Origin: Leeuwenhoekiella blandensis MED217
Lineage (GTDB): Bacteria > Bacteroidota > Bacteroidia > Flavobacteriales > Flavobacteriaceae
Direction of reading: 5' to 3'
Assembly (NCBI RefSeq): GCF_000152985.1
Contig: NZ_CH672395.1
Coordinates: 831,778-895,777, forward strand
Length of the DNA: 64,000 nt
Under the pieces are notes generated by a model. That model was given only the letters and a program-made list of their open reading frames with translations, was not told the origin of the DNA and did no database searches. The translations under genes were made by a program, and so were the position numbers. Below, piece by piece: positions 1 to 64,000 of the stretch (its first letter is position 1; each line of letters starts with the position of its first letter).

Positions 1-372
1 TTTAGAGATCATCAGATCAAAGAATATCTGGGAGATATTGATTATTATCTAGAAAAACGCGCTGTTGAGAATTTACGTGAAATCGAAAAGAAGGATCCTA
101 AGGTAAAATCGAAAACCACTACGGCTACCAAAGATTCGTATAAAGACCAGAAAAAGATAAAGTCTTTAAATAATCAACTAAGTAATATAGAATCTGAGGT
201 GAACAAGCTGGAGCGCCAAATGAAAACTATGGACGATGAACTGGCTGCCGACTATGAGAAGACCAGTGCTAATCCTGAGTTTTTTGATAAATACCAAGCT
301 AAAAAGAAAAAGGTAGAGCAACTCATGGAAAAATGGGAGGCATTATCTTTAGAATTAGAAGACTACAGTTAG
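1..372 (+). CDS. ABC-F family ATP-binding protein, C-terminal fragment (cut by window start)
   Basis: Reading frame 1 is open from the window edge to the TAG at 370-372 and gives the last 123 residues of a protein. The fragment begins with a segment of the form HQIKEYLGDIDYYLEKR, typical of the region just after the second nucleotide-binding domain of ABC-F ATPases (Uup/EttA group). It ends with a charged coiled coil rich in Lys and Glu that includes NPEFFDKYQAKKKKVEQL, the C-terminal arm of this family. ABC-F proteins are soluble and act on ribosomes rather than membranes. The subgroup (Uup-like is likely) cannot be decided without the missing ATPase domains. Confidence 0.8.
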   Translation, partial: FRDHQIKEYLGDIDYYLEKRAVENLREIEKKDPKVKSKTTTATKDSYKDQKKIKSLNNQLSNIESEVNKLERQMKTMDDELAADYEKTSANPEFFDKYQAKKKKVEQLMEKWEALSLELEDYS

Positions 373-459
373 CAGTATTTTTATGTTTTTTTTAACTTAT
401 CGAGAAGAATAGACGGGTATTTTTGTCAATAGTTAATTTTTTCATAAAAAGTTCTTTAC

Positions 460-1590
460 ATGCTCACAGCTGTACGCTCTATTCTAGCTATCCTGATTTT
501 GGGTATAGCGGTTACCATTGGGTATTTTATCGCAACGCGCGATAAGGAAATACCAACTGAAATTGCCAAAGAGGTAAAAACGGTTTTTGTTCAAGAGGTA
601 GTCAACGACACAGTCCCTATTATCATTCCTGCAAACGGAAACCTTACTGCAAAAAACAGGTTAGAGTTATATGCTGAAGTACAAGGTGTTTTTAGAAGCA
701 GTGCACACGATTTTAAGCCGGGCCAGCCCTACAGTAGAGGACAAGTTTTGCTTAACCTTGATTCTTCAGAATATTATGCTTCGGTGCAGGCTGCAAAAAG
801 TGAGTTGTACAATTTAATTACTTCCATAATGCCGGATTTGCGTTTGGATTATCCGGAGTATTTTGAAAAATGGCAAACTTATTTAGATGGTTTTGACATC
901 AATAAAAGCACGCCGCAACTTCCGGAAACCGCTTCGGAAAAGGAGCGCTATTTTATAACCGGTCGTGGTATTTTCTCTTCGTATTATAACGTGAAAAATC
1001 TGGAACAACGTCTAGGAAAGTATCGCATTGTAGCACCATTTTCCGGGATATTAACAGAAGCTTTGGTCAATAAAGGAACTTTAGTACGCTCAGGGCAAAA
1101 GCTGGGGGAATTTATAGATACATCGGTTTACGAACTGGAAGTAGCCGTAAGTAAACGTTTTGGCGACCTGTTAGAGTTAGGTGAAGAGGTGATGCTCTCA
1201 GACCGTAATGATATAGAGCAATTTACCGGAAAGGTAGTGCGCATCAATGGCCGCGTAGATCAGGCTACACAGACCATTCGGGTTTTTATAGAAGTTAAAG
1301 GTTCAGATAAGCTCAAAGAAGGCATGTATTTGCAAGCAAATCTTGAGGCTAGAGATGAGCCTAATGCGATTAGTATTCCGCGTCAATTACTCGTAGACAA
1401 TTCACAAATCTACGTAGTACGTGATAGCATTTTGGATTTGGTAGAAATCAATCCGGTTTACTTTTCAGATAAAGAAGCTGTGATAAGCGGTTTGCCTGAC
1501 GGTACGCAATACCTGTCAAAATCTGTTCCCGGAGCTTATGCCGGAATGCGCGTGAAGATTTTTGAAGATCAACAAGAATCAACACAGTAG
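460..1590 (+). CDS. RND efflux system periplasmic adaptor (HlyD/MFP family)
   Basis: This 376-residue protein is the membrane-fusion adaptor of a tripartite RND pump. It has one N-terminal membrane anchor (about residues 5-26), a biotinyl-lipoyl-like half motif around residue 65 to 110, a short helical hairpin, the second half motif (YRIVAPFSGILTEALVNKG, about 187-205) and beta-barrel/membrane-proximal domains after that. The gene is first of three: the permease start lies 4 nt past its stop and a TolC-like channel follows. A TAnnTTTG-like box (TATTTTTG, 418-425) lies upstream of the ATG but has no good TTG partner. The substrate is unknown. Because the adjoining permease is frameshifted, this adaptor may be an orphan in this strain. 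Confidence 0.88.
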   Translation: MLTAVRSILAILILGIAVTIGYFIATRDKEIPTEIAKEVKTVFVQEVVNDTVPIIIPANGNLTAKNRLELYAEVQGVFRSSAHDFKPGQPYSRGQVLLNLDSSEYYASVQAAKSELYNLITSIMPDLRLDYPEYFEKWQTYLDGFDINKSTPQLPETASEKERYFITGRGIFSSYYNVKNLEQRLGKYRIVAPFSGILTEALVNKGTLVRSGQKLGEFIDTSVYELEVAVSKRFGDLLELGEEVMLSDRNDIEQFTGKVVRINGRVDQATQTIRVFIEVKGSDKLKEGMYLQANLEARDEPNAISIPRQLLVDNSQIYVVRDSILDLVEINPVYFSDKEAVISGLPDGTQYLSKSVPGAYAGMRVKIFEDQQESTQ

Positions 1591-1594
1591 GTTT

Positions 1595-4500
1595 ATGAAA
1601 AAAATTATAAGCTACTTCATTAAGTATAGTGTTGCCGTAAATGTGGTGATACTGGCTTTCGTCATTTTTGGGATCATTGGTATTCTAAGAATGCGTTCGT
1701 CGTTCTTTCCACTTATAGACTCACAAATCATTACCATAAGTGTTGCTTATCCGGGTGCTGCACCTCAGGAAATTGAAGAAGGGGTGATCCTAAAAATTGA
1801 AGACAACCTCAAAGGCCTCGTTGGGATAGAACGTGTGACTTCAACTTCACGCGAAAACGGCGGAAGCGTAACAGTAGAGATTGAACAAGGAGAGGATATC
1901 AACGTGATTCTTGCCGAAGTTAAAAATGCGGTCGATCGCGTTCCCAGCTTTCCTACCGGTATGGAACCGCTCGTGGTGGCCAAGCAGGAAGCCATTAGAC
2001 AAACCATCAGTTTTGCGATAAGTGGCGAAACCTTAGATCTTGCCACGCTGAAGCAAATCGCGCGGTCTATTGAATATGATCTTCGGGCAATGGACGGGAT
2101 CTCTCAAATTGAAATTACCGGTTTCCCTGAAGAGGAAATAGAAATTGCAGTACGTGAAAACGACCTGCTTGCTTATGGTCTAACCTTTCAGGAAGTTGCA
2201 CAAGCCGTATCCAGAGCCAATATTCTCACCACCGGTGGAAATATTAAAACCGAAACCGAGGATTATCTCATACGCGCAAATAACCGCGCGTATTATGGTA
2301 AAGAACTTACCAATCTAATTGTTCGTGCAAACCCTGATGGTTCGCTTATACGCTTAAGCGATGTGGCGGTAATAAGAGATCGTTTTTCTGAAACGCCTAA
2401 CGCATCCTACTTTAATGGGAATCTTGCAGTAAACGTAGAAATTAGCAATACCAATAACGAAGATCTATTACCTACCGCAGCTAAGGTTAAAGATTATATA
2501 GAAGACTTTAATAAGCGTTATGATGCCGTTCAGATCGATATTACTTCAGATTCTTCGATACGTTTAGAGCAGCGTACGCAGTTGTTAGTGGTAAATGGAG
2601 CAGAAGGTATCTTACTGGTATTACTCTTTTTGTCTTTCTTCTTAAATACGCGATTGGCATTTTGGGTAGCTGCGGGGATTCCGGTAGCGTTTTTAGGAAT
2701 GTTCATATTTGCAGGAGGCTTTGGTGTTACGATAAACGTGCTTTCCCTTTTTGGGATGATCATCGTGATAGGTATTCTGGTAGACGACGGTATCGTGATC
2801 TCAGAGAATATTTATCAGCATTATGAGATGGGAAAAACGCCAATTCGTGCCGCAATTGATGGTACGATGGAAGTTATTCCGCCAATTATCTCTGCAATCA
2901 TACAACGGTTCTGGCCTTTTCAACTTTCTTGTTTTTAGACAGTAGAATAGGAGAATTCTTTGGCGAAGTCTCCACGGTGGTGATTCTTACTTTGGTGGTT
3001 TCGCTGGTAGAAGCCTTGATCATTTTGCCGGCGCATATTGCACATAGTAAAGCCTTGGTGAATGAGTCTGATGAAGCTGTTGCCTCCAAAACGGGCATTG
3101 ATAAATTCTTATATAAACTGCGCTTTTTTAATGAAAAGGGTGATCAATTCATGTCTTACATGCGGGATAAGCTATATACGCCAACACTCAAGTTTGTATT
3201 AAAAAATCAATTGCTTTCGCTATGTGTGCTTTTAGCGCTTTTTGTACTTACGATAAGTTCTATAATGGGTAGCGTGGTAGGCGTAACTATATTCCCCAAC
3301 GTGGCTAGTGATACGGTTTCTATTGAATTGCTGATGCCGGAAGGAACAAACCCTGAGCGTACCGATAGTATAATCACTATGGTAGAAGATGCGGCCTGGG
3401 TAGTGAATGAAGATTTCACTTCGCGTCAAACCGATGAAATGCAGGTTATTGAAAACATTATCAAGCGTGTAGGACCTGGGAATAATAAGGCTTCTTTACG
3501 TATCAACCTCCTGCCGGGAGAGTTTAGAGATTTTTCCTCGCCAGAAATTACCAATGCGATACGAGATGAAGTTGGTGGTGTTTTTGGTGTAGAACGCCTC
3601 ACGTTTGGTTCTGGTGGTAATTTTGGTGGAAGTCCGATCTCTATTTCTTTATTGGGTAATAATACCGAAGAATTAGAAGCTGCTAAAGAGGAGTTAAGAG
3701 CCAAACTGGAAGATAATATTTTACTACGAGATGTTGTAGATACCGATCCTGAAGGGATAAAGGAAATTCAAATTGAGCTGAAAGAAACCGCATATTCCTT
3801 AGGTCTTAACCTGAACAGTGTGATGGCACAAGTGCGTAGCGGATTTTTTGGTACACAGGCGCAGCGTTTTCAGCGTGGACAAGATGAGATTCGAGTTTGG
3901 GTGCGCTATGATCGCAGCGACCGTAGCAGCCTAAATGATCTTGATGATATGCGCATCGTTACGCCTTCAGGAGATCGAATTCCGCTGCGCGAAATTGCAA
4001 CTTATACCATTTCACGTGGAGACGAATCTATAAGTCATTTAGAAGGACAGCGTGAGATTCAAGTCAACGCAGATATGGCAGATCCTAACGGAAGTGTAAC
4101 CGATATTATGGCCGATATTCAGCAGAATATTATGCCAGATATTTTATCAAAATATCAAACACTTTCAGTCTCTTATGAAGGTCAAAATCGAGAAGCTGAA
4201 AAATTAAGCAGTTCTGCAAATAAAGTGGTTTGGGTGATTTTGTTCTTGATCTACGCGACCATCGCTTTTACCTTCCGTAGTTATAGTCAGCCGTTTTTAC
4301 TGTTGTTTATGATACCTTTCAGCATTATTGGTGTCGCTTGGGGGCATTATTTTCACGGATTCCCAATCAACGTGCTTTCAGCATTAGGGATTATTGCATT
4401 AATCGGTATTATGGTTAACGACGGACTGGTGCTTATAGGTAAATTAAACGGATCGTTAAAAGCAGGAGTTAAGTTTGAAGAAGCACTTATGGATGCCGGT

Positions 4501-4791
4501 AAATCGCGTTTTAGAGCAATTTTCTTAACGAGTATCACAACCATTGCAGGTCTTGCTCCATTATTGCTTGAAAAGAGTAGACAGGCGCAGTTTTTAAAGC
4601 CTATGGCGATCTCTATTTCTTACGGAATTGGGATAGCGACAATACTTACTTTATTGATGTTGCCGTTGCTTTTATCAATTTCCAATACCATTAAAACCAA
4701 AGCAGCTTGGGTAAAAACTGGTAAGGAGCCTTCTCGTGAAGATGTTGAGCGCGCAATTAAAGAATTAAAAGAAGAAGATGAAGCTCACTAG
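1595..4791 (+). pseudogene. RND efflux permease (AcrB/MMPL-like HAE family), broken by a 1-nt frameshift
   Basis: Two overlapping frames together encode one RND permease. The first (ATG at 1595 to TAG at 2938) holds TM1 (about residues 8-28), the first porter domain and TM2-TM5, with the conserved GxxVDDGIVISENI segment at about 2780-2810. The second frame continues from 2902 to 4791 with the rest of TM helices, the second porter domain and TM8-TM12. Restoring one base near 2900 joins PPIISAI to TTVLAFSTFLFL and yields about 1065 residues, the normal family length. As written, the first product stops 12 codons after the shift, and the second half lacks a start that would make a pump. The upstream TTG-type start at 1562 is rejected because ATG 1595 gives the standard N-terminus. 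Either a real inactivating deletion or a sequencing error in an otherwise intact gene. Confidence 0.88.
2897..2904 (+). other. Frameshift site in the RND permease
   Basis: The upstream frame reads ATC ATA CAA CGG here, while the conserved continuation (Thr-Thr-Val-Leu-Ala-Phe) is read from 2902 as ACA ACG GTT. One base, most simply an A after ATA, is missing relative to an intact gene. There is no long homopolymer at this spot, so a slippage error is less obvious than usual. Confidence 0.8.
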
Positions 4792-6115
4792 TATACAATT
4801 TTTAGTAGTCGGTGTATTTGTGCTGATGCTGCCTTTTTGCGCTACAGCTCAGGAAGAAGTGCTCTCCAAGTCTGAGGCGATCGCACTTACTCTGGAGAAT
4901 AATTACAATATTGCTGTTGCCGGTAATACGGTGGAAATCGCAGAAAATAATGCAGATTTATTGAATTCTAATTACTTGCCTAGCATCTTTGGTCTTGCCG
5001 GCGCAAATTACAGTGTTCAAGATCAACAGACAGATAGGGACGATGGACAATCTTTTGAATTGAATGATGCCAGATCAGAAAGTTACAATGCTTCATTAAA
5101 TCTGGAGTATACCCTTTTTGATGGTTTAGGAAGATTGTACAATTATAAAAGTCTAAAAGAGAATTACAACCTTTCAAAATTAGAGGCAAGAGAAACTATA
5201 GAGAATACGGTTTTACAATTATTCTCTGTGTATTATGAGGTTGCACGTCTTACCGAAAATGTTGAGATCCTAGAGCAAACGCTTGAGATCTCGAGAAATA
5301 GAGTTAAACGAGCCGGATATCAGTTTGATTACGGCCAAAACACAAAGCTAGAGGTGCTTAATGCTGAAGTTGATGTGACCAATGACAGTATTAATTTGAT
5401 GAACACCCGCCAACTTTTGCAAAACACAAAGCGCGATCTTAATGTGGTGCTCGCCAGAAATTTGCAAGCAGGATTTGCAGTAGATACCAATGTGACGTTT
5501 ATTCCAAAAATTCAATTGGAGTCTTATATTGATCTCGCTCAGGAAAATAATGTGCGCATCTTACAAAGCGAATCAGCAATCACGCTGAGCGAATATGATA
5601 TACAATCTTCTAAGGCGCGTTTTTTACCTACGGTGGGACTTTCGGGCTCTTATGGTTGGAATGAGTCGATCTCTCCGGCTTCTGCTTTCTTTGGCGGTAG
5701 TACACGGCAAACTACAGGATGGCAAGGCGGATTAAGCTTACGCTGGAATCTTTTTGACGGTGGTACTAGCATAACGCAGTTTAAGAATGCAAAAATAGCC
5801 AAGGATAATCAAGAATTATTGAAGCAACAAATTGAACTTGAGGTGGAGCGCGACATTGCAAATGCACTCGGTAATTATGAGAATCTTGTCGACGTTTTTG
5901 AAATTCAAGAGCAAAATGTGATCACCAATAAAAACAACTTTGAACGTTCAAAAGAGCGCTTCAATCTGGGGCAAATCACTTCGATAGAGTTTAGGCAGGC
6001 GCAGATCAATCTCATCAATGCGCAAACCAACAAAAACCTGGCGAAGTACGAAGCGAAGTTTGCAGAGCTTCAGCTTTTGCAGCAAATAGGCCAGTTGCTT
6101 AATATCGAATTTTAA
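4778..6115 (+). CDS. TolC family outer membrane efflux protein
   Basis: This is a 445-residue outer membrane factor. It starts with a signal peptide (about residues 1-24, ending near CATAQ) and then shows two copies of the long alpha-helical hairpin typical of TolC (about 30-235 and 240-445). The strand-forming segments LEYTLFDGLGRLYNY and LRWNLFDGGTSITQF occupy equivalent places in the two halves. The ATG lies 14 nt inside the end of the permease gene, so the two were translated together. It supplies the channel for the RND pump encoded upstream. The gene itself is intact although the permease is not. Confidence 0.93.
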   Translation: MKLTSIQFLVVGVFVLMLPFCATAQEEVLSKSEAIALTLENNYNIAVAGNTVEIAENNADLLNSNYLPSIFGLAGANYSVQDQQTDRDDGQSFELNDARSESYNASLNLEYTLFDGLGRLYNYKSLKENYNLSKLEARETIENTVLQLFSVYYEVARLTENVEILEQTLEISRNRVKRAGYQFDYGQNTKLEVLNAEVDVTNDSINLMNTRQLLQNTKRDLNVVLARNLQAGFAVDTNVTFIPKIQLESYIDLAQENNVRILQSESAITLSEYDIQSSKARFLPTVGLSGSYGWNESISPASAFFGGSTRQTTGWQGGLSLRWNLFDGGTSITQFKNAKIAKDNQELLKQQIELEVERDIANALGNYENLVDVFEIQEQNVITNKNNFERSKERFNLGQITSIEFRQAQINLINAQTNKNLAKYEAKFAELQLLQQIGQLLNIEF

Positions 6116-6116
6116 G

Positions 6117-6299
6117 ATGGAAGAACACTTTTTTCAATGTCCTTATTGCTGGGAGGAGATCTCGATGCTGCTGGATACTTCGGTACGCTATCAGGTATAT
6201 GTTGAAGATTGTGAGGTGTGCTGTAACCCTATTGAGCTCACTGTTGCTTATGAAGATGCGGTGCTGACGCAATTTCAAGCCTCAAGTATTGAGCAATAA
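6117..6299 (+). CDS. CPXCG-motif cysteine-rich small protein (zinc-ribbon type)
   Basis: A 60-residue protein beginning one base after the tolC-like stop. It has a CPYC pair near residue 8 and a second pair in EDCEVCC near residue 32-36, the arrangement of the CPXCG cysteine-rich family, with a Trp in place of the Gly in the first motif. Four cysteines in two pairs suggest one bound zinc. Its role is unknown for the family. The close spacing suggests cotranscription with the efflux operon, but a functional link is only inferred. Confidence 0.75.
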   Translation: MEEHFFQCPYCWEEISMLLDTSVRYQVYVEDCEVCCNPIELTVAYEDAVLTQFQASSIEQ

Positions 6300-6368
6300 A
6301 CCTTAACTTTAAAGGCGTATGCTGCAATAGAATCGCAATAATTCGAGAGTTGATTTAAAAAATATCAA

Positions 6369-6725
6369 GTGCTTCTAGATTTTAGTTTATCTGAAAATTC
6401 AATAGGTTACATCGTAGAAGGCACGATGGACTATAAAGCTGTTCAGGAATTGAAAGGTGCGATTCTGAAAAAACTTGAGAAACACGACAGCATCAACCTT
6501 TACCTTGAAGATAACAATATTGACCGTTTTACGCTAGATGCTGTGTTTATCGCCGGTATTTTCCCCATGCAGCACAAAAACCAACTCAATAAAATAGCGA
6601 TGGTAACCAATCGCAAATGGATTCATATGATCGCCAACTTCAATAAAGCGGTTATAGGAAAAGATATGCGCAATTTTACGACCGACCGGCGCACAGAGGC
6701 AATTGCCTGGATCGCTTCAGATTAA
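6369..6725 (+). CDS. SpoIIAA-like / STAS-fold protein
   Basis: The protein is 118 residues and matches the SpoIIAA-like group (alpha/beta STAS fold): an opening beta hairpin, then DYKAVQELKGAILKKLEKH as first helix, then the strand SINLYLED, and a late helix ending in AIAWIASD. An in-frame TGA lies 18 nt upstream and no ATG occurs before residue 20, so initiation is most likely at GTG 6369. The stop overlaps the stop of the convergent gene by 4 nt. Members are small cytoplasmic proteins; some bind lipids or act as carriers, but no specific role can be assigned here. Confidence 0.68.
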   Translation: MLLDFSLSENSIGYIVEGTMDYKAVQELKGAILKKLEKHDSINLYLEDNNIDRFTLDAVFIAGIFPMQHKNQLNKIAMVTNRKWIHMIANFNKAVIGKDMRNFTTDRRTEAIAWIASD

Positions 6726-8284
6726 TCTAATGCCGTAACGGTTTTCAACATTCCATCTTTTAAATTGAGCCATAGATAATTAAAAAAGGACTTGGTTTGA
6801 TTTCTGTTAACGTCTCCAGAACCTTCTTTAAAACCACCTTCATCATTCTTGCTGGTTTTAGAAATGAAAATATTAGCCAAAGTTGAAACCAGCCATTTTT
6901 TCTTTCCTTTCTCTTGATTGAGAATGCTTACTTTAAAATCATCATAAGTCATCTGCATATCGATATGCGAACTGTAGTTGTTACCGTAAATGGTAAAATA
7001 AGTACGGGCTACGCTTCCGGTCATTTCAACACCCAGATTAGGACCTGTAAATGCTTGTAGTTGTTTTGCAGGTAAGTTAGAAAGTGTTCCTACAAATCTA
7101 AATTTATCCTGCGCGTCTTGAACATCAAAATCCCAATCTACAGAAAAGGGTGCGCTTTTCATAAATCGGGCATTAAGGTCAATTTTAGTCTTCTTTTCAC
7201 CTTTTTTATAAGTGTTTCCTACGTTGGTGATGGTCGCATTCAGGTTGTCAAAATACAATTGACCGGCCTGCTCTTGATTATTTACGCGTTCGGTATACGT
7301 GATGCCTCCATTTTTGAGTGCAATCGTATCTATCATCAAGTCAAACTTTAGCTCACGCAACATTTTAGAATACAAGGCTTTTGTGCTGTTATCATCTGCG
7401 ATACGCTTGTCGCGATAGATATCTAAAAACGGCGCTTCTAAAGTTAGTTTTGGCGCTTTAAAGAAGAACTTGCCGTCATTTTGCCCGTAGGTTAGATTAG
7501 AGATGTCAACCTTTTTAATCGTGAAATTCATATGGTCTCTTTCCTTAGAAATCAACTCAGACAGTTTGCTTCGGGAAACTTCGGTAACTAACTGGGTTTC
7601 GTTTAGGCTTAAAGAAGAGCCGTTCCACTCGAGATGTTTTATTTTAAGTGCGTCATACGCATTTGTTTTGTAATAGATCGAGTCGGTTTTAATCAACACA
7701 CTTTCATATTCAAAAGGGCGTAAAATACGTTGAGATTCTGCCGGCGTGACGTTTTTAAGGTCAAGAGAAAAATGAGCGGTGTGTAAAGCGACTTCGCTTG
7801 ATCGAGGTTTTAAGATTTGAATATAAGCCGCCTTGAGGTCAAAATCTTTGATTTTAAACTTTCGATCTAGTTTTTCTTCGGTTAATGGGTTATCTAGGCT
7901 GTCTGAATTGGTTTGTTTTTTAGGTTCAGCTGAGGACTGCTTATAATGCGTTAGCGTATCGGCTTCAATACTTACTTGATTAAAGTAGATGTCTTTGCTT
8001 TTAAAATAGCGCCAATGCTTAAAACCTTTCAGGTTAACTGTTGCATTTTTCACTTCGCTTTTGGGGACACTGTCAGAAATATTAATGCGTACCGTTGCAT
8101 TTTTTAGGCTTGCATTTCCTTGCCAACTATCGATGTCTAATTCCTCATATTCGATAGCTAAGGAAGAAGGTAGTTTGGTCTGGATGATATCTCTTAGTTG
8201 ATTTTCCAGATAGGTGTTGAGGTATAAAGCAGCTGCTCCCAGCAGCACTATAAATATTAAAAGGCCAATTAAAAATTTTTTCAT
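6722..8284 (-). CDS. DUF748 / AsmA-like family protein
   Basis: A 520-residue protein with an N-terminal membrane anchor (about residues 3-22) followed by a long beta-rich periplasmic region. The start KFLIGLLIFIVLLGAAALYL and the following segment on LDIDSWQGNASLKNATVRI fit the AsmA/DUF748 group, whose members are thought to be related to bridge-type lipid transport proteins or envelope-integrity factors. It is a single gene convergent with the SpoIIAA-like gene. A TATCTTTA box just before the start may be its -7 element. The specific function is unknown. Confidence 0.75.
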   Translation of the reverse strand: MKKFLIGLLIFIVLLGAAALYLNTYLENQLRDIIQTKLPSSLAIEYEELDIDSWQGNASLKNATVRINISDSVPKSEVKNATVNLKGFKHWRYFKSKDIYFNQVSIEADTLTHYKQSSAEPKKQTNSDSLDNPLTEEKLDRKFKIKDFDLKAAYIQILKPRSSEVALHTAHFSLDLKNVTPAESQRILRPFEYESVLIKTDSIYYKTNAYDALKIKHLEWNGSSLSLNETQLVTEVSRSKLSELISKERDHMNFTIKKVDISNLTYGQNDGKFFFKAPKLTLEAPFLDIYRDKRIADDNSTKALYSKMLRELKFDLMIDTIALKNGGITYTERVNNQEQAGQLYFDNLNATITNVGNTYKKGEKKTKIDLNARFMKSAPFSVDWDFDVQDAQDKFRFVGTLSNLPAKQLQAFTGPNLGVEMTGSVARTYFTIYGNNYSSHIDMQMTYDDFKVSILNQEKGKKKWLVSTLANIFISKTSKNDEGGFKEGSGDVNRNQTKSFFNYLWLNLKDGMLKTVTALD

Positions 8285-8370
8285 CCTGCTAAAGATATCT
8301 AATACTCAGGCTACTAAATGTTATTGAAACGATAATATTCTAAAAGAATAAAAAAATATCAAAAAGGGGC

Positions 8371-8401
8371 TTGTGAGAACAGAAAAAGGGTTGTATATTT
8401 G
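8371..8401 (+). promoter_or_regulatory. Bacteroidota-type promoter of the initiator tRNA
   Basis: TTG at 8371-8373 and TATATTTG at 8394-8401 are separated by 20 nt, matching the TTG/TAnnTTTG consensus of the primary sigma factor in Bacteroidota. The tRNA starts 12 nt after the -7 box. Confidence 0.8.
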
Positions 8402-8412
8402 CCGTCCAATAT

Positions 8413-8485
<73 letters not shown>

Positions 8486-8495
8486 CTAGATATAT

Positions 8496-8523
8496 AAAAC
8501 CCTCAGTAAGCACTGAGGGTTTT
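8496..8523 (+). terminator. Intrinsic terminator after tRNA-fMet
   Basis: A 12-bp perfect stem, AAAACCCTCAGT against ACTGAGGGTTTT, closes a 4-nt loop 10 nt after the tRNA. The A-rich and T-rich flanks would allow it to work on both strands. Confidence 0.8.
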
Positions 8524-8671
8524 GTCGTTTAAGGAAAAAAGTGTTACAAATTTGACAAGATCTTTATCTTTAATTGTATCTAAACAATTGGTAATTATGC
8601 TGTTGGGTGAAAAGGGCTTTTGGCCAGTGTATGAAATGAGCATAATTAATTAGAAAAGTTATCTTAGCAGT

Positions 8672-9799
8672 ATGGGAACAGAGGTGAATATCGAACCAGA
8701 TATGTTGACTTGGGCAGTGGCTCGAGCTGGTTTTGATTTGAACGAATTTTCCGAAAAGTTTCCAAACTTAACAAAGTGGATTAATGGTGAAAAAAATCCA
8801 ACTGTTAAGCAGTTAGAGGCTTTTTCCAAAAAGGTTCATATTCCTTTTGGATACCTATTTCTTGCCGAGCCGCCAATCGAAAATTTACCTATTCCTTTTT
8901 TTAGAACAAATTCACCGGAAAGCGATCAAATAAATCTGAATATTTACGATACTGTATTGCTTATGGAGCAAAGACAGGATTGGCTTAGTAATTATCTTCA
9001 AGAGAATAATTACGATAAATTAGACTTTGTTGGAAAGTATGAGGATGTTTTCGATGAAAGGACAATTGTCGATGATATTCGTAAAACTCTTAATCTTTCC
9101 GAAACTTGGGCGAGCAATTATGGTACTTGGGAAGAATCTTTGAATAAACTTGTTGAGCATATAGAGGATTGTGGGATTATAGTTGTGTTTAATGGAATTG
9201 TTGAGAACAATGTTTATAGAAAGATACCTGTAGAAGAATGTAGAGGTTTTATTTTAATTGATGATTACGCGCCGTTTATGTTTATTAACAATGGCGATTC
9301 TAAAGCAGCACAGATGTTTACAATTGTGCACGAGTTGGCACATGTTTGGGTAGGGGCTAGTGCAGGATTTGATATCGGAAAATTACTTCCGGCAGATGAT
9401 CCAATAGAGATATTATGTGATAAAGTTGCTGCTGAGTTTCTTGTGCCGGAAAGAGCATTTAATTTGTTCTGGCAACATAATCCAGTAATAAAGAGTGCAT
9501 CCAAGTATTTTAAAGTCAGTGAAATTGTAATCGCTAGGAGAGCATTAGATACGAATAAAATAAGTAAGGCAGAGTTTTTTGAATTTTATAATGAATATAA
9601 AAATAGAGAGTATGTAAAAAATGAAAATAGGAAGTCTGGAGGCAATTTTTATTTAACTACTAAAAAAAGATTAAGTCCAACTTTTGCAGCTCATATTAAT
9701 AATGCTGTAAATACAGGCCAGTTACTTTATAGAGATGCATATAAACTTACAAGTTTGAAAGGAGATACCTTTAAGACTTTTTTTACTGAACATCTTTAA
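8672..9799 (+). CDS. XRE-family HTH / ImmA-IrrE metallopeptidase fusion (predicted antitoxin)
   Basis: A 375-residue two-domain protein. The N-terminal part (about residues 5-70) is an XRE-like helix-turn-helix with the usual LTKWINGEKNPTVKQLEAF core. After a linker starting IPIPFFRT comes an ImmA/IrrE-type zinc peptidase with the HELAH motif at residues 220-224 and a second conserved segment, CDKVAAEFLVP, about 25 residues later. It overlaps the downstream DUF4411 gene by one base (TAATG), so the two are translationally coupled. Fusions of this kind next to PIN-like or DUF4411 genes have been predicted as toxin-antitoxin pairs. Its position straight after a tRNA gene, with AT-rich composition, suggests horizontal acquisition. 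The HTH probably autoregulates the pair; this is inference. Confidence 0.85.
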   Translation: MGTEVNIEPDMLTWAVARAGFDLNEFSEKFPNLTKWINGEKNPTVKQLEAFSKKVHIPFGYLFLAEPPIENLPIPFFRTNSPESDQINLNIYDTVLLMEQRQDWLSNYLQENNYDKLDFVGKYEDVFDERTIVDDIRKTLNLSETWASNYGTWEESLNKLVEHIEDCGIIVVFNGIVENNVYRKIPVEECRGFILIDDYAPFMFINNGDSKAAQMFTIVHELAHVWVGASAGFDIGKLLPADDPIEILCDKVAAEFLVPERAFNLFWQHNPVIKSASKYFKVSEIVIARRALDTNKISKAEFFEFYNEYKNREYVKNENRKSGGNFYLTTKKRLSPTFAAHINNAVNTGQLLYRDAYKLTSLKGDTFKTFFTEHL

Positions 9800-10299
9800 T
9801 GAAAGTATACGTAGTTGATAGTAATTTTTTCATTAACGCTCATAGGGCATATTATCCCCTAGATGTAGCGCATAGCTTTTGGAATAAAGTGAAAGAATTG
9901 GCGGAAAAAGGATCAATAATCAGCATAGATAAAGTCAAAAACGAAATTTTTGATCGAAACGATGATTTGGAGGCCTGGTGTTCTGCTAATTTACCGGAAG
10001 ATTTTTTCAAAAGTACAGATTCTGTAATTCTTGAATATAGCCAGGTTTCCAATTGGGCCGTTTCTCATTCTTCCCATTATTTACCTAATGCCCTTAATGA
10101 ATTTTTGGGTGCAGATGAGGCTGATGCATTTCTTGTAGCTTTTTCATTAGCCGATCATAGCAACAGAATAATAGTAACTCAAGAAGTTAGTCAGCCTCAA
10201 CGCAGAAATAAAATTAAGATTCCAGAACCGTGTAACCATTTTAATGTTCGCTATATGCCGACAATGGACATGCTAAGAGATTTGGGAGAAACCTTTTAG
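9799..10299 (+). CDS. DUF4411 family protein, PIN-like (predicted toxin)
   Basis: A 166-residue protein whose first residues, VYVVDSNFFINAHR, carry the Asp of a PIN-like nuclease fold. Further acidic residues follow at KVKNEIFDRND and at GADEADAFLVA (about residue 110), the last resembling the D/E pair of PIN domains. The C-terminal KIPEPCNHFNV stretch is typical of DUF4411. The start codon overlaps the stop of the XRE-ImmA gene. Function as an RNase toxin held in check by its neighbour is inferred from domain type and gene order, not shown. Confidence 0.8.
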   Translation: MKVYVVDSNFFINAHRAYYPLDVAHSFWNKVKELAEKGSIISIDKVKNEIFDRNDDLEAWCSANLPEDFFKSTDSVILEYSQVSNWAVSHSSHYLPNALNEFLGADEADAFLVAFSLADHSNRIIVTQEVSQPQRRNKIKIPEPCNHFNVRYMPTMDMLRDLGETF

Positions 10300-10340
10300 C
10301 CTTTTTTAATGCGTCTAAATTGAATTCTTATACAATAATA

Positions 10341-10934
10341 TTAGGGTGTTTTTCTAATGAGTAAGGTAGTCATCGACCGTTCATCCTGCACATTGGTGGA
10401 TTTTACCGGTTCCAGCAATTCGATAGGAAATTCTTCTAAAAGTTTAGAAATACGATCGCGCGTTAGGTAATAGGTACCTTTTTGTCCGGTGACTTTATAT
10501 TTTATAACAGGAGCATTTCCGTCTAACCCAATATCTGAAGCCATCCTGATCAACAAACTTCCCTCAGGTTTCAAAACTCGAATCAATTCGCTAAACATTG
10601 CCGTAAACTGGTTTTCGTCTTCTGCAAAATGCAATACCGCACAGCATAAAATGTGATCAAAGCTAGCGTCTGCATACGGCAACGCGTCTAAATTTTCTAT
10701 TTGAAATGCTGATGCCGAATTGGGGTAACGCTCTTTAGCTTCTGCTATAAAATCGCTATCGATATCAATTCCCGCGATTTCAAAGTTGTTTTGATAAAAC
10801 CAATTCAGATTACGACCTCTGGCACATCCGGCATCCAGAATGTGCTGTCCGGCTAAGTAACGCTGTTTTAAAATTTGGTCGATGACATAAATGTCGGTAT
10901 TGCCAATGGCTTTATGCAGTTCTTGTTGATTCAT
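10341..10934 (-). CDS. Class I SAM-dependent methyltransferase
   Basis: A 197-residue Rossmann-fold methyltransferase. Motif I is HILDAGCARGRNLNWF (about residues 32-47), the acidic ribose-binding position is in IAGIDIDSDFI, and the post-I motif FDHILCCAVLHF follows at about residue 92. The SAM-binding features are complete but nothing identifies the substrate. It is transcribed alone, convergent with the toxin-antitoxin pair and divergent from the rhodanese gene. Confidence 0.85.
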   Translation of the reverse strand: MNQQELHKAIGNTDIYVIDQILKQRYLAGQHILDAGCARGRNLNWFYQNNFEIAGIDIDSDFIAEAKERYPNSASAFQIENLDALPYADASFDHILCCAVLHFAEDENQFTAMFSELIRVLKPEGSLLIRMASDIGLDGNAPVIKYKVTGQKGTYYLTRDRISKLLEEFPIELLEPVKSTNVQDERSMTTLLIRKTP

Positions 10935-11076
10935 ACTAATGTGTGTTAACTGTTTAAAAATACAATTTGTGGCAAGAAGTTTTTTAAAGCCTTAAGTAAC
11001 AATGATTACCAAAACTTTGATTTCCCGCCTGTATTTTTACAATTGCTTAAAACAAATAATTTAAAATCATTGTGTT

Positions 11077-11424
11077 ATGGGAATACTTAGTGTGCTTTTT
11101 GGGGTTCAGTCTCCAAAATCAGAAAATATAAAAATACTTGCTCCAGCCGAATTTAATGCGGCTATTACTCAAAAGAACGTTCAACTTGTAGATGTGCGTA
11201 CGCCACGAGAATTCAGTGGTGGTGCCATTAGAAATGCGATTAATATTGACGTATTTCAGAAAAATCTATTCCACGAAAAAGCCAATAAATTAGACAAGCA
11301 AAAGCCGGTTTATCTCTATTGCAGATCTGGAAACAGAAGTCAGCAGGCAGCGCGAATGCTTGTTTCTGCTGGTTTTGAACAGGTATTTGATTTGCGAGGA
11401 GGCTATATGAATTGGCCGTATTAA
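11077..11424 (+). CDS. Rhodanese-like domain protein
   Basis: A single-domain rhodanese of 115 residues. The active-site loop is CRSGNRS with the catalytic Cys at residue 82, preceded by the conserved LVDVRTPREFSGGAI (about 37-51). There is no signal peptide, so it should be a cytoplasmic sulfurtransferase or persulfide carrier. No partner gene is adjacent. Activity is expected from the intact loop, but the physiological acceptor is unknown. Confidence 0.9.
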   Translation: MGILSVLFGVQSPKSENIKILAPAEFNAAITQKNVQLVDVRTPREFSGGAIRNAINIDVFQKNLFHEKANKLDKQKPVYLYCRSGNRSQQAARMLVSAGFEQVFDLRGGYMNWPY

Positions 11425-11798
11425 GAGGTTGTAGCTATTGATGCATAAAATGTTCTGTAGAAAATAGTCTGAAGAATATCATAATCCTTTGAGATGCAAT
11501 TTATCTGAAGTATGTATTTAGCGGTAACAAGTGTTAATAGATGAGTAATTAGAGCACTTAATTACGGCGATATGCATTTACATTGAAGCCATAATAAAGC
11601 TACTTTCAGTCACAGTTTCTGTGGTAAAGTGTGGACTTACTGTGGATTCAGTGTGGGATGAGTGTGGATTTATTTTATTAATTGTGAGGTTTATGTTGCG
11701 TTTTGGACTAGTGTGTTTGATGGATGTAATTTGTTTTTTAATCCTTCTGTTAAGCTTGCGGAACACTATTTCTTGGTCAGGTTGCTTCCACTATAACT
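11425..11798. other. Gene-free intergenic region with a hairpin and a phased repeat
   Basis: No convincing coding sequence is seen over about 370 nt. A 62-codon minus-strand frame (11578-11766) is low in complexity and is explained by the 11-bp repeat inside it. A 7-bp hairpin (GTAATTA/TAATTAC, 11545-11565) and the TGTGG array at 11620-11673 are the only structures noticed. Confidence 0.6.
11620..11673. repeat. Degenerate 11-bp tandem repeat, five TGTGG units
   Basis: TGTGG occurs at 11620, 11630, 11641, 11652 and 11663, that is at steps of 10, 11, 11 and 11 bp. The rest of each unit varies (for example TGTGGACTTAC, TGTGGATTCAG, TGTGGGATGAG). The spacing is one helical turn, so all five cores face the same side of the DNA. 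The 11-bp period does not fit codons. Confidence 0.7.
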
Positions 11799-11841
11799 AA
11801 AAAAGCGAGCTTTCTTCTATTTCGAAAAAAGCTCGTTTTTT
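11799..11841 (-). terminator. Intrinsic terminator of the isomerase-like lipoprotein gene
   Basis: AAAAGCGAGC and GCTCGTTTTT form a 10-bp stem with one wobble pair around a 20-nt loop. Read on the minus strand the stem is followed by a T-run, directly after the stop of the gene that ends at 11861. Confidence 0.65.
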
Positions 11842-11860
11842 AGATTTAATAAAAATGAGA

Positions 11861-12793
11861 TTAGTTGAAACCTATTTCCTCAAGTCCTTTATGACTGATT
11901 TGAATCGCCTCAAGCGGCTCGTGATTAAAAGTCTGGTCTTGCTCTACAAAATAGTATTGCATTCCTGATTTATCTTTATTGGCTAAAATTTTAGCAAAAT
12001 CAATGGTTCCTTCTCCAACAGGAGCAAAGCGTCCCTGATCATCCATGTCTTTCACGTGCCATAGTTTAAAACGTCCCGGGTATTTTTCAAAATATGTAAC
12101 AGGATCGGCTCCGGCTTTGGTTACCCAATATAAGTCCATTTGAAAGTTTACAAATTCTGGATCTGTATTTTCAAGCATATATTCAATAGGTACGATGCCT
12201 TCAGCATTTTCTTTATACTCAAAGTCGTGGTTGTGATAAAGTAGTTTTAAGCCTTGCTCCTTACATTTTTTGCCCAAAGTGGTAAGAATATCGGTTAGTT
12301 CTTTTGCTGTTCCATCCATTCCCATAGTACGTGCTTCGGCATCAAAAGTGAACATACCCATAGGAGGCACGGGCACAACAAAATATTCAAAACCTGCAGC
12401 TTTAACGTCTGCGATCATTTGATCTGCATTTTCTAAGGTTACCGATCCTTGATGTGTACTCACCGGTTTAATATCTATAGACTCTAAAAATGATTTAAAA
12501 TCCTGAGGAGTCATATTGTAAAATTTTCCATCGGCATATCCTGCAGCTTCTATGTAAGCATAACCGTCATCATAAACGGTCTCTAGTGTTCCTTTAGGAT
12601 CTTCACCCATTGCGTCTCTTAGTGTATATAAAGCTAAGCCACCAAAGTTTGCTACTTCTTCGGTTTCGATAGTTGTAGTTATAGTTTCGTCAGTTTCAGA
12701 CTTTTTCGTTTCACCACAAGAAAGTAGCAATGTGGTGCAAAATGAAAGGAGGAAAATTCTGTAAAAGAAATTAGGTATTCGGTGCGTTGACAT
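11861..12793 (-). CDS. Lipoprotein with sugar phosphate isomerase/epimerase (AP endonuclease 2-like) TIM barrel
   Basis: A 310-residue protein with a lipoprotein signal peptide: hydrophobic stretch to about residue 24, lipobox LLSC with Cys at 26. The rest is a xylose-isomerase-like TIM barrel (PF01261 type). Recognisable strands include PVSTHQGSV, LKLLYHNHDFEY and FVNFQMDLYWVTKAG; the His, Asp and Glu residues of these, with HVKDMD and VEQD near the end, are the usual metal ligands. Such secreted members occur with sugar-utilisation genes in Bacteroidota, but no such genes are next to this one. Substrate unknown. Confidence 0.85.
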   Translation of the reverse strand: MSTHRIPNFFYRIFLLSFCTTLLLSCGETKKSETDETITTTIETEEVANFGGLALYTLRDAMGEDPKGTLETVYDDGYAYIEAAGYADGKFYNMTPQDFKSFLESIDIKPVSTHQGSVTLENADQMIADVKAAGFEYFVVPVPPMGMFTFDAEARTMGMDGTAKELTDILTTLGKKCKEQGLKLLYHNHDFEYKENAEGIVPIEYMLENTDPEFVNFQMDLYWVTKAGADPVTYFEKYPGRFKLWHVKDMDDQGRFAPVGEGTIDFAKILANKDKSGMQYYFVEQDQTFNHEPLEAIQISHKGLEEIGFN

Positions 12794-12900
12794 GGTTTGT
12801 GTGATTTATATGAAAAGTTTTTCTGTTTAAATTATTAAATAACCAATTTAGGCATTAAAATATGATAAATATTTAATTTCTGTAAGAAGTCGATTTTTAT

Positions 12901-12930
12901 TTGATAATTGTCAAAGCTAAGTTACATTTG
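12901..12930 (+). promoter_or_regulatory. Bacteroidota-type promoter of tRNA-Val
   Basis: TTG at 12901-12903 and TACATTTG at 12923-12930 with a 19-nt spacer match the consensus exactly. The tRNA begins 13 nt after the -7 box. Confidence 0.85.
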
Positions 12931-12942
12931 CGCACCATTTTT

Positions 12943-13017
12943 GGGACATTAACTCAGTTGGTTTAGAGTGTCACGTCGACAACGTGGAAGTCATTGGTTC
13001 GAATCCAATATGTCCCA
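12943..13017 (+). tRNA. tRNA-Val (GAC)
   Basis: Acceptor GGGACAT/ATGTCCC, D stem ACTC/GAGT, anticodon stem TCACG/CGTGG and T stem ATTGG/CCAAT all pair. The anticodon GAC is at 12978-12980 in the loop TCGACAA. Position 33 is C rather than the near-universal T. CCA is not encoded in full. Confidence 0.9.
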
Positions 13018-13020
13018 CAT

Positions 13021-13056
13021 AAGCTTTCAAGCAGATACGTTTGAAAGCTTTTTTTG
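13021..13056 (+). terminator. Intrinsic terminator after tRNA-Val
   Basis: AAGCTTTCAA and TTGAAAGCTT form a perfect 10-bp stem with a 10-nt loop, followed by a run of T. It lies immediately after the tRNA. Confidence 0.9.
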
Positions 13057-13074
13057 TTTTGATCTGGTGTCTCT

Positions 13075-13246
13075 TGGTGTAAAATACCTTTTATCGGGTA
13101 TTTTATAGGTCAATAATCACTTGTAAATTGCTAATGTAATATAAAGAACACCATCAAGGGTGGGGCTAATTACATAAAATTCATGTTGAATTTAGATTTG
13201 AATGAGCTTATAAAGAGTTAGGGGACTTTATAGGCTCATTTTTTTT
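13075..13246 (+). ncRNA. Candidate small RNA ending at an orphan terminator
   Basis: The tRNA upstream has its own terminator and murF downstream is on the other strand, yet a second strong plus-strand terminator sits at 13201-13246. The stretch before it can fold: AAAATACC/GGTATTTT makes a hairpin near 13080-13104, and CTTGGTGT near 13073 can pair with ACACC near 13149. No protein frame of note is present. No clear TAnnTTTG promoter was found, so the 5' end is a guess. Confidence 0.35.
13201..13246 (+). terminator. Strong plus-strand intrinsic terminator with no gene upstream
   Basis: AATGAGC-T-TATAAAG pairs with CTTTATA-G-GCTCATT, giving 15 bp with one T-G wobble, a 10-nt loop and a run of eight T. 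On the minus strand the stem is not followed by T, so it does not serve murF. Confidence 0.8.
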
Positions 13247-13291
13247 GGCATTGCTATAATATCTACTTTCCCAAGCTTGTTCTGAATGTGT

Positions 13292-14581
13292 TTACTGTAC
13301 TAGATCGAGTAAGGTTTCTAGTTTCATTCCGCGTGAACCTTTGATCAAGATGGTAGCATCGGCTAAAGCTTTTTGAAGGCTAACGGGAAGATTTTGTTCC
13401 TTAAGCTGATTGACATCGGTAAACTTAAAAGCTGTAGTATTGGTCTTCTCAAAATGTGAACCTAAAAGAATGAGATGGTCAATATCTAATTGGGCAGCAA
13501 GATTTGCAATAAATTGATGCTCGTACGCTGAGGTTTCTCCCAATTCAAACATATCTCCCAAGAAGGCAATTTTAGGTCCTTGGCGTTCTAGACCTGCAAA
13601 ATTGCGTAGTGCTGCTTCCATACTTGTAGGATTGGCATTATAGGCATCAAGTATAATTGTTTGATCTCCGTTGTTTATAATTTGTGACCTGTTGTTTTTA
13701 GGTACGTAAGCTTCTAAGGCTTCTTTTATATCTTCTGCCGAAATTTTAAAGAATGTACCTATTGCTGCAGCAGCAGCAAGATTGATGGTGTTGTATTGCC
13801 CCATTAAATTACTGTTCACTGTAATTTCATCAAACTGAAAATTAGCAAAAGGCTGTGCCGTGTGGTAAACAATATTTAAATCGGTTTCCTGATGCGCGCT
13901 GAAGCAAAACGTGTGTGTGCTGCCGAGCTTTTCTGCCTGAATAGGATCGTCAAGATTTAAAAAGAGCGTTCCTTTATGAGCGATAAGATAATCGTAAAGT
14001 TCGCTTTTCCCTTTGATCACTCCTTGAACGCTACCAAAACCTTCTAAATGCGCTTTGCCAAAATTGGTGATGTAACCAAAGTCAGGAGCTGCGATCGCCG
14101 TCAAATCAGCAATTTCTCCGATGTGGTTTGCACCCATTTCAACGATACCCATTTCGGTATTTTTATTCATACTTAAGAGTGTAAGAGGTACACCTATATG
14201 ATTGTTGAGGTTGCCTTGAGTTGCGGTGGTTTTGAATTTTTTTGAAAGTACACTGTTGATGAGTTCTTTTGTGGTGGTTTTACCATTGCTACCGGTTAAC
14301 GCAAGCACCGGAATATCGAGATATTTCCTATGCGCATGTGCTAAGTCTTGAAGGGTTTGAAGCACATCCTCAACTAAAATAGTCTTGTCTTTTAAATGGT
14401 ATTCTTCTTCGTCAATTACGGCATGAGAAGCACCGGATTTCAGTGCTTGTTGTGCAAAACTATTCCCATTGAAGTTAGCACCTTTCAAAGCGAAGAATAA
14501 GGTGTTTGGTTCTATTTTTCTGGTATCGGTGCTTATTCCGTCACTTTGAAGAAATAATGCGTGTAGATCTTGAATGCTCAT
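13292..14581 (-). CDS. murF: UDP-N-acetylmuramoyl-tripeptide--D-alanyl-D-alanine ligase
   Basis: A 429-residue Mur ligase that adds D-Ala-D-Ala to the UDP-MurNAc-tripeptide in the cytoplasm, the last soluble step of the peptidoglycan precursor. The N-terminal domain has the GISTDTRKI motif, the ATP loop is LTGSNGKTTTKELI (about residue 92-105), and VEMGANHIGEI and NAANPTSM-type segments follow (seen here as LDAYNANPTSMEAAL). The C-terminal domain ends GSRGMKLETLL. A longer frame reaches 14635, but residue 19 of that frame (ATG 14579-14581) gives the start usual in the family. gldJ lies directly upstream on the same strand with a terminator between. Confidence 0.93.
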   Translation of the reverse strand: MSIQDLHALFLQSDGISTDTRKIEPNTLFFALKGANFNGNSFAQQALKSGASHAVIDEEEYHLKDKTILVEDVLQTLQDLAHAHRKYLDIPVLALTGSNGKTTTKELINSVLSKKFKTTATQGNLNNHIGVPLTLLSMNKNTEMGIVEMGANHIGEIADLTAIAAPDFGYITNFGKAHLEGFGSVQGVIKGKSELYDYLIAHKGTLFLNLDDPIQAEKLGSTHTFCFSAHQETDLNIVYHTAQPFANFQFDEITVNSNLMGQYNTINLAAAAAIGTFFKISAEDIKEALEAYVPKNNRSQIINNGDQTIILDAYNANPTSMEAALRNFAGLERQGPKIAFLGDMFELGETSAYEHQFIANLAAQLDIDHLILLGSHFEKTNTTAFKFTDVNQLKEQNLPVSLQKALADATILIKGSRGMKLETLLDLVQ

Positions 14582-14708
14582 AGTAGAAGTAAACAACCTC
14601 AGGACAAGTCTGTCTGCCGAAAACGGCATGCCCATGAGGCATTGGTTAAAAACGAATTTTCAATTTTGAGGCGAGCCTAGGGGTATAAAACCTTTAGGCG
14701 GTGCCAAT

Positions 14709-14743
14709 AAAAAAACGCCCTGAGTAAATTACAAAGGGCGTTT
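14709..14743 (-). terminator. Intrinsic terminator after gldJ
   Basis: AAACGCCCT (14713-14721) pairs with AGGGCGTTT (14735-14743). Read on the minus strand a run of seven T follows the stem, between the gldJ stop and murF. Confidence 0.8.
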
Positions 14744-14764
14744 CAATAATATGAAATATTTCTT

Positions 14765-16462
14765 TTAGTTACGCGGAGTTTTATTCTTTGTAGATTTTGA
14801 ACCTACACGAGACATCGCATTTCTAAAGCCAATATCATCAGTCGCCATAGTTTGTGGTAGATATCTACGTTGTGCAGGATCTAACCAATACTCGCGATCT
14901 CTCCAAGAGCCTCCTTTATATACGCGTACTTCGTCATCAACAAGGGTTGTGCGGTCGTTCTCTTTATCATACTCTTTGATCATCCCTTCTTCCCCTTCTC
15001 TAATGCGGTTAATAGGTGAATCATACATACGATCACTGTCACTGTCGGCGTCTGAAAAACTTTGATAATATCTCGAAGATTGTTTGTCTCCATCTCTAAA
15101 GTTTCGGTTATCGCTTTCAGAGAACTGTGTTCTTAAATAAGTTTCCTCATCATCTACAGGAACCTGAGCGATTTCTCCCGGAAGACCTCGTGCTACAATT
15201 TTACCATTTTCTAAAGTGTCATAAACAATATCTTCTGTAGTGAGAACTTTTACGGTACCGTCTTCGGTGATTGCATTTTTAGTATAAACGTTACCACGAT
15301 AGTAGTTAAAGTCGTTGTACTCATCATCTACAATCGGTCTATAAACATCAGCAACCCATTCAGAAACGTTTCCGGCCATATCATAAAGACCATAATCGTT
15401 GGGTTCGTAGGATTTAATAGGTGCGGTAATGTCTGCATTGTCATCAGACCAACCTGCGATTCCACCATAATCACCATCTCCTTGTTTGAAGTTGGCTAAT
15501 TGATCGCCGCGATTTCTTCGGTTACCAGATCTTGTGTAAGCACCGTCCCAAGGATATTTTTTTCTTCCGCGATAAACATTGTATTCTCTAAGGCCTACAA
15601 GACCTAAAGCTGCATATTCCCATTCAGCTTCAGTGGGAAGTCGGTATTTTGTAGTTGAAATGATACCGTCTTTCATCTGAACATAAATGTCTTTAGCTTC
15701 ACCCGTAGAACCTGGATTGTTAGGGTTGGGTCTGGGTGTGTTATTTTTTTCACGTCGTTCTGAAGCTTTTCCTCCGCGAATTACATCATCCTGACCTCCA
15801 TAGGTTAAGCTAGGAGCTTGTAGATAGGTGTCAGTATCAAAAGTTGATTGTGCGTCAACATTGTATTTTGCACCTTTTTGAGTAAAACCTTCTTGCTCTA
15901 GAACATATTCGTTGTAACGGTTAGTTCTCCACGTACTGAATTCTACAGCTTGAATCCAACTTACACCTACAACAGGATAGCGGGCATAAGCAGGGTGTCT
16001 TAGGTAGTTTTCGGTCATGGTTTCATTAAAACCTAAGCGGTTTCTCCATACCAACGTATCTGGCAAAGCGCCGTAATAAATGTTTCTATAATTCGCTTCT
16101 TCCGGAGGGAATACGCGTTTTAAGTAGTCTAGATATTCGAGGTACATCAGGTTGGTTACCTCTGTCTCATCCATATAAAATGACTGCACATGTTGTTGGG
16201 TAGGTGTGTTGTTCCAATCATGCATCACATCGTCCTGAACACGCCCCATAGTGAAGGTTCCACCTTCAATGAAGATCAAACCTGGCGCAGCTTCCTGTTC
16301 CTTGTAATCTGTATTTGCTTGAAATCCTCCGTCACGGTCATTTATACTCCATCCGGTGGCGCGGGAACTGTTTTTGTAGTCTTTGCCGTTACGGCCACAG
16401 CTCACTAAAAGCATCGTTGAAAGGCCAAAAACAAGCGTTTTAAACACAAGATTCCTATTCAT
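14765..16462 (-). CDS. gldJ: Gliding motility lipoprotein GldJ
   Basis: A 565-residue lipoprotein (lipobox LLVSC, Cys at residue 22) with a formylglycine-generating-enzyme/SUMF1-like domain. It begins PGLIFIEGGTFTMGRVQDD and contains DETEVTNLMYLEYLDY, PVVGVSWIQAVEF, YRLPTEAEWEYAALG and DMAGNVSEWVADVY. Length and domain layout match GldJ of Flavobacterium johnsoniae, which is needed for gliding and stabilises the GldK/type IX secretion machinery. It is divergent from porU, the arrangement known in F. johnsoniae. A second SUMF1 segment at the end (VYKGGSWRDREYWLDP) closes the domain after a long acidic insertion. Confidence 0.95.
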   Translation of the reverse strand: MNRNLVFKTLVFGLSTMLLVSCGRNGKDYKNSSRATGWSINDRDGGFQANTDYKEQEAAPGLIFIEGGTFTMGRVQDDVMHDWNNTPTQQHVQSFYMDETEVTNLMYLEYLDYLKRVFPPEEANYRNIYYGALPDTLVWRNRLGFNETMTENYLRHPAYARYPVVGVSWIQAVEFSTWRTNRYNEYVLEQEGFTQKGAKYNVDAQSTFDTDTYLQAPSLTYGGQDDVIRGGKASERREKNNTPRPNPNNPGSTGEAKDIYVQMKDGIISTTKYRLPTEAEWEYAALGLVGLREYNVYRGRKKYPWDGAYTRSGNRRNRGDQLANFKQGDGDYGGIAGWSDDNADITAPIKSYEPNDYGLYDMAGNVSEWVADVYRPIVDDEYNDFNYYRGNVYTKNAITEDGTVKVLTTEDIVYDTLENGKIVARGLPGEIAQVPVDDEETYLRTQFSESDNRNFRDGDKQSSRYYQSFSDADSDSDRMYDSPINRIREGEEGMIKEYDKENDRTTLVDDEVRVYKGGSWRDREYWLDPAQRRYLPQTMATDDIGFRNAMSRVGSKSTKNKTPRN

Positions 16463-16492
16463 ATGAAAAAATTCTTAAGAAGATTTGGGACT

Positions 16493-16522
16493 GCAATATA
16501 CTATAAAGTGCCCAAATTGCAA
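16493..16522 (-). promoter_or_regulatory. Probable gldJ promoter
   Basis: On the minus strand TTG (16522-16520) is followed after 19 nt by TATATTGC (16500-16493), close to the TAnnTTTG consensus but one T short. It lies about 30 nt before the gldJ start. Confidence 0.45.
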
Positions 16523-16655
16523 TAAATAATTCATTTTTGCAAACGCTTAATCGTTATGATTCATTGGGGTTTACAGGGCATATAACGAAAATCAAATCCA
16601 TTTAGTATAGTAATCTGATTTAAAAGGTTTATGTTAGTTTTAAGAACTGATTTGT

Positions 16656-19600
16656 ATGAGAGCGAATTACCTTAAAATCTTTATGTTTTTGTGTGCGTTT
16701 TTGATAGTGCGCAATTCAGTTCTGAATGCTCAAGAAAAGCAGGTTGAGATCCGCTGGTCAGCGCCGGTTAATGTTGCTACTACAGAAAAACCGCTGATGG
16801 TTCCTAGTTTTGAAAAGGCACATTTTAGTTATTCGGTAAGCGAAGGTTTACGATTTGCAGATAAATGGAAGGTTTCGGCGGTATTTGATGCTTCGAGTGT
16901 TCAGCTTGGTGATGTGGTGTATGAGGCTATTTCTTCTACAGCCTTAAAAGATCTGAAGCTGGAGCTTATTCCTGATGCTCCAAATTTAATAGCAGCATTT
17001 TCAAAAATAAGAGGAGCTTCCTATTTTCAGTTTAGCATTTCGCCTATTGTAAAGAAAAACGGAACGGTAAAACGAATCACGCGTTTTTCGATTCGATATA
17101 ACGCACAGCGAAAGCCAACTATCCAACAATCCCGATTACCAGGGCGTAGTAATTCTATTTTGGATTCAGGAGATTTTTATAAATTTCACATAGATACCAC
17201 CGGAGTTTTTAGGTTGGATTATGAATTCTTAGAACGTTTAGGAATGGATGTTCAAAACATCAATCCGCAGCATTTGAAAATCTACGGGGATGGTGGAGCG
17301 ATGCTTCCATTAAAAAATAGCGACAACACCATTTTTGATCCTCAGGAAAACGCGATAAAAGTTGTAGGTGCAGAAGATGGAAGTTTTGACCGTGAAGACT
17401 ATATTCTTTTTTATGGCGAAGGCACACGGCAATTCAATGCTGAAAGCCTGACGCATGTTAACGCGTATGATAATAAGTCTTATTATTTTATTACAGCGAG
17501 TGGTGCGCCTGGATTACGCGTAGCGCCTATGGTTGAACCGGCAGGAGTTCCTGCGCGCACCATCACAACATTTAAGGATTATCAATTTCACGAGCGCGAT
17601 ACGTATAATCTGCTTAATTTGGGTAGGCGATGGTTTGGAGAGCGCTTTGATGTTGAAAATGAACAGCGTTTTGATTTTACATTTCCTAATCGTGTAAATA
17701 ATACGCCTCTGGACATCAGAGTTTATACTGCAGCAATTTCAGAATCTCCCACTTCCTTTGGGTTAAATGTAAACGGTCAGGCGATTACGAATCTTAATAT
17801 ACTGCCGATTAACGAGTCGGTTCTGGCTCGAGAAGCCTTTTATGACAGTTATCGTTTTCCTGGTGCAAACCCTGCGATCAATGTTTCAGGAGATGCTATT
17901 AGTGTGGTGTTGCAATACAATAATAACGGTAATCCATCGAGCGAAGGCTACTTAGATTTTATTGCTGTTGAAGCGACGCGCAGTTTAGCCGGTGTTGGAA
18001 ACCAACTTTTATTTGATGGGATTGCTCCTGAAATAGCGAACGAGGTAGCGCGCTATGAGATTCAAAATGCTGCTGCTTTTACCGAAGTTTGGGAGATCGC
18101 GAGTCCTTCAGATATAAGTAGTTTTCAAAATACTGAAGCTGCAGCTACCATAACTTTTAATACCGCGTTGAGTTCGACTAAAAAATATGTCGCGCTTCAT
18201 CCTGAGGATTTCTACGAGCCCTTAATTTACGCCGGGAATACTTCCGTAGCGAATCAAAATATAAAAGGTAGCATATTGCAGTCGGGCGGTATTTTTACAG
18301 ATGTAGATTATTTAATGATCACTCCCAACGAGCTACGCGCGCAAGCTGAGCGACTGGCCCAGCACAATCGAACTTATAGAAATTTAAACGTAAAAGTGGT
18401 AACGCTTGATGCGATCTATAATGAATTCAGTTCGGGAAAACAGGATATTGGTGCGATACGTAATTTGGTTAGGTATGTTTACGAAAATGCTTCATCAGCA
18501 GAAAATAGATTAAAGTATCTCTGTTTGTTTGGAGATACCTCTTTTGATTATAAGGACCGAATCGACAATAACAATAATTTAGTCCCTACCTTCAATACGT
18601 ATTATAGTTTCTCGCAATCACAATCGTATATGAGTGATGATTTCTTCGGGAGTTTGGATCCTGAAGAAGGGGTGATCGAAAATAATAGTCCGGCAGGGAG
18701 TGGCGGTTCTGACCGCTTGGATATTGCTGTGGGAAGAATTCTCGCCGATACGCCATTGCTGGCCAAAACCGCTGTTGATAAAATCATTAGTTATGATGCG
18801 CGGGCTTCATTTGGTCGCTGGCGCAACAATTTTGTGTTGGTTTCTGATGATGTTGATCAGCCTTGGGAATTTGCAGAGTTGGAGTCGACCATTGATGCTT
18901 TGGGGGATCAGATTCAGCAAGAGAAGCCCTTTATCAATGTCAAAAAGATTCACGCAGACAGCTATCAGCAACAATCTTCGGCTGGCGGTGATCGATATCC
19001 TGAAGTTAATGAGGCAATTGTAGATGCTTTAGAGTCTGGCGCTTTGGTAATGACTTACCTTGGGCACGGCGGTGAGAATACGCTGGCTTCAGAATTTATT
19101 TTTACTCGAGAAAATGCTCAGAATCTTGCAAATGGAGAGCGACTGCCGCTCATTGTTACAGTGACCTGTGAGTTTACACGATTTGATAATCCCAATCGGG
19201 TTGCTGCCGGAGAAGAATTGTTTTGGAATGAAGCCGGAGGGGCGGTTGGTCTTGTGGCGACGACTCGCGAGATCTCGGTGCGTTTGGGTGTGATATTCAA
19301 CGAGGCACTGGCGTCTAATTTGTTTTCTTTTGGAACTAACACCATCAAAAGTGTTGCTGAAAATTTGCGGGAAACCAAAAACCAGATCAATGATGATAAT
19401 CGAAGAGTGATCTTTTTTATAGGTGACCCGGCGATGAAGTTGGCTTTTGCAAAACCAGATATTCGATTGACGGCGATAAACGACGTGCCTTTGTCACAAC
19501 CGGTAGATACGCTCAAAGCGCTGAGTCGTGTTAAAATGAGTGGTGAAGTTGTTGATGAAAGCGGTCAGTTGATTCCGCAATATTCGGGTACGCTTTCAGC

Positions 19601-20555
19601 AACGGTTTATGATAAGTACATCAATCAGCAAACCTTAGGCAATGACGGTACAACAGATGCAAATGGAAATCTTCTGATTCTTGACTTCAAGACCTTGGGT
19701 TCTATTTTATACCGCGGGCAAGCTAGCGTGACCAATGGTGTTTTTGATTTTGAATTTGTGGTTCCTAGAGATGTTGCTATTCCTTTAGGTAATGGGCGTG
19801 TGAATTTTTACAGCGTACGTGATGGTGTGCCAGAAGATCAGGCGGGAGCCAATGAGCAAATTCTTGTAGGCGGACTCAATGAAAATGCTGCTGAAGATAC
19901 CGAGGGGCCGCTTATCAATCTTTATATGAATGATGAGAATTTTGTGAGTGGAGGAATTACCAATACATCGCCTACGCTTCTGGTAAAGCTAGAAGATGAA
20001 AGTGGAATTAATACAGCAGGCGGTATAGGGCACGATCTCATCGCAATTTTAGACGGAGATGAGGAAAATCCAATTATTCTGAATGATTTTTATGAGAGTG
20101 ATGTTGATAACTTCAATCTGGGTCAGGCTTTGCGAACTTTACGCGATTTGGAACCCGGTTTACATACGGTGACTGTTGTCGCTTGGGATACGTATAACAA
20201 TTCGTCCACAGCCGACTTACAATTTGTGGTCGCGGGTGACGAAGAATTGACCTTAGAGCGCGTCCTTAATTATCCCAATCCTTTTGTGAATTATACCGAG
20301 TTTTGGTTTAATCATAATCGACCTTACGAACCGTTGGAAGTTCAAGTTCAAATTTTCACAATTTCCGGAAAGGTGGTTAAAACCATCAATCAGCTGGTGA
20401 CAACTACCGGATTTTTATCAAGAGAAATCACTTGGGATGGACTCGATGATTTTGGTCAAAAATTAGGAAAAGGTGTTTATGTGTATAAGATTACCGTAAA
20501 ATCTACGTTAACGAACAAGAAGGTTGAAAAGTTCGAGAAATTAGTCATCCTCTAA
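16656..20555 (+). CDS. porU: Type IX secretion system sortase PorU (C25 gingipain-like)
   Basis: A 1299-residue exported protein with a signal peptide ending near residue 25 (NAQ). After N-terminal beta domains comes a gingipain-type C25 peptidase domain, roughly residues 590-960. The catalytic His is in MTYLGHGGENTL and the catalytic Cys in VTVTCEFTRFDNP. Ig-like domains and a C-terminal sorting-like domain follow, with NYPNPF at about residue 1208 and a GKGVYVYKI segment near the end. PorU removes the C-terminal signal of T9SS cargo on the cell surface and attaches cargo to the envelope. porV follows 36 nt downstream and gldJ diverges upstream, the classic gldJ-porU-porV order. Confidence 0.95.
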   Translation: MRANYLKIFMFLCAFLIVRNSVLNAQEKQVEIRWSAPVNVATTEKPLMVPSFEKAHFSYSVSEGLRFADKWKVSAVFDASSVQLGDVVYEAISSTALKDLKLELIPDAPNLIAAFSKIRGASYFQFSISPIVKKNGTVKRITRFSIRYNAQRKPTIQQSRLPGRSNSILDSGDFYKFHIDTTGVFRLDYEFLERLGMDVQNINPQHLKIYGDGGAMLPLKNSDNTIFDPQENAIKVVGAEDGSFDREDYILFYGEGTRQFNAESLTHVNAYDNKSYYFITASGAPGLRVAPMVEPAGVPARTITTFKDYQFHERDTYNLLNLGRRWFGERFDVENEQRFDFTFPNRVNNTPLDIRVYTAAISESPTSFGLNVNGQAITNLNILPINESVLAREAFYDSYRFPGANPAINVSGDAISVVLQYNNNGNPSSEGYLDFIAVEATRSLAGVGNQLLFDGIAPEIANEVARYEIQNAAAFTEVWEIASPSDISSFQNTEAAATITFNTALSSTKKYVALHPEDFYEPLIYAGNTSVANQNIKGSILQSGGIFTDVDYLMITPNELRAQAERLAQHNRTYRNLNVKVVTLDAIYNEFSSGKQDIGAIRNLVRYVYENASSAENRLKYLCLFGDTSFDYKDRIDNNNNLVPTFNTYYSFSQSQSYMSDDFFGSLDPEEGVIENNSPAGSGGSDRLDIAVGRILADTPLLAKTAVDKIISYDARASFGRWRNNFVLVSDDVDQPWEFAELESTIDALGDQIQQEKPFINVKKIHADSYQQQSSAGGDRYPEVNEAIVDALESGALVMTYLGHGGENTLASEFIFTRENAQNLANGERLPLIVTVTCEFTRFDNPNRVAAGEELFWNEAGGAVGLVATTREISVRLGVIFNEALASNLFSFGTNTIKSVAENLRETKNQINDDNRRVIFFIGDPAMKLAFAKPDIRLTAINDVPLSQPVDTLKALSRVKMSGEVVDESGQLIPQYSGTLSATVYDKYINQQTLGNDGTTDANGNLLILDFKTLGSILYRGQASVTNGVFDFEFVVPRDVAIPLGNGRVNFYSVRDGVPEDQAGANEQILVGGLNENAAEDTEGPLINLYMNDENFVSGGITNTSPTLLVKLEDESGINTAGGIGHDLIAILDGDEENPIILNDFYESDVDNFNLGQALRTLRDLEPGLHTVTVVAWDTYNNSSTADLQFVVAGDEELTLERVLNYPNPFVNYTEFWFNHNRPYEPLEVQVQIFTISGKVVKTINQLVTTTGFLSREITWDGLDDFGQKLGKGVYVYKITVKSTLTNKKVEKFEKLVIL

Positions 20556-20565
20556 GGTTTATCTA

Positions 20566-20573
20566 TATATTTG
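20566..20573 (+). promoter_or_regulatory. Possible internal promoter for porV (-7 box)
   Basis: TATATTTG lies 19 nt before the porV ATG, in the porU-porV gap. There is no TTG at the proper distance, so it may be weak or coincidental. Confidence 0.4.
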
Positions 20574-20591
20574 TGAAAAGACCCCGTATTA

Positions 20592-21764
20592 ATGAATAGA
20601 TCATTACTTGTTTTAGGCCTTTGTTTTACAGTTCTTCAAAATTTAAAAGCTCAGGAAGTTGAAGGGCGACCCATAACTACCGGAGTTCCTTTCTTAGCGA
20701 TTGCAGCAGATGCACGTTCTGCAGGAATGGGAGATCAAGGGGTGGCGACGCGTCCAGATGCATATTCGCAGCAGTGGAATCCTGCGAAGTATGCTTTTGT
20801 TGAGCAGCAACAAGGAGTGGGTTTTAATTACACACCTTATTTAAGTCAGATTGTTGATGATATTTTTTTAGGTCAGGTGACCTATTATAATCGAATTAAT
20901 GATCGAAGCGCTTTTGCAGGGAGCATGCGTTATTTCAGTTTGGGAGATATTGAGTCTATTCAAAGCAGTAACCCGTCGCAAGCCGAATTAGAAAATCCGC
21001 TGATTTTAAGTCCGAATGAATTTACGCTCGATCTATCTTATGCCTTGCGTCTGGGAGATCGTTTTTCAATGGCTGTTGCCGGGCGCTATTTGCGTAGTAA
21101 TTTGAGACTTCAGATCAACGAAGAAGATGCCAGTGCAGCAGGATCAATAGGTGTAGATATCGCTGGTTTTTATCAGTCAGAAGAAATAAGTTATGACGAT
21201 TTCAATGGGCGATGGAGAGCAGGATTCAATATTTCAAACATAGGTCCAAAAATTCGATATGATGAGGCAGGTCAAGAAAACTTCATTCCTACCAACCTAC
21301 GTCTAGGAGGTGGTTTTGATTTTATTCTTGATGCGTTTAATGTCATAGGGGTAGGTCTTGAATTCAATAAGTTGCTTGTGCCATCTCCGCAAGATTTTAA
21401 TAATGATGGGGTGATCGATGGTTCTGATGCAGAAGCCTATCAGGCGATTGGCTTTTTTGAAGGAATGTTTCAATCTTTTGGAGATGCACCTAACGGAATA
21501 AGTGAAGAAATTAAAGAAGTGACCTGGTCTTTAGGTGCAGAATATAAATATGACGATGCGTTTGCTCTGCGTGCAGGGTATTTTAATGAAAGTGATTTAA
21601 AAGGTGCTCGTAAGTTCGCTACACTTGGTTTAGGATTCAAATATTCTGCAATAGATATCGACGTTTCTTATTTGTTCTCTACAACTCAAGTACGTAATCC
21701 ATTAGAAAACACGCTTCGTTTTGGGATTACCTTCAGCTTTGGTAATGAGTATGTAGAATACTAA
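20592..21764 (+). CDS. porV: Type IX secretion outer membrane protein PorV
   Basis: A 390-residue outer membrane beta-barrel of the FadL-like fold with a signal peptide of about 20 residues. The start of the mature protein, VPFLAIAADARSAGMGDQG, and the following RPDAYSQQWNPAKYAF are characteristic of PorV (LptO). The protein ends in strand-like segments with aromatic residues. PorV carries cargo from the SprA translocon to PorU and is required for most type A-CTD cargo. Its place after porU supports the assignment. cdd follows after 8 nt. Confidence 0.95.
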   Translation: MNRSLLVLGLCFTVLQNLKAQEVEGRPITTGVPFLAIAADARSAGMGDQGVATRPDAYSQQWNPAKYAFVEQQQGVGFNYTPYLSQIVDDIFLGQVTYYNRINDRSAFAGSMRYFSLGDIESIQSSNPSQAELENPLILSPNEFTLDLSYALRLGDRFSMAVAGRYLRSNLRLQINEEDASAAGSIGVDIAGFYQSEEISYDDFNGRWRAGFNISNIGPKIRYDEAGQENFIPTNLRLGGGFDFILDAFNVIGVGLEFNKLLVPSPQDFNNDGVIDGSDAEAYQAIGFFEGMFQSFGDAPNGISEEIKEVTWSLGAEYKYDDAFALRAGYFNESDLKGARKFATLGLGFKYSAIDIDVSYLFSTTQVRNPLENTLRFGITFSFGNEYVEY

Positions 21765-21772
21765 ATTTCAGT

Positions 21773-22255
21773 ATGAAAAAAATTAAAATAGAAGCTGAAC
21801 TTGAGGTTTATGAAGACTTTTCAGAATTACCTCAAGATATTCAGCAGCTTATGAAAGATGCTTTTGCGGCGCGAGATTCAGCTTACGCACCTTATTCAGA
21901 ATTTCACGTGGGAGCTGCTTTGTTGCTTTCTAATGGTGAGATTGTAAAAGGAAGCAATCAAGAAAACGCTGCCTATCCTTCTGGTCTTTGTGCAGAGCGA
22001 ACTGCGATTTATTATGCAGGAGCCAATTTTCCCGACGAAAAACTTGAGGTTATGGCGATCTCTGCGACAGGAAAGCGCAAGCCTTCTACGACACCAATAC
22101 CACCTTGTGGTGCGTGTCGTCAAGCTATAGCGGAGTATGAAGTAAAGCAAAAACAGCCGGTAGTGATTTATTTTATGGGCGCTAGCGGTAAGGTTTTTAA
22201 AAGCGATTCGCTTAGCAATTTGTTGCCGTTTATTTTCACACAAGAATATCTGTAA
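21773..22255 (+). CDS. cdd: Cytidine deaminase
   Basis: A 160-residue zinc-dependent deaminase that converts cytidine or deoxycytidine to uridine forms in pyrimidine salvage. Zinc ligands are Cys73 (in GLCAER), Cys112 and Cys115 (in PCGACRQ), with Glu75 as the proton shuttle. The FHVGAAL and NQENAAYPSG substrate segments are present. It follows porV closely and is probably cotranscribed; this order is common in Flavobacteriaceae although the functions are unrelated. Confidence 0.95.
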   Translation: MKKIKIEAELEVYEDFSELPQDIQQLMKDAFAARDSAYAPYSEFHVGAALLLSNGEIVKGSNQENAAYPSGLCAERTAIYYAGANFPDEKLEVMAISATGKRKPSTTPIPPCGACRQAIAEYEVKQKQPVVIYFMGASGKVFKSDSLSNLLPFIFTQEYL

Positions 22256-22488
22256 AATAGCGCGCTAGCTAGCGCTTAAATCCCCTGCGGATTCCCTTCA
22301 ATTTTTTCTTCAAAGATTTTCACGCTTCGTCCTGAATATACTATTTTTGTTCTCCGTCTTTTTAGGCGAAACGATTATGCCGAGTAAAAATCTTGGTAGG
22401 TTTAACAAAATGATGATTTGAAGAGGTTTCTCAAATCGTTGATAAAACTCACAGCGTGAGTAAAGTGTATAGATAAATCTATAATTTA
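22256..22488. other. Long leader region before pdhA
   Basis: About 230 nt without a gene. It begins with a short inverted repeat after cdd (AGCGC/GCGCT, 22259-22276), which may be a weak terminator without a T-run. A TATTTTTG box (22342-22349) is a possible -7 element, which would give pdhA a leader of about 130 nt. That leader holds two small hairpins: GATTTGA/TCAAATC (22415-22437) and CTCAC/GTGAG (22448-22460). No known riboswitch was recognised. Confidence 0.4.
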
Positions 22489-23490
22489 ATGAAAGAAATC
22501 ACAAAAGAGGTATACCTAAACTGGTATGAGGAGATGTCCTTCTGGCGCAAGTTTGAAGATAAACTGGCACAAGTTTATATTCAGCAAAAGGTGCGAGGAT
22601 TTTTGCATTTGTATAATGGTCAAGAGGCAATACTCGCTGGTGCCCTTCACGCAATGGATCTTACAAAAGATAAGATGATTACGGCTTACCGTAACCATGT
22701 GCAGCCAATAGGTATGGGAGAAGATCCTAAACGTGTTATGGCTGAACTCTACGGAAAGAAGACGGGTACTTCTATGGGATTAGGTGGTTCTATGCACATC
22801 TTTTCTAAAGAACATCGTTTTTATGGTGGTCACGGTATTGTAGGGGGGCAGATTCCTCTAGGAGCCGGTCTTGCCTTTGGTGATAAATACTTTAAGCGCG
22901 ATGCGGTAACCTTAACCTTTTTTGGAGACGGTGCTGCGCGTCAAGGTTCGTTGCACGAGACGTTTAACATGGCGATGAACTGGAAACTTCCGGTGGTATT
23001 TTGCGTTGAGAACAACGGTTATGCGATGGGGACTTCAGTAAAGCGTACGGCAAACCACGAGGATATCTGGAAGCTTGGTCTTGGTTATGAAATGCCTTGC
23101 GGACCAGTAGATGCGATGAATCCTGTGGCTGTGGCAGAAGCTTTTGACGAGGCGATCGCTAGAGCCCGTCGTGGAGATGGGCCAACGTTCTTAGAATTGA
23201 AAACCTATCGTTACAGAGGGCACTCAATGAGTGATGCTCAAAAGTATAGAACAAAAGATGAGGTAGCAGAATATCAAAAGATCGATCCGATCACACAAGT
23301 GAAGGATATCTTGTTAGAGAAAAAATTTGCTACAGAAGAAGAATTGAAGGCAATTGATAAGCGTGTTAAAAAACGTGTTGCCGAGTGTGAGAAATTTGCT
23401 GAAGAAAGTGACTTCCCTGAGAAAGAAGTTATGTATGATGTAGTTTACGAGCAGGAAGATTATCCATTTTTAGCACATAAACCAGAATAA
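22489..23490 (+). CDS. pdhA: Pyruvate dehydrogenase E1 component, alpha subunit
   Basis: A 333-residue thiamine-diphosphate-binding subunit. The ThDP motif runs from FFGDGAARQGSLHETFNM to VVFCVENNGYAMGTS (about residues 143-178), and the phosphorylation-loop-like stretch YRYRGHSMSDAQKYRTKDE is at about 241-259. With a beta subunit it decarboxylates pyruvate and passes the acetyl group to the E2 lipoyl arm. pdhC begins 4 nt after its stop. The beta subunit is not in this window, so pdhB must lie elsewhere, as in other Flavobacteriia. Confidence 0.95.
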   Translation: MKEITKEVYLNWYEEMSFWRKFEDKLAQVYIQQKVRGFLHLYNGQEAILAGALHAMDLTKDKMITAYRNHVQPIGMGEDPKRVMAELYGKKTGTSMGLGGSMHIFSKEHRFYGGHGIVGGQIPLGAGLAFGDKYFKRDAVTLTFFGDGAARQGSLHETFNMAMNWKLPVVFCVENNGYAMGTSVKRTANHEDIWKLGLGYEMPCGPVDAMNPVAVAEAFDEAIARARRGDGPTFLELKTYRYRGHSMSDAQKYRTKDEVAEYQKIDPITQVKDILLEKKFATEEELKAIDKRVKKRVAECEKFAEESDFPEKEVMYDVVYEQEDYPFLAHKPE

Positions 23491-23494
23491 TATT

Positions 23495-25174
23495 ATGGCA
23501 GAAGTAATTAAGATGCCCCGCCTTAGTGATACAATGGAAGAAGGAACCGTTGCATCTTGGCTAAAGAAAAAAGGTGATAAAGTAGAAGAAGGAGACATCC
23601 TTGCAGAGATTGAAACGGACAAAGCGACGATGGAGTTCGAATCATTCTATGAGGGAACGCTACTACATATAGGAATCGAGGAAGGTGAGACAGCAAATGT
23701 TGATGCGCTGCTTGCAATAATCGGTGAAGAAGGAGAGGATATTTCTGGTTTGATCGATGGAAGCGCAGATGCAGGATCTGATGCTGAAGAAGAATCTTCA
23801 GAGGATGATAGCGCAGAAGATGCTGAGGCTTCAAATGAAGAAGAAAGCGATGATGCTGCTGAAGAAACTTCTGATGATGCTGGTTCAGAAATTCCTGAAG
23901 GTGTTGAGGTGGTAACTATGCCACGTCTTAGCGACACGATGGAAGAAGGAACCGTTGCATCTTGGTTAAAAAAAGAAGGTGACAGCGTTGATGAAGGAGA
24001 TATTCTTGCAGAAATAGAAACCGATAAAGCGACTATGGAGTTTGAGTCGTTTTATAAAGGAACTTTACTTCATATCGGTATTCAAGAAGGAGAAACTGCA
24101 AAAGTTGATTCACTACTTGCAATCATTGGTGAAGAAGGAACTGATGTTTCTGGTGTTATTAGCAATTTCAAATCTGGAGGAGCTAAGAAAGAAGCGCCGA
24201 AGAAAGAAGAAAAGCCTAAAAAAGAGGCTCCGAAAAAAGAAGAAGCTAAGAAAGAAGCTCCTAAAAAGGAGGCGCCTAAAAAGGAAGAATCAAAACCGGC
24301 AAAAAATACTTCATCTAGTGATGGTCGTATTTTTGCTTCGCCATTGGCTAAAAAACTGGCTGAGGAAAAGGGTATTGATCTGGCAAAAGTTCCGGGAAGT
24401 GGAGAGAATGGTCGCGTAGTGCGCAAAGATATTGAGAACTATACTCCGGCAGCTTCGGGAGCAGGTGTGCAGCAATTTGTTGCAACAGGTGAAGAAAGCT
24501 ATGAGGATGTAAATAATTCTCAAATGCGTAAGGCGATTGCCAAGTCTCTTGGTAAATCAAAATTCACCGCACCGCATTACTACTTGAATGTAGAGTTTGA
24601 TATGGAAAACATGATTGCTTTCCGCAGTCAGTTTAACCAGCTTCCGGATACTAAAGTGTCATATAACGATATGATTATTAAAGCGGTTTCTATCGCTTTA
24701 AAACAGCATCCTCAAGTAAACTCGCAATGGTTTGACGATAAGATGCGTTTAAATAATCACGTGCATATTGGTGTGGCAGTTGCTGTGCCAGACGGACTTG
24801 TAGTTCCTGTTGTTGAATTTGCAAATGAGAAGTCTTTACAGCAAATCAATGCTGAAGTAAAAGAGCTTGCAGGTAAAGCACGTAACAAAAAACTAAAGCC
24901 GGAAGAAATGCAAGGAAGTACCTTTACCATTTCTAACCTGGGAATGTTTGGTATTACAAACTTTACTTCGATCATCAATCAGCCTAACTCAGCGATCTTA
25001 TCAGTAGGATCGATCATTGAGAAGCCGGTGGTGAAAGATGGTAAAATTGTAGTTGGTAACACAATGACCTTGTCTATGGCTTGTGATCACCGTACTATTG
25101 ATGGTGCCACAGGTGCTCAGTTTTTACAAACATTGAAAACCTATATCGAGAATCCGGTATTGATGTTGGCTTAA
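23495..25174 (+). CDS. pdhC: Pyruvate dehydrogenase E2 (dihydrolipoamide acetyltransferase)
   Basis: A 559-residue E2 with two N-terminal lipoyl domains (about residues 3-78 and 140-216), each with the lipoyl Lys in ETDKATMEFES. An acidic linker separates them, and a Lys/Pro/Ala/Glu-rich linker follows. The peripheral subunit-binding domain is FASPLAKKLAEEKGIDL (about 271-287), and the catalytic core ends with the active-site DHRTIDGATG near residue 532. It transfers acetyl groups from lipoate to CoA. The gene is cotranscribed with pdhA. A 27-nt stretch is identical in the two lipoyl-coding segments, pointing to recent duplication or gene conversion. Confidence 0.95.
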   Translation: MAEVIKMPRLSDTMEEGTVASWLKKKGDKVEEGDILAEIETDKATMEFESFYEGTLLHIGIEEGETANVDALLAIIGEEGEDISGLIDGSADAGSDAEEESSEDDSAEDAEASNEEESDDAAEETSDDAGSEIPEGVEVVTMPRLSDTMEEGTVASWLKKEGDSVDEGDILAEIETDKATMEFESFYKGTLLHIGIQEGETAKVDSLLAIIGEEGTDVSGVISNFKSGGAKKEAPKKEEKPKKEAPKKEEAKKEAPKKEAPKKEESKPAKNTSSSDGRIFASPLAKKLAEEKGIDLAKVPGSGENGRVVRKDIENYTPAASGAGVQQFVATGEESYEDVNNSQMRKAIAKSLGKSKFTAPHYYLNVEFDMENMIAFRSQFNQLPDTKVSYNDMIIKAVSIALKQHPQVNSQWFDDKMRLNNHVHIGVAVAVPDGLVVPVVEFANEKSLQQINAEVKELAGKARNKKLKPEEMQGSTFTISNLGMFGITNFTSIINQPNSAILSVGSIIEKPVVKDGKIVVGNTMTLSMACDHRTIDGATGAQFLQTLKTYIENPVLMLA

Positions 25175-25204
25175 TTTAAGCAGCATTTTAAAAATAGATA
25201 ACTT

Positions 25205-25236
25205 AAAAACCCATCAACATTTGATGGGTTTTTTTA
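25205..25236 (+). terminator. Intrinsic terminator after pdhC
   Basis: AAAAACCCATCAA and TTGATGGGTTTTT form a 13-bp stem with a 3-nt loop and more T after it, between pdhC and the M28 peptidase gene. Confidence 0.9.
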
Positions 25237-25246
25237 TATTGAACGT

Positions 25247-26299
25247 ATGAAAAGAATTTTTTTAAGTCTGGTATATTGTACAGTATTGGCCTGCGGAAGC
25301 ACTGCTGATGTACGTCAAGTTGATGCAGGAGCTGCCGCAGAAGCTTCAGAAGGTTATACGGTCTCAAATGAGCCGGCAGAAACCATCAAATCAACGGTAG
25401 CGCCTGATCCTGCTTCGGTTGCATTTCAAAAGCACGTTGACGCTTCAGCTATCAAACGACATATCGAATTTTTAGCTTCTGACGCCCTTGCCGGTAGAAA
25501 AACAGGCACAGATGGCATAGAAGAGGCAGCGACCTATATTATTAAAGAATTTCAGCAAGCTGGTGTAAAGCCTTACTTCACTTCGTATAGGGATAAGTTT
25601 GATGCAAAAGGTGTCGACGGTTACAATGTGGTTGGGATGCTTGAAGGAACTGATGCTGACTTGAAAAAGGAATTTATTGTGATCGGTGCACATTATGATC
25701 ACATTGGTACGGCGAATGCTGACGGTGAAGACACTATTGCCAATGGAGCTAATGATAATGCTTCAGGAACTTCAGCTGTTATAGAATTGGCTAAGTATTT
25801 TGCTAAGGCAAAAACCAATAAGCGTAGTATTATCTTTGCGCTTTTTTCTGCGGAAGAACTGGGGCTGTTAGGATCAGCACATTTGGCTGAACGTCTTAAA
25901 ACGACGAGCATCAATCCGTATGTAATGTTCAACATAGAAATGATAGGTGTGCCGATGACCGATAAAGATTATACGGTTTATCTTACCGGATATGAGAATA
26001 GCAATATGGCCCAAAAATTTAATGGGTATGCAGGGGCCAAAGTAATGGGCTTTCTGCCGCAGGCAAAACAATTCAATCTGTTTAAGCGCAGCGATAATTA
26101 TGCATTTTATGCGCAATTTAAAATTCCGGCGCAGACGGTTTCAACCTTCGATTTTACCAACTTTGACCATTATCATAAAGTAGGTGATGAGGCAGCTGCT
26201 ATGAATTTTGATCACGTGGCTAAGGTTGTGAATCAGTTGATTCCGGGAGTAGAAGGAATGACTAACAGTGCGACTCACGAAATACTTTGGAATGAGTAA
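25247..26299 (+). CDS. M28 family metallopeptidase, predicted lipoprotein
   Basis: A 350-residue exported peptidase. The signal ends in VLACGS with Cys near residue 16, so it is likely a lipoprotein. The M28 zinc-binding residues are visible in VIGAHYDHIG, NGANDNASGTSAV, LFSAEELGLLGS and FNIEMIG, with the last His in FDHYHKVGD. It should act as an aminopeptidase in the periplasm or on the outer membrane. It heads a run of five closely spaced plus-strand genes; its stop overlaps the SDR start by 8 nt. Confidence 0.92.
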   Translation: MKRIFLSLVYCTVLACGSTADVRQVDAGAAAEASEGYTVSNEPAETIKSTVAPDPASVAFQKHVDASAIKRHIEFLASDALAGRKTGTDGIEEAATYIIKEFQQAGVKPYFTSYRDKFDAKGVDGYNVVGMLEGTDADLKKEFIVIGAHYDHIGTANADGEDTIANGANDNASGTSAVIELAKYFAKAKTNKRSIIFALFSAEELGLLGSAHLAERLKTTSINPYVMFNIEMIGVPMTDKDYTVYLTGYENSNMAQKFNGYAGAKVMGFLPQAKQFNLFKRSDNYAFYAQFKIPAQTVSTFDFTNFDHYHKVGDEAAAMNFDHVAKVVNQLIPGVEGMTNSATHEILWNE

Positions 26300-26978
26300 G
26301 AATATAATAATCACAGGAACAAGTAGAGGGATTGGTTTTGAAATGGCCAGACAATTTGCTGCCGAAGGACATCAGGTTTTAGCCTTGTCGCGCAACGAGA
26401 AGCCGTTGAAAGAATTAGGAGTCGACAATATTCATTCCATTTCATTTGACATCACTAAAGCTGAAGATTTGAATAAAATATCGGCTTTTGTCAAGGCTGA
26501 ATGGGAGGGTTTTGTTGATGTTTTGATACACAATGCCGGTGCATTAGTCAGCAAGCCTTTTGAGGAGCTTTCTCAAGCAGATTTTGAACAAGTATATGCT
26601 GTAAATGTATTTGGGGTCGCGACTTTAACTCAGGCTATATTACCCTTTATGAAGCCAGGTGGTCACGTGGTTACTGTGAGTAGTATGGGAGGCATTCAAG
26701 GCAGCGTGAAATTTGCAGGGCTAGCTGCGTACAGTTCGAGTAAAGGTGCTGTGATCACTTTAAGCGAATTGCTTGCTGAAGAGTATAAAGAACAGGGAAT
26801 TGCCTTTAATGTTTTGGCGTTGGGAGCTGTGCAGACCGAAATGCTAGAAGAAGCTTTTCCTGGATACCAAGCACCACTTTCGGCTGAAGAAATGGCGGCA
26901 TATATTAAGAATTTTGCGTTGACAGCAAACAAATTTTATAACGGAAAAGTTTTGCAGGTTTCGGCGTCTACGCCATAA
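26292..26978 (+). CDS. SDR family oxidoreductase
   Basis: A 228-residue short-chain dehydrogenase/reductase. The cofactor motif is TGTSRGIGFEMA (about residues 8-19), followed by HNAGALVSKP, the catalytic Ser in VVTVSSMGG and the YxxxK pair in YSSSKGAVI. A longer frame opens at 26268, but ATG 26292 puts the dinucleotide-binding motif at the usual distance. The C-terminus is short compared with the family. Substrate unknown. Confidence 0.9.
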   Translation: MSKNIIITGTSRGIGFEMARQFAAEGHQVLALSRNEKPLKELGVDNIHSISFDITKAEDLNKISAFVKAEWEGFVDVLIHNAGALVSKPFEELSQADFEQVYAVNVFGVATLTQAILPFMKPGGHVVTVSSMGGIQGSVKFAGLAAYSSSKGAVITLSELLAEEYKEQGIAFNVLALGAVQTEMLEEAFPGYQAPLSAEEMAAYIKNFALTANKFYNGKVLQVSASTP

Positions 26979-26981
26979 ACG

Positions 26982-27578
26982 ATGAAGAATATCTTAGGCA
27001 AATACATACCAGAGCAAGCGGTTGACCCTGTTTTTGAGTTGATCAAAAATTTTGGCGTTCATCTAAAGATCGTAGATGAACGTGTCACGCGTCACGGAGA
27101 TTATAGAAGGTTGCCTGGTGGCGGACATCAAATCACGGTGAATACCAATTTGAATTCCTATCGTTTTTTGATAACTTTAATTCATGAGATCGCCCATTTA
27201 GTAGCCTTCGTGAAATTTGGTAACCGAATAAAGCCGCACGGTAAAGAATGGAAATATACCTTTCAAAATTTAATGCTGCCATTTATTAGGCCCGAGATCT
27301 TTCCGAAGCAACTCTTGCCGGTTATCGCCAATCATTTTAAAAACCCTAAAGCGAGTAGCGATACCGATGCGCAATTATCATTAGCGCTTAAGCAATTTGA
27401 CCCACCCAACGATAAAAGCTATATATTTGAAATTCCGCGGGGTAGTCTTTTTAAATTATATAACGGAAAAGTTTTTCAAAAAGGAGAACGTAGAATCAAA
27501 CGTTATGAATGTGTAGAGACCGCCACGGGAAAAGTTTATTTATTTCAACCTAACGCAGAGGTCGAACTTTTAACTTAA
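26982..27578 (+). CDS. SprT-like zinc metalloprotein
   Basis: A 198-residue protein with the HEIAH zinc motif (about residue 67-71) preceded by YRFLITLI and followed by GKEWKYTFQNLM, the layout of SprT-like domains. The C-terminal part carries a short beta-ribbon segment but without the four cysteines of a zinc ribbon. SprT-like proteins are putative cytoplasmic proteases; the bacterial role is not settled. It begins 3 nt after the SDR stop. Confidence 0.85.
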   Translation: MKNILGKYIPEQAVDPVFELIKNFGVHLKIVDERVTRHGDYRRLPGGGHQITVNTNLNSYRFLITLIHEIAHLVAFVKFGNRIKPHGKEWKYTFQNLMLPFIRPEIFPKQLLPVIANHFKNPKASSDTDAQLSLALKQFDPPNDKSYIFEIPRGSLFKLYNGKVFQKGERRIKRYECVETATGKVYLFQPNAEVELLT

Positions 27579-27587
27579 TAACACCAG

Positions 27588-28679
27588 ATGACAAACAAAA
27601 ACTACTATGCAATTATTATGGCCGGGGGAGTTGGTTCCCGATTTTGGCCACTGAGTAAAGCAAGTTATCCCAAGCAGTTTCACGATATTTTAGGAGCAGG
27701 AGAGACTTTAATACAACGTACTTTTGGGCGTTTGTCTCAAACCGTGCCTTCAGACAATGTTCTGGTGCTGACGAATGAGAACTATAAAGGACTGGTGAAC
27801 GAGCAGTTGCCTAAGGTTAAAGATGAAAATATCGTCTTAGAGCCTGCAATGCGTAATACAGCTCCGTGTATTTTACTAGCGGCTTTAAAAATTTATAAGG
27901 CGAATCCTGATGGTGTGATGATCGTCGCTCCCAGTGATCATTGGATCGAAGATGAGCAGGCTTTTTTAGCAGATTTAAACACTGCTTTTGAAGCTTGTGC
28001 TGCTGATGATTCTGAAGAAAAATTGTTGGTTACTTTGGGTATCGAACCAACCTTCCCACATACAGGTTATGGGTATATTCAATATACAGCTGGAGACGAT
28101 GCTGTAAAAGGAGTTAAGGCTTTTAAAGAGAAGCCCGATTATGAAACTGCGAAGCAATTTTTAGCAGAAGGAAATTATTCTTGGAATGCCGGTATTTTTA
28201 TCTGGAGTGCCAGAGCTATTATCGAAGCTTTCGAAAAATACCTTCCTGAGATGTACGCCTTATTCAATTCTGGTTTTGAAGCGCTAAATACAGATTCAGA
28301 ACAGCAATTTATTGTTGATAATTACGCTAAAGCCGAGAACATCAGTATCGATTATGGTATTCTTGAAAAAAGCGGTCACGTTGGGGTAATTCCTGCAACA
28401 TTTGACTGGAGTGATCTGGGTGCTTGGGGTGCCTTATATGACAACTTAGAAAAGGATAGTGAGGACAATGTAGTCGTAAATGCCAAAACGGTAATACGCG
28501 ATTCAGAAGGCAATCTCATTCGTTCTGAAAAAGGAAAAGTTGTTGTTATTGAAGGTTTAAAAGATTATATCGTAGTAGATAGTAATGAGGTTCTTGTAAT
28601 TATGCCAAAGGCTAAAGAACAAGATGTGAAAATTATACGTGCTGAAGTTGAAAAGAAATTTGGTTCAGACCTCGTTTAA
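27588..28679 (+). CDS. manC: Mannose-1-phosphate guanylyltransferase
   Basis: A 363-residue GDP-mannose pyrophosphorylase. The nucleotidyl-transfer signature IMAGGVGSRFWPLSK lies at about residues 10-24, then PKQFHDIL, the VAPSDHWI metal motif, GYGYIQY and FKEKPDYETA, and WNAGIFIWSA. It makes GDP-mannose for glycans or polysaccharides. It has only the nucleotidyltransferase part, without the C-terminal isomerase of longer enzymes. It sits fourth in the M28-SDR-sprT run, 9 nt after the SprT-like gene. Confidence 0.93.
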   Translation: MTNKNYYAIIMAGGVGSRFWPLSKASYPKQFHDILGAGETLIQRTFGRLSQTVPSDNVLVLTNENYKGLVNEQLPKVKDENIVLEPAMRNTAPCILLAALKIYKANPDGVMIVAPSDHWIEDEQAFLADLNTAFEACAADDSEEKLLVTLGIEPTFPHTGYGYIQYTAGDDAVKGVKAFKEKPDYETAKQFLAEGNYSWNAGIFIWSARAIIEAFEKYLPEMYALFNSGFEALNTDSEQQFIVDNYAKAENISIDYGILEKSGHVGVIPATFDWSDLGAWGALYDNLEKDSEDNVVVNAKTVIRDSEGNLIRSEKGKVVVIEGLKDYIVVDSNEVLVIMPKAKEQDVKIIRAEVEKKFGSDLV

Positions 28680-28685
28680 GCGTGA

Positions 28686-30116
28686 ATGGAAGAGCAAAAT
28701 AAGATAGCGCAGGACGAGAAAGTTTCGAATGAAGCAGTCAAGAGAGATGCGAAAACGCTTTGGTATAGTGTACGTACTTTTTTGTCTGAATTACTCGATA
28801 TACGAAGTGATACCGATCGGGATTCGACAATAGAAGCTGTCAAAAAGGATATTTCATTTAAAGGGCACAACGCCTGGATTTTGATCTTTTCCATATTTGT
28901 AGCGTCCATAGGTTTAAACGTAAGCAGTACTGCCGTAGTGATCGGGGCGATGCTTATTTCTCCGCTAATGGGACCTATCGTGGGTATCGGACTTTCTCTT
29001 GCGATTAATGATATTGAAACGCTCAAACGCTCTTTGATCAACTTAGCGGTGATGATCGTGCTCAGCGTACTTACAGCAACACTTTATTTTGCTGTTTCCC
29101 CTATTTCTGAATTGACTCCGGAACTCGAAGCCCGAACGTATCCAACCATTTTAGATGTTTTGGTAGCTATTTTTGGTGGTTTGGCACTCATTGTAGCTAA
29201 AACCAAAAAAGGGACCATTGCGAGTGTGATTTTTGGTGTGGCTATCGCCACGGCCTTGATGCCTCCTTTGTGTACCGTAGGCTACGGACTAGCAATGGGA
29301 GAATGGCAGTACTATGCGGGAGCCTTTTATCTCTTTTCGATCAATGCGGTGTTTATTGCACTTTCGACATTTTTGGTAGCTAAATTTTTACGCTTCCCGA
29401 TGGTGAAATATGCCAATTCTAAGCGCAGAAGATTTGTTACTCAAATGGCTTCGTTGATCGCATTGGTTGTGATGATTCCCAGTCTCTATTTGTTTTACAT
29501 ACTTTACAAAGAGCAGGTGTTTACTTCAGCAACTAAAGATTATGTGACTCGGGTAATCCGCTATGAGGGTGCTGAAGTTGTGAAGTTTTCACAAGATTAT
29601 AAAGCCAAGCGTATCGATGTGTATCTCATTGGGGCATTGGTCCCAAAAGCTAAAATTCAGGAGTGGTACAATCAGTTGACAGAGGAGGTTTCTTTGGCAG
29701 ATGTAAGTCTTAAAATACATCAGGGTTCTGATCAATCATCGCAAATGGCAGAGCAGCTTTCAAGCGCTGTAAAGTCGGGTATTCTTGAAGATCTCTATGT
29801 CAATAATCAGCAGGCATTGGCAGATAAGAATTCGCAAATTCAGTTGCTGGAAGATGAGATCAACAGACTTAAAGCTTCGGCTTTGCCTTTTCAAAGCTTG
29901 AGCGAAGAGGTGCACATTAATTATGAGAACATTGCACGTTTTGGTTTTTCGAATACGATAAATACCAATTTTGAAGAAGCAGATACTATTCCCACATTTC
30001 TCATAGAATGGAAGCCGTCACTTTCAGAAAATGCTAAGCGTAGAGAAGAGTTGAAACTGCGTGCATGGTTAAAAGTTAAGTACGATCTAGATACGCTTTC
30101 TATAGCGCGCTATTGA
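28686..30116 (+). CDS. DUF389 family membrane protein
   Basis: A 476-residue protein with about six transmembrane helices in residues 55-280. The conserved DUF389 segment is STAVVIGAMLISPLMGPIVGIG, with SVIFGVAIATALMPPLCTVGYG further on. A soluble C-terminal region ends in a coiled coil around residues 370-400 and a short alpha/beta domain. The family function is unknown. It is the last gene of the run and its stop overlaps the convergent ATP-binding protein gene by 7 nt. Confidence 0.88.
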   Translation: MEEQNKIAQDEKVSNEAVKRDAKTLWYSVRTFLSELLDIRSDTDRDSTIEAVKKDISFKGHNAWILIFSIFVASIGLNVSSTAVVIGAMLISPLMGPIVGIGLSLAINDIETLKRSLINLAVMIVLSVLTATLYFAVSPISELTPELEARTYPTILDVLVAIFGGLALIVAKTKKGTIASVIFGVAIATALMPPLCTVGYGLAMGEWQYYAGAFYLFSINAVFIALSTFLVAKFLRFPMVKYANSKRRRFVTQMASLIALVVMIPSLYLFYILYKEQVFTSATKDYVTRVIRYEGAEVVKFSQDYKAKRIDVYLIGALVPKAKIQEWYNQLTEEVSLADVSLKIHQGSDQSSQMAEQLSSAVKSGILEDLYVNNQQALADKNSQIQLLEDEINRLKASALPFQSLSEEVHINYENIARFGFSNTINTNFEEADTIPTFLIEWKPSLSENAKRREELKLRAWLKVKYDLDTLSIARY

Positions 30117-30880
30117 TTTTCTTTAATAACCGCTTCGCGTACTTTTTTAAACAAGTCTGAAGAATATACAAAGTTGGTCACATCATCATTATCAGCCTTA
30201 AATATGGTTTCTTTAGAACCTTCCCAGGCAAGATGTCCTTTTTGTAGAAAAACGATCTTTTCACCAATTTCCATCACCGAGTTCATGTCGTGCGTATTGA
30301 TGATGGTCGTGATCTCATACTCGTGTGTGATCTCTTGAATGAGGTTGTCAATGAGTGTTGCGGTACGTGGATCTAAACCAGAGTTTGGTTCATCACAAAA
30401 CAAATACTTTGGGTTGTTTACAATGGCGCGCGCAATCGCAACACGCTTTTGCATTCCTCCTGAAATTTCTGACGGAAGCTTATTATTAGCATTGATTAAG
30501 TTTACCCGTTTGATTACTTCATTGGCACGTTCTCGGCGTTCTGCTTTACGTTGTTTGGTAAACATCTTTAGCGGAAACATAATGTTTTCTTCAACCGTCA
30601 TCGAGTCAAACAAAGCGCTGCCTTGAAAAACCATTCCCATTTGCTCGCGTAACGTGCGTTGCTTTTCTGAAGATAATTCAGAGTACGCTTGACCATCATA
30701 TAAAATTTTACCTTCCGTAGGTCTGAAGAGCCCTAAAAGACATTTTAAAAATACGGTTTTACCAGAACCACTCTGACCAATAATCAAGTTGGTTTTTCCT
30801 TTTTCAAATGTGGTAGAGATTCCTTTTAAGACTAATTCATCTCCGCCAAATCCTTTCTTTAATTCTTTAACTTCGATCAT
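30110..30880 (-). CDS. ABC transporter ATP-binding protein, MlaF-like
   Basis: A 256-residue ATPase with Walker A IIGQSGSGKTVFLK (about 33-46), signature EISGGMQKRVAIARA, Walker B YLFCDEPNSGLDP and the H-loop in IINTHDM. The signature ISGGMQKRVA is typical of MlaF-type ATPases of phospholipid transporters. ATG 30878-30880 overlaps the stop of the permease gene by one base; a longer frame to 30940 would run far into that gene and is rejected. With the permease it probably moves phospholipids between inner membrane and a periplasmic MCE protein that is not encoded here. Confidence 0.92.
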   Translation of the reverse strand: MIEVKELKKGFGGDELVLKGISTTFEKGKTNLIIGQSGSGKTVFLKCLLGLFRPTEGKILYDGQAYSELSSEKQRTLREQMGMVFQGSALFDSMTVEENIMFPLKMFTKQRKAERRERANEVIKRVNLINANNKLPSEISGGMQKRVAIARAIVNNPKYLFCDEPNSGLDPRTATLIDNLIQEITHEYEITTIINTHDMNSVMEIGEKIVFLQKGHLAWEGSKETIFKADNDDVTNFVYSSDLFKKVREAVIKENQ

Positions 30881-31617
30881 TAGCTTAGGAGTAATTGGGT
30901 GATTAGATAATTTGAAAGAATGATGAATACACTCGTCCATACAAAGGATGTGGTACTTGCTTTACCTACTTCAAGCGCACCACCTTTCATATAATATCCA
31001 AAATATGATGGGATAGTGGCCAATAGAATTGCAAAAACAAAAGTTTTTATAAACGCATAAACCAGCTGAAAGGGAACAAAATCTTCTTGTAAACCTTGAA
31101 TAAATTGATCTCCGGTAGCAAAACCACCTAAAACTGCCGCGGTGTATCCGCCGAGAATTCCTAAAAACATAGCAATTGCGATCACAAACGGATAGAACAA
31201 CATCGCGATTATTTTAGGAAAAACCAGATAATTGAGGGAGTTGATCCCCATAACTTCTAAAGCATCAATCTGCTCGGTAACACGCATCGTACCTATGCTG
31301 GAGGTAATAAAAGAGCTCACTTTACCTGCCATAATGATAGAAATGAATGTTGGAGCAAATTCTAAGATTATAGATTGTCTTGATGCAAAACCTATGAGTG
31401 ATTTAGGAAGAATTGGGTTATCCATATTCAGTGCAGTTTGAATTGCGACCACACCACCCACAAAAAAGGAGATGAAACACACAATACCCAAAGAGCCTAT
31501 GATAAGGTCGTCGATCTCTTTAAGAACTAAATTACGTAGAACAGATGTTTTGGTGGGCTTGATAAAAACACCCTTAAGCATCATAAAATAAAGACCTATC
31601 TCTTTCAGGTATCCCAT
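30880..31617 (-). CDS. MlaE family ABC transporter permease
   Basis: A 245-residue membrane protein with five to six helices. The conserved MlaE segment is seen as SIGTMRVTEQIDALEVMGINS at about residues 110-130, with the preceding EFAPTFISIIMAGKVSS. It pairs with the ATPase gene downstream (1-nt overlap). The system is likely part of asymmetric outer-membrane lipid maintenance; the MCE substrate-binding protein is missing from the window. Confidence 0.93.
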   Translation of the reverse strand: MGYLKEIGLYFMMLKGVFIKPTKTSVLRNLVLKEIDDLIIGSLGIVCFISFFVGGVVAIQTALNMDNPILPKSLIGFASRQSIILEFAPTFISIIMAGKVSSFITSSIGTMRVTEQIDALEVMGINSLNYLVFPKIIAMLFYPFVIAIAMFLGILGGYTAAVLGGFATGDQFIQGLQEDFVPFQLVYAFIKTFVFAILLATIPSYFGYYMKGGALEVGKASTTSFVWTSVFIILSNYLITQLLLS

Positions 31618-31704
31618 AGTTATTTTTTCAGGTCTAAAAATAGCAAAAATAGGCGGGATGCATATTTAAGATTAACTTAAACTTACATCTTGCCTCTTAT
31701 GCTT

Positions 31705-31712
31705 TAGCTTTG
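31705..31712 (+). promoter_or_regulatory. Probable -7 box of the phosphatase gene
   Basis: TAGCTTTG lies 21 nt before the phosphatase ATG. At the -33 position the sequence is TTA instead of TTG. Confidence 0.45.
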
Positions 31713-31732
31713 TGTGTCTAAAAATTTAACTA

Positions 31733-33376
31733 ATGAATTTATTACCCTTAAAGTCGCTGGCGCTTGGTTTTGTCGCTTTAGCCGGTACTGTATCATTTGC
31801 TCAAGAAGCTTCGCAAAAGCCTAAACTTGTTGTAGGTATTGTGGTTGACCAAATGCGCTACGACTATCTTACACGATTTGAAAATCAATATGGAGAAGAT
31901 GGTTTTAAACGCCTCCAGAATGAAGGTTTTGATTGCCGAAACAACCACTATAATTATATGCCCACCAAAACGGCACCCGGGCATACTTCGATTTACACGG
32001 GAACTACTCCGCAAAATCATGGGATCATTTCAAACAGTTGGTACAATAAATTTGAGAAAAAGGATGTGTATTGTGCCGAAGATACCACTGTAGCTTCTGT
32101 TGGGACAACCGATGTTGGTCCCGGGCAAATGTCTCCACGACGTATGCGCACTTCTACCATCACAGATCAAAACAGATTGCACACTCAAATGCGCGGAAAA
32201 ACTATCGGTATTTCTATTAAAGATCGTGGTGCGATTCTTCCGGCAGGACACACTGCAAATGGCGCCTATTGGTTTCAGGGAGGTGACGAAGGCGTTTTTA
32301 TCACGAGCACTTATTATATGGATGAATTGCCAAAATGGGTAAAAAATTTCAATAAGAAAAAGCCGGCTAAGGCTTATATGAAGGATTGGGATACGTATAA
32401 ACCAATTAAAACCTACATAGAAAGTGGTGAAGATCTTAATGCTTATGAAGGAGGTTTTAGAGGAAAGGAAACAGCAACATTTCCTTATGACTTAAAGAAA
32501 TTAGGAAAAGAGAATGGTGGTTATAGCATATTGAAAACAACGCCTTACGGAAACTCGATCACTACAGATTTTGCACTTGCTGCTCTAGACGGCGAAGATC
32601 TTGGCCAAGATGCGGATACCGATTTCCTAGCAGTAAGTTACAGCTGTACCGATTATGTTGGACACAATTTTGGAGTAAATTCTAAAGAGGTTGAAGATAC
32701 CTATGTGCGTCTGGATCTAGAGATCGCAAAACTCTTAGAGGCATTAGATAAAAAAGTGGGCAAAGGAAATTACTCCGTATTTTTAACGGCTGATCACGCG
32801 GCGGTTCACGTTCCTTCTTTTTTAAGTGATAACAAGATTCCTTCTGGCTATTTTGATATGCGCAGTTTTAGAAAGGAATTGGAGGCTTTTATTCAGCAGA
32901 AATATGGTCGTGATGATTTGATCGAAGATATTTCTAACGATCAGGTGTTTTTTAGATATACCGTGCTGGCTGATGAAAGTATCGATGCCGAAGCTTTACA
33001 GAAAGACATAAAGCATTTTGCACTTCAGCATAAAAACATCAGCAAAGTGTATACGCGCGCTCAAATGGAGCAGGGATCTTACGATAGCGGTGTAGCTGCT
33101 TTGGTACAAAAAGGTTTTGATCAAGAGCGCAGTGGTGATGTGTTTTTTATTCTTGATCCGGGCTATTTAACCGGTGGTCCTACAGGTTCTTCTCACGGAA
33201 CACCGTACAGTTATGACACCCATGTGCCTCTGTTATTCTATGGAAACGGAATTAAAAATGGTCATACATTTGAGCAAACGGTAATCACTGATATTGCTCC
33301 AACCGTGGCTGCACTTTTAGGAATTCAAGACCCTAACGGCACAACCGGAACAGTGGTTTCTGAAGTGTTGAAATAG
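31733..33376 (+). CDS. pafA: PafA-type alkaline phosphatase
   Basis: A 547-residue secreted phosphatase with a signal peptide ending near residue 24. Metal and catalytic residues of the PafA family are in place: Asp in VVDQMRYDYL, the Thr nucleophile at residue 80 (KTAPGHTSIYTG), the KxR pair in ISIKDRGAI, AVSYSCTDYVGHNFG, TADHAAVHVP and GSSHGTPYSYD. The enzyme hydrolyses phosphomonoesters in the periplasm and, in Flavobacteria, gives phosphate release from organic phosphate without calcium. It is a single gene. No PHO box could be recognised. Confidence 0.93.
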   Translation: MNLLPLKSLALGFVALAGTVSFAQEASQKPKLVVGIVVDQMRYDYLTRFENQYGEDGFKRLQNEGFDCRNNHYNYMPTKTAPGHTSIYTGTTPQNHGIISNSWYNKFEKKDVYCAEDTTVASVGTTDVGPGQMSPRRMRTSTITDQNRLHTQMRGKTIGISIKDRGAILPAGHTANGAYWFQGGDEGVFITSTYYMDELPKWVKNFNKKKPAKAYMKDWDTYKPIKTYIESGEDLNAYEGGFRGKETATFPYDLKKLGKENGGYSILKTTPYGNSITTDFALAALDGEDLGQDADTDFLAVSYSCTDYVGHNFGVNSKEVEDTYVRLDLEIAKLLEALDKKVGKGNYSVFLTADHAAVHVPSFLSDNKIPSGYFDMRSFRKELEAFIQQKYGRDDLIEDISNDQVFFRYTVLADESIDAEALQKDIKHFALQHKNISKVYTRAQMEQGSYDSGVAALVQKGFDQERSGDVFFILDPGYLTGGPTGSSHGTPYSYDTHVPLLFYGNGIKNGHTFEQTVITDIAPTVAALLGIQDPNGTTGTVVSEVLK

Positions 33377-33514
33377 GGAAATACCTGAAATGGATGAAAA
33401 TTCCCGCTGATAATTAACTATTTTAACAATATGTTAACATTATTAATTATAATTCATAATTCATAATATTGTTTATTGTTAACATTTAAAATATTAATTA
33501 CGAGGTATTTAAAC

Positions 33515-33739
33515 ATGAAAAATACTATAATAGCATTAATATTGCTATTTAGTTTCACAATTGCCAGCGCTTTAACTGTTTTCACTGAGCGTACAGCGCA
33601 TAATTGTTCATATACTGGAGAAGATACTGATCGCTGTACAGCTAGTGAGGCTTATAGAAATGTCATTGTCTTGAGATGTAGATCTGGTAAAACATCTTGC
33701 TATTATGATTCACCAACCTTAACGCCATTTGACGATTAG
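33515..33739 (+). CDS. Small secreted Cys-rich peptide
   Basis: ATG 33515 gives 74 residues with a clear signal peptide (residues 1-19, ending TIASA). The mature part of about 55 residues has four cysteines (HNCSY, DRCTA, LRCRS and TSCYY) that could form two disulfides. The frame could extend to 33476 but that would displace the signal. Size, export and position just before a 6-bladed propeller gene resemble the NVEALA-type peptide arrangement of Bacteroidota, but the NVEALA motif itself is absent. Function unknown. Confidence 0.6.
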   Translation: MKNTIIALILLFSFTIASALTVFTERTAHNCSYTGEDTDRCTASEAYRNVIVLRCRSGKTSCYYDSPTLTPFDD

Positions 33740-33805
33740 TGTTAGTTTGGTATTTACAGTCTAGAACATTTCTAATACTTTAGAAGTGCTTTTTAATTTT
33801 AGAGT

Positions 33806-34855
33806 ATGAGATTTTTTTTAGTGTTTGTGTTTATCCAATTTTATCCGTGTCATTCTCAGAAAAGTTCTCTAGATGCATTGTCTACTACTTTTGCAAAGTT
33901 TCCAGTTAATAAATCAATTGAACTTGATGAGTTCTTTTCTATAGGCGATTTTTCTGTAGATCGATTCAATATTTATAATGACTCCTTATTAGTCATAAAA
34001 ATAGCTAATGAATCAAATAACCTTATTAAGTACGATTTGGTTACTCAAAAAGCTATAGGGGAATTTGTGAAGTCGGGTAGAAAATCAGATGAAGTATTAG
34101 GCTTTATGAGGTATGATTATTATGCAAATGATATTTGGATTTATGATATTGTAAAAAGTGGTCTTATGATATATAAGTACTCAACATTATATGACAGTAG
34201 TTTTAAACAATCTCGATTTTACAAATTACCTGATAATTACTATGATGTACAACTGCTTGATAGTAATACGTTTTTAACAAGTGGTAATTATAATTCTCCC
34301 TATTGGCTTGAAGAAATCAATTTACTAAGCGGTACAGTAGAAAAGCAGTATGTGCCTTACTCAGAAACCTGGCCAGATCAGTCCGTGACAAAAGCGGAGA
34401 AAACTGCTTATGAGAGTTTTTTATATGTAAAACCGGATAAGTCTAAGGCTGTTTTAGCTTCACGATATGCAGATCGCATACAATTAGTTAATCTGTCTGA
34501 TGGCAGTTATAAAGTAATAAAAGGGCCTGAAAATTTTGAACCTGATTTAATTGTGATGAAAGGCTATGATGACGCAAACATAAGCGCAAGGGGGAACGAT
34601 ACGAGATATGCTTTTGTAAGAGGTAAAACAACCAATGAATATATATACCTTTTATATTCAGGTAACAACCATGAGGGGATAAATCGCTCATACGGGAGGT
34701 ATATTTATAAATACGATTGGGATGGAAATCCTATAGAGCGTTTAGAATTACCGGAGTATTCCCGTGACTTTGCAGTGACTAGTGATGATCGTATAATTTA
34801 TACATATGATCCTAAAGATAAAATGATTAAAAAAGGGAAGTTAGACCTAGACTAA
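33806..34855 (+). CDS. 6-bladed beta-propeller protein (TolB-like / BF3164-like)
   Basis: A 349-residue exported protein. The signal peptide is short (about residues 1-17, FYPCHS near the end). The rest has repeated beta-strand blocks such as SLLVIKIANESNNLIKYDL, DIWIYDIVKSGLMIY and the YIYKYDWDGNPIERLEL block, with spacing of about 50 residues, which fits a six-bladed propeller of the TolB-like family of Bacteroidota. Members are often lipoproteins of unknown role. It lies 66 nt after the Cys-rich peptide gene and is likely cotranscribed with it. The IS element lies about 95 nt past its stop. Confidence 0.72.
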   Translation: MRFFLVFVFIQFYPCHSQKSSLDALSTTFAKFPVNKSIELDEFFSIGDFSVDRFNIYNDSLLVIKIANESNNLIKYDLVTQKAIGEFVKSGRKSDEVLGFMRYDYYANDIWIYDIVKSGLMIYKYSTLYDSSFKQSRFYKLPDNYYDVQLLDSNTFLTSGNYNSPYWLEEINLLSGTVEKQYVPYSETWPDQSVTKAEKTAYESFLYVKPDKSKAVLASRYADRIQLVNLSDGSYKVIKGPENFEPDLIVMKGYDDANISARGNDTRYAFVRGKTTNEYIYLLYSGNNHEGINRSYGRYIYKYDWDGNPIERLELPEYSRDFAVTSDDRIIYTYDPKDKMIKKGKLDLD

Positions 34856-34922
34856 CATTTTACTTTTTAGGTTAAAAAAAAATACTGTCAAACCCTTAAA
34901 TGTTTAGATTAGACAATAATAT

Positions 34923-34938
34923 AATTCCATATGGAATT
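34923..34938. repeat. 16-bp perfect palindrome next to the IS left end
   Basis: AATTCCATATGGAATT is a perfect palindrome 11 nt before the left inverted repeat of the insertion sequence. It may be a target feature or a remnant of a regulatory site. Confidence 0.6.
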
Positions 34939-34999
34939 ACTACATTAGACTGGACATAGAGTTGAATGAATATTATTGCAAGTTGTTAACTTAGCAATC

Positions 35000-35314
35000 A
35001 TGAGACGTAAAGCCAAACATTACACTTTAGAGTTTAAGCAAAAAGCAGTAGAATTAAGTTACGCCAAAGGCAGTGTAGCACAGGTTTGTGAGGACCTGGA
35101 TATCTTACCTGCTGTTCTTTACCGGTGGCGTAAAGAGCAAAAGAATTATGGTAAAAATAGTTTTCCCGGCCGTGGTAACCCTAAAATGACCGATCAACAA
35201 AAAGAGATAGCCCGTTTAAAGAAACAGCTCAAAGAAGCCGAATTAGAACGTGATATCTTAAAAAAGGCGATTGGCATCTTCTCCGCGAGCGACAAGAAAA
35301 ATACAGGTTCATAA
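35000..35314 (+). CDS. IS3-family transposase OrfA
   Basis: 104 residues from ATG 35000 (an in-frame TTG at 34976 is ignored). An HTH_Tnp_1-type DNA-binding domain opens the protein (YTLEFKQKAVELSYAKG, then VCEDLDILPAVLYRWRKE), followed by a leucine-zipper-like coiled coil EIARLKKQLKEAELERDIL. The slippery site for -1 frameshifting falls near codon 88, inside the last part of the coiled coil. Confidence 0.92.
   Translation: MRRKAKHYTLEFKQKAVELSYAKGSVAQVCEDLDILPAVLYRWRKEQKNYGKNSFPGRGNPKMTDQQKEIARLKKQLKEAELERDILKKAIGIFSASDKKNTGS
35260..35266 (+). promoter_or_regulatory. Programmed -1 frameshift site, A AAA AAG
   Basis: The heptamer is in the correct phase of orfA (A, then codons AAA and AAG). 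A -1 slip continues in the orfB frame (GDWHLLRERQEKYRFIKQ and on into OrfB), giving the OrfAB transposase. This is the standard IS3 mechanism. Confidence 0.85.
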
Positions 35315-35325
35315 AACAGCATCGT

Positions 35326-36180
35326 ATGAAATTTCCTGTTGAGAAGATGTGCACTATGTTAGCCGTGAGTAAAAGCGGTTATTACCACTGGTTGAAATCT
35401 GGTCCTAGCACCCTTTGGAAAGAAAATCAGAAGCTCTCTTCATTAATCAAAGATATATTTGAAGATAGTCACCAAAGCTATGGAGCTCCTAGAATAAAGG
35501 CTGAATTGAAAGCTTTGGGCTTTAAGGTATCAAAGCCTCGGGTAGCCCGTATAATGAAGGCAAACTATTTATACGCTAAGAGGAAGCGTAAGTTTAAAGC
35601 CACCACCGATAGTAACCATAAATATCCCATAGCACCAAACTTGTTGAACCAATGCTTTAATGTAGCCAGGGCTAATCAAGTATGGGTAAGCGATATTACC
35701 TATGTTCAGACCAATCAGGGTTGGAGTTACCTAACAGTGATCATTGATCTATTCAATAGAAAAGTTATAGGATGGGCTTTAAGTGATACCCTAAATACTG
35801 AGGATACTGTTATAAAAGCTTGGCAGATGGCTATTAAAAATACCACACTAACACAACCTTTGATATTCCATTCAGACCAAGGTATCCAATATGCCAGCCA
35901 AAGATTTACTAATCTACTTAAAAGCTATAATGACCTGGTAAAACAATCGATGAGTAGAAAAGGTAATTGCTGGGACAATGCCGTAGCTGAATCCTTTTTT
36001 AAATCTCTGAAAGTAGAATGGGTATATTGGCATAAATACAAGCTTAAATCACAGGCAGAGTTATCTATCTTTCAGTGGATAGAAACCTGGTACAATACCA
36101 GAAGAAGACATTCCTACTTAGGAAACAGAACTATTAAAGAATTTGAAATAGATATGTATAATCAAAAACTAGCAGCATAG
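35326..36180 (+). CDS. IS3-family transposase OrfB (DDE integrase core)
   Basis: The ATG at 35326 gives 284 residues, but the natural product is the OrfAB fusion made by frameshifting at 35260. An HTH_21 segment (DSHQSYGAPRIKAEL) comes before the rve core. The catalytic residues are Asp123 (VSDITY), Asp184 (HSDQGIQYA) and Glu222 (AVAESFFKSLK), and the C-terminal YNTRRRHSYLG is present. No inactivating change is visible, so the element may still be active. Confidence 0.93.
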   Translation: MKFPVEKMCTMLAVSKSGYYHWLKSGPSTLWKENQKLSSLIKDIFEDSHQSYGAPRIKAELKALGFKVSKPRVARIMKANYLYAKRKRKFKATTDSNHKYPIAPNLLNQCFNVARANQVWVSDITYVQTNQGWSYLTVIIDLFNRKVIGWALSDTLNTEDTVIKAWQMAIKNTTLTQPLIFHSDQGIQYASQRFTNLLKSYNDLVKQSMSRKGNCWDNAVAESFFKSLKVEWVYWHKYKLKSQAELSIFQWIETWYNTRRRHSYLGNRTIKEFEIDMYNQKLAA

Positions 36181-36234
36181 TCACTCAACTTAAAGTCCAG
36201 TTTTTTGTTGCAAGTCCAATATTAATATAACCGT

Positions 36235-37119
36235 ATGACAATGAATAGAATGAGTAAGTGTTTACTGAATGTAATTATGTCTCTGGGAATGATATTTAGT
36301 TTTTTAGGTCGAGTAAGCGGACAGGAAAAAACGATACTAAACGTGGTATACGAATTTAAACATGTGCGTGATCTTGCCAATCCTGAACCTCCTTATGTAG
36401 CAGATATGGTACTGTCCCTCGCTAAAAATACGAGCCGGTACACAACCATTTACGTTTATAACAATAATAAACCTGCATTACTAGCCCAGCAAGAACAGTT
36501 GCAAAGCACTGCGTCTTCTTCTGCAACTACCGTTGTAGGAGGCTTGGGTTTACTGGTGAATAATGGAGGCGTGTTTTTACGCGAAGAAACCTTAAAAGAC
36601 CTAAAAGAACAAGCGCTAACACAGTACACCTTTTTAGGTAATAAAACCTACTTATTGAACAGTAAGATACCAGACATAAATTGGAAGATTACAAAAGACA
36701 AAAAAGAACTTGGAGGCTATAGCTGTCAAAAAGCTTTAGGTGATTATGCTGGTCGTACCTACGAAGCCTGGTTTACCACAGATTTACCTTTTCAAAATGG
36801 ACCTTGGAAACTGGGAGGATTACCGGGTTTGATTCTGGAGGCACGGGATTTAAAAGAAGAAGTACAATTTATTCTTAAAGAAATAACACGCAATACAGAT
36901 CCTGAAGAAACTACAGAGACTTTTCAATTATATCCACAGTTGGCAATACCTGTTAACGCTAAAGAATTAAATAGGTTAGAACATTCATTTATTAAAGATC
37001 CTATTGGCGTTTTAAATGCAGTTTTTCCAGACACCCAGGTTGCGATAATGAATATGGAAGATCCCGGTAACCGTTCTCTTGATAAGATAGAAGAATACAA
37101 TCCTTTAGAATTAGACTAA
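36235..37119 (+). CDS. GLPGLI family protein
   Basis: A 294-residue exported protein with a signal peptide (about residues 1-30). The family motif occurs in the stretch GPWKLGGLPGLILEARD near residue 192, after YSCQKALGDYAGRTYEAWF, which is also conserved. GLPGLI proteins are found only in Bacteroidota and nearly always accompany a TonB-receptor-like barrel; their function is unknown. The barrel gene follows 76 nt downstream. The IS right end lies 35 nt before the start, so the native promoter may have been separated from the gene. Confidence 0.88.
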   Translation: MTMNRMSKCLLNVIMSLGMIFSFLGRVSGQEKTILNVVYEFKHVRDLANPEPPYVADMVLSLAKNTSRYTTIYVYNNNKPALLAQQEQLQSTASSSATTVVGGLGLLVNNGGVFLREETLKDLKEQALTQYTFLGNKTYLLNSKIPDINWKITKDKKELGGYSCQKALGDYAGRTYEAWFTTDLPFQNGPWKLGGLPGLILEARDLKEEVQFILKEITRNTDPEETTETFQLYPQLAIPVNAKELNRLEHSFIKDPIGVLNAVFPDTQVAIMNMEDPGNRSLDKIEEYNPLELD

Positions 37120-37195
37120 TATTTTACGACAAGGCTATATCATAAAACTTTTTAAGAGAATTGTTCTCCATTTTTCCTTTTATGGGATTTTTTTT

Positions 37196-39832
37196 ATGGG
37201 ATTTACGGTAATGTCTCAAAATAGATCAATAACCGGGACGGTCACCGGTGAAAATTCTGAGAGGCTTGATAGAGCAAGTGTTACTTTAGTTTCAAATGAT
37301 TCTGGTGATATTCTAGCCTATACCATTTCAGATGATCAGGGCTATTTTGAGCTGGTGCTTCCCGTATTAAATGGTGAATCGCAAATCTTTTTAGAAGTGA
37401 ATTATTTAGGTTTTAAGACCCAACAAATAGAACTGGCTGATGCTAAGGATGAGTATCGCTTTGTTCTGGAGCCTGATGCTACTGCATTAGATGAAATCGT
37501 TATAAAGAATAGACCGGTAGTTAAACGTAGTGGCGATACTTTAAAATACAGAGTTTCTAGTTTTCAGAAGGCAGAAGATCGTAGTATAGGGGATGTGTTA
37601 AAGCGTATGCCGGGAGTACAAGTGGGTGATGACGGTGCGATTTATTTTAATGGAGAGAAAGTTTCAAATCTTTATATTCAGGGTGATGACCTAATGGATG
37701 GCAGATATGGTCCCGCGACTAAGGCAATACGCAAAGAGGATATTCAAGGGGTAGATGTCATTCAAAACCATCAGCCCATCAAGGTGCTTCAAGAAAAGGT
37801 GCTCACAGAAAAGGTAGCAATGAACCTTGTTCTGAAGGACGAGAATAGTATGGCGGTTTCTACAAAAGCAGATATTGCCGCCGGGGCGCCGGGGCTTTAT
37901 GATCTTTCAATTACACCTATACTACTCAATAAACGTATAAAAATGCTCAATACGGTAGCGATTAATAATGCGGCGGTTGATTACCGGGCAGATTTTAAAC
38001 GATTGGGCGATGCAGACTTACGTTCTGATATCAGTCAGGACCCTGCTTCTTATTCTTTATCACTGGGTACGGTAGGCGCACCAGATGTACCTTTATCAAC
38101 CTATTATTTCAATAAATCTAAAGTTGTTAATCTAAATAACCTGTATACTACAGATAGCGGCTTACAACTTAAATTAAATGTACAGGCGTTTACTGATACA
38201 AATGTGTTGAGCTATAACAGTAGGGTTGCAAATTTTACTGCGACAGATACGCTATCCTATTCTGAAGATCAACGCATTACCCAAAGACCTTTTTTGTTTA
38301 ATAGCACGTTGAACATTCTGAAAAACAAAGAAACCAGTTTCTTTCAGAATAAGTTGAGCTTTAATGTTGATCAAAAAAATAGTGATGCAGGCATAGTTTC
38401 TAATCGCCAAAACTTTGCTCAGGAACTCCACCAAAAATCCTGGATGTTTTCTAATGATTTTAACTGGATACCTCAGTTAAAAAATGAAGGGGTGTTTGAG
38501 GTTCGCTGGTTATCCCAATACAGTACGAATGATAAAAAACTGAGTATAGGAAATGGTTATAATTCTGAAATTCCCGGATTTATGGGGATGAATGATGAGG
38601 TTAATCAATCTTTTAGATTACCCACATTTAATTCAAATGCTTATGTGTCCTACATAAAAGGAAGTAAAGTTGTTAAGCAACAATATCAATTAGGCTATTT
38701 GATAGAAAGTCAGCGTTTAGAAAGTGGTTTGAGTTTTAGGAATAATGATCAGGTTCAAGAGTTTCAAATGGATTCCGGGAACAATCTACAGTGGTTGAGG
38801 CAGCAAGTTTATTTCAAACCATCCTATCAGTTTGCTACTACAAATTTTGAAGCTTCATTAAATGTACCTGTAATATTTCAGACACTTTCTTATCAGGATA
38901 AAGCTTATGAACTGGATAAAAAAAAGACAGACTTTTTTATCAATCCTGAACTCAGCGTAAAGTATAAAATAGCTGCTGAAGAAGAACTAACAGCGCGTTA
39001 TGCATATGGAAAAACCTTTGGAAACATCACGCAAGTTTTTAGAGGCGCTGTTTTACGCAATTACCGGTTTTTAGAATCAAATGAGGCAGATTTGCAGGAA
39101 ACCCGGAGACAGTCGTATGGCCTCAATTATAAATTTGAAAAGTCTGTTGCACTGTTGTTTTTAAATGCAGGATTGTCTTACGAGAAAAGTCAAACAAATT
39201 CAATATTGAGTTATACCATTGAAGATGATATACAGACCATTGTCAGTTTACCCCTAAGTAACGAGACGAAGACGTATAGTGCAAATTTGAGTTTCAGTAA
39301 ATATGTGTTTGCGCTAAGAAACGTGCTTTCTTTCAAATCTGGGTATAATTATTCAATCTTTAATAGACTAATTAATGATGAATTAGTCCCTTTTACAAAT
39401 AACTCATTTGTCTTTTCAACACAGTTCAATAAAAAGTTCTTTAAGAAATTGACTTTCACTTACAGACCACGCTTAATTTTTAGTACAACTAAAGTAAACG
39501 AGGGATCTAGTGACAACTTAAATTATCAAACTTTTAGAGTAGATCAGGAAGGGGGTTTGAATATTCAACCTTTTCAAGGTTTTCAGCTAGGAATTGATTT
39601 AAAGCACAGTTATATGGATCAGGGCGAGCAGGAGGCGCTGCAATACTTGTTTTGTGATCTAAATTTGAAATATGCCTTAGCAAAAAAGGATGTCGATATC
39701 AGCTTAGCGCTAAATAATATATTTAATACTAAAGATTATCAGTTGTACGCTGTAAACGAGAATCAGCTACTGTCTAGTTCATACACGCTTCGTGGGGCTA
39801 TGGCACTACTCAGGGTAGAGTGGTTTTTTTAG
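37196..39832 (+). CDS. TonB-dependent-receptor-like outer membrane barrel with carboxypeptidase-regulatory domain
   Basis: 878 residues from the first ATG. An N-terminal CarboxypepD_reg-like domain (ITGTVTGENSERLDRASVTL, about 11-95) is followed by a plug-like domain (IGDVLKRMPGVQV, DDLMDGRYGPATKAI) and a large barrel ending in an aromatic residue (VEWFF). Only an N-terminal stub of the signal peptide is encoded after ATG 37196. In frame upstream, codons 37142-37195 encode a typical signal (KLFKRIVLHFSFYGIFF), but they contain no ATG, GTG or TTG; an ATA stands where the ATG is expected. Either a non-canonical start is used or the gene has lost its start. It is the usual partner of the GLPGLI gene upstream. 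Confidence 0.8.
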   Translation: MGFTVMSQNRSITGTVTGENSERLDRASVTLVSNDSGDILAYTISDDQGYFELVLPVLNGESQIFLEVNYLGFKTQQIELADAKDEYRFVLEPDATALDEIVIKNRPVVKRSGDTLKYRVSSFQKAEDRSIGDVLKRMPGVQVGDDGAIYFNGEKVSNLYIQGDDLMDGRYGPATKAIRKEDIQGVDVIQNHQPIKVLQEKVLTEKVAMNLVLKDENSMAVSTKADIAAGAPGLYDLSITPILLNKRIKMLNTVAINNAAVDYRADFKRLGDADLRSDISQDPASYSLSLGTVGAPDVPLSTYYFNKSKVVNLNNLYTTDSGLQLKLNVQAFTDTNVLSYNSRVANFTATDTLSYSEDQRITQRPFLFNSTLNILKNKETSFFQNKLSFNVDQKNSDAGIVSNRQNFAQELHQKSWMFSNDFNWIPQLKNEGVFEVRWLSQYSTNDKKLSIGNGYNSEIPGFMGMNDEVNQSFRLPTFNSNAYVSYIKGSKVVKQQYQLGYLIESQRLESGLSFRNNDQVQEFQMDSGNNLQWLRQQVYFKPSYQFATTNFEASLNVPVIFQTLSYQDKAYELDKKKTDFFINPELSVKYKIAAEEELTARYAYGKTFGNITQVFRGAVLRNYRFLESNEADLQETRRQSYGLNYKFEKSVALLFLNAGLSYEKSQTNSILSYTIEDDIQTIVSLPLSNETKTYSANLSFSKYVFALRNVLSFKSGYNYSIFNRLINDELVPFTNNSFVFSTQFNKKFFKKLTFTYRPRLIFSTTKVNEGSSDNLNYQTFRVDQEGGLNIQPFQGFQLGIDLKHSYMDQGEQEALQYLFCDLNLKYALAKKDVDISLALNNIFNTKDYQLYAVNENQLLSSSYTLRGAMALLRVEWFF

Positions 39833-40677
39833 AATAATTTCTGCTTGATTTTACTCCAGCGGAGCTTTCTTATAAAAGCACCTTCATCTTGGGTAACCAA
39901 ATACGGAAGGTGTTTTTTTTGTGCCTTAAAATAGCCATTGAGGTAGTTTTTAAAGAGCTTGAAGCTTTTCTTTCTAAACGCCAACTTACCTGATGCGATT
40001 GCAGTTAGCGCAAGTCCGTAACGCATTCCGTAGAAGGCCTCGCCTTGCTTGTATTTTGCTTTTGCAGAATAGGTGTGTCCGGTAGGTTTTAGGTGTTTTA
40101 CCTGCAGCGCTTCATTGGTAGCAACTGCCCAGCCGTGATATTGTGCCAGCAATTCGTCTAAGGTATCCCAGCCCATCGCTGTTTTGAGTCCGCCAATGGC
40201 TTCAAAACAATCTTTTCTGTAACTTTTAAGCGCGCCGCGTATGTGATCTTTATTGGTTAGGTTCTCGAGTTCCCAAGAGCCGTTGCGTTCTACATAGCAA
40301 AAACCACCGTACATCCCCAGATTTTGATTTTGTTGAAAAGCCTTAATGACGGTTTCTAAATAGTTTTCAGGAAAAATCAAATCTGCATCGAATTTGCACA
40401 AAATGTCATAATCAGCATCTAAGCGCTCCAAACCGTAATTAAATGCCTGCACGACTTTGCTTCCGGGTAAATGTGCAGCTTCAGAAGACTTCTGTATCAG
40501 TTGAATGGAAGGATTCTTTTCAGCATACTCAAGAACGACCTCAGGAGTTTGATCGGTGCTTCCATCATCAACAATGACTATTTTTTCTGCTGAAAAACGT
40601 TGCGCCAGAAGCGAGTCTAAGGTTTTGCCTATTAGTGCAGCCTCGTTATACGCCGGTATGATGATTACTAGTTTCAT
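39829..40677 (-). CDS. Glycosyltransferase family 2 protein
   Basis: A 282-residue GT-A glycosyltransferase. It begins MKLVIIIPAYNEAALIG and continues with VIVDDGSTDQTPEVV (about 33-47), then the metal motif DILCKFDADLIFP. No membrane segment is apparent, so it works at the cytoplasmic face. It overlaps the methyltransferase gene by 4 nt (ATGA), so the two form one unit. Donor and acceptor unknown. Its stop overlaps the convergent receptor-like gene by 4 nt. Confidence 0.9.
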   Translation of the reverse strand: MKLVIIIPAYNEAALIGKTLDSLLAQRFSAEKIVIVDDGSTDQTPEVVLEYAEKNPSIQLIQKSSEAAHLPGSKVVQAFNYGLERLDADYDILCKFDADLIFPENYLETVIKAFQQNQNLGMYGGFCYVERNGSWELENLTNKDHIRGALKSYRKDCFEAIGGLKTAMGWDTLDELLAQYHGWAVATNEALQVKHLKPTGHTYSAKAKYKQGEAFYGMRYGLALTAIASGKLAFRKKSFKLFKNYLNGYFKAQKKHLPYLVTQDEGAFIRKLRWSKIKQKLF

Positions 40678-41195
40678 TTTCGCTCTGCGTAAATAAGGTA
40701 ATAGCGCGGGGTAAAAAGCCTGAGTAACGGTCTAAAGCCTATTTTTTTTACCGGATGTGTGAATTTTTCCCGCTTTTTGATCTCCCAACCTGACTTTTCT
40801 AAAAGCCAGTCAAACTGCCAATCTTCAAACTCGTGATAATGACGATCCCAAGCGTCAGTTTTACTTTGGTAGGCCGGCGAAAACCACAATTTAAGCGGAA
40901 TACTCGCCACAAGCTTATCGGCTTCAATAGCTTTTAAAACATTAAAAGGTGCTAGCAGATGTTCAAAGATTTCAAAGGCAGTAACAGCATCAACAGTTGT
41001 GTTTTTTACAGCGGTGGTGTCAAGATCCAGATCTTCTCCAGAGGTGTTTTGAACCGAATATCCTTCAGTCTTCATAATTTCAGAAAAAGGATTTTCAACT
41101 CCCAAATCAAGGATTTTAGCTTCTTTGGGCAGCACTTCTTTTAAGAAGCGCGCGGTAATTGCGTAGCGTTTGTTGGGAAAAGTTTTTTCGTACAC
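40674..41195 (-). CDS. SAM-dependent methyltransferase (class I-like)
   Basis: A 173-residue methyltransferase. The SAM motif is EAKILDLGVENPF (about 19-31) and the motif VDAVTAFEIFEHLLAPFNV follows near residue 68. It lacks the glycine-rich GxGxG form of motif I, so it is somewhat divergent. The first gene of the pair with the GT2 enzyme, it may modify a glycan or its carrier; this is inferred from context only. Confidence 0.75.
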   Translation of the reverse strand: MYEKTFPNKRYAITARFLKEVLPKEAKILDLGVENPFSEIMKTEGYSVQNTSGEDLDLDTTAVKNTTVDAVTAFEIFEHLLAPFNVLKAIEADKLVASIPLKLWFSPAYQSKTDAWDRHYHEFEDWQFDWLLEKSGWEIKKREKFTHPVKKIGFRPLLRLFTPRYYLIYAERK

Positions 41196-41323
41196 CGTTT
41201 TTAGTTTACTTGATAAAGCAGCAAATGTAACAGATTAGGTTGAGTTATAATGAAGGTATAAATCTTCATGATGTTGCTATTGGCTAAAATAATTTTACTT
41301 TTAAACTGCTATTTAGAATTACG

Positions 41324-41331
41324 TAAATTTG
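41324..41331 (+). promoter_or_regulatory. Probable -7 box of the sigma factor gene
   Basis: TAAATTTG is 30 nt before ATG 41361 and inside the longer frame that begins at 41268. At the -33 position the sequence is TTA. The location argues that translation starts at 41361. Confidence 0.5.
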
Positions 41332-41360
41332 CGGCTTGTTATTTAACTGACTTACCAATT

Positions 41361-41912
41361 ATGGCAAACCACCAGCTCGATCCCCAAAAATGGGTGGATA
41401 AATACTCAGATTACCTCTACAATTACACGATTGTAAAGGTGAACGATAAGGAGGTGGCCGAAGATATAATTTCAGAAACCTTTTTAGCAGGTTTAAAGTC
41501 AATGAAAAACTTTAAAGGAGAAGCCAGCGAGCGTACATGGCTGATTTCTATTTTAAAACGTAAAATAATTGACTATTATCGCAAAATAAATTCTAACAAG
41601 GGCAAGGCAGAGGTTCGTATGAACTATTCAAACGATGAAGAAGCAGGCGACTGGTTAGAAGAACGTGTTGCAGATCCTTTTGATCGTACCGCCGAAGATG
41701 ATCTTGAAAATACCGAATTGGGTGTTGCGATCTATGCGTGTCTGGGCAAATTGCCAGAAAAACAGGCAGCTATCTTTAGAAAAAAAACGATAGAAGGCCA
41801 GGATACTGAAACTATTTGTAAAGAATTTGATATTACGCCGTCTAATTTGTGGGTAATCATTCACAGAGCCCGTACGGCGCTAGCAAGCTGTCTTGAAGAA
41901 AATTGGTTATAA
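41361..41912 (+). CDS. RNA polymerase sigma factor, ECF-type sigma-70 family
   Basis: 183 residues from ATG 41361. Region 2 is visible as KYSDYLYNYTIVKVNDKEVAEDIISETF and ASERTWLISILKRKIIDYYRK; region 4 as LGKLPEKQAAIFRKKTIEG and the helix around CKEFDITPSNLWVIIHRAR. A longer frame to 41268 was not used because a likely promoter lies inside it. The HxxxCxxC protein gene begins 4 nt downstream and is the likely anti-sigma partner. The controlled genes are unknown. Confidence 0.9.
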   Translation: MANHQLDPQKWVDKYSDYLYNYTIVKVNDKEVAEDIISETFLAGLKSMKNFKGEASERTWLISILKRKIIDYYRKINSNKGKAEVRMNYSNDEEAGDWLEERVADPFDRTAEDDLENTELGVAIYACLGKLPEKQAAIFRKKTIEGQDTETICKEFDITPSNLWVIIHRARTALASCLEENWL

Positions 41913-41915
41913 AAG

Positions 41916-42167
41916 ATGAAACTATTTGTAGATTGTAAAAAAGCAGGACACTTATGTGACAAAGGTCAATATGAGGATGCTTCTTTTTTTGAAAAGCTTA
42001 GCGTGCGTATGCACGTGATGATGTGCAAGCAATGCGCCAAGTACTCAGAGCGCAACGCAAAGCTTACCAAACTTTTGAAAGATTCTAAGTGTAAGCAAAT
42101 GCCAGAAGAATGCAAGAAGCGCATACGTGAAGAGTTAGCACGTGAACTTGCTAAAAAGCCAGAATAA
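41916..42167 (+). CDS. Zinc-finger anti-sigma-like protein (HxxxCxxC)
   Basis: An 83-residue protein with His33, Cys37 and Cys40 (HVMMCKQC), the ZAS anti-sigma zinc motif, and further Cys residues at 7 and 14. It has no membrane segment, so it would be a cytoplasmic anti-sigma or zinc-responsive partner. The 4-nt spacing after the sigma gene supports the pairing. Its stop region overlaps the convergent UbiA-like gene by 17 nt. Confidence 0.75.
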   Translation: MKLFVDCKKAGHLCDKGQYEDASFFEKLSVRMHVMMCKQCAKYSERNAKLTKLLKDSKCKQMPEECKKRIREELARELAKKPE

Positions 42168-42963
42168 AAATTGCCCATAAGATCGGGATTCCTTCCACAA
42201 AGAACGAAGCATAGTAAGAAGATTGCTTCGTGCTCGATTTTAGAATTGCAAAGGCTGTGATCAATAAAATACAGTACTGTACAATGCTGTAAGCAGAGAA
42301 GGTTTCAGTTTTTAAAACTTCCAGAATAACACACCCTAATACCATTGATAAACCAAATAGCTTGGTTTTTTTTATGCCTAATACTTGCGGTAAAGTTCCC
42401 AGCGCGGCTGAGTCATAGGTAAGATCGCGTATCTCAAAAGGGATGATCAAAGCCAGAACCAGCATAAAGCGTTGTGCAAGCATCAGGTAGAATTCGGTTG
42501 TAAACGCAGATGCCTCATACACTACCGGTAAATACACAGAAACACCGGCCCATACTACGGCAATGATGAAAATTTTCAGTGTGGGTAAGGTTCTTAAGTT
42601 GGTGTTATTCGGTAAAAAAGGGACTGCATAAAGAGCTGTCAAGAGAGCCAGCGGAGCGCAGGAAAGCCAAAATTCCAAATCAAATTGAAACGCAAAATAG
42701 GCTAAGGCTAAAATGCAAACGAATGAAAATAGTTGAATCACCTTAAGCCTTTTGGTGAGGTTGCGATGATGTAATCCTGCTACCGAAGCATATTTAACAA
42801 AGTTGTAGCCGGTAATTGTACCTAAAAAGATAAAGGCGTTGAAGTTAAAATCGAGACTCAGCTCAAGTTCTTTTTCGGTTACAAAAACAAGAGAAAGCAC
42901 AGCAAAAGCCACGTGAATACTGCTGTTGATGTAAAAATCAAAAAGCCCCTTAAGGTGTTTCAT
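42151..42963 (-). CDS. UbiA-like prenyltransferase family membrane protein, degenerate motif
   Basis: A 270-residue protein with about eight hydrophobic helices. The second UbiA motif is recognisable as IPFEIRDLTYDSAALGTLPQ, where the Asp residues and the GTLP end fit the family. The first Asp-rich motif (NDxxDxxxD) is replaced by NFVKYASVAGLHHR, without the aspartates. Enzymatic prenyl transfer is therefore doubtful. It is a single gene; function unknown. Confidence 0.65.
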   Translation of the reverse strand: MKHLKGLFDFYINSSIHVAFAVLSLVFVTEKELELSLDFNFNAFIFLGTITGYNFVKYASVAGLHHRNLTKRLKVIQLFSFVCILALAYFAFQFDLEFWLSCAPLALLTALYAVPFLPNNTNLRTLPTLKIFIIAVVWAGVSVYLPVVYEASAFTTEFYLMLAQRFMLVLALIIPFEIRDLTYDSAALGTLPQVLGIKKTKLFGLSMVLGCVILEVLKTETFSAYSIVQYCILLITAFAILKSSTKQSSYYASFFVEGIPILWAIFILAF

Positions 42964-43050
42964 CAGGTAAAGATAGGGTATGTGTTAATAAGTGCTTTAA
43001 GTGGTTAAAAAAGTAGGAGGTATATCGATGAAAATATATATCTGAAATTG

Positions 43051-43058
43051 TACTTTTG
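43051..43058 (+). promoter_or_regulatory. -7 box of gcvP
   Basis: TACTTTTG lies 28 nt before the ATG at 43087 and falls inside the longer frame that opens with TTG 43048. It therefore favours the ATG start. No good TTG is seen at the -33 distance. Confidence 0.55.
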
Positions 43059-43086
43059 CGCCATTCTAAACACACATAAATTGCAT

Positions 43087-45939
43087 ATGAGAACAGATGT
43101 TTTTTCACTAAGACACATTGGTCCAAGACCTGAGGAGAAAGAGGAGATGTTAAAAGCGATCGGGGCAGAAACTATAGATCAATTGATCTATGAGACCTTA
43201 CCTGATGGAATTAAATTGAAAAAAGCCCTTGATTTGGAGCCGGCGCTTAGTGAGTATGAGTATGCCACGCACATCAATGCTTTGGCCAATAAAAACAAAC
43301 TGTTTAAAACCTACATTGGTTTAGGATACCACGAGTCTAAAATCCCTGCGGTTATTCAGCGTAATATTTTAGAGAATCCGGGTTGGTACACAGCCTACAC
43401 GCCGTATCAAGCGGAGATTGCTCAAGGTCGTCTTGAAGCTTTATTGAACTTCCAGACAATGATTAGTGATCTGACCGGGATGGAACTTGCTAATGCCTCA
43501 TTACTTGATGAGTCTACCGCAGCGGCAGAGGCGATGACGCTACTCGCAGCAGTTCGCAGCCGAGCTCAGAAAAAGAACGAAGTGGTTAAATTCTTTGTTG
43601 ATAAAGAAGTTTTACCACAAACCTTATCTGTATTAGAAACACGAGCGCTTCCGGTAGGTGTAGAGTTGGTAATAGGTAATCCGCAAGAATTTGACTTTAG
43701 TTCAGAATTCTTTGGAGCCTTGTTACAATACCCTTCAGCATCAGGTGAAGTTCACGATTATGCCGGATTTATTGCTAAAGCTAAAGAAGCAGATATCAAA
43801 GTTGCTGTTGCGGCAGATATTATGAGCTTGGTGCTTTTAGAATCACCGGGGCATTTAGGCGCAGATGTTGTGGTTGGTACTACCCAGCGTTTCGGAATTC
43901 CGTTAGGATACGGTGGGCCGCACGCTGCTTATTTTGCGACACGTGAGGAATATAAAAGAAATATCCCGGGGCGTATCATTGGGGTGACCAAAGATCGCAA
44001 TGGAGACCGTGCGTTACGTATGGCGCTTCAAACCCGAGAGCAACATATCAAGCGCGATAAAGCGACTTCAAACATTTGTACAGCTCAAGTACTTCTTGCT
44101 GTTATGGCAGGGATGTATGGGGTGTATCACGGACCAAAAGGTCTTGAATATATCGCGACCAAAATTCAACGTACTGCAGCAACCCTTGCCGATGCGTTAG
44201 AAAATTTAGGATTGTATCAGCTGAATTCTGCTTATTTTGATACCATTCGAGTAAAAACAGATGCGGCAACAGTGCGCAAGTATGCAGAAGCAAATGAGAT
44301 CAACTTCTACTATCCGGATGCTGAAACCGTTTCAATTGCGGTAAACGAAGCGACAAGCCTTTCTGATCTTAATAAAGTTATTTCCGTTTTTGCTGAAGCT
44401 TTAGGTAAAGAATTCACGCATTTAGAAGCTTTGGTTGACGAGATTACGATCCCGGAAGCTTTAGGTCGTAAAACAGAATTTATGACCAACGAGGTGTTTA
44501 ACAGCTATCATTCTGAAACGGAGTTGATGCGTTACATCAAGCGTTTAGAGCGTAAAGATCTTTCGTTAAATCACAGTATGATCTCGTTAGGATCGTGTAC
44601 GATGAAGCTGAATGCTGCTGCCGAAATGCTTCCGCTAAGTGATGCGCGTTGGGGCGGAATTCACCCGTTTGTGCCGGTAGAACAAGCCGAAGGATATCAA
44701 ACGGTTCTTAAAAAATTAGAAGATCAACTAACCGAAATTACCGGTTTTGCAGGAACAAGTCTTCAGCCTAATTCCGGAGCGCAAGGAGAATATGCAGGAT
44801 TGATGGTGATTAAAGCCTACCACGAAAGTAGAAATGATCATCATAGAAATATTTGCTTAATTCCATCTTCTGCACACGGGACAAACCCTGCAAGTGCCGT
44901 GATGGCCGGGATGCAGGTAGTAGTAACCAAAGCTACTGAAGCAGGAAACATCGACGTTGACGATCTTCGTGAAAAAGCTGAAAAATATAAAGATAACCTT
45001 GCTGCCTTGATGGTGACTTATCCATCAACACACGGAGTTTATGAAAGCGCGATTCAAGAAATTACTTCGATCATTCACGAGAATGGTGGTCAGGTGTATA
45101 TGGATGGTGCCAATATGAATGCGCAGGTTGGTTTGACCAATCCAGGGAAAATTGGTGCCGATGTTTGTCACCTTAACTTGCATAAAACCTTTGCAATTCC
45201 TCACGGTGGTGGTGGACCAGGCGTAGGACCTATTTGTGTGGCAGAGCAGCTGGTTCCGTTTTTACCAACGAACCCGGTGATCAAGACCGGAGGCGAACAA
45301 GCGATTTCTGCGATTTCTGCAGCACCTTGGGGATCTTCTTTAGTGTGTTTGATCAGTTATGCCTACATCAAAATGCTAGGCGCAGACGGACTGAAACAAT
45401 CTACGGAAGCTGCCATTCTAAATGCCAACTATATCAAAGAGCGTTTAAAAGGTGCTTTTGAAGTATTGTATTCTGGTGAAAAAGGACGTGCGGCTCACGA
45501 GATGATCATCGATTGTCGTCCATTTAAAGATAATGGGATCGAGGTGGTTGATATCGCTAAGCGTTTAATTGATTACGGTTTTCATTCGCCTACGGTATCT
45601 TTCCCGGTTGCAGGAACAATGATGATCGAGCCTACAGAGAGTGAAAGCAAGCAGGAGTTAGATCGTTTTTGTGATGCAATGATCAGTATTAGAAAAGAGA
45701 TCGATCAGGCAACTGCAGATAATGATAATAACGTGCTTAAAAATGCACCGCACACGATGCATATGTTGACTGCTGAAACTTGGGATTTACCGTATACGCG
45801 CCAGCAAGCGGCTTATCCGCTGGAGTATGTTGCAGATAACAAATTCTGGCCTTCTGTACGTCGAGTAGATGATGCTTACGGGGACCGAAACCTAATCTGT
45901 ACCTGTGCTCCAATTGAAGAATATATGGAAGAAGCGTAG
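43087..45939 (+). CDS. gcvP: Glycine dehydrogenase (aminomethyl-transferring), P protein
   Basis: A 950-residue single-chain P protein of the glycine cleavage system; it decarboxylates glycine with PLP and passes the aminomethyl group to the H protein. The two homologous halves are visible. The PLP lysine is in LNLHKTFAIPHGGGGPG (about residue 700), and SLGSCTMKLNAAAEM and SSAHGTNPASAVMAG are conserved segments. Start MRTDVFSLRHIGPR is the normal family start, against the longer frame at 43048. The T and H protein genes are not nearby. A hairpin terminator follows. Confidence 0.96.
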   Translation: MRTDVFSLRHIGPRPEEKEEMLKAIGAETIDQLIYETLPDGIKLKKALDLEPALSEYEYATHINALANKNKLFKTYIGLGYHESKIPAVIQRNILENPGWYTAYTPYQAEIAQGRLEALLNFQTMISDLTGMELANASLLDESTAAAEAMTLLAAVRSRAQKKNEVVKFFVDKEVLPQTLSVLETRALPVGVELVIGNPQEFDFSSEFFGALLQYPSASGEVHDYAGFIAKAKEADIKVAVAADIMSLVLLESPGHLGADVVVGTTQRFGIPLGYGGPHAAYFATREEYKRNIPGRIIGVTKDRNGDRALRMALQTREQHIKRDKATSNICTAQVLLAVMAGMYGVYHGPKGLEYIATKIQRTAATLADALENLGLYQLNSAYFDTIRVKTDAATVRKYAEANEINFYYPDAETVSIAVNEATSLSDLNKVISVFAEALGKEFTHLEALVDEITIPEALGRKTEFMTNEVFNSYHSETELMRYIKRLERKDLSLNHSMISLGSCTMKLNAAAEMLPLSDARWGGIHPFVPVEQAEGYQTVLKKLEDQLTEITGFAGTSLQPNSGAQGEYAGLMVIKAYHESRNDHHRNICLIPSSAHGTNPASAVMAGMQVVVTKATEAGNIDVDDLREKAEKYKDNLAALMVTYPSTHGVYESAIQEITSIIHENGGQVYMDGANMNAQVGLTNPGKIGADVCHLNLHKTFAIPHGGGGPGVGPICVAEQLVPFLPTNPVIKTGGEQAISAISAAPWGSSLVCLISYAYIKMLGADGLKQSTEAAILNANYIKERLKGAFEVLYSGEKGRAAHEMIIDCRPFKDNGIEVVDIAKRLIDYGFHSPTVSFPVAGTMMIEPTESESKQELDRFCDAMISIRKEIDQATADNDNNVLKNAPHTMHMLTAETWDLPYTRQQAAYPLEYVADNKFWPSVRRVDDAYGDRNLICTCAPIEEYMEEA

Positions 45940-45957
45940 TCTTCTAAAACATAAATT

Positions 45958-45992
45958 AAAAAGCGCCATTCATAACGAGTGGCGCTTTTTTG
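45958..45992. terminator. Bidirectional intrinsic terminator between gcvP and the membrane operon
   Basis: AAAAAGCGCCA pairs with TGGCGCTTTTT around an 11-nt loop, followed by T on the plus strand. The A/T flanks allow it to end both gcvP and the convergent gene that stops at 45994. Confidence 0.85.
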
Positions 45993-45993
45993 T

Positions 45994-46434
45994 TTACAGC
46001 AGATCATCATCTAAATACAGTCCAAAAGGAATACAGATAACGAGTGCTGGTAAAGAGCCCATTACAAAACAATAAAGAGGAGAGGCCCACAGCATTGTCA
46101 AGTTTTCTGAAAAGTGTTCAGGATTTATAGAGCAATCATAAATGAAATAAGGGATGTCGAAAATCAACGAGAAGACGAGTAATGACAGGAATGTATAGGC
46201 CAATCCCATCAGTTTAGGATTTCGGCCTCGGCGAATTGATTTTAAGCAAAAAGCACTCGTACCGATACTAACCAAATAATTCAACATGCAGGCTATTAAA
46301 AAGAAGTAAATTATTTTGCTATCAAATACAGTTTTTATTGAATCAAATAAAAAGTGCATCATAGCCAAAAATGAAATAAGAGCAAACGTGCCTAGTAAAA
46401 TACCTCCTTTGATGGCTTTGGATTCAAGTCTCAT
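45994..46434 (-). CDS. Small membrane protein of unknown function (146 aa), third gene of the GbsR-linked operon
   Basis: A 146-residue protein with four predicted membrane helices (about 14-34, 42-62, 74-95, 112-136). No family was recognised. The predicted topology (short loops, an arginine-rich RRGRNP loop) fits an inner-membrane protein. Its start overlaps the stop of the gene upstream by one base. The order regulator, paralogue pair, this gene is the same-strand cluster that carries the TTTCA-N8-TGAAA site. Function unknown. Confidence 0.6.
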   Translation of the reverse strand: MRLESKAIKGGILLGTFALISFLAMMHFLFDSIKTVFDSKIIYFFLIACMLNYLVSIGTSAFCLKSIRRGRNPKLMGLAYTFLSLLVFSLIFDIPYFIYDCSINPEHFSENLTMLWASPLYCFVMGSLPALVICIPFGLYLDDDLL

Positions 46435-46811
46435 TATTCAACAGTATTTAAATGTTGTCTGGATTTTTTTCTTCCTCTAAAGAATAAAAAGATATTAAAG
46501 AAGAGTATCAAGCCTAAATAGATTGTAAAACCACCAATCTTTGAGCTTAGAACTTCGGCTAGATTTTGATAGGTGTTATCAAAACCATAGTCTTGGATTT
46601 CCATAATGAGCAAAGCAAACCCAATATTCAAAAGATAGAATCCTACCTTAAAAAGTCGGTTAGTAGCAAGGGCGATTTCCTCTTTCCCTTTAAAAATATC
46701 TATCATAAATAACCTTCCATTGGTGAACAGGATATTAGATACAAAAAGCGTTAGGGTGATTGTAATGGGTAAATAGATGAGGTAACCGATTAGAATTTTT
46801 GAAGTTTCCAT
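46434..46811 (-). CDS. Small membrane protein of unknown function (125 aa), paralogue of the next gene
   Basis: A 125-residue protein with three membrane segments (about 8-28, 50-70, 90-112). It aligns to the product of 46824-47171: both have TNGRxF after the first helix, then TNRLFKVGFYLLNIGFAL versus TNKLLLAGYYLINIGFVI. The pair arose by duplication. It begins 12 nt after the stop of its paralogue and overlaps the next gene by one base, so all three are cotranscribed. Function unknown. Confidence 0.65.
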   Translation of the reverse strand: METSKILIGYLIYLPITITLTLFVSNILFTNGRLFMIDIFKGKEEIALATNRLFKVGFYLLNIGFALLIMEIQDYGFDNTYQNLAEVLSSKIGGFTIYLGLILFFNIFLFFRGRKKSRQHLNTVE

Positions 46812-46823
46812 AAGTAAGTGATT

Positions 46824-47171
46824 TTAAGAATTAAATAGTTTATTAAATAAATGTGTAATAAAGTAGATGTTGAAATAGTGAAGTGTGGCCAGCAGAAAAA
46901 GTAAGAAGCCTATATACTTGCTTAGTTCGTGTATGATATCAATCGGACTCGTGATCTTAGGCCAACCACTGATAGTCACAATTACAAACCCAATGTTAAT
47001 GAGGTAATAGCCTGCAAGTAGAAGTTTGTTAGTGCGATCTGTAAGGTTATGGTCTTGAACTACATTGAAAATAAATGCTCTTCCATTGGTGTAGCATACT
47101 TTTCCTATATAATAGATGACGCCAATCATTAAAATGAGGTAAACAGCATATGTGAATAAATTATAGTTCAT
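46824..47171 (-). CDS. Small membrane protein of unknown function (115 aa), first gene of the operon
   Basis: A 115-residue protein with three membrane segments and the shared motif CYTNGRAF followed by TNKLLLAGYYLINIGF. It is the first gene of the three-gene operon, and the site TTTCA-N8-TGAAA lies 16 nt before its ATG. The GbsR/MarR-type regulator gene is just upstream on the same strand. Function unknown. Confidence 0.65.
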   Translation of the reverse strand: MNYNLFTYAVYLILMIGVIYYIGKVCYTNGRAFIFNVVQDHNLTDRTNKLLLAGYYLINIGFVIVTISGWPKITSPIDIIHELSKYIGFLLFLLATLHYFNIYFITHLFNKLFNS

Positions 47172-47187
47172 ATCATTATTTTTAAAC

Positions 47188-47205
47188 TTTCAGAAAATAT
47201 TGAAA
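47188..47205. promoter_or_regulatory. Candidate operator of the membrane-protein operon, TTTCA-N8-TGAAA
   Basis: A symmetric site between the regulator gene and the first membrane gene. On the minus strand it reads TTTCAATATTTTCTGAAA and is followed by a TTTAAAA stretch. The same pattern stands before the regulator gene; about 22 of 26 positions agree between the two. Confidence 0.6.
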
Positions 47206-47276
47206 TATATAATTGTGAATGTTTCTGGAAAATTCTTCTCAGCCTGAATTTATTCCATAGAAACCAAAGCTTAGAT

Positions 47277-47783
47277 CTAGGTCATCAGTTTCATGATGGT
47301 TTTAGTGATCCAATTTTCTTTTTGGTTAACGATTTTCTCCAGCATCGTATCTGCTTTGTTTACAAAATCGTGAAGCTCTTGCGTTTTCATTTTAAACTTT
47401 AAAGCTTCCGGACTTTCATCGGTTTCGTCAAAGTTTTTTACGCCTTCTAGAACGCGAAGTGCCGGTTTGATCTCCCGTTTGCTCCGTTCCACAGCAATCT
47501 TGCGGGCCAGGGAATCAACGTCCTGATCAGCTTTAAAATACTCCCGACGCTCACCGGGTTTGTACTCTTTATATACAATGCCCCAGTCAATAAGTCCGCG
47601 TAGGTTCATACTGGCATTACCACGAGAGATCTGCAACTCTTCCATCACATCTTCCATAGAAAGCGAATCTGGAGAGATCATTAATAATGCATGAATTTGC
47701 GCCATGGTTTTATTAATGCCCCATTGCGAACCTAATGCGCCCCAGGTTTGTAAAAATTGTGCTTTTGCTTCGTTGAATTCCAT
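47277..47783 (-). CDS. GbsR/MarR family transcriptional regulator
   Basis: 168 residues from ATG 47781-47783. The winged-helix DNA-binding domain runs about residues 8-90, with the recognition region SMEDVMEELQISRGNASMNL and the wing GIVYKEYKPGERREYF. A helical C-terminal part follows. The GbsR group represses transport genes in response to small ligands such as choline in Bacillus; the ligand here is unknown. The -7 box TATATTTG is only 3 nt before the ATG, and an inverted repeat found also before the next operon overlaps the -33 region. Autoregulation and control of the membrane genes are inferred. Confidence 0.88.
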   Translation of the reverse strand: MEFNEAKAQFLQTWGALGSQWGINKTMAQIHALLMISPDSLSMEDVMEELQISRGNASMNLRGLIDWGIVYKEYKPGERREYFKADQDVDSLARKIAVERSKREIKPALRVLEGVKNFDETDESPEALKFKMKTQELHDFVNKADTMLEKIVNQKENWITKTIMKLMT

Positions 47784-47786
47784 ACT

Positions 47787-47794
47787 CAAATATA
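47787..47794 (-). promoter_or_regulatory. -7 box of the GbsR-type regulator gene
   Basis: On the minus strand TATATTTG is followed by AGT and then the ATG start, so transcription should begin at or very near the start codon. About 19 nt upstream is CTG, within the inverted repeat. Confidence 0.6.
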
Positions 47795-47810
47795 ATTAAA
47801 TATTTTAAAG

Positions 47811-47828
47811 TTTCAGTAATTATTGAAA
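47811..47828. promoter_or_regulatory. Candidate operator upstream of the GbsR-type gene, TTTCA-N8-TGAAA
   Basis: The arms extend to AAGTTTCA/TGAAACTT (47808-47831), a perfect 8-bp inverted repeat with an 8-nt spacer. On the minus strand TTTCAATAATTACTGAAA is followed by CTTTAAAATA, closely matching the site at 47188-47205. It overlaps the -33 region of the regulator promoter. Confidence 0.65.
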
Positions 47829-47925
47829 CTTATTTACTGGTACCGCCAATAGGTATAATTTTTAAAGACTTGATTCGAAATTGAAAACCAGTTTCTAACT
47901 ATTTCTTCAAGGACTTGCAGTGAGG

Positions 47926-47955
47926 TTGTTTACTGCTTTAGTAAAACTATCTTTG
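47926..47955 (+). promoter_or_regulatory. Promoter of the GT4 gene, probably giving a leaderless mRNA
   Basis: TTG (47926-47928), a 19-nt spacer and TATCTTTG (47948-47955) match the consensus exactly. The ATG of the gene starts 5 nt after the -7 box, so the transcript should begin at the start codon. Confidence 0.8.
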
Positions 47956-47959
47956 CGCT

Positions 47960-49186
47960 ATGAACGCATTAATTATAGGTAATGTTTGGCCGGAGCCGGT
48001 TTCGTCTGCGGCGGGAACGCGCATTATGCAACTGCTGGGAAGCTTGCAAGCCCAGGGGTATGCTGTGAGTTTTGCTTGTGCCGCAGGTAAAACGCCCTAC
48101 GCTGAAGACTTGAAGGCGCTAGGTGTACAAACGCACAATATTCAATTGAACAACGCTTCATTTGATGTCTTTATCAAAGAACTCAATCCCGATCTGGTGT
48201 TGTTTGACAAGTTCGTGATCGAAGAGCAATTCGGTTGGCGGGTAAAAGAGCAGTGTCCGGGTGCGCTACGTGTTTTAGAAACGATTGACTTGCACGGCTT
48301 GAGAAAGGGGAGAGAGGCTGCTCTAAAAGCGAATGAAGCCTTTTCTGAAAGGCATTTGCATACCGATTACGCAAAGCGCGAGCTCGCCAGTATCTATCGT
48401 TGCGATCTCTCCTTAATTATTTCGGAAGCTGAAATGCAGTTGCTGCAGGAGTTTTTTAAAGTGCCCGATTCGCAATTGTTGTACTTGCCGTTTATGGTTG
48501 CACCAATTACCTCGGAAGAGCAGCAGGCTTGGAAATCTTTTGAGACGCGGAAGCATTTTGTGACGATCGGGAATTTTAGACACGAACCCAATTGGCTTTC
48601 GGTGCGGTATTTAAAAACGGAAATCTGGCCGCTCATTCGTAAGCAGTTACCGGATGCCGAAATGCGTGTTTACGGTTCGTATCCCGCAGAAAAGCATACG
48701 CAGTTGCATAATCCTAAAGAGCATTTTTATGTTTTGGGCAGAGCCGAAAGCGCGCACGAAGTTATAGAAGAAGCTCGGGTATTACTCGCACCTTTACTCA
48801 CAGGAGCAGGTTTAAAAGGAAAATTACTGGACGCCATGCAATGCGGAACGCCGGCAGTAACGACAAGCGTCGGTGCAGAAGGAATGCACGGCGAACTAGA
48901 CTTCAACGGAAGCGTGGTCGATGATCCTAAAGCCTTTGCAGAAGCTGCAATCGCATTATATAAGGACAAGAATAAATTTGCAGAAGCGCAAGCCAATGGG
49001 GCAATCATTGTAAATCAACGCTTTTCTAAAGAAGAATGGAATTCTGTTTTCAAAAAGCGGCTGAGTGATTTACAAGACAATCTGGAAACCCATCGCCTTT
49101 CAAATTTTACAGGCGCAATGCTTTGGCATCAATCGCTTCAAGCTTCTAAGTTTATGAGTAAATGGATCGAGGAAAAGAATAAATAA
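47960..49186 (+). CDS. Glycosyltransferase family 4-like protein
   Basis: A 408-residue GT-B glycosyltransferase. The N-terminal domain starts ALIIGNVWPEPVSSAAGTR, and the C-terminal nucleotide-sugar domain has HFVTIGNFRHEPNWLSVRY and the GT4 motif VLLAPLLTGAGLKGKLLDAM, followed by PAVTTSVGAEGM. Cytoplasmic, or associated with the inner face of the membrane. No neighbouring polysaccharide genes point to a product. It is convergent with the M3 peptidase, with a shared hairpin between them. Confidence 0.88.
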   Translation: MNALIIGNVWPEPVSSAAGTRIMQLLGSLQAQGYAVSFACAAGKTPYAEDLKALGVQTHNIQLNNASFDVFIKELNPDLVLFDKFVIEEQFGWRVKEQCPGALRVLETIDLHGLRKGREAALKANEAFSERHLHTDYAKRELASIYRCDLSLIISEAEMQLLQEFFKVPDSQLLYLPFMVAPITSEEQQAWKSFETRKHFVTIGNFRHEPNWLSVRYLKTEIWPLIRKQLPDAEMRVYGSYPAEKHTQLHNPKEHFYVLGRAESAHEVIEEARVLLAPLLTGAGLKGKLLDAMQCGTPAVTTSVGAEGMHGELDFNGSVVDDPKAFAEAAIALYKDKNKFAEAQANGAIIVNQRFSKEEWNSVFKKRLSDLQDNLETHRLSNFTGAMLWHQSLQASKFMSKWIEEKNK

Positions 49187-49211
49187 AAAAGCCTCATCAA
49201 GTGATGAGGCT
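49185..49211 (-). terminator. Intrinsic terminator of the M3 peptidase gene
   Basis: AGCCTCATCA (49190-49199) pairs with TGATGAGGCT (49202-49211). On the minus strand the stem is followed by six T. It may also end the plus-strand glycosyltransferase transcript less efficiently. Confidence 0.8.
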
Positions 49212-49220
49212 TAGGCTTTT

Positions 49221-51251
49221 CTATTTAATCAATCCGGCTCTTTTTAAAAGTGCTTCAGGATTAGGTTCTTTTCCGCGGAAGCGCTTGTATAAAACCATAG
49301 GATCTTCGGTGCCTCCTTGAGAGAGTACGTGATCTTTAAATTTCTGCGCGACTTCAGCATTAAAAATACCGTTTTCTTTAAAGTATGCAAAAGCATCAGC
49401 ATCCAAGACTTCTGCCCATTTGTACGAATAGTATCCGCTAGAATATCCACCTTGAAAAATATGCGAGAATGAAACACTCATACAGTTCTCGGCAACATCC
49501 GGGTAGAGTTTGGTGTTTTCAAAAGCAGCTTTTTCGTGCGCTTTTACATCGGTTATTCCGCTAGGGTCTGCACCGTGCCAAGACATATCCAAAATACCAA
49601 AACTCAACTGGCGCAGCGTTTGCATCCCTTCTTGAAAGTTGGCTGCTTTTTTGATCTTATCGATCAATACCATCGGGATGGTTTCTCCGGTCTCGTAATG
49701 CTTGGCAAATAATTCTAAAGCCTCAGGCTCGTAACACCAGTTCTCTAAAACCTGACTTGGTAATTCAACAAAATCCCAATATACAGATGGCCCAGACAGG
49801 CTAGGATAGGTGGTGTTTGCTAACATTCCGTGAAGTCCATGGCCAAACTCGTGAAACAGTGTAGTCACCTCGTTAAAAGTTAATAAAGACGGTTTTGAAG
49901 CCGTCGGTTTTGTAAAGTTGCACACATTAGAAACGTGTGGTCGCTCATTCACTCCATCTTTTTTAAACTGACCTTTGTATTGCGTCATCCAAGCTCCTGC
50001 ACGTTTCCCGGCACGCGGATGAAAATCAGCATAAAAAATGGCGATAAAATTATCCTTGTCATCAAAAACCTGATACGTCTTTACGTCTTTGTGATATTTT
50101 GGAATGTCTTGTACTTCAACAAAACGAAGCTTGTATAATTTCTGAGCAATAGTGAAGACGCCGTTAATAACATTCTCTAATTTAAAGTAGGGCTTCAGTT
50201 GCTCATCATCCAATTCAAAAAGCTCTTGCTTCAGTTTTTCAGAATAAAAAGCGCTGTCCCATTTTTGTAATTCTTCGATGCCATCGCGTTTCTTAGCGAA
50301 GTTGGCAAGTTGTGTAAATTCGCGTTCAGCCGCAGGTTTAGCTTTCTCCAGTAGATCTTGTAAGAAACGTTCTACATTCTCAGGGCTTTTAGCCATACGC
50401 TCTTCGAGAACAAAATGCGCATGGGTTTTATAGCCTAAAAGATTAGCGCGTTCCTGACGCAGATTCACGATTTTAAGAACATTCTCCTGATTGTCTAGTT
50501 CGTCATTATGAAAACCTTTTGCCCCGAAGGCTATCGCCATTTTTTTACGCAATTCACGGTTTTCAGCATATTTCATAAACGGAATGTAGCTAGGATATTC
50601 AAGTGTAAACACCCAGCCTTCTTTCCCTTTTTCCTCAGCGGTTTGTGCTGCAGCTTCTTTGGTGCTTTCCGGTAATCCGGCAAGGTCTGCTTCATCAGTA
50701 AGATGCAACTCAAACTTGTTTGTTTCGGCTAAAACATTTTCGCCAAATGTTAGCGAAAGCTTGGACAATTCGGTATCGATCTCACGTAAACGTGCTTTTT
50801 TGTCTTCAGCTAAATTAGCACCGTTGCGAGAAAAACCTTTATAGCGTTTATCTAATAACACTTCCTCTTCTCTGGTAAGATCAAGAGACTCGCGTGAATC
50901 GTAAACATTTTTAACGCGTTTAAACAAAGCTTCGTTAAGCGTAATGTCATTAGAAAACTCTGATAATAGCGGAGAAACCTCTTGGGCCGTTTTCTGAATC
51001 GTCTCGTTGGTTTCGGCACTATTCAAGTTAAAAAAGATGCTGGTTACCCGGTCTAATTGGTAACCTGCATAATCCAGCGCGGCAATGGTATTCTCAAAAG
51101 TTGCGGGTTCTGGATTGTTAGTTATTAGATCTATTTCTTGTCTTGCCTGAGCGATAGCTGCTTCAATCGCAGGCTTATAGTCTTCATTTTGTATCGCATC
51201 AAAAGGTGCGATATCAAAATTTTGCAGCAATATATTTTCTGAATCTTTCAA
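49221..51251 (-). CDS. M3 family oligopeptidase (Dcp/OpdA type)
   Basis: A 676-residue peptidase. The zinc site HEFGH occurs in the segment TLFHEFGHGLHGML (about residue 465), with the third ligand Glu in VELPSQVLENW about 25 residues further. The N-terminal helical domain has PFDAIQNEDYKPAIEAAI. No signal peptide is present, so it is cytoplasmic. It degrades short peptides, for example released signal peptides or nutrients. Dcp and OpdA cannot be told apart by reading alone. Confidence 0.93.
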   Translation of the reverse strand: MKDSENILLQNFDIAPFDAIQNEDYKPAIEAAIAQARQEIDLITNNPEPATFENTIAALDYAGYQLDRVTSIFFNLNSAETNETIQKTAQEVSPLLSEFSNDITLNEALFKRVKNVYDSRESLDLTREEEVLLDKRYKGFSRNGANLAEDKKARLREIDTELSKLSLTFGENVLAETNKFELHLTDEADLAGLPESTKEAAAQTAEEKGKEGWVFTLEYPSYIPFMKYAENRELRKKMAIAFGAKGFHNDELDNQENVLKIVNLRQERANLLGYKTHAHFVLEERMAKSPENVERFLQDLLEKAKPAAEREFTQLANFAKKRDGIEELQKWDSAFYSEKLKQELFELDDEQLKPYFKLENVINGVFTIAQKLYKLRFVEVQDIPKYHKDVKTYQVFDDKDNFIAIFYADFHPRAGKRAGAWMTQYKGQFKKDGVNERPHVSNVCNFTKPTASKPSLLTFNEVTTLFHEFGHGLHGMLANTTYPSLSGPSVYWDFVELPSQVLENWCYEPEALELFAKHYETGETIPMVLIDKIKKAANFQEGMQTLRQLSFGILDMSWHGADPSGITDVKAHEKAAFENTKLYPDVAENCMSVSFSHIFQGGYSSGYYSYKWAEVLDADAFAYFKENGIFNAEVAQKFKDHVLSQGGTEDPMVLYKRFRGKEPNPEALLKRAGLIK

Positions 51252-51435
51252 TTTTCTCTAGATTTTTTTGAATTAAATGTATTTTAGCTAGTATTATGAT
51301 ATCTTTGACGATAATTTTCTTTACTTTAAAGTAAATTTGTTACTCCAAAAATACTAGCACAGATATGTAGCAAGGGTTTGATTAATAATATTTAGAATGG
51401 TTAATAAATACTTTAATTTACCTTATACATTTCTC

Positions 51436-51465
51436 GAGAGCCGTTTTTAACGGCTCTCTTTTTTT
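51436..51465 (+). terminator. Strong plus-strand intrinsic terminator with no plus-strand gene upstream
   Basis: GAGAGCCGTT (51436-51445) and AACGGCTCTC (51449-51458) form a perfect 10-bp stem with a TTT loop and a run of seven T. Both flanking genes are on the minus strand, so the terminated transcript must start inside the 51252-51435 gap. On the minus strand the stem is followed by GAGAAATG, without a T-run. Confidence 0.85.
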
Positions 51466-51509
51466 GCACGGCTAAAAGGTTGAAGAATAAAGGCTTGCCT
51501 AAAAGTCCT

Positions 51510-51989
51510 TTACTTTTTGATCGAGGCAGCGCCTTTGATCACTTTTTCTTTGAGTCCGTTTTTGAAGGCAATGATATTCTCACGAATCTTTACATCTGAA
51601 GCTCCAAGAATTTGAGCAGCCAGTATTCCTGCATTTTGAGCGCCGTCAAGGGCTACCGTTGCCACAGGAACACCTCCCGGCATTTGTAGAATAGAAAGCA
51701 CAGAATCCCACCCGTCTATCGAATTACGGGATTTTACGGGTACGCCAATTACGGGTAGCGGAGATAATGAAGCGATCATTCCCGGTAAATGTGCTGCACC
51801 ACCAGCACCGGCGATAATCACCTGAATACCGCGCTCATGCGCGTTTTTACCATAGTCAAACAATTTATCTGGAGTGCGGTGTGCCGAAACGATATCAACT
51901 TCAGTTTTGATTCCCAGTTGTTCAAGAACATCTATCGCTGCTTGCATCACCGGCATATCGCTGGTGCTTCCCATGATTATTCCTACCAT
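51510..51989 (-). CDS. purE: N5-carboxyaminoimidazole ribonucleotide mutase
   Basis: A 159-residue class I PurE that moves the carboxylate of N5-CAIR to give CAIR in purine synthesis. The signatures are GIIMGSTSDMPVM at the N-terminus, DIVSAHRTPDKLFDYG with the active-site His, and the phosphate-binding GAGGAAHLPGMIA. It follows purK by 62 nt on the same strand, so the two successive steps are coded together. Confidence 0.97.
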   Translation of the reverse strand: MVGIIMGSTSDMPVMQAAIDVLEQLGIKTEVDIVSAHRTPDKLFDYGKNAHERGIQVIIAGAGGAAHLPGMIASLSPLPVIGVPVKSRNSIDGWDSVLSILQMPGGVPVATVALDGAQNAGILAAQILGASDVKIRENIIAFKNGLKEKVIKGAASIKK

Positions 51990-52051
51990 AATTGTTTTTT
52001 TAGTACGCTAAGTGCGTTTTGAATTGAATTTATTTTGTTGAAGTTCAGAAA

Positions 52052-53209
52052 TTATTTGGTGATCACGCGAATAGCATTTTTAACTTGTTCGGCAATTTTG
52101 CGCGCTTCACTCAAGTCGCTGTTCACGATCGTCACGTGGCCCATCTTTCTAAAAGGTCTGGTCTCGCGTTTTCCATAAATATGCGGAGTAACGCCTTTAA
52201 GCGCCATAATATCTTCGATCTTCTCGTAGTACACGTCGCCGGTGTAACCTTCTGCTCCCACAAGATTTACCATCACAGCTCCTATTTTACTTTCGGTTTC
52301 TCCTAACGGAAGGTTTAAAATCGCGCGTAAATGCTGCTCAAACTGATTGGTATAACTTCCTTCGATGCTATAATGACCGCTGTTGTGCGGGCGCGGAGCA
52401 ACTTCGTTTACTAAAATCTCATCATCTTGAGTCTGAAACATTTCTACAGCTAGCAATCCCACGTGTTCAAACGCTTCAGAAACCTGAGTGGCAACTTCAC
52501 GCACTTTTTTTGCGACTTCATCATCAATGCGGCCCGGGCAGATCACATACTCGACCTGATTGGCCTCTGGATGAAATTCCATTTCTACGACAGGATATGT
52601 TTTTACTTCACCTTTTGGGGATCGTACCACGATTACAGCCAACTCATTCTTAAACGGAATCATTTGCTCTGCGATGCACGGCGTGTCTGTAAGTTTCTCG
52701 AGATCTTCCTGAGAGCGAACGACCTGAACCCCTTTGCCGTCATAGCCGCCTTGCGTGCTTTTCCACACAAATGGAAAGCTGTTTTGATTAGCGGTAAGCG
52801 CAAGTTTAAGATCATCGAGCGTTGGATATTTTTTATAGGGTGCCGTCGGAATATTTTTTTCGGTATAAAAATCCTTTTGAATTCCTTTATCCTGAATTTT
52901 TCGCAAGGTTTGCGGACTAGGATAAACGGCGATTCCCTCGTTTTCCAGTTTTTCTAAAGCGTCAACATTTACGGCTTCGATCTCAAAAGTCACTACATCT
53001 GCCTGCTTTCCGAAGTTGTAAACGGTATCAAAATCCATCAAGTCTCCTTGTTGAAAATAATTGGCTGCTAAGCGAGAAGGCGCTTCCGGATTAGGATCTA
53101 AAACCAGCGTTTGGATATCAAATTTACGGGTCTCATAAAGTAGCATTTTACCCAATTGACCACCGCCAAGAATAGCGAGTTTAAAATCTGAAGAAAAATA
53201 TGAGGTCAT
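52052..53209 (-). CDS. purK: 5-(carboxyamino)imidazole ribonucleotide synthase
   Basis: A 385-residue ATP-grasp enzyme that carboxylates AIR with bicarbonate and ATP. The N-terminal domain has LAILGGGQLGKML, the ATP-grasp domain has FVWKSTQGGYDGKGVQVV (about residues 147-164) and the metal/ATP segment VNEVAPRPHNSGHYSIEG. Transcribed with purE downstream. Confidence 0.96.
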   Translation of the reverse strand: MTSYFSSDFKLAILGGGQLGKMLLYETRKFDIQTLVLDPNPEAPSRLAANYFQQGDLMDFDTVYNFGKQADVVTFEIEAVNVDALEKLENEGIAVYPSPQTLRKIQDKGIQKDFYTEKNIPTAPYKKYPTLDDLKLALTANQNSFPFVWKSTQGGYDGKGVQVVRSQEDLEKLTDTPCIAEQMIPFKNELAVIVVRSPKGEVKTYPVVEMEFHPEANQVEYVICPGRIDDEVAKKVREVATQVSEAFEHVGLLAVEMFQTQDDEILVNEVAPRPHNSGHYSIEGSYTNQFEQHLRAILNLPLGETESKIGAVMVNLVGAEGYTGDVYYEKIEDIMALKGVTPHIYGKRETRPFRKMGHVTIVNSDLSEARKIAEQVKNAIRVITK

Positions 53210-53378
53210 TAATTCTATGTCTTTATACGATAAAAAATTAGTCTTGCAAAAGTAACTTATTACCTATAGAAAGTCGAATTGCGTCGGCAAATACTTCGGT
53301 TTAAAAAGCTCAAAAAAAGAATTAAAGCGGGTTTAGTGTAATTCAATGTTGGTCAACCCAATATTCATCTACAATATG

Positions 53379-53386
53379 TATATTTG
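53379..53386 (+). promoter_or_regulatory. -7 box of the hpt-adk gene
   Basis: TATATTTG lies 32 nt before ATG 53418 and inside the longer frame from 53346. No TTG occurs at the -33 position. The location supports the shorter start. Confidence 0.5.
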
Positions 53387-53417
53387 GCATCTAGCTAGAA
53401 CCACAGCCAAACTAACC

Positions 53418-54524
53418 ATGATCACGTTAAACGGACTTCAGTTTCAGGAGTATATTTCAGAGGCTACATTGCTTAAGGCGATTGATGAGGTTGCCGCTCA
53501 AATCAATAGTGATTTTAAAGGGAAAGAGCCCGTTTTTTTAGTCGTGCTCAACGGTGCTTATAAGTTTGCGACAGAGCTTTTAAGCAGGTTTGAAGGCGAT
53601 TGCGAGATCGAGTTTATTAAAATGAGTTCTTATGATGGGACCTCAAGCACAGGGCAGGTTCAAACGCATATTCCTTTAGAGGCAGATCTTGAAGAACGCG
53701 AGGTCGTGATTGTTGAAGATATTGTAGATAGCGGTAACACTATTGAAAAAATAACGCAAATGATGGTACAGGCCGGCGTAAACAAATACCGTATTGCAAG
53801 TTTGTTTTACAAGCCCGAAGCCTATACCAAAGAATATAAAATACACTATGTTGGCCTAGAAATTCCTAATGATTTTATTGTAGGATATGGTCTTGATTAC
53901 AACGGTTTGGGGCGTAACCTCAATGCTATTTATAAACTAAAAACCACAAAAATGACAAATTTGGTATTGTTTGGCCCTCCTGGAGCAGGTAAGGGTACAC
54001 AAGCCTCTTTTTTAAAGGAAAAATACAATCTGGTTCATATTTCTACCGGAGATGTTTTTAGATACAACATTAAAAACGCTACAGAGCTGGGAACCTTGGC
54101 AAAATCATATATTGATAAAGGACAATTGGTTCCAGATTCGGTAACCATAGATATGTTGAGTGCAACAGTAGATGAAACTCCAGATGCCAATGGGTTTATT
54201 TTTGATGGTTTTCCTAGAACAACAGCACAAGCTGAAGCTTTAGATAAACTTCTTGCTGAAAAGGGAACTGAAGTTTCTGCAATGATCGCGCTAGAAGTTG
54301 ATGACGAGATTTTAGTAAAACGTCTTTTGGAACGCGGAAAAACTTCAGGAAGAAAGGACGACGCAGATGAGACTGTAATTCGCAACCGAATCAAAGTGTA
54401 TTATGATGAGACGGCGATTTTAAAAGGCTACTATCAAAAACAGGATAAGTATTTTGGTGTAGACGGTGTAGGCGAAATAAACGAAATCACAACACGCTTA
54501 AGCAGCGTTATAGATAAGCTTTAA
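53418..54524 (+). CDS. Fused hypoxanthine phosphoribosyltransferase - adenylate kinase
   Basis: A 368-residue fusion. Residues 1-178 are a hypoxanthine-type phosphoribosyltransferase: LVVLNGAYKFATELL and the PRPP motif VVIVEDIVDSGNTI (about 96-109). Residues 179-368 are a complete adenylate kinase: P-loop GPPGAGKGTQ (186-195), HISTGDVFR, FDGFPRTTAQAEAL, RLLERGKTSGRKDD and NRIKVYYDETA. The adenylate kinase part begins with its own ATG (53952) right after the phosphoribosyltransferase end, as if a stop codon had been lost. The two steps are linked in purine salvage (IMP made by the first; AMP phosphorylated by the second). An internal start could also make free adenylate kinase. Confidence 0.9.
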   Translation: MITLNGLQFQEYISEATLLKAIDEVAAQINSDFKGKEPVFLVVLNGAYKFATELLSRFEGDCEIEFIKMSSYDGTSSTGQVQTHIPLEADLEEREVVIVEDIVDSGNTIEKITQMMVQAGVNKYRIASLFYKPEAYTKEYKIHYVGLEIPNDFIVGYGLDYNGLGRNLNAIYKLKTTKMTNLVLFGPPGAGKGTQASFLKEKYNLVHISTGDVFRYNIKNATELGTLAKSYIDKGQLVPDSVTIDMLSATVDETPDANGFIFDGFPRTTAQAEALDKLLAEKGTEVSAMIALEVDDEILVKRLLERGKTSGRKDDADETVIRNRIKVYYDETAILKGYYQKQDKYFGVDGVGEINEITTRLSSVIDKL

Positions 54525-54566
54525 ACAGTTTAGGGTTTCGCGTTTGCAGTTTAAAAGCAGGGAAGT

Positions 54567-54959
54567 TTGGCGACAGTTGAAAAATTCGAAGATCTTGAAG
54601 TTTGGCAATTATCTCGGGATTTATGTCAAAAGATAGAGGCTTTAATTGCTTCAGATGAATTATCAAGACGTTACGCGCTAAAGGATCAGATAGATAGAAG
54701 CTCCGGTTCAATTATGGATAACATTGCTGAAGGCTTTGGGAGATCGGGAAGTTTAGAATTTAGAAATTTTTTAGGCTATGCTAAAGGCTCTTGCTCTGAG
54801 TTAAAATCACAAATTTATCGGTTGTACGATAAGCAGTTAATACTACAGAAAGATTACGAGGATTTAATAGAACAATGCGACCATATTAACGCAAAACCAG
54901 GCTCTTTCATTAAATATTTAAGCTCAACAAAATACAGAGGAACTAAATTCAAATGTTAG
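54567..54959 (+). CDS. Four-helix bundle protein (S23 / IVP-like)
   Basis: 130 residues from TTG 54567; an in-frame TAA at 54552 and the absence of an earlier ATG make this the likely start. The family signature is [16 protein letters not shown] near the start and [21 protein letters not shown] in the middle, as in the proteins encoded by 23S rRNA intervening sequences and their free-standing relatives. It lies between the fusion gene and obg. Such genes occur scattered in Bacteroidota genomes with no known function, possibly as mobile passengers. Confidence 0.82.
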
Positions 54960-54999
54960 TTTCAAAACAGAAAACAATAAACAGAAAACAGAACAGAAG

Positions 55000-56013
55000 A
55001 TGACCGAAGGAAATTTTGTTGATTATGTAAAAATGCACGTAACCTCAGGAAAAGGAGGTGCAGGCTCTGCGCATTTGCGACGAGAAAAGTTTGTGGCAAA
55101 AGGTGGGCCTGATGGAGGTGATGGTGGTCGTGGCGGTCATATAATCGCGCGTGCCAATCCAAATCTATGGACCTTACTTCACCTCAAGTTTAAGAGACAT
55201 CTTAAGGCAGGTCACGGTGCCAATGGTGGAAAGCAAACCAGTACCGGAGCTGATGGTGAAGATGTGTATATCGAAGTGCCTTTGGGGACTGTGATACGCG
55301 ATACAGAAACACAAGAAGTTTTAAAAGAGATCACCGAAGAAGGGCAAGAATATATCATCGCGGAAGGTGGTATGGGCGGACTAGGAAACTCGCACTTTAA
55401 AACAGCGACCAATCAGACGCCGCGCTATGCACAACCCGGTATAGACGGGCAAGAAGTTGATGTAACTTTGGAGTTGAAGGTGCTTGCAGACGTTGGTCTT
55501 GTAGGTTTTCCTAATGCAGGTAAGTCTACTTTACTCTCTGTAATTACAGCAGCAAAACCCAAAATAGCAAATTACGAGTTTACTACCTTGAAGCCTAATT
55601 TAGGAATTGTTCAGTATCGGGATTTTCAGACTTTTGTGATTGCAGATATTCCGGGGATCATTGAGGGCGCAGCAGAAGGAAAAGGATTAGGATATCGCTT
55701 TCTTCGGCATATCGAGCGTAATTCTACCTTGCTTTTTATGATTCCGGCAGATGCACCAGATATCGCCGAGCAATACCAGATATTATTGCACGAATTAGAA
55801 AAATACAATCCGGAGCTTTTAGATAAAGATCGGTTGATCGCGATCACAAAAAGCGATATGCTGGATGCTGAATTAAAGGCAGAACTTAAAGCAGAGTTAG
55901 ATAAGAATTTGCCTATAGAATATATGTTTATTTCTTCGGTAGCACAGCAAGGACTTACGCAGCTTAAGGACCGTTTGTGGGCCATGCTTAACCGTCCCGC
56001 TGTAGAAGAATAG
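55000..56013 (+). CDS. obg: GTPase Obg/CgtA
   Basis: A 337-residue Obg GTPase. The glycine-rich Obg domain (residues 1-160) includes [18 protein letters not shown] and [11 protein letters not shown]. The G domain has G1 [10 protein letters not shown]3 [17 protein letters not shown]4 ITKSDML and G5 ISSVAQQG. The long C-terminal OCT domain is absent, as usual in this phylum. It acts in large-ribosomal-subunit assembly and stress response. It is followed by a hairpin that extends over the start of the next gene. Confidence 0.96.
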
Positions 56014-56044
56014 CTCGGGTTTTAGGATTTTATTGACTAGAAGG

Positions 56045-56090
56045 ATGCTTCATTTTGTCTATTTTTAAAAGAAAAGACAAGATGAAGCAT
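56045..56090 (+). promoter_or_regulatory. Long hairpin covering the start codon of the DUF4136 gene
   Basis: ATGCTTCATTTTGTCT (56045-56060) pairs with AGACAAGATGAAGCAT (56075-56090): 16 bp with one wobble, loop of 14 nt. A T-run follows at 56090-56095. The structure looks like an intrinsic terminator for obg, but its second arm contains the ATG (56082) of the next gene, so it may also hide that start. Confidence 0.6.
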
Positions 56091-56603
56091 TTTTTAATTT
56101 TACTGAGCATAATTACTTTCATTTCGTGCGGTTCTACCAAAGTTGCCTATGATTATGACGAGCAAATCGATTTTGCGCAGTACAAGACCTACAATTTTAT
56201 GAACGATATGGATAGCGGTTTGAGTCAGCTCGATTTAAATCGCCTTCTGGATGCTACTGAGGCCGTGCTGCAGTCTAAAGGATTTACCAAGTCTGAAACT
56301 CCTGATTTGCTTATAAACATCATTGCAGATCAGTATGAAGATGTTCAGCGCAATTCGGTAGGAGTAGGTATTGGTGGCGGAAGTTATGGTGGCGGCGTAA
56401 GCGTTGGAGCGGGTTTTCCACTTGGAGGAAACAAAAATCATCAGACTATAACTCTTGATCTTGTTGATGCTCAAAGAGATATTCTGGTCTGGCAAGCAGT
56501 AAGCGATAGTAATATTGCTGTAAATACCAATCCGCAGGACCGAGTGAGTTATTTTACCAAAATTGCAAATAAGATTTTTGAAGAATTTCCACCAGAGGAA
56601 TAA
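56082..56603 (+). CDS. DUF4136-type lipoprotein
   Basis: 173 residues from ATG 56082. The signal has the lipobox FISCGS with Cys near residue 14. The mature part YDYDEQIDFAQYKTYNFM is the start of the DUF4136 domain and DLLINIIADQYEDV follows. A glycine-rich stretch (VGIGGGSYGGGVSVGAG) lies in the middle, and the end is DRVSYFTKIANKIFEEFP. A longer frame starts at TTG 56055 but would put a charged segment before the signal. Function unknown; probably attached to the outer membrane. Confidence 0.85.
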   Translation: MKHFLILLSIITFISCGSTKVAYDYDEQIDFAQYKTYNFMNDMDSGLSQLDLNRLLDATEAVLQSKGFTKSETPDLLINIIADQYEDVQRNSVGVGIGGGSYGGGVSVGAGFPLGGNKNHQTITLDLVDAQRDILVWQAVSDSNIAVNTNPQDRVSYFTKIANKIFEEFPPEE

Positions 56604-56647
56604 TTGGACGGTTCAAAATTACTACATAGAATGGCGTGCTTTTTGTT

Positions 56648-56655
56648 TAGTTTTG
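56648..56655 (+). promoter_or_regulatory. Probable -7 box of the TPR protein gene
   Basis: TAGTTTTG lies 17 nt before the ATG at 56672. The -33 position does not show TTG. Confidence 0.4.
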
Positions 56656-56671
56656 ATACAAACAACCATTT

Positions 56672-57631
56672 ATGCATTTGAAATTCTTATTTGCACTATT
56701 TATTTCGGCTTCTGTATTTGCTCAGGATGCAGCATATCAAAAAGCCGAAGCCTATTTCAAAGCTGAAAAGTTTGCACTCGCAAAACCTATTTTCTCTAAA
56801 TATCTGGATGCTAATCCTAAACACGCTAAAACCCGGGAATATCTTGGTGATATTGCGGCCTATGCAAAAGATTGGGATACTGCCATTACCTATTACGAAC
56901 CTTTAGTAGAAGAAACCCCGTCAAGTGCTAATTACCATTTTAAATATGGTGGCGCGTTAGGGATGAAAGCCCTTGAGATTAGTAAATTGCGCGCCTTGAC
57001 CTATATCGATGATATCAAGGAACATTTTACCAGAGCTGCCGAGTTAGATCCTAAGCATATTGAAACGCGCTGGGCACTTGTAGAGCTATATCTTCAGCTT
57101 CCCGGGATTATAGGCGGAAGTACAAAAAAAGCCAAAGCTTATGCGATGGAGTTACAGGATATTTCACCGGTAGACGGTTATCTCGCGCGAGGTTACGTCG
57201 CAGAACATGAGGATGAGATGGATGAAGCCGAAACCTTGTACAAAAAAGCTATTGAGGTTGGTGGTTCGCCCACAACCTATGAGAAACTTACCAATTTGTA
57301 TGAAAAGAAAAATCAGCCTAAAAAAGCCATAGACAATGCAGCTTCAAGTTTAAAATTGCACAAACGCAATCAAATCAATTATCAAATCGGAAAAATTGCA
57401 GCCGAATTTGATATGGAGCCTGAGTTGGGTTTAGCCAGTTTAAAGCAATACATCGAGAATCATTCAGTCAAAGATGGTGTTCCGGTGCGATGGGCGCATT
57501 TTAGAATGGCTCAGATTTATAGAAATAAGGGAGATAAAGCAAGCGCAACACACTACATCAATTTAGCACTCGCCGATGAACCCGATTTTGAGCAGGCTTT
57601 AGAAGAAAAGAAACGCATTCAGGAATTATAG
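56672..57631 (+). CDS. TPR-repeat exported protein
   Basis: A 319-residue protein with a short signal peptide (about residues 1-17, SVFAQ). Tetratricopeptide-like helical pairs run through the rest: for example AYQKAEAYFKAEKFALAKPIF, TREYLGDIAAYAKDWDTA, and KAIEVGGSPTTYEKLTNLY. About five to six repeats can be counted. It is likely a periplasmic scaffold; partner unknown. It lies between the DUF4136 lipoprotein and mpl. Confidence 0.82.
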   Translation: MHLKFLFALFISASVFAQDAAYQKAEAYFKAEKFALAKPIFSKYLDANPKHAKTREYLGDIAAYAKDWDTAITYYEPLVEETPSSANYHFKYGGALGMKALEISKLRALTYIDDIKEHFTRAAELDPKHIETRWALVELYLQLPGIIGGSTKKAKAYAMELQDISPVDGYLARGYVAEHEDEMDEAETLYKKAIEVGGSPTTYEKLTNLYEKKNQPKKAIDNAASSLKLHKRNQINYQIGKIAAEFDMEPELGLASLKQYIENHSVKDGVPVRWAHFRMAQIYRNKGDKASATHYINLALADEPDFEQALEEKKRIQEL

Positions 57632-57714
57632 GATTAGAATACGGTATTATTTCGTTTTCTGAAACTGTGATTTCTTAACTTGCAGCATCTATTTTAAAGA
57701 TTCTACACAGGACT

Positions 57715-59067
57715 ATGCGAGTACATTTTATAGCGATTGGAGGAAGTGCGATGCACAATTTGGCTTTAGCCTTACATCATAAAGGATACGAAGTAAGCGG
57801 AAGCGATGACGCGATTTTTGAACCTTCTAAATCTCGATTGGCTAAATATGATTTACTGCCGCCAGAACTCGGCTGGTTTCCAGAAAAAATCGATACGCAA
57901 TTGGATGCTGTAATCCTTGGGATGCACGCAAAGCCTGATAATGCAGAACTTTTAAAAGCACAAGAACTCGGACTTAAAATTTACAGCTACCCCGAATTTC
58001 TCTATGAGCAATCTAAAGAGAAAACGCGTGTGGTGATAGGAGGTTCGCACGGGAAAACTACAATTACCTCAATGATCTTGCACGTGTTGCATTATCACGA
58101 TCGTGAGGTAGATTTTATGGTTGGGGCACAGTTGCCCGGTTTCGAGACTATGGTGCATCTCACCGAGGAAAATGATTTTATCTTACTTGAAGGTGACGAG
58201 TACTTATCCTCTCCTATAGATCGTCGTCCTAAATTTCATTTGTACAAACCCAATATCGCTTTGATCAGTGGGATCGCCTGGGATCACGTTAATGTGTTTC
58301 CTACTTATGAAAACTACGTAGAACAGTTTGAGATCTTTGCTGATTCTATTTCGCGAGGCGGAATTCTGGTTTACAATGAAGAAGATGCTGAGGTTAAACG
58401 CATCGCCGAAGCTGCTACGGCTCCCACGCGTAAACACGCTTATTCCACTCCAGAGTACAGTATTGAAGATGGAGAAACCTTATTAGAAACACCTGAAGGT
58501 CCTATGCCAATCTCGGTATTTGGCAAGCATAACCTGAGTAATCTGGCAGGCGCAAAATGGATTTGTCAGCATATGGGAATCGATGAAGATGATTTTTATG
58601 AAGCAATTGCAAGCTTTGAAGGTGCGGCAAAACGCTTAGAAAAAATAGGAGAAACAGCGAGTAATATTGCTTTTAAAGATTTTGCACATTCCCCTAGTAA
58701 AGTGGCTGCAACGACAAAAGCGGTGAAAAATCAATTTCCTGACCGAAAGCTTTTTGCTTGTTTAGAATTACATACATACAGCAGCTTAAATGCTGAATTT
58801 ATAAAAGGCTATAAAGGAGCTCTGGATGCTGCCGAAGAAGCTGTTGTCTTTTATTCTCCGGAAGCGGTTGCGGTAAAACAATTAGAGGTTATTAGTAAAG
58901 AACAGATTGAAGTTGCTTTTGACCGTGACGATCTCATCATCTTCACAGATGCAGAAGCGTTTAAAACTTATCTGAAGCAACAGCAATTTGACAATGCCGT
59001 GTTACTCCTTATGAGTAGTGGTAATTATGGCGGTCTGGATTTTGATACCGTTCAAGAATTGCTCTAG
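57715..59067 (+). CDS. mpl: UDP-N-acetylmuramate:L-alanyl-gamma-D-glutamyl-meso-diaminopimelate ligase
   Basis: A 450-residue Mur ligase relative that attaches the recycled tripeptide to UDP-MurNAc in peptidoglycan recycling. It begins VHFIAIGGSAMHNLALALH, and the ATP loop is GGSHGKTTITSMI (about residue 108-120). EGDEYLSSPIDRRPKF and KDFAHSPSKVAATTKAV are Mpl-type segments. The stop overlaps the convergent flavoprotein gene by 4 nt. Together with murF in this window it marks cell-wall synthesis and recycling. Confidence 0.93.
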   Translation: MRVHFIAIGGSAMHNLALALHHKGYEVSGSDDAIFEPSKSRLAKYDLLPPELGWFPEKIDTQLDAVILGMHAKPDNAELLKAQELGLKIYSYPEFLYEQSKEKTRVVIGGSHGKTTITSMILHVLHYHDREVDFMVGAQLPGFETMVHLTEENDFILLEGDEYLSSPIDRRPKFHLYKPNIALISGIAWDHVNVFPTYENYVEQFEIFADSISRGGILVYNEEDAEVKRIAEAATAPTRKHAYSTPEYSIEDGETLLETPEGPMPISVFGKHNLSNLAGAKWICQHMGIDEDDFYEAIASFEGAAKRLEKIGETASNIAFKDFAHSPSKVAATTKAVKNQFPDRKLFACLELHTYSSLNAEFIKGYKGALDAAEEAVVFYSPEAVAVKQLEVISKEQIEVAFDRDDLIIFTDAEAFKTYLKQQQFDNAVLLLMSSGNYGGLDFDTVQELL

Positions 59068-59693
59068 TTCTTTTTGGTGACGTGTGAACTGTAGATCTTT
59101 TCGAGATACGAAGGCATTACTTGGCTGTAATTTTGAAGTAGTGCTTCTTTCGCTTGTATTTGGTCTTTCTTGTTTTTGTCTTGAGAAAGCTTGAATTTTC
59201 CTTCCCATGCGGTGATTTTTAATTCAAAACCGGTGACATAATTAACAAAAGCTTCCATTCTAGAATTCTCTTTTTCCAGAACATAGCGCTGCGCATCACC
59301 TTCAAGAAACGAGGTTAATTCGACCATAGCGTCTTTTAATTCTTCAGCATTTAAAATTTTAGAAACTTCTACTTCAAGGTGTAGTTTGATGTAATTCCAC
59401 GTGGGTAATTGCGTAGTCGTATAAATGCTTGGCGAAATATAGGTGTCTGGCCCATTAAAGAGCACTGTAGCTTTGGCTCCTAACTGTAACTGTTGGAGTT
59501 GCGGGTTGTTGTTGTCTATATGGCCTACGAGTTTGCCCAAATGATCATCTTCTTTATAATCTAATGGAAGGTGAGTGATTACGGGTAAACCTTCAGAAAC
59601 TGTTATAAGTGTCGCAAGCGGAAACGTTTTTAACGTTTCTACGATGTTGGCGTATTCAGCTTCTTGATGATTTGCCGGTGGATACTTACTCAT
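59064..59693 (-). CDS. FMN-binding protein, PaiB-like
   Basis: A 209-residue protein of the PaiB / FMN-binding negative regulator family with a split-barrel flavin fold. Conserved stretches are FPLATLITVSEGLPVITHLPL, LVGHIDNNNPQLQQL, ATVLFNGPDTYISPS and the following PTWNYIKLHLEV. The family name implies transcription control in Bacillus, but the fold suggests flavin or heme chemistry; the role here is unknown. Confidence 0.88.
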   Translation of the reverse strand: MSKYPPANHQEAEYANIVETLKTFPLATLITVSEGLPVITHLPLDYKEDDHLGKLVGHIDNNNPQLQQLQLGAKATVLFNGPDTYISPSIYTTTQLPTWNYIKLHLEVEVSKILNAEELKDAMVELTSFLEGDAQRYVLEKENSRMEAFVNYVTGFELKITAWEGKFKLSQDKNKKDQIQAKEALLQNYSQVMPSYLEKIYSSHVTKKN

Positions 59694-59857
59694 ATGTCTT
59701 TTTTTAATTTAAATAGCTTCCGAATCTATAAGGTTTTGAAAATTAGATTTTTACTGAATATTTTATTCTCTAAACCTGAAATTCTAAAAATACATTTTTT
59801 AAATTTAGACTGCGCGAGCTGCCCCTATGATTCACTAATTATTTCAGCCCAACTGAT

Positions 59858-60556
59858 ATGCAGCAAAACTCAGAGAATTTTTCGATAAAAAAGTGGTCGC
59901 TTGATGATCGACCCCGGGAGAAGTTATTACATAAAGGAAAAGATGCACTAAGTGACGCAGAGCTTGTAGCCATTTTAATTGGCTCCGGCAGCCGAAACGA
60001 AAGTGCGGTAGCCTTAAGTAAGCGCATTCTGGCCTCGGTAGATCATAATTTGAACGCATTGGGAAAACTTAGCGTTGGACAGTTGATGAAATTTAAAGGC
60101 ATAGGCGAGGCCAAAGCTGTGAGTATTGCAGCCGCAACCGAGTTGGGGCGTCGCAGACAATCAGATAAAGCCGAAGAGCCAACAAAAATTACCGGAAGCA
60201 ACGCGGTTTTTAGATTGCTTCAGCCTATTTTAGGTGAATTGCCGCATGAAGAGTTTTGGATTCTTTATTTAAACAATTCCAACAAAGTCTTACATAAGCA
60301 TCAATTGAGCAAAGGCGGTATGACCGGTACGCTGGTCGATGTGCGTTTGGTGCTCAAACTTGCACTAGAGCGCGGAGCGGTTTCTCTTATTTTGGCGCAT
60401 AATCATCCATCGGGAGGGTTACGACCAAGTCAGGCAGATAAAGACATAACCACAAAACTTAAAGTTGCTGCCGCCAGTCTCGACATAAAGGTGCTTGATC
60501 ATCTTATTATTACCGAAAACTCCTATTTTAGCTTTGCTGATGAAGGTTTGCTGTAA
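59858..60556 (+). CDS. radC: RadC family JAB-domain protein
   Basis: A 232-residue protein with an N-terminal helix-hairpin-helix region (SVGQLMKFKGIGEAKAVSI, about 69-87) and a C-terminal JAB1/MPN metal site: EEFWILYLNN, then LAHNHPSGGLRPSQAD with the HxHx7SxxD motif. It has been linked to DNA recombination or repair, but the real activity of RadC is unresolved. It is a single gene preceded by an AT-rich gap. Confidence 0.94.
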   Translation: MQQNSENFSIKKWSLDDRPREKLLHKGKDALSDAELVAILIGSGSRNESAVALSKRILASVDHNLNALGKLSVGQLMKFKGIGEAKAVSIAAATELGRRRQSDKAEEPTKITGSNAVFRLLQPILGELPHEEFWILYLNNSNKVLHKHQLSKGGMTGTLVDVRLVLKLALERGAVSLILAHNHPSGGLRPSQADKDITTKLKVAAASLDIKVLDHLIITENSYFSFADEGLL

Positions 60557-60607
60557 TTCCTTCCGCTTTAATTAAAAATTACGGAAATTGCCGGTATAAA
60601 ATTGCAT

Positions 60608-61912
60608 ATGCTCCTTATCTACACGCACAAGATCACCCCAAGACTGCGATATACCTTCAAGCATATCTGTACCAATATTTTGGGGGTTCCTGTTAAGTTT
60701 ACAACTGCGGTTGATGAATTCATTGTGCACGATAGTTTGAAGCTGTCGTATACCAATAAACCTCTGGGTAAGGAATTGCATATCAAAAGTCAGGAGCTGC
60801 TTTTTGAGCAAGGAATAAGTGATATTGAGATTAAAGTACAAGATTGGCGCGAGTCCAAGTGCTTTTTTGTCACGGGTACCAAGAGCGCATTGCCTTATGA
60901 TATTTTTGCGGCAGCTTTTGTATTGTTGAGTAGGTATGAAGAGTTTTTACCTCACGTGAAGGATGAGCAAGGAAGATTCCCCGCAACAGAGAGTTTGGGA
61001 TATCAAGAAGAATTTTTGACCCAACCTGTTATTGATGTTTGGGCCTATTATTTTAAAGAGGTGCTCCAGGAGAAATATCCTGACTATAATTTTGAACACC
61101 GAAAGTTCTCATTTCAAGCCTTGGTTGATGTCGAACAAGCTTATGAAATGTATGGCATAGGAATTATGCGTTGGGTTACCAATTTTCTTGGTGATTTGGT
61201 GAAGTTGCAGTTCAGTAAAATTTTATTGCGATTACAGGTAAGTCTGGGCTTGCGAAAAGACCCCTACGATACATTCAGCTGGTTGATCAATGTGCAAAAA
61301 AATGCCAAGTTCAAGTTTGTCTTTTTCTTTATGGTAGGCAATTACTCGACCTACACGCGTAACATTAGATTCAATAAAAAGAATTTTAGAGAGCTTATTA
61401 AAATGGTAGGAGATTACAGCGAGATTGGACTTCTGCTATCTAAAGAGGCTTTGTTGAGTAAAAGGCAGATGAAATTAGAAAAGCGGCGTATTGAAGGCAT
61501 CAATAATAAGCAGCTTAGCGCAGTGCGCTGCAGTAAGTATATGCAAAGCTTGCCCGAGCATTACCGCGAGATGATACAGTTTGAAATGAAAAACGATTAC
61601 TCGATGGGATATCCTGAATATTTAGGATTTAGAGCGGGTACGTGTACGCCTTTTAATTTTTATGATCTGGATTATGAAACCATAACGCCCTTGCTTATTC
61701 ATCCTATTTGTGCGCAAGCTTCGGCTTTTGAAACAAGCGCTTCAGATGAGAAAGAGCTCAATCACGAGTTAGATACTTTCTTTGAGATGAAGGAGGCTGT
61801 AGAACGTGTAAACGGAAATTTTGTGTTTAGTTTCCGGAATAAATCGGTAACCGGAAAAGGACAGGATCAGGGGCAATGGAAACAATTTTTTAGAGAATTG
61901 GTAAATGACTAA
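60608..61912 (+). CDS. DUF7033 / polysaccharide-deacetylase-like protein
   Basis: 434 residues from ATG 60608 (a TTG two codons earlier is less likely). The beginning LLIYTHKITPRLRYTFKHI and the following GVPVKFTTAVDEF are the DUF7033 N-terminal domain. The rest resembles a polysaccharide deacetylase (NodB) fold: LSKEALLSKRQMKLEKRRIEG and YPEYLGFRAGTC near residue 340. The first metal motif (usually DDxD-like) reads FQALVDVEQAYEM, a degenerate form, and the second reads SKEALLS in place of HSxxH. Catalysis is therefore uncertain. It overlaps the next gene by 8 nt. Confidence 0.72.
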   Translation: MLLIYTHKITPRLRYTFKHICTNILGVPVKFTTAVDEFIVHDSLKLSYTNKPLGKELHIKSQELLFEQGISDIEIKVQDWRESKCFFVTGTKSALPYDIFAAAFVLLSRYEEFLPHVKDEQGRFPATESLGYQEEFLTQPVIDVWAYYFKEVLQEKYPDYNFEHRKFSFQALVDVEQAYEMYGIGIMRWVTNFLGDLVKLQFSKILLRLQVSLGLRKDPYDTFSWLINVQKNAKFKFVFFFMVGNYSTYTRNIRFNKKNFRELIKMVGDYSEIGLLLSKEALLSKRQMKLEKRRIEGINNKQLSAVRCSKYMQSLPEHYREMIQFEMKNDYSMGYPEYLGFRAGTCTPFNFYDLDYETITPLLIHPICAQASAFETSASDEKELNHELDTFFEMKEAVERVNGNFVFSFRNKSVTGKGQDQGQWKQFFRELVND

Positions 61913-62597
61913 GTTAAAGAATATTCAACACGTTTTTTTTGATCTGGATCACACCCTTTGGGATTTTGACCGAAATTCTAAGTTGGCTTTTGAAGATATT
62001 TTTAAGAAAAACAATATAAGCGTTGCCATTGATGATTTTCTTGAGGTGTATGTTCCCATTAATTTTCAGTATTGGAAGTATTATCGTGAGTCTCGTATTA
62101 CCAAAGAACAGTTGCGTTACGGCCGGTTAAAAAACAGTTTTAAAGAGCTGGGGGTTGCTATAGATGATTTTTTGATAGACCGTTTGTCTGTAGATTATAT
62201 AGATCATTTGCCTAATCATAACCATTTGTTTGAGGGAGCAATAGCCCAGCTAAGCAATCTTCACAAAAAATACGAGTTGCACATCATCACAAACGGATTT
62301 CAGGAGGTTCAATCTTTAAAACTTCAAAATTCTAAAATCGATCATTTTTTCAAAACGATAACCAGCAGTGAGTCGGTAGGAGTAAAAAAGCCTGACGCAC
62401 GTATTTTTAAGCATGCTTTAGAACTGGCAGCTGCAGATCCTAAAAAAAGTGTGATGATAGGAGATAATTATGAGGCAGATATTCTGGGAGCTCAAAATAT
62501 GGGTTTACATACGATTTGTTTTAACTATCATAAAGCCAAATTGCCAGAGTCGCTTGTCGCAATAGATGATTTAACAGAAATAAGCAATTTCTTATAA
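61905..62597 (+). CDS. yjjG: YjjG family noncanonical pyrimidine nucleotidase (HAD superfamily)
   Basis: A 230-residue HAD phosphatase with motif I FFDLDHTLWDF (about residue 10-20), motif II HIITNG, motif III Lys in ESVGVKKPDARIF and motif IV MIGDNYEADILGA. The YjjG group hydrolyses pyrimidine nucleoside monophosphates, including noncanonical ones. Its start lies inside the end of the DUF7033 gene, so the two are translated together. Confidence 0.9.
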   Translation: MTKLKNIQHVFFDLDHTLWDFDRNSKLAFEDIFKKNNISVAIDDFLEVYVPINFQYWKYYRESRITKEQLRYGRLKNSFKELGVAIDDFLIDRLSVDYIDHLPNHNHLFEGAIAQLSNLHKKYELHIITNGFQEVQSLKLQNSKIDHFFKTITSSESVGVKKPDARIFKHALELAAADPKKSVMIGDNYEADILGAQNMGLHTICFNYHKAKLPESLVAIDDLTEISNFL

Positions 62598-62641
62598 ACT
62601 ATTGCTCGGTTTTTTGCGTTTGGACATCAAATCCCCTAATC

Positions 62642-63178
62642 ATGAAAATTGAAAAGTTACTTTTCTTTTTACTTGTATTGCTGGCCACTGGTTGTACAGA
62701 AGAAATAGATTTTAATCAGGTTAAAGAAGTATCCTTAACTACTACTCAGGATATTGATCTCGTACATTTTTTACTTACTCAAGACAATTTTGTAGATGAT
62801 GGTGGGCAGACCCAACAAAACGGGCTTGTAGAAGCGGTAAAACTTGATTTTTTAGACGATCCCTTTTTTCAAAACCGTCTGGTTAGGATCGTTTTTGATT
62901 TCAGAATGACCAATACTTTTCCCCAATCACTCACAGCCGTAATAAAATTTAATGATGAAGATGGAGTTACCCGTGAATCTATCACGCTCGAAGCTGCAGG
63001 GAGTACCAATGGCGAAGCTATAGTTTCTGAATACGACGTAGTAAAAGAAGGGACAGCGATCAGCAATATTACCACCGCCGATACTGTGCTTGTTGAGTAT
63101 TACATCAATACCAATAGTGCTCCGGTTGTAGGTAGCCTGAAATTTGAATCAAAAGCAGCATACACCGTTGAATTGTAG
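62642..63178 (+). CDS. Hypothetical lipoprotein
   Basis: A 178-residue protein with the lipobox LLATGC (Cys at residue 18) after a hydrophobic signal. The mature part is rich in beta structure (RLVRIVFDFRMTNTFPQSL, AVIKFNDEDGV) and has no cysteines. No family was recognised. The stop overlaps the start of the DUF5723 gene by 11 nt, so the two likely act together at the outer membrane, but this is inferred. Confidence 0.75.
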   Translation: MKIEKLLFFLLVLLATGCTEEIDFNQVKEVSLTTTQDIDLVHFLLTQDNFVDDGGQTQQNGLVEAVKLDFLDDPFFQNRLVRIVFDFRMTNTFPQSLTAVIKFNDEDGVTRESITLEAAGSTNGEAIVSEYDVVKEGTAISNITTADTVLVEYYINTNSAPVVGSLKFESKAAYTVEL

Positions 63179-64000
63179 AAAATTTCTATATCTGTTGGTT
63201 TTATTGACTTCAGCCGGGGTTGCTGCACAATATCAGCAGCTATATGATACTGATTACTTGCCCCAAAGTCTATTGCTTAATCCCGGGAATAAAGTAGATT
63301 TTGATAAACATCTTGGTATTCCTTTATTGAGTGGAGTTGGGGTGCAAGCAGCAACAAGGAATGTTTCGGTCTATGATATTTTTCAGGTAAATGAGCGGGA
63401 CGAGATCAATGAGAGAATACGGGCTAAAGTTGATCAATTGAGCAATAGAGATTATGCTGTGCTTCATCAAAGTCTAGAAATTTTAAGTGCCGGTTTTAGA
63501 ACTAGGAAAGGAAATTATATTTCCTTTGGTTGGTATGAAGAGTTGGATGCTATCACCTATTTCCCGAAAGATGTGGCTACATTGGCCTATGAAGGCAATC
63601 AGCAGCATTTGGGATATGCTTTTAAAGCTTCAGATATTAAAGCACGCGCCGAGATGGTTTCGGTCTTTCATATAGGAATGAATAAAAAAGTAAATGAGCA
63701 TTTCAGCATAGGAGGGCGTTTTAAGCTTTATAGCGGTATGTTTAGTGCAGAGAGTACTCATAACTCCGGGACTTTTACAACATACTTGACTCCTGACGGA
63801 AATAATTACTATGAGCATCGATTAGAGAATATTAACGGCGGACTTAAGATCGCTGGGATAGGAAGTTTTGAAGAGGTTTCTGAGTCTCAAATTTTGCAGA
63901 ATTCCATTTTCGGTGGAAATTATGGTGTAGGTATCGATCTTGGATTTTCATATGATTTTAATGAACGCTGGTCTGTAAGCGGAAGTTTACTTGATCTGGG
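63168..64000 (+). CDS. DUF5723-like outer membrane protein, N-terminal part (cut by window end)
   Basis: The frame starting at TTG 63168 is open to the window end (about 277 residues). It opens with a signal peptide (KFLYLLVLLTSAGVAAQ) and continues with YDTDYLPQSLLLNPGNKVDF, then GGRFKLYSGMFSAES, typical of DUF5723 beta-barrel proteins of Bacteroidota. There is no ATG before residue 150 or so in frame, so TTG or another rare start must be used. It overlaps the upstream lipoprotein gene by 11 nt. Family function unknown. Confidence 0.75.
   Translation, partial: MNCRKFLYLLVLLTSAGVAAQYQQLYDTDYLPQSLLLNPGNKVDFDKHLGIPLLSGVGVQAATRNVSVYDIFQVNERDEINERIRAKVDQLSNRDYAVLHQSLEILSAGFRTRKGNYISFGWYEELDAITYFPKDVATLAYEGNQQHLGYAFKASDIKARAEMVSVFHIGMNKKVNEHFSIGGRFKLYSGMFSAESTHNSGTFTTYLTPDGNNYYEHRLENINGGLKIAGIGSFEEVSESQILQNSIFGGNYGVGIDLGFSYDFNERWSVSGSLLDL

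Follow-up and report, generated by a model that had tools for sequence, protein, structure and literature searches.

What is a GbsR-type regulator doing beside three small membrane protein genes in Leeuwenhoekiella blandensis MED217, and is the dyad TTTCA-N8-TGAAA, which stands ahead of the regulator and again ahead of the membrane genes, an operator that ties them together? We addressed this question in a 64,000-nt stretch of contig NZ_CH672395.1 (positions 831,778 to 895,777; termed the window in the following, with all coordinates counted from its first letter) and in other Bacteroidota genomes.

The locus and its membrane proteins

All parts of the system lie on the minus strand, with the genes in the order R, M1, M2 and M3. 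R (47277..47783), recognised from the list of open reading frames and from profile searches, encodes a GbsR-type MarR-family regulator of 168 aa. Upstream of R lies the first dyad (47811..47828; R-type operator), assigned from its sequence and its conservation, and 16 nt past this operator and 3 nt ahead of the ATG follows TATATTTG (47787..47794), which we judged to be a -7 promoter box by the consensus published in the accessible parts of PMC9723704 and PMC6847099, and which gives the transcript a leaderless look. The second dyad (47188..47205; O-type operator) has the CTGAAA form, lacks a -7 box and precedes M1 (46824..47171; 115 aa), M2 (46434..46811; 125 aa) and M3 (45994..46434; 146 aa). 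An inverted repeat with A and T runs in the gap between the operon end and gcvP (45958..45991, without strand) resembles a terminator by eye. The sites and all four genes were recovered at the positions given by the initial annotation. The distances from site to start codon, claimed as 16-28 nt, are 16 nt for M1 and 27 nt for R, and the two 26-mers around the sites, said to agree at about 22 positions, agree at 23 of 26.

The initial annotation had also described two of the membrane proteins as paralogues, the third as unrelated and none as a member of a known family. The paralogy of M1 and M2 is borne out by BLASTP (E 3e-10, 31% identity over 65 aa), and M1, M2 and M3 all stay below the Pfam and NCBIfam cut-offs, in agreement with the missing family name. 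For M3 the claim stands with respect to M2, to which it has no similarity (BLASTP E 1.9) and which is the one paralogue that this comparison covers. Among 16 M2-type and 12 M1-type sequences, those of the window included, the residues Y10, N51, Y59, L60, N62, G64 and N106 (M2 numbering) are invariant. The structure model of M2 consists of three long helices (mean pLDDT 77, pTM 0.60), and a profile search of solved structures with M1 and M2 returned spurious matches only and nothing credible. We also considered a defence system and rejected it: in the PADLOC search M1, M2 and M3 had no match, and the four matches of R were weak, the best being Csa3 (E 0.00018).

Chance or operator

Counts within a single genome are weak evidence in this matter, while position and conservation are strong. 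At least two sites appeared in 6 of 100 shuffles of the window, so chance within the window alone is possible, and in the whole genome (4.24 Mb, one contig) TTTCA-N8-TGAAA occurs 27 times versus 14 times for a reversed control. Random occurrence in many unrelated places had been named in the initial annotation as an argument against an operator. The 25 further copies do exist, yet they are not placed ahead of genes: 24 fall inside open reading frames (called mechanically, at least 60 aa), and the remaining one (L062) is part of a terminator-like hairpin. Within this genome, placement as a promoter operator is thus limited to the two sites of the window. Two of the 25 deserve mention in their own right, namely L053, which lies in the final codons of a gene 13 nt ahead of the next gene, and L064, which lies in a reading frame taken as spurious, the opposite strand looking coding by eye. 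A mere chance recurrence of the motif is ruled out by position and conservation, though not by the window counts.

Conservation of regulator, site and membrane genes

A scan for relatives of M2 yielded a first set of 36 loci, the closest ones beyond this genome coming from a metagenome-assembled genome labelled Cytophagaceae and from Leeuwenhoekiella. R is found upstream on the same strand in 35 of them, with a site ahead of R in 34 of these 35 (L017 has no exact one) and a site between R and the operon in all 35. The remaining locus, L021 from Pedobacter sp., has one site and no R. Relatives of M3 are present in three of the 36 (L005, L007, L008).

In a sample of 296 Bacteroidota genomes, M1/M2 relatives were detected in 19, or 18 after removal of a weak match inside a 432-aa reading frame (G074), and R lies within 4 kb of them on the same contig and strand in 18/18 genomes; regulator and membrane operon thus belong together, as had been claimed. 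R itself was matched in 124 of the 296 genomes at E 1e-3, among which 41 genomes form a sharp group at no less than 210 bits, the next match reaching 174 bits. This group spans ten family labels (f1, f2, f3, f4, f5, f7, f10, f22, f23 and f28). Our conservation count covers 40 of the 41 genomes (G272 was left out) and, as in all our genome and row counts, related genomes are included and the rows are not independent. With this in mind, a site is present within 160 nt upstream of R in 38/40 genomes with a close R and a second one within about 230 nt downstream of R in 29/40, as compared to 12 of 16,000 base-shuffled windows with a site. The proposed sharing of one operator motif is well supported by these numbers. 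Related operons without the site, the second observation that had been put forward as speaking against an operator, are rare for the position ahead of R (G037 and G178) and more common for the second site, which is absent in 11/40 genomes, in one of them through a contig end. The next subfamily of R-like proteins mostly lacks the site (L182, L184 and L185 have none, L183 a single one). R or its relative was located by tblastn in L014, L029, L036, L164, L168, L177, L182 and L183 or a twin locus.

Two classes of operator

The picture of two like copies of one operator did not survive a comparison of 45 R-sites and 55 O-sites, taken from the window, L005-L040, L065-L071 and L073-L082. Eight rows of this sample that automatic sorting had labelled 'other' received their class by hand (L014, L029 twice, L036, L066, L070, L077, L081), and one L036 site inside a gene was excluded. 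R-sites carry the half-site TTGAAA in 38/45 cases and CTGAAA in 7/45, the window R-site being of the CTGAAA kind; for O-sites the ratio is reversed, with CTGAAA in 48/55 and TTGAAA in 7/55. A TAnnTTTG box follows 15-17 nt downstream of 42/45 R-sites, with a spacer of 18-20 nt between the (T/C)TG and the box, and a TTG/TAnnYTTG (-33/-7) pair was detected between -250 and +63 at 36/45 R-sites versus 0/55 O-sites. The two classes are therefore not equivalent: judged by sequence, the R-type overlaps the -33 position, whereas the O-type is found ahead of cargo genes where no promoter could be recognised.

The promoter of R appears to follow the Bacteroidetes sigma-A pattern, TAnnTTTG being found 18-20 nt past the (T/C)TG of the operator. 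The accessible parts of two studies (PMC9723704, PMC6847099) give the consensus as TTTG or TTG / TAnnTTTG, and place the box at -12 to -5 in Flavobacterium. In 35 of the 42 promoters with a box, the ATG of R lies 3-4 nt past it (exactly 4 nt in 31), and in the other 7 it lies 23-67 nt past it. Taken together with the published box position, the predicted start of the R mRNA is the A of the ATG or a directly neighbouring base. According to the same partial sources, leaderless mRNAs are few, with 5.5% of 890 in F. psychrophilum, and 87% of the predicted leaders in F. johnsoniae are longer than 10 nt.

A common feature of the O-sites is an A/T-rich tract located 8-15 nt upstream, together with GTTTAAAA on the downstream side. 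They lie 16-22 nt ahead of the next called start in 40/55 cases and 2-136 nt in the rest. A terminator-like hairpin is found just upstream of 7/55 O-sites and 3/45 R-sites. These features bear on the possibility that R, bound at the O-type site, is an activator of the operon, or that it acts in a dual manner as repressor of itself and activator of the cargo, the O-type site then lying over a weak promoter. O-sites sit right before cargo genes and yet show no sigma-A -33/-7 pair, and the hairpins upstream of seven of them suggest that the operon may need help starting, both of which would suit an activator. On the other hand, an activator would not usually bind some 16-22 nt before a start codon, and three cargo operons unlinked to R, described below, possess an R-type site with a -7 box in a repressor-like geometry. 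We consider activation possible but unlikely.

Alternatively, the O-type dyad might work as RNA, a hairpin of 8-9 bp before the cargo start controlling translation or read-through. Three of four O-site RNAs indeed fold in this way (-6.5 to -7.7 kcal/mol, z -1.95 to -3.41), but the fourth, L075, does not (z 0.23). The flanking C-G pair is present in 33/55 O-sites and is otherwise mostly broken without compensation (among others A-G in 6, C-A in 5 and A-A in 3), which argues against this reading, as does the occurrence of the same dyad upstream of the predicted R mRNA start. Since, in addition, an Rfam search of 45900-48000 gave no match, an RNA element is in our opinion quite improbable.

Exchangeable cargo

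The initial annotation regarded the three membrane proteins as the system itself. This view had to be given up, as many R operons without M1/M2 hold other genes behind the same sites, namely DCC, TIGR01777, DUF2071 or SRPBCC-like genes. In this comparison of sequences, it is R that stays constant while the cargo is exchanged, M1/M2/M3 being one of its versions. Cargo names above the Pfam or NCBIfam cut-off include the TIGR01777 oxidoreductase with DUF1731, DCC1-like and DUF2071 proteins, as well as a fatty acid desaturase (tested for the L066 protein), CMAS-like and other methyltransferases, DoxX-like proteins and a luciferase-domain protein. SRPBCC-like proteins have matches below the cut-off only, and several small membrane proteins of the cargo are without any family name. 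DUF2071 is related to the acetoacetate-decarboxylase-like fold and is without the Schiff-base lysine, according to the accessible part of PMC4520260.

M1/M2 are absent from 23 R genomes, and for 20 of these (L151-L170) longer flanks were inspected. DCC is part of the operon in 14/20, one has TIGR01777 without DCC, and no cargo was recognised in five; among these, L170 is cut short by the contig end, and the DCC gene of L162 sits on a separate contig. Neither site nor cargo was seen in L181 (G178). The long DCC protein occurs in 21/296 genomes, or 20 after dropping a broken trace (G216), all 20 genomes fall among the 41 R genomes, and the gene is near R in 18. The long DCC gene of G210 has a stop codon in the matched frame.

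The DUF2071 gene of L. blandensis points to a different possibility, namely a light- or carotenoid-linked photo-oxidative response. It closes an operon with a MerR protein carrying a B12-binding domain and with genes that we take, from their sequence, to be crtI-, crtB- and crtZ-like. To follow this single hint, DUF2071, which was matched in 45/120 Flavobacteriaceae genomes, was inspected at 30 loci with 1.5-kb flanks, but 0/30 adjoin crt relatives and 1/30 lies in an R operon. Neither was a photolyase recognised by eye among the unnamed genes downstream of R. We rejected the carotenoid link, which one operon had suggested and 30 loci did not support, as very improbable.

Unlinked operons and the size of the regulon

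The site also accompanies cargo genes away from R. The long DCC gene and R are on different contigs in two genomes, and both of these DCC copies are preceded by TTTCA-N8-TGAAA and a -7 box; in one of them an additional CTGAAA-type site precedes the ATG by 2 nt. A third unlinked operon (G277, family f2) combines site and -7 box with DoxX-like, DUF2071 and methyltransferase genes, and its 153-aa protein is 60% identical to a cargo protein of the R operon of Leeuwenhoekiella nanhaiensis.

When the R-type element, defined as the site with a -7 box at 15-18 nt, was searched genome-wide in 61 genomes, we found 47 matches versus 2 for the reversed control. Of the 47, 31 belong to R, 3 precede cargo operons that are unlinked to R, and 13 have other locations. 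The one match of the last group that was inspected (G170) lies within the first codons of a gene. The element is present in 32/41 R genomes, comprising 31 with a match at R and G126 with a match only before an unlinked cargo gene, versus 2/20 genomes without R. An extended form of the site element matched 13 times, in 9 of the 14 genomes covered, and never in the control; 12/13 are at the R locus, which agrees with the description of the system as self-contained, and the one outside was seen in G095. Within L. blandensis, a search for a larger regulon found the -7 box at the R-site only and the extended element matched by the O-site only. We regard this tracking of R and of the unlinked cargo by the element as the best evidence for uniting site, R and cargo in one small, mostly self-contained regulon.

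The same counts speak to the question whether another conserved factor, rather than R, binds the site. Binding by R is a prediction, and two R genomes have no site at R, as would be expected if the partner were another protein; yet the R-type element follows R closely (32/41 versus 2/20), and three of the four loci of the next R-like subfamily are without a site. We attribute very little likelihood to a different binding factor.

Family and ligand of the regulator

R exceeds the Pfam MarR_2 cut-off in the profile search, matches Mj223 (1ku9) over residues 4-136 (E 6.6e-16) and the CudC model over residues 3-114 (43.6 bits, E 2.6e-11). This likeness over the winged-helix domain and linker suggests a GbsR-type MarR regulator in the broad sense; the curated cut-off of 218 bits, required for a CudC/GbsR equivalog, is not reached. 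For OpuAR, Table 1 of PMC6207618, within the accessible part of that survey, lists the aromatic-cage positions 93/94/96/97/100/101. The stretch following the wing in the window R, DVDSLARKIAVE, has no aromatics, which occur in some rows of the alignment only (e.g. L078, L080), and the choline cage of GbsR/OpuAR is unconserved in this alignment, which holds no GbsR sequence and in which positions were matched by eye.

These observations leave little room for R as a sensor of choline or betaine in osmoprotection, like GbsR, OpcR and OpuAR. Its resemblance to CudC and Mj223 would be in line with such a role, but neither betaine synthesis nor Opu transporter genes were recognised beside R in the operons read (by clusters and by eye), and the stretch placed opposite the cage is unconserved and, in the window R, free of aromatics. 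We thus hold choline sensing for extremely unlikely. Control of R by a ligand, which we infer from the MarR/GbsR family, would then probably involve a compound other than choline.

Proposed mechanism

In our best reading, R likely represses its own gene along with a small regulon confined mostly to one locus, and a ligand would relieve this repression. R would bind the dyad TTTCA-N8-TGAAA with its winged helices as a dimer, as suggested by the family and by the symmetry of the site. In the R-type dyad, the second half contributes the (T/C)TG where the -33 element of the R promoter is located, and because the site covers this position, bound R is expected to shut its own gene, so that autorepression is likely. 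Transcription of R would begin at or beside the A of the ATG and yield a leaderless mRNA. The O-type site is located a short distance ahead of the first cargo gene, in some cases ahead of later ones as well, and no promoter could be recognised for it. In the simplest reading, transcripts starting at the R promoter would extend through the operon, and R bound to the O-type site could impose a second block, either as a roadblock or in co-operation with the R-type site. A second block fits with the finding that the unlinked operons have R-type sites with promoters. O-sites show no visible promoter, and the terminator-like hairpin located upstream of 7/55 speaks against simple read-through there.

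A ligand, probably not choline, would free R and thereby turn on both R and the cargo. As the cargo consists of small membrane proteins (M1/M2/M3 in L. blandensis) and, elsewhere, of enzymes suited to acting on membrane lipids, quinones or thiols, the system might serve a membrane-protection or membrane-modification response, a role that we deduce from the family names of the cargo. Several points stand against autorepression by R of a mostly single-locus regulon: the 11/40 genomes without a second site, the loci that have neither M genes nor recognised cargo, the lack of a site in G037 and G178, and the 13/47 stray matches of the R-type element.

Comparison with known systems

GbsR, OpcR, OpuAR and YvaV of Bacillus, as described in the accessible part of PMC6207618, share with R the MarR-type winged helix, a similar size and the likeness to Mj223, and the regulator adjoins its presumed target genes in both cases. 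In contrast to this group, R has a different gene set, no recognised betaine or Opu genes and an unconserved cage, and its predicted autorepression involves a dyad overlapping the -33 element. Closer in some respects is CydE, a GbsR-type repressor of cydAB with sulfate as inducer (PMC6207618, accessible part), which likewise has no cage and lies beside membrane-protein genes; unlike for CydE, cydAB was not recognised by eye beside R in the operons read.

The accessible part of the same 2018 survey states that the gene neighbourhoods of Bacteroidetes GbsR proteins gave no consistent picture (PMC6207618). R shares phylum and family with these proteins and very likely belongs to the set; in our data it comes with a consistent operator and set of cargo. 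No paper that we found in the open-access literature connects these genes with a GbsR-type regulator from Bacteroidota. While the survey could assign no process to the Bacteroidetes members, the constant operator and promoter architecture and the recurring cargo now supply a predicted, testable regulon, and an operator class without promoter directly before cargo genes is brought to light. The regulon offers a handle on families to which no role is assigned here, namely M1/M2, the long DCC protein, TIGR01777, DUF2071 and the small membrane proteins. Identification of the ligand could further allow the switch to be used as a genetic tool in Bacteroidota. The chances are about even that all of this amounts to one widespread Bacteroidota system, in which a leaderless, self-repressing GbsR-type switch with two operator classes governs an exchangeable cargo of small membrane proteins and lipid/redox enzymes, and in which M1/M2 represent a new family that is paired with DCC outside the phylum too.

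The M family does reach beyond Bacteroidota. On the Streptomyces plasmid NZ_CP106794, a DCC/DUF393 gene comes immediately after the gene of an M-family protein that is 46% identical, over 113 aa, to a relative from Bacteroidota. Unlike the R loci, the stretch shows no GbsR-type regulator among its 23 annotated features, a table that is possibly incomplete. A second M-like place is present on the same plasmid.

In the window, the surroundings of the operon headed by R, the GbsR-type regulator of the MarR family, were compared at 43048-45939 and in the flanks of related loci. The operon keeps its location in many of the 36 loci first collected as relatives of the membrane-protein gene M2, lying near genes that we take to be gcvP, an M3-type peptidase gene, an ECF-sigma-like pair and a UbiA-like gene. 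Four Flavobacterium-type loci (L028, L032, L122, L126) carry an extra ATG upstream of R, 4 nt after the -7 box (TAnnTTTG), and in the two that were read fully, L028 and L032, this ATG begins a reading frame of 11 codons.

DUF2071, a family found behind R elsewhere, is encoded in the same genome within a different operon (C1:2665849-2670236; L107 4850-9237), together with a MerR/B12-binding-domain regulator and crt-like genes, presumably crtI-, crtB- and crtZ-like. The TTTCA-N8-TGAAA inside this DUF2071 gene was counted among the chance sites.

On a Streptomyces cynarae plasmid (NZ_CP106794.1), a gene of the M family, to which M2 and its paralogue M1 belong, is directly followed by a DUF393 gene (L095 12001-12845), and the same record holds a second M-like match. 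In three genomes of the Bacteroidota sample (G206, G012, G257), M-family matches are interrupted by in-frame stop codons.

A second group of R-like regulators (L182-L185) scored 134-139 bits in tblastn. TTTCA-N8-TGAAA is absent from the whole locus in three of these four, and in three of the four a gene of 120-125 aa, of one kind as judged by eye, lies downstream of the regulator.
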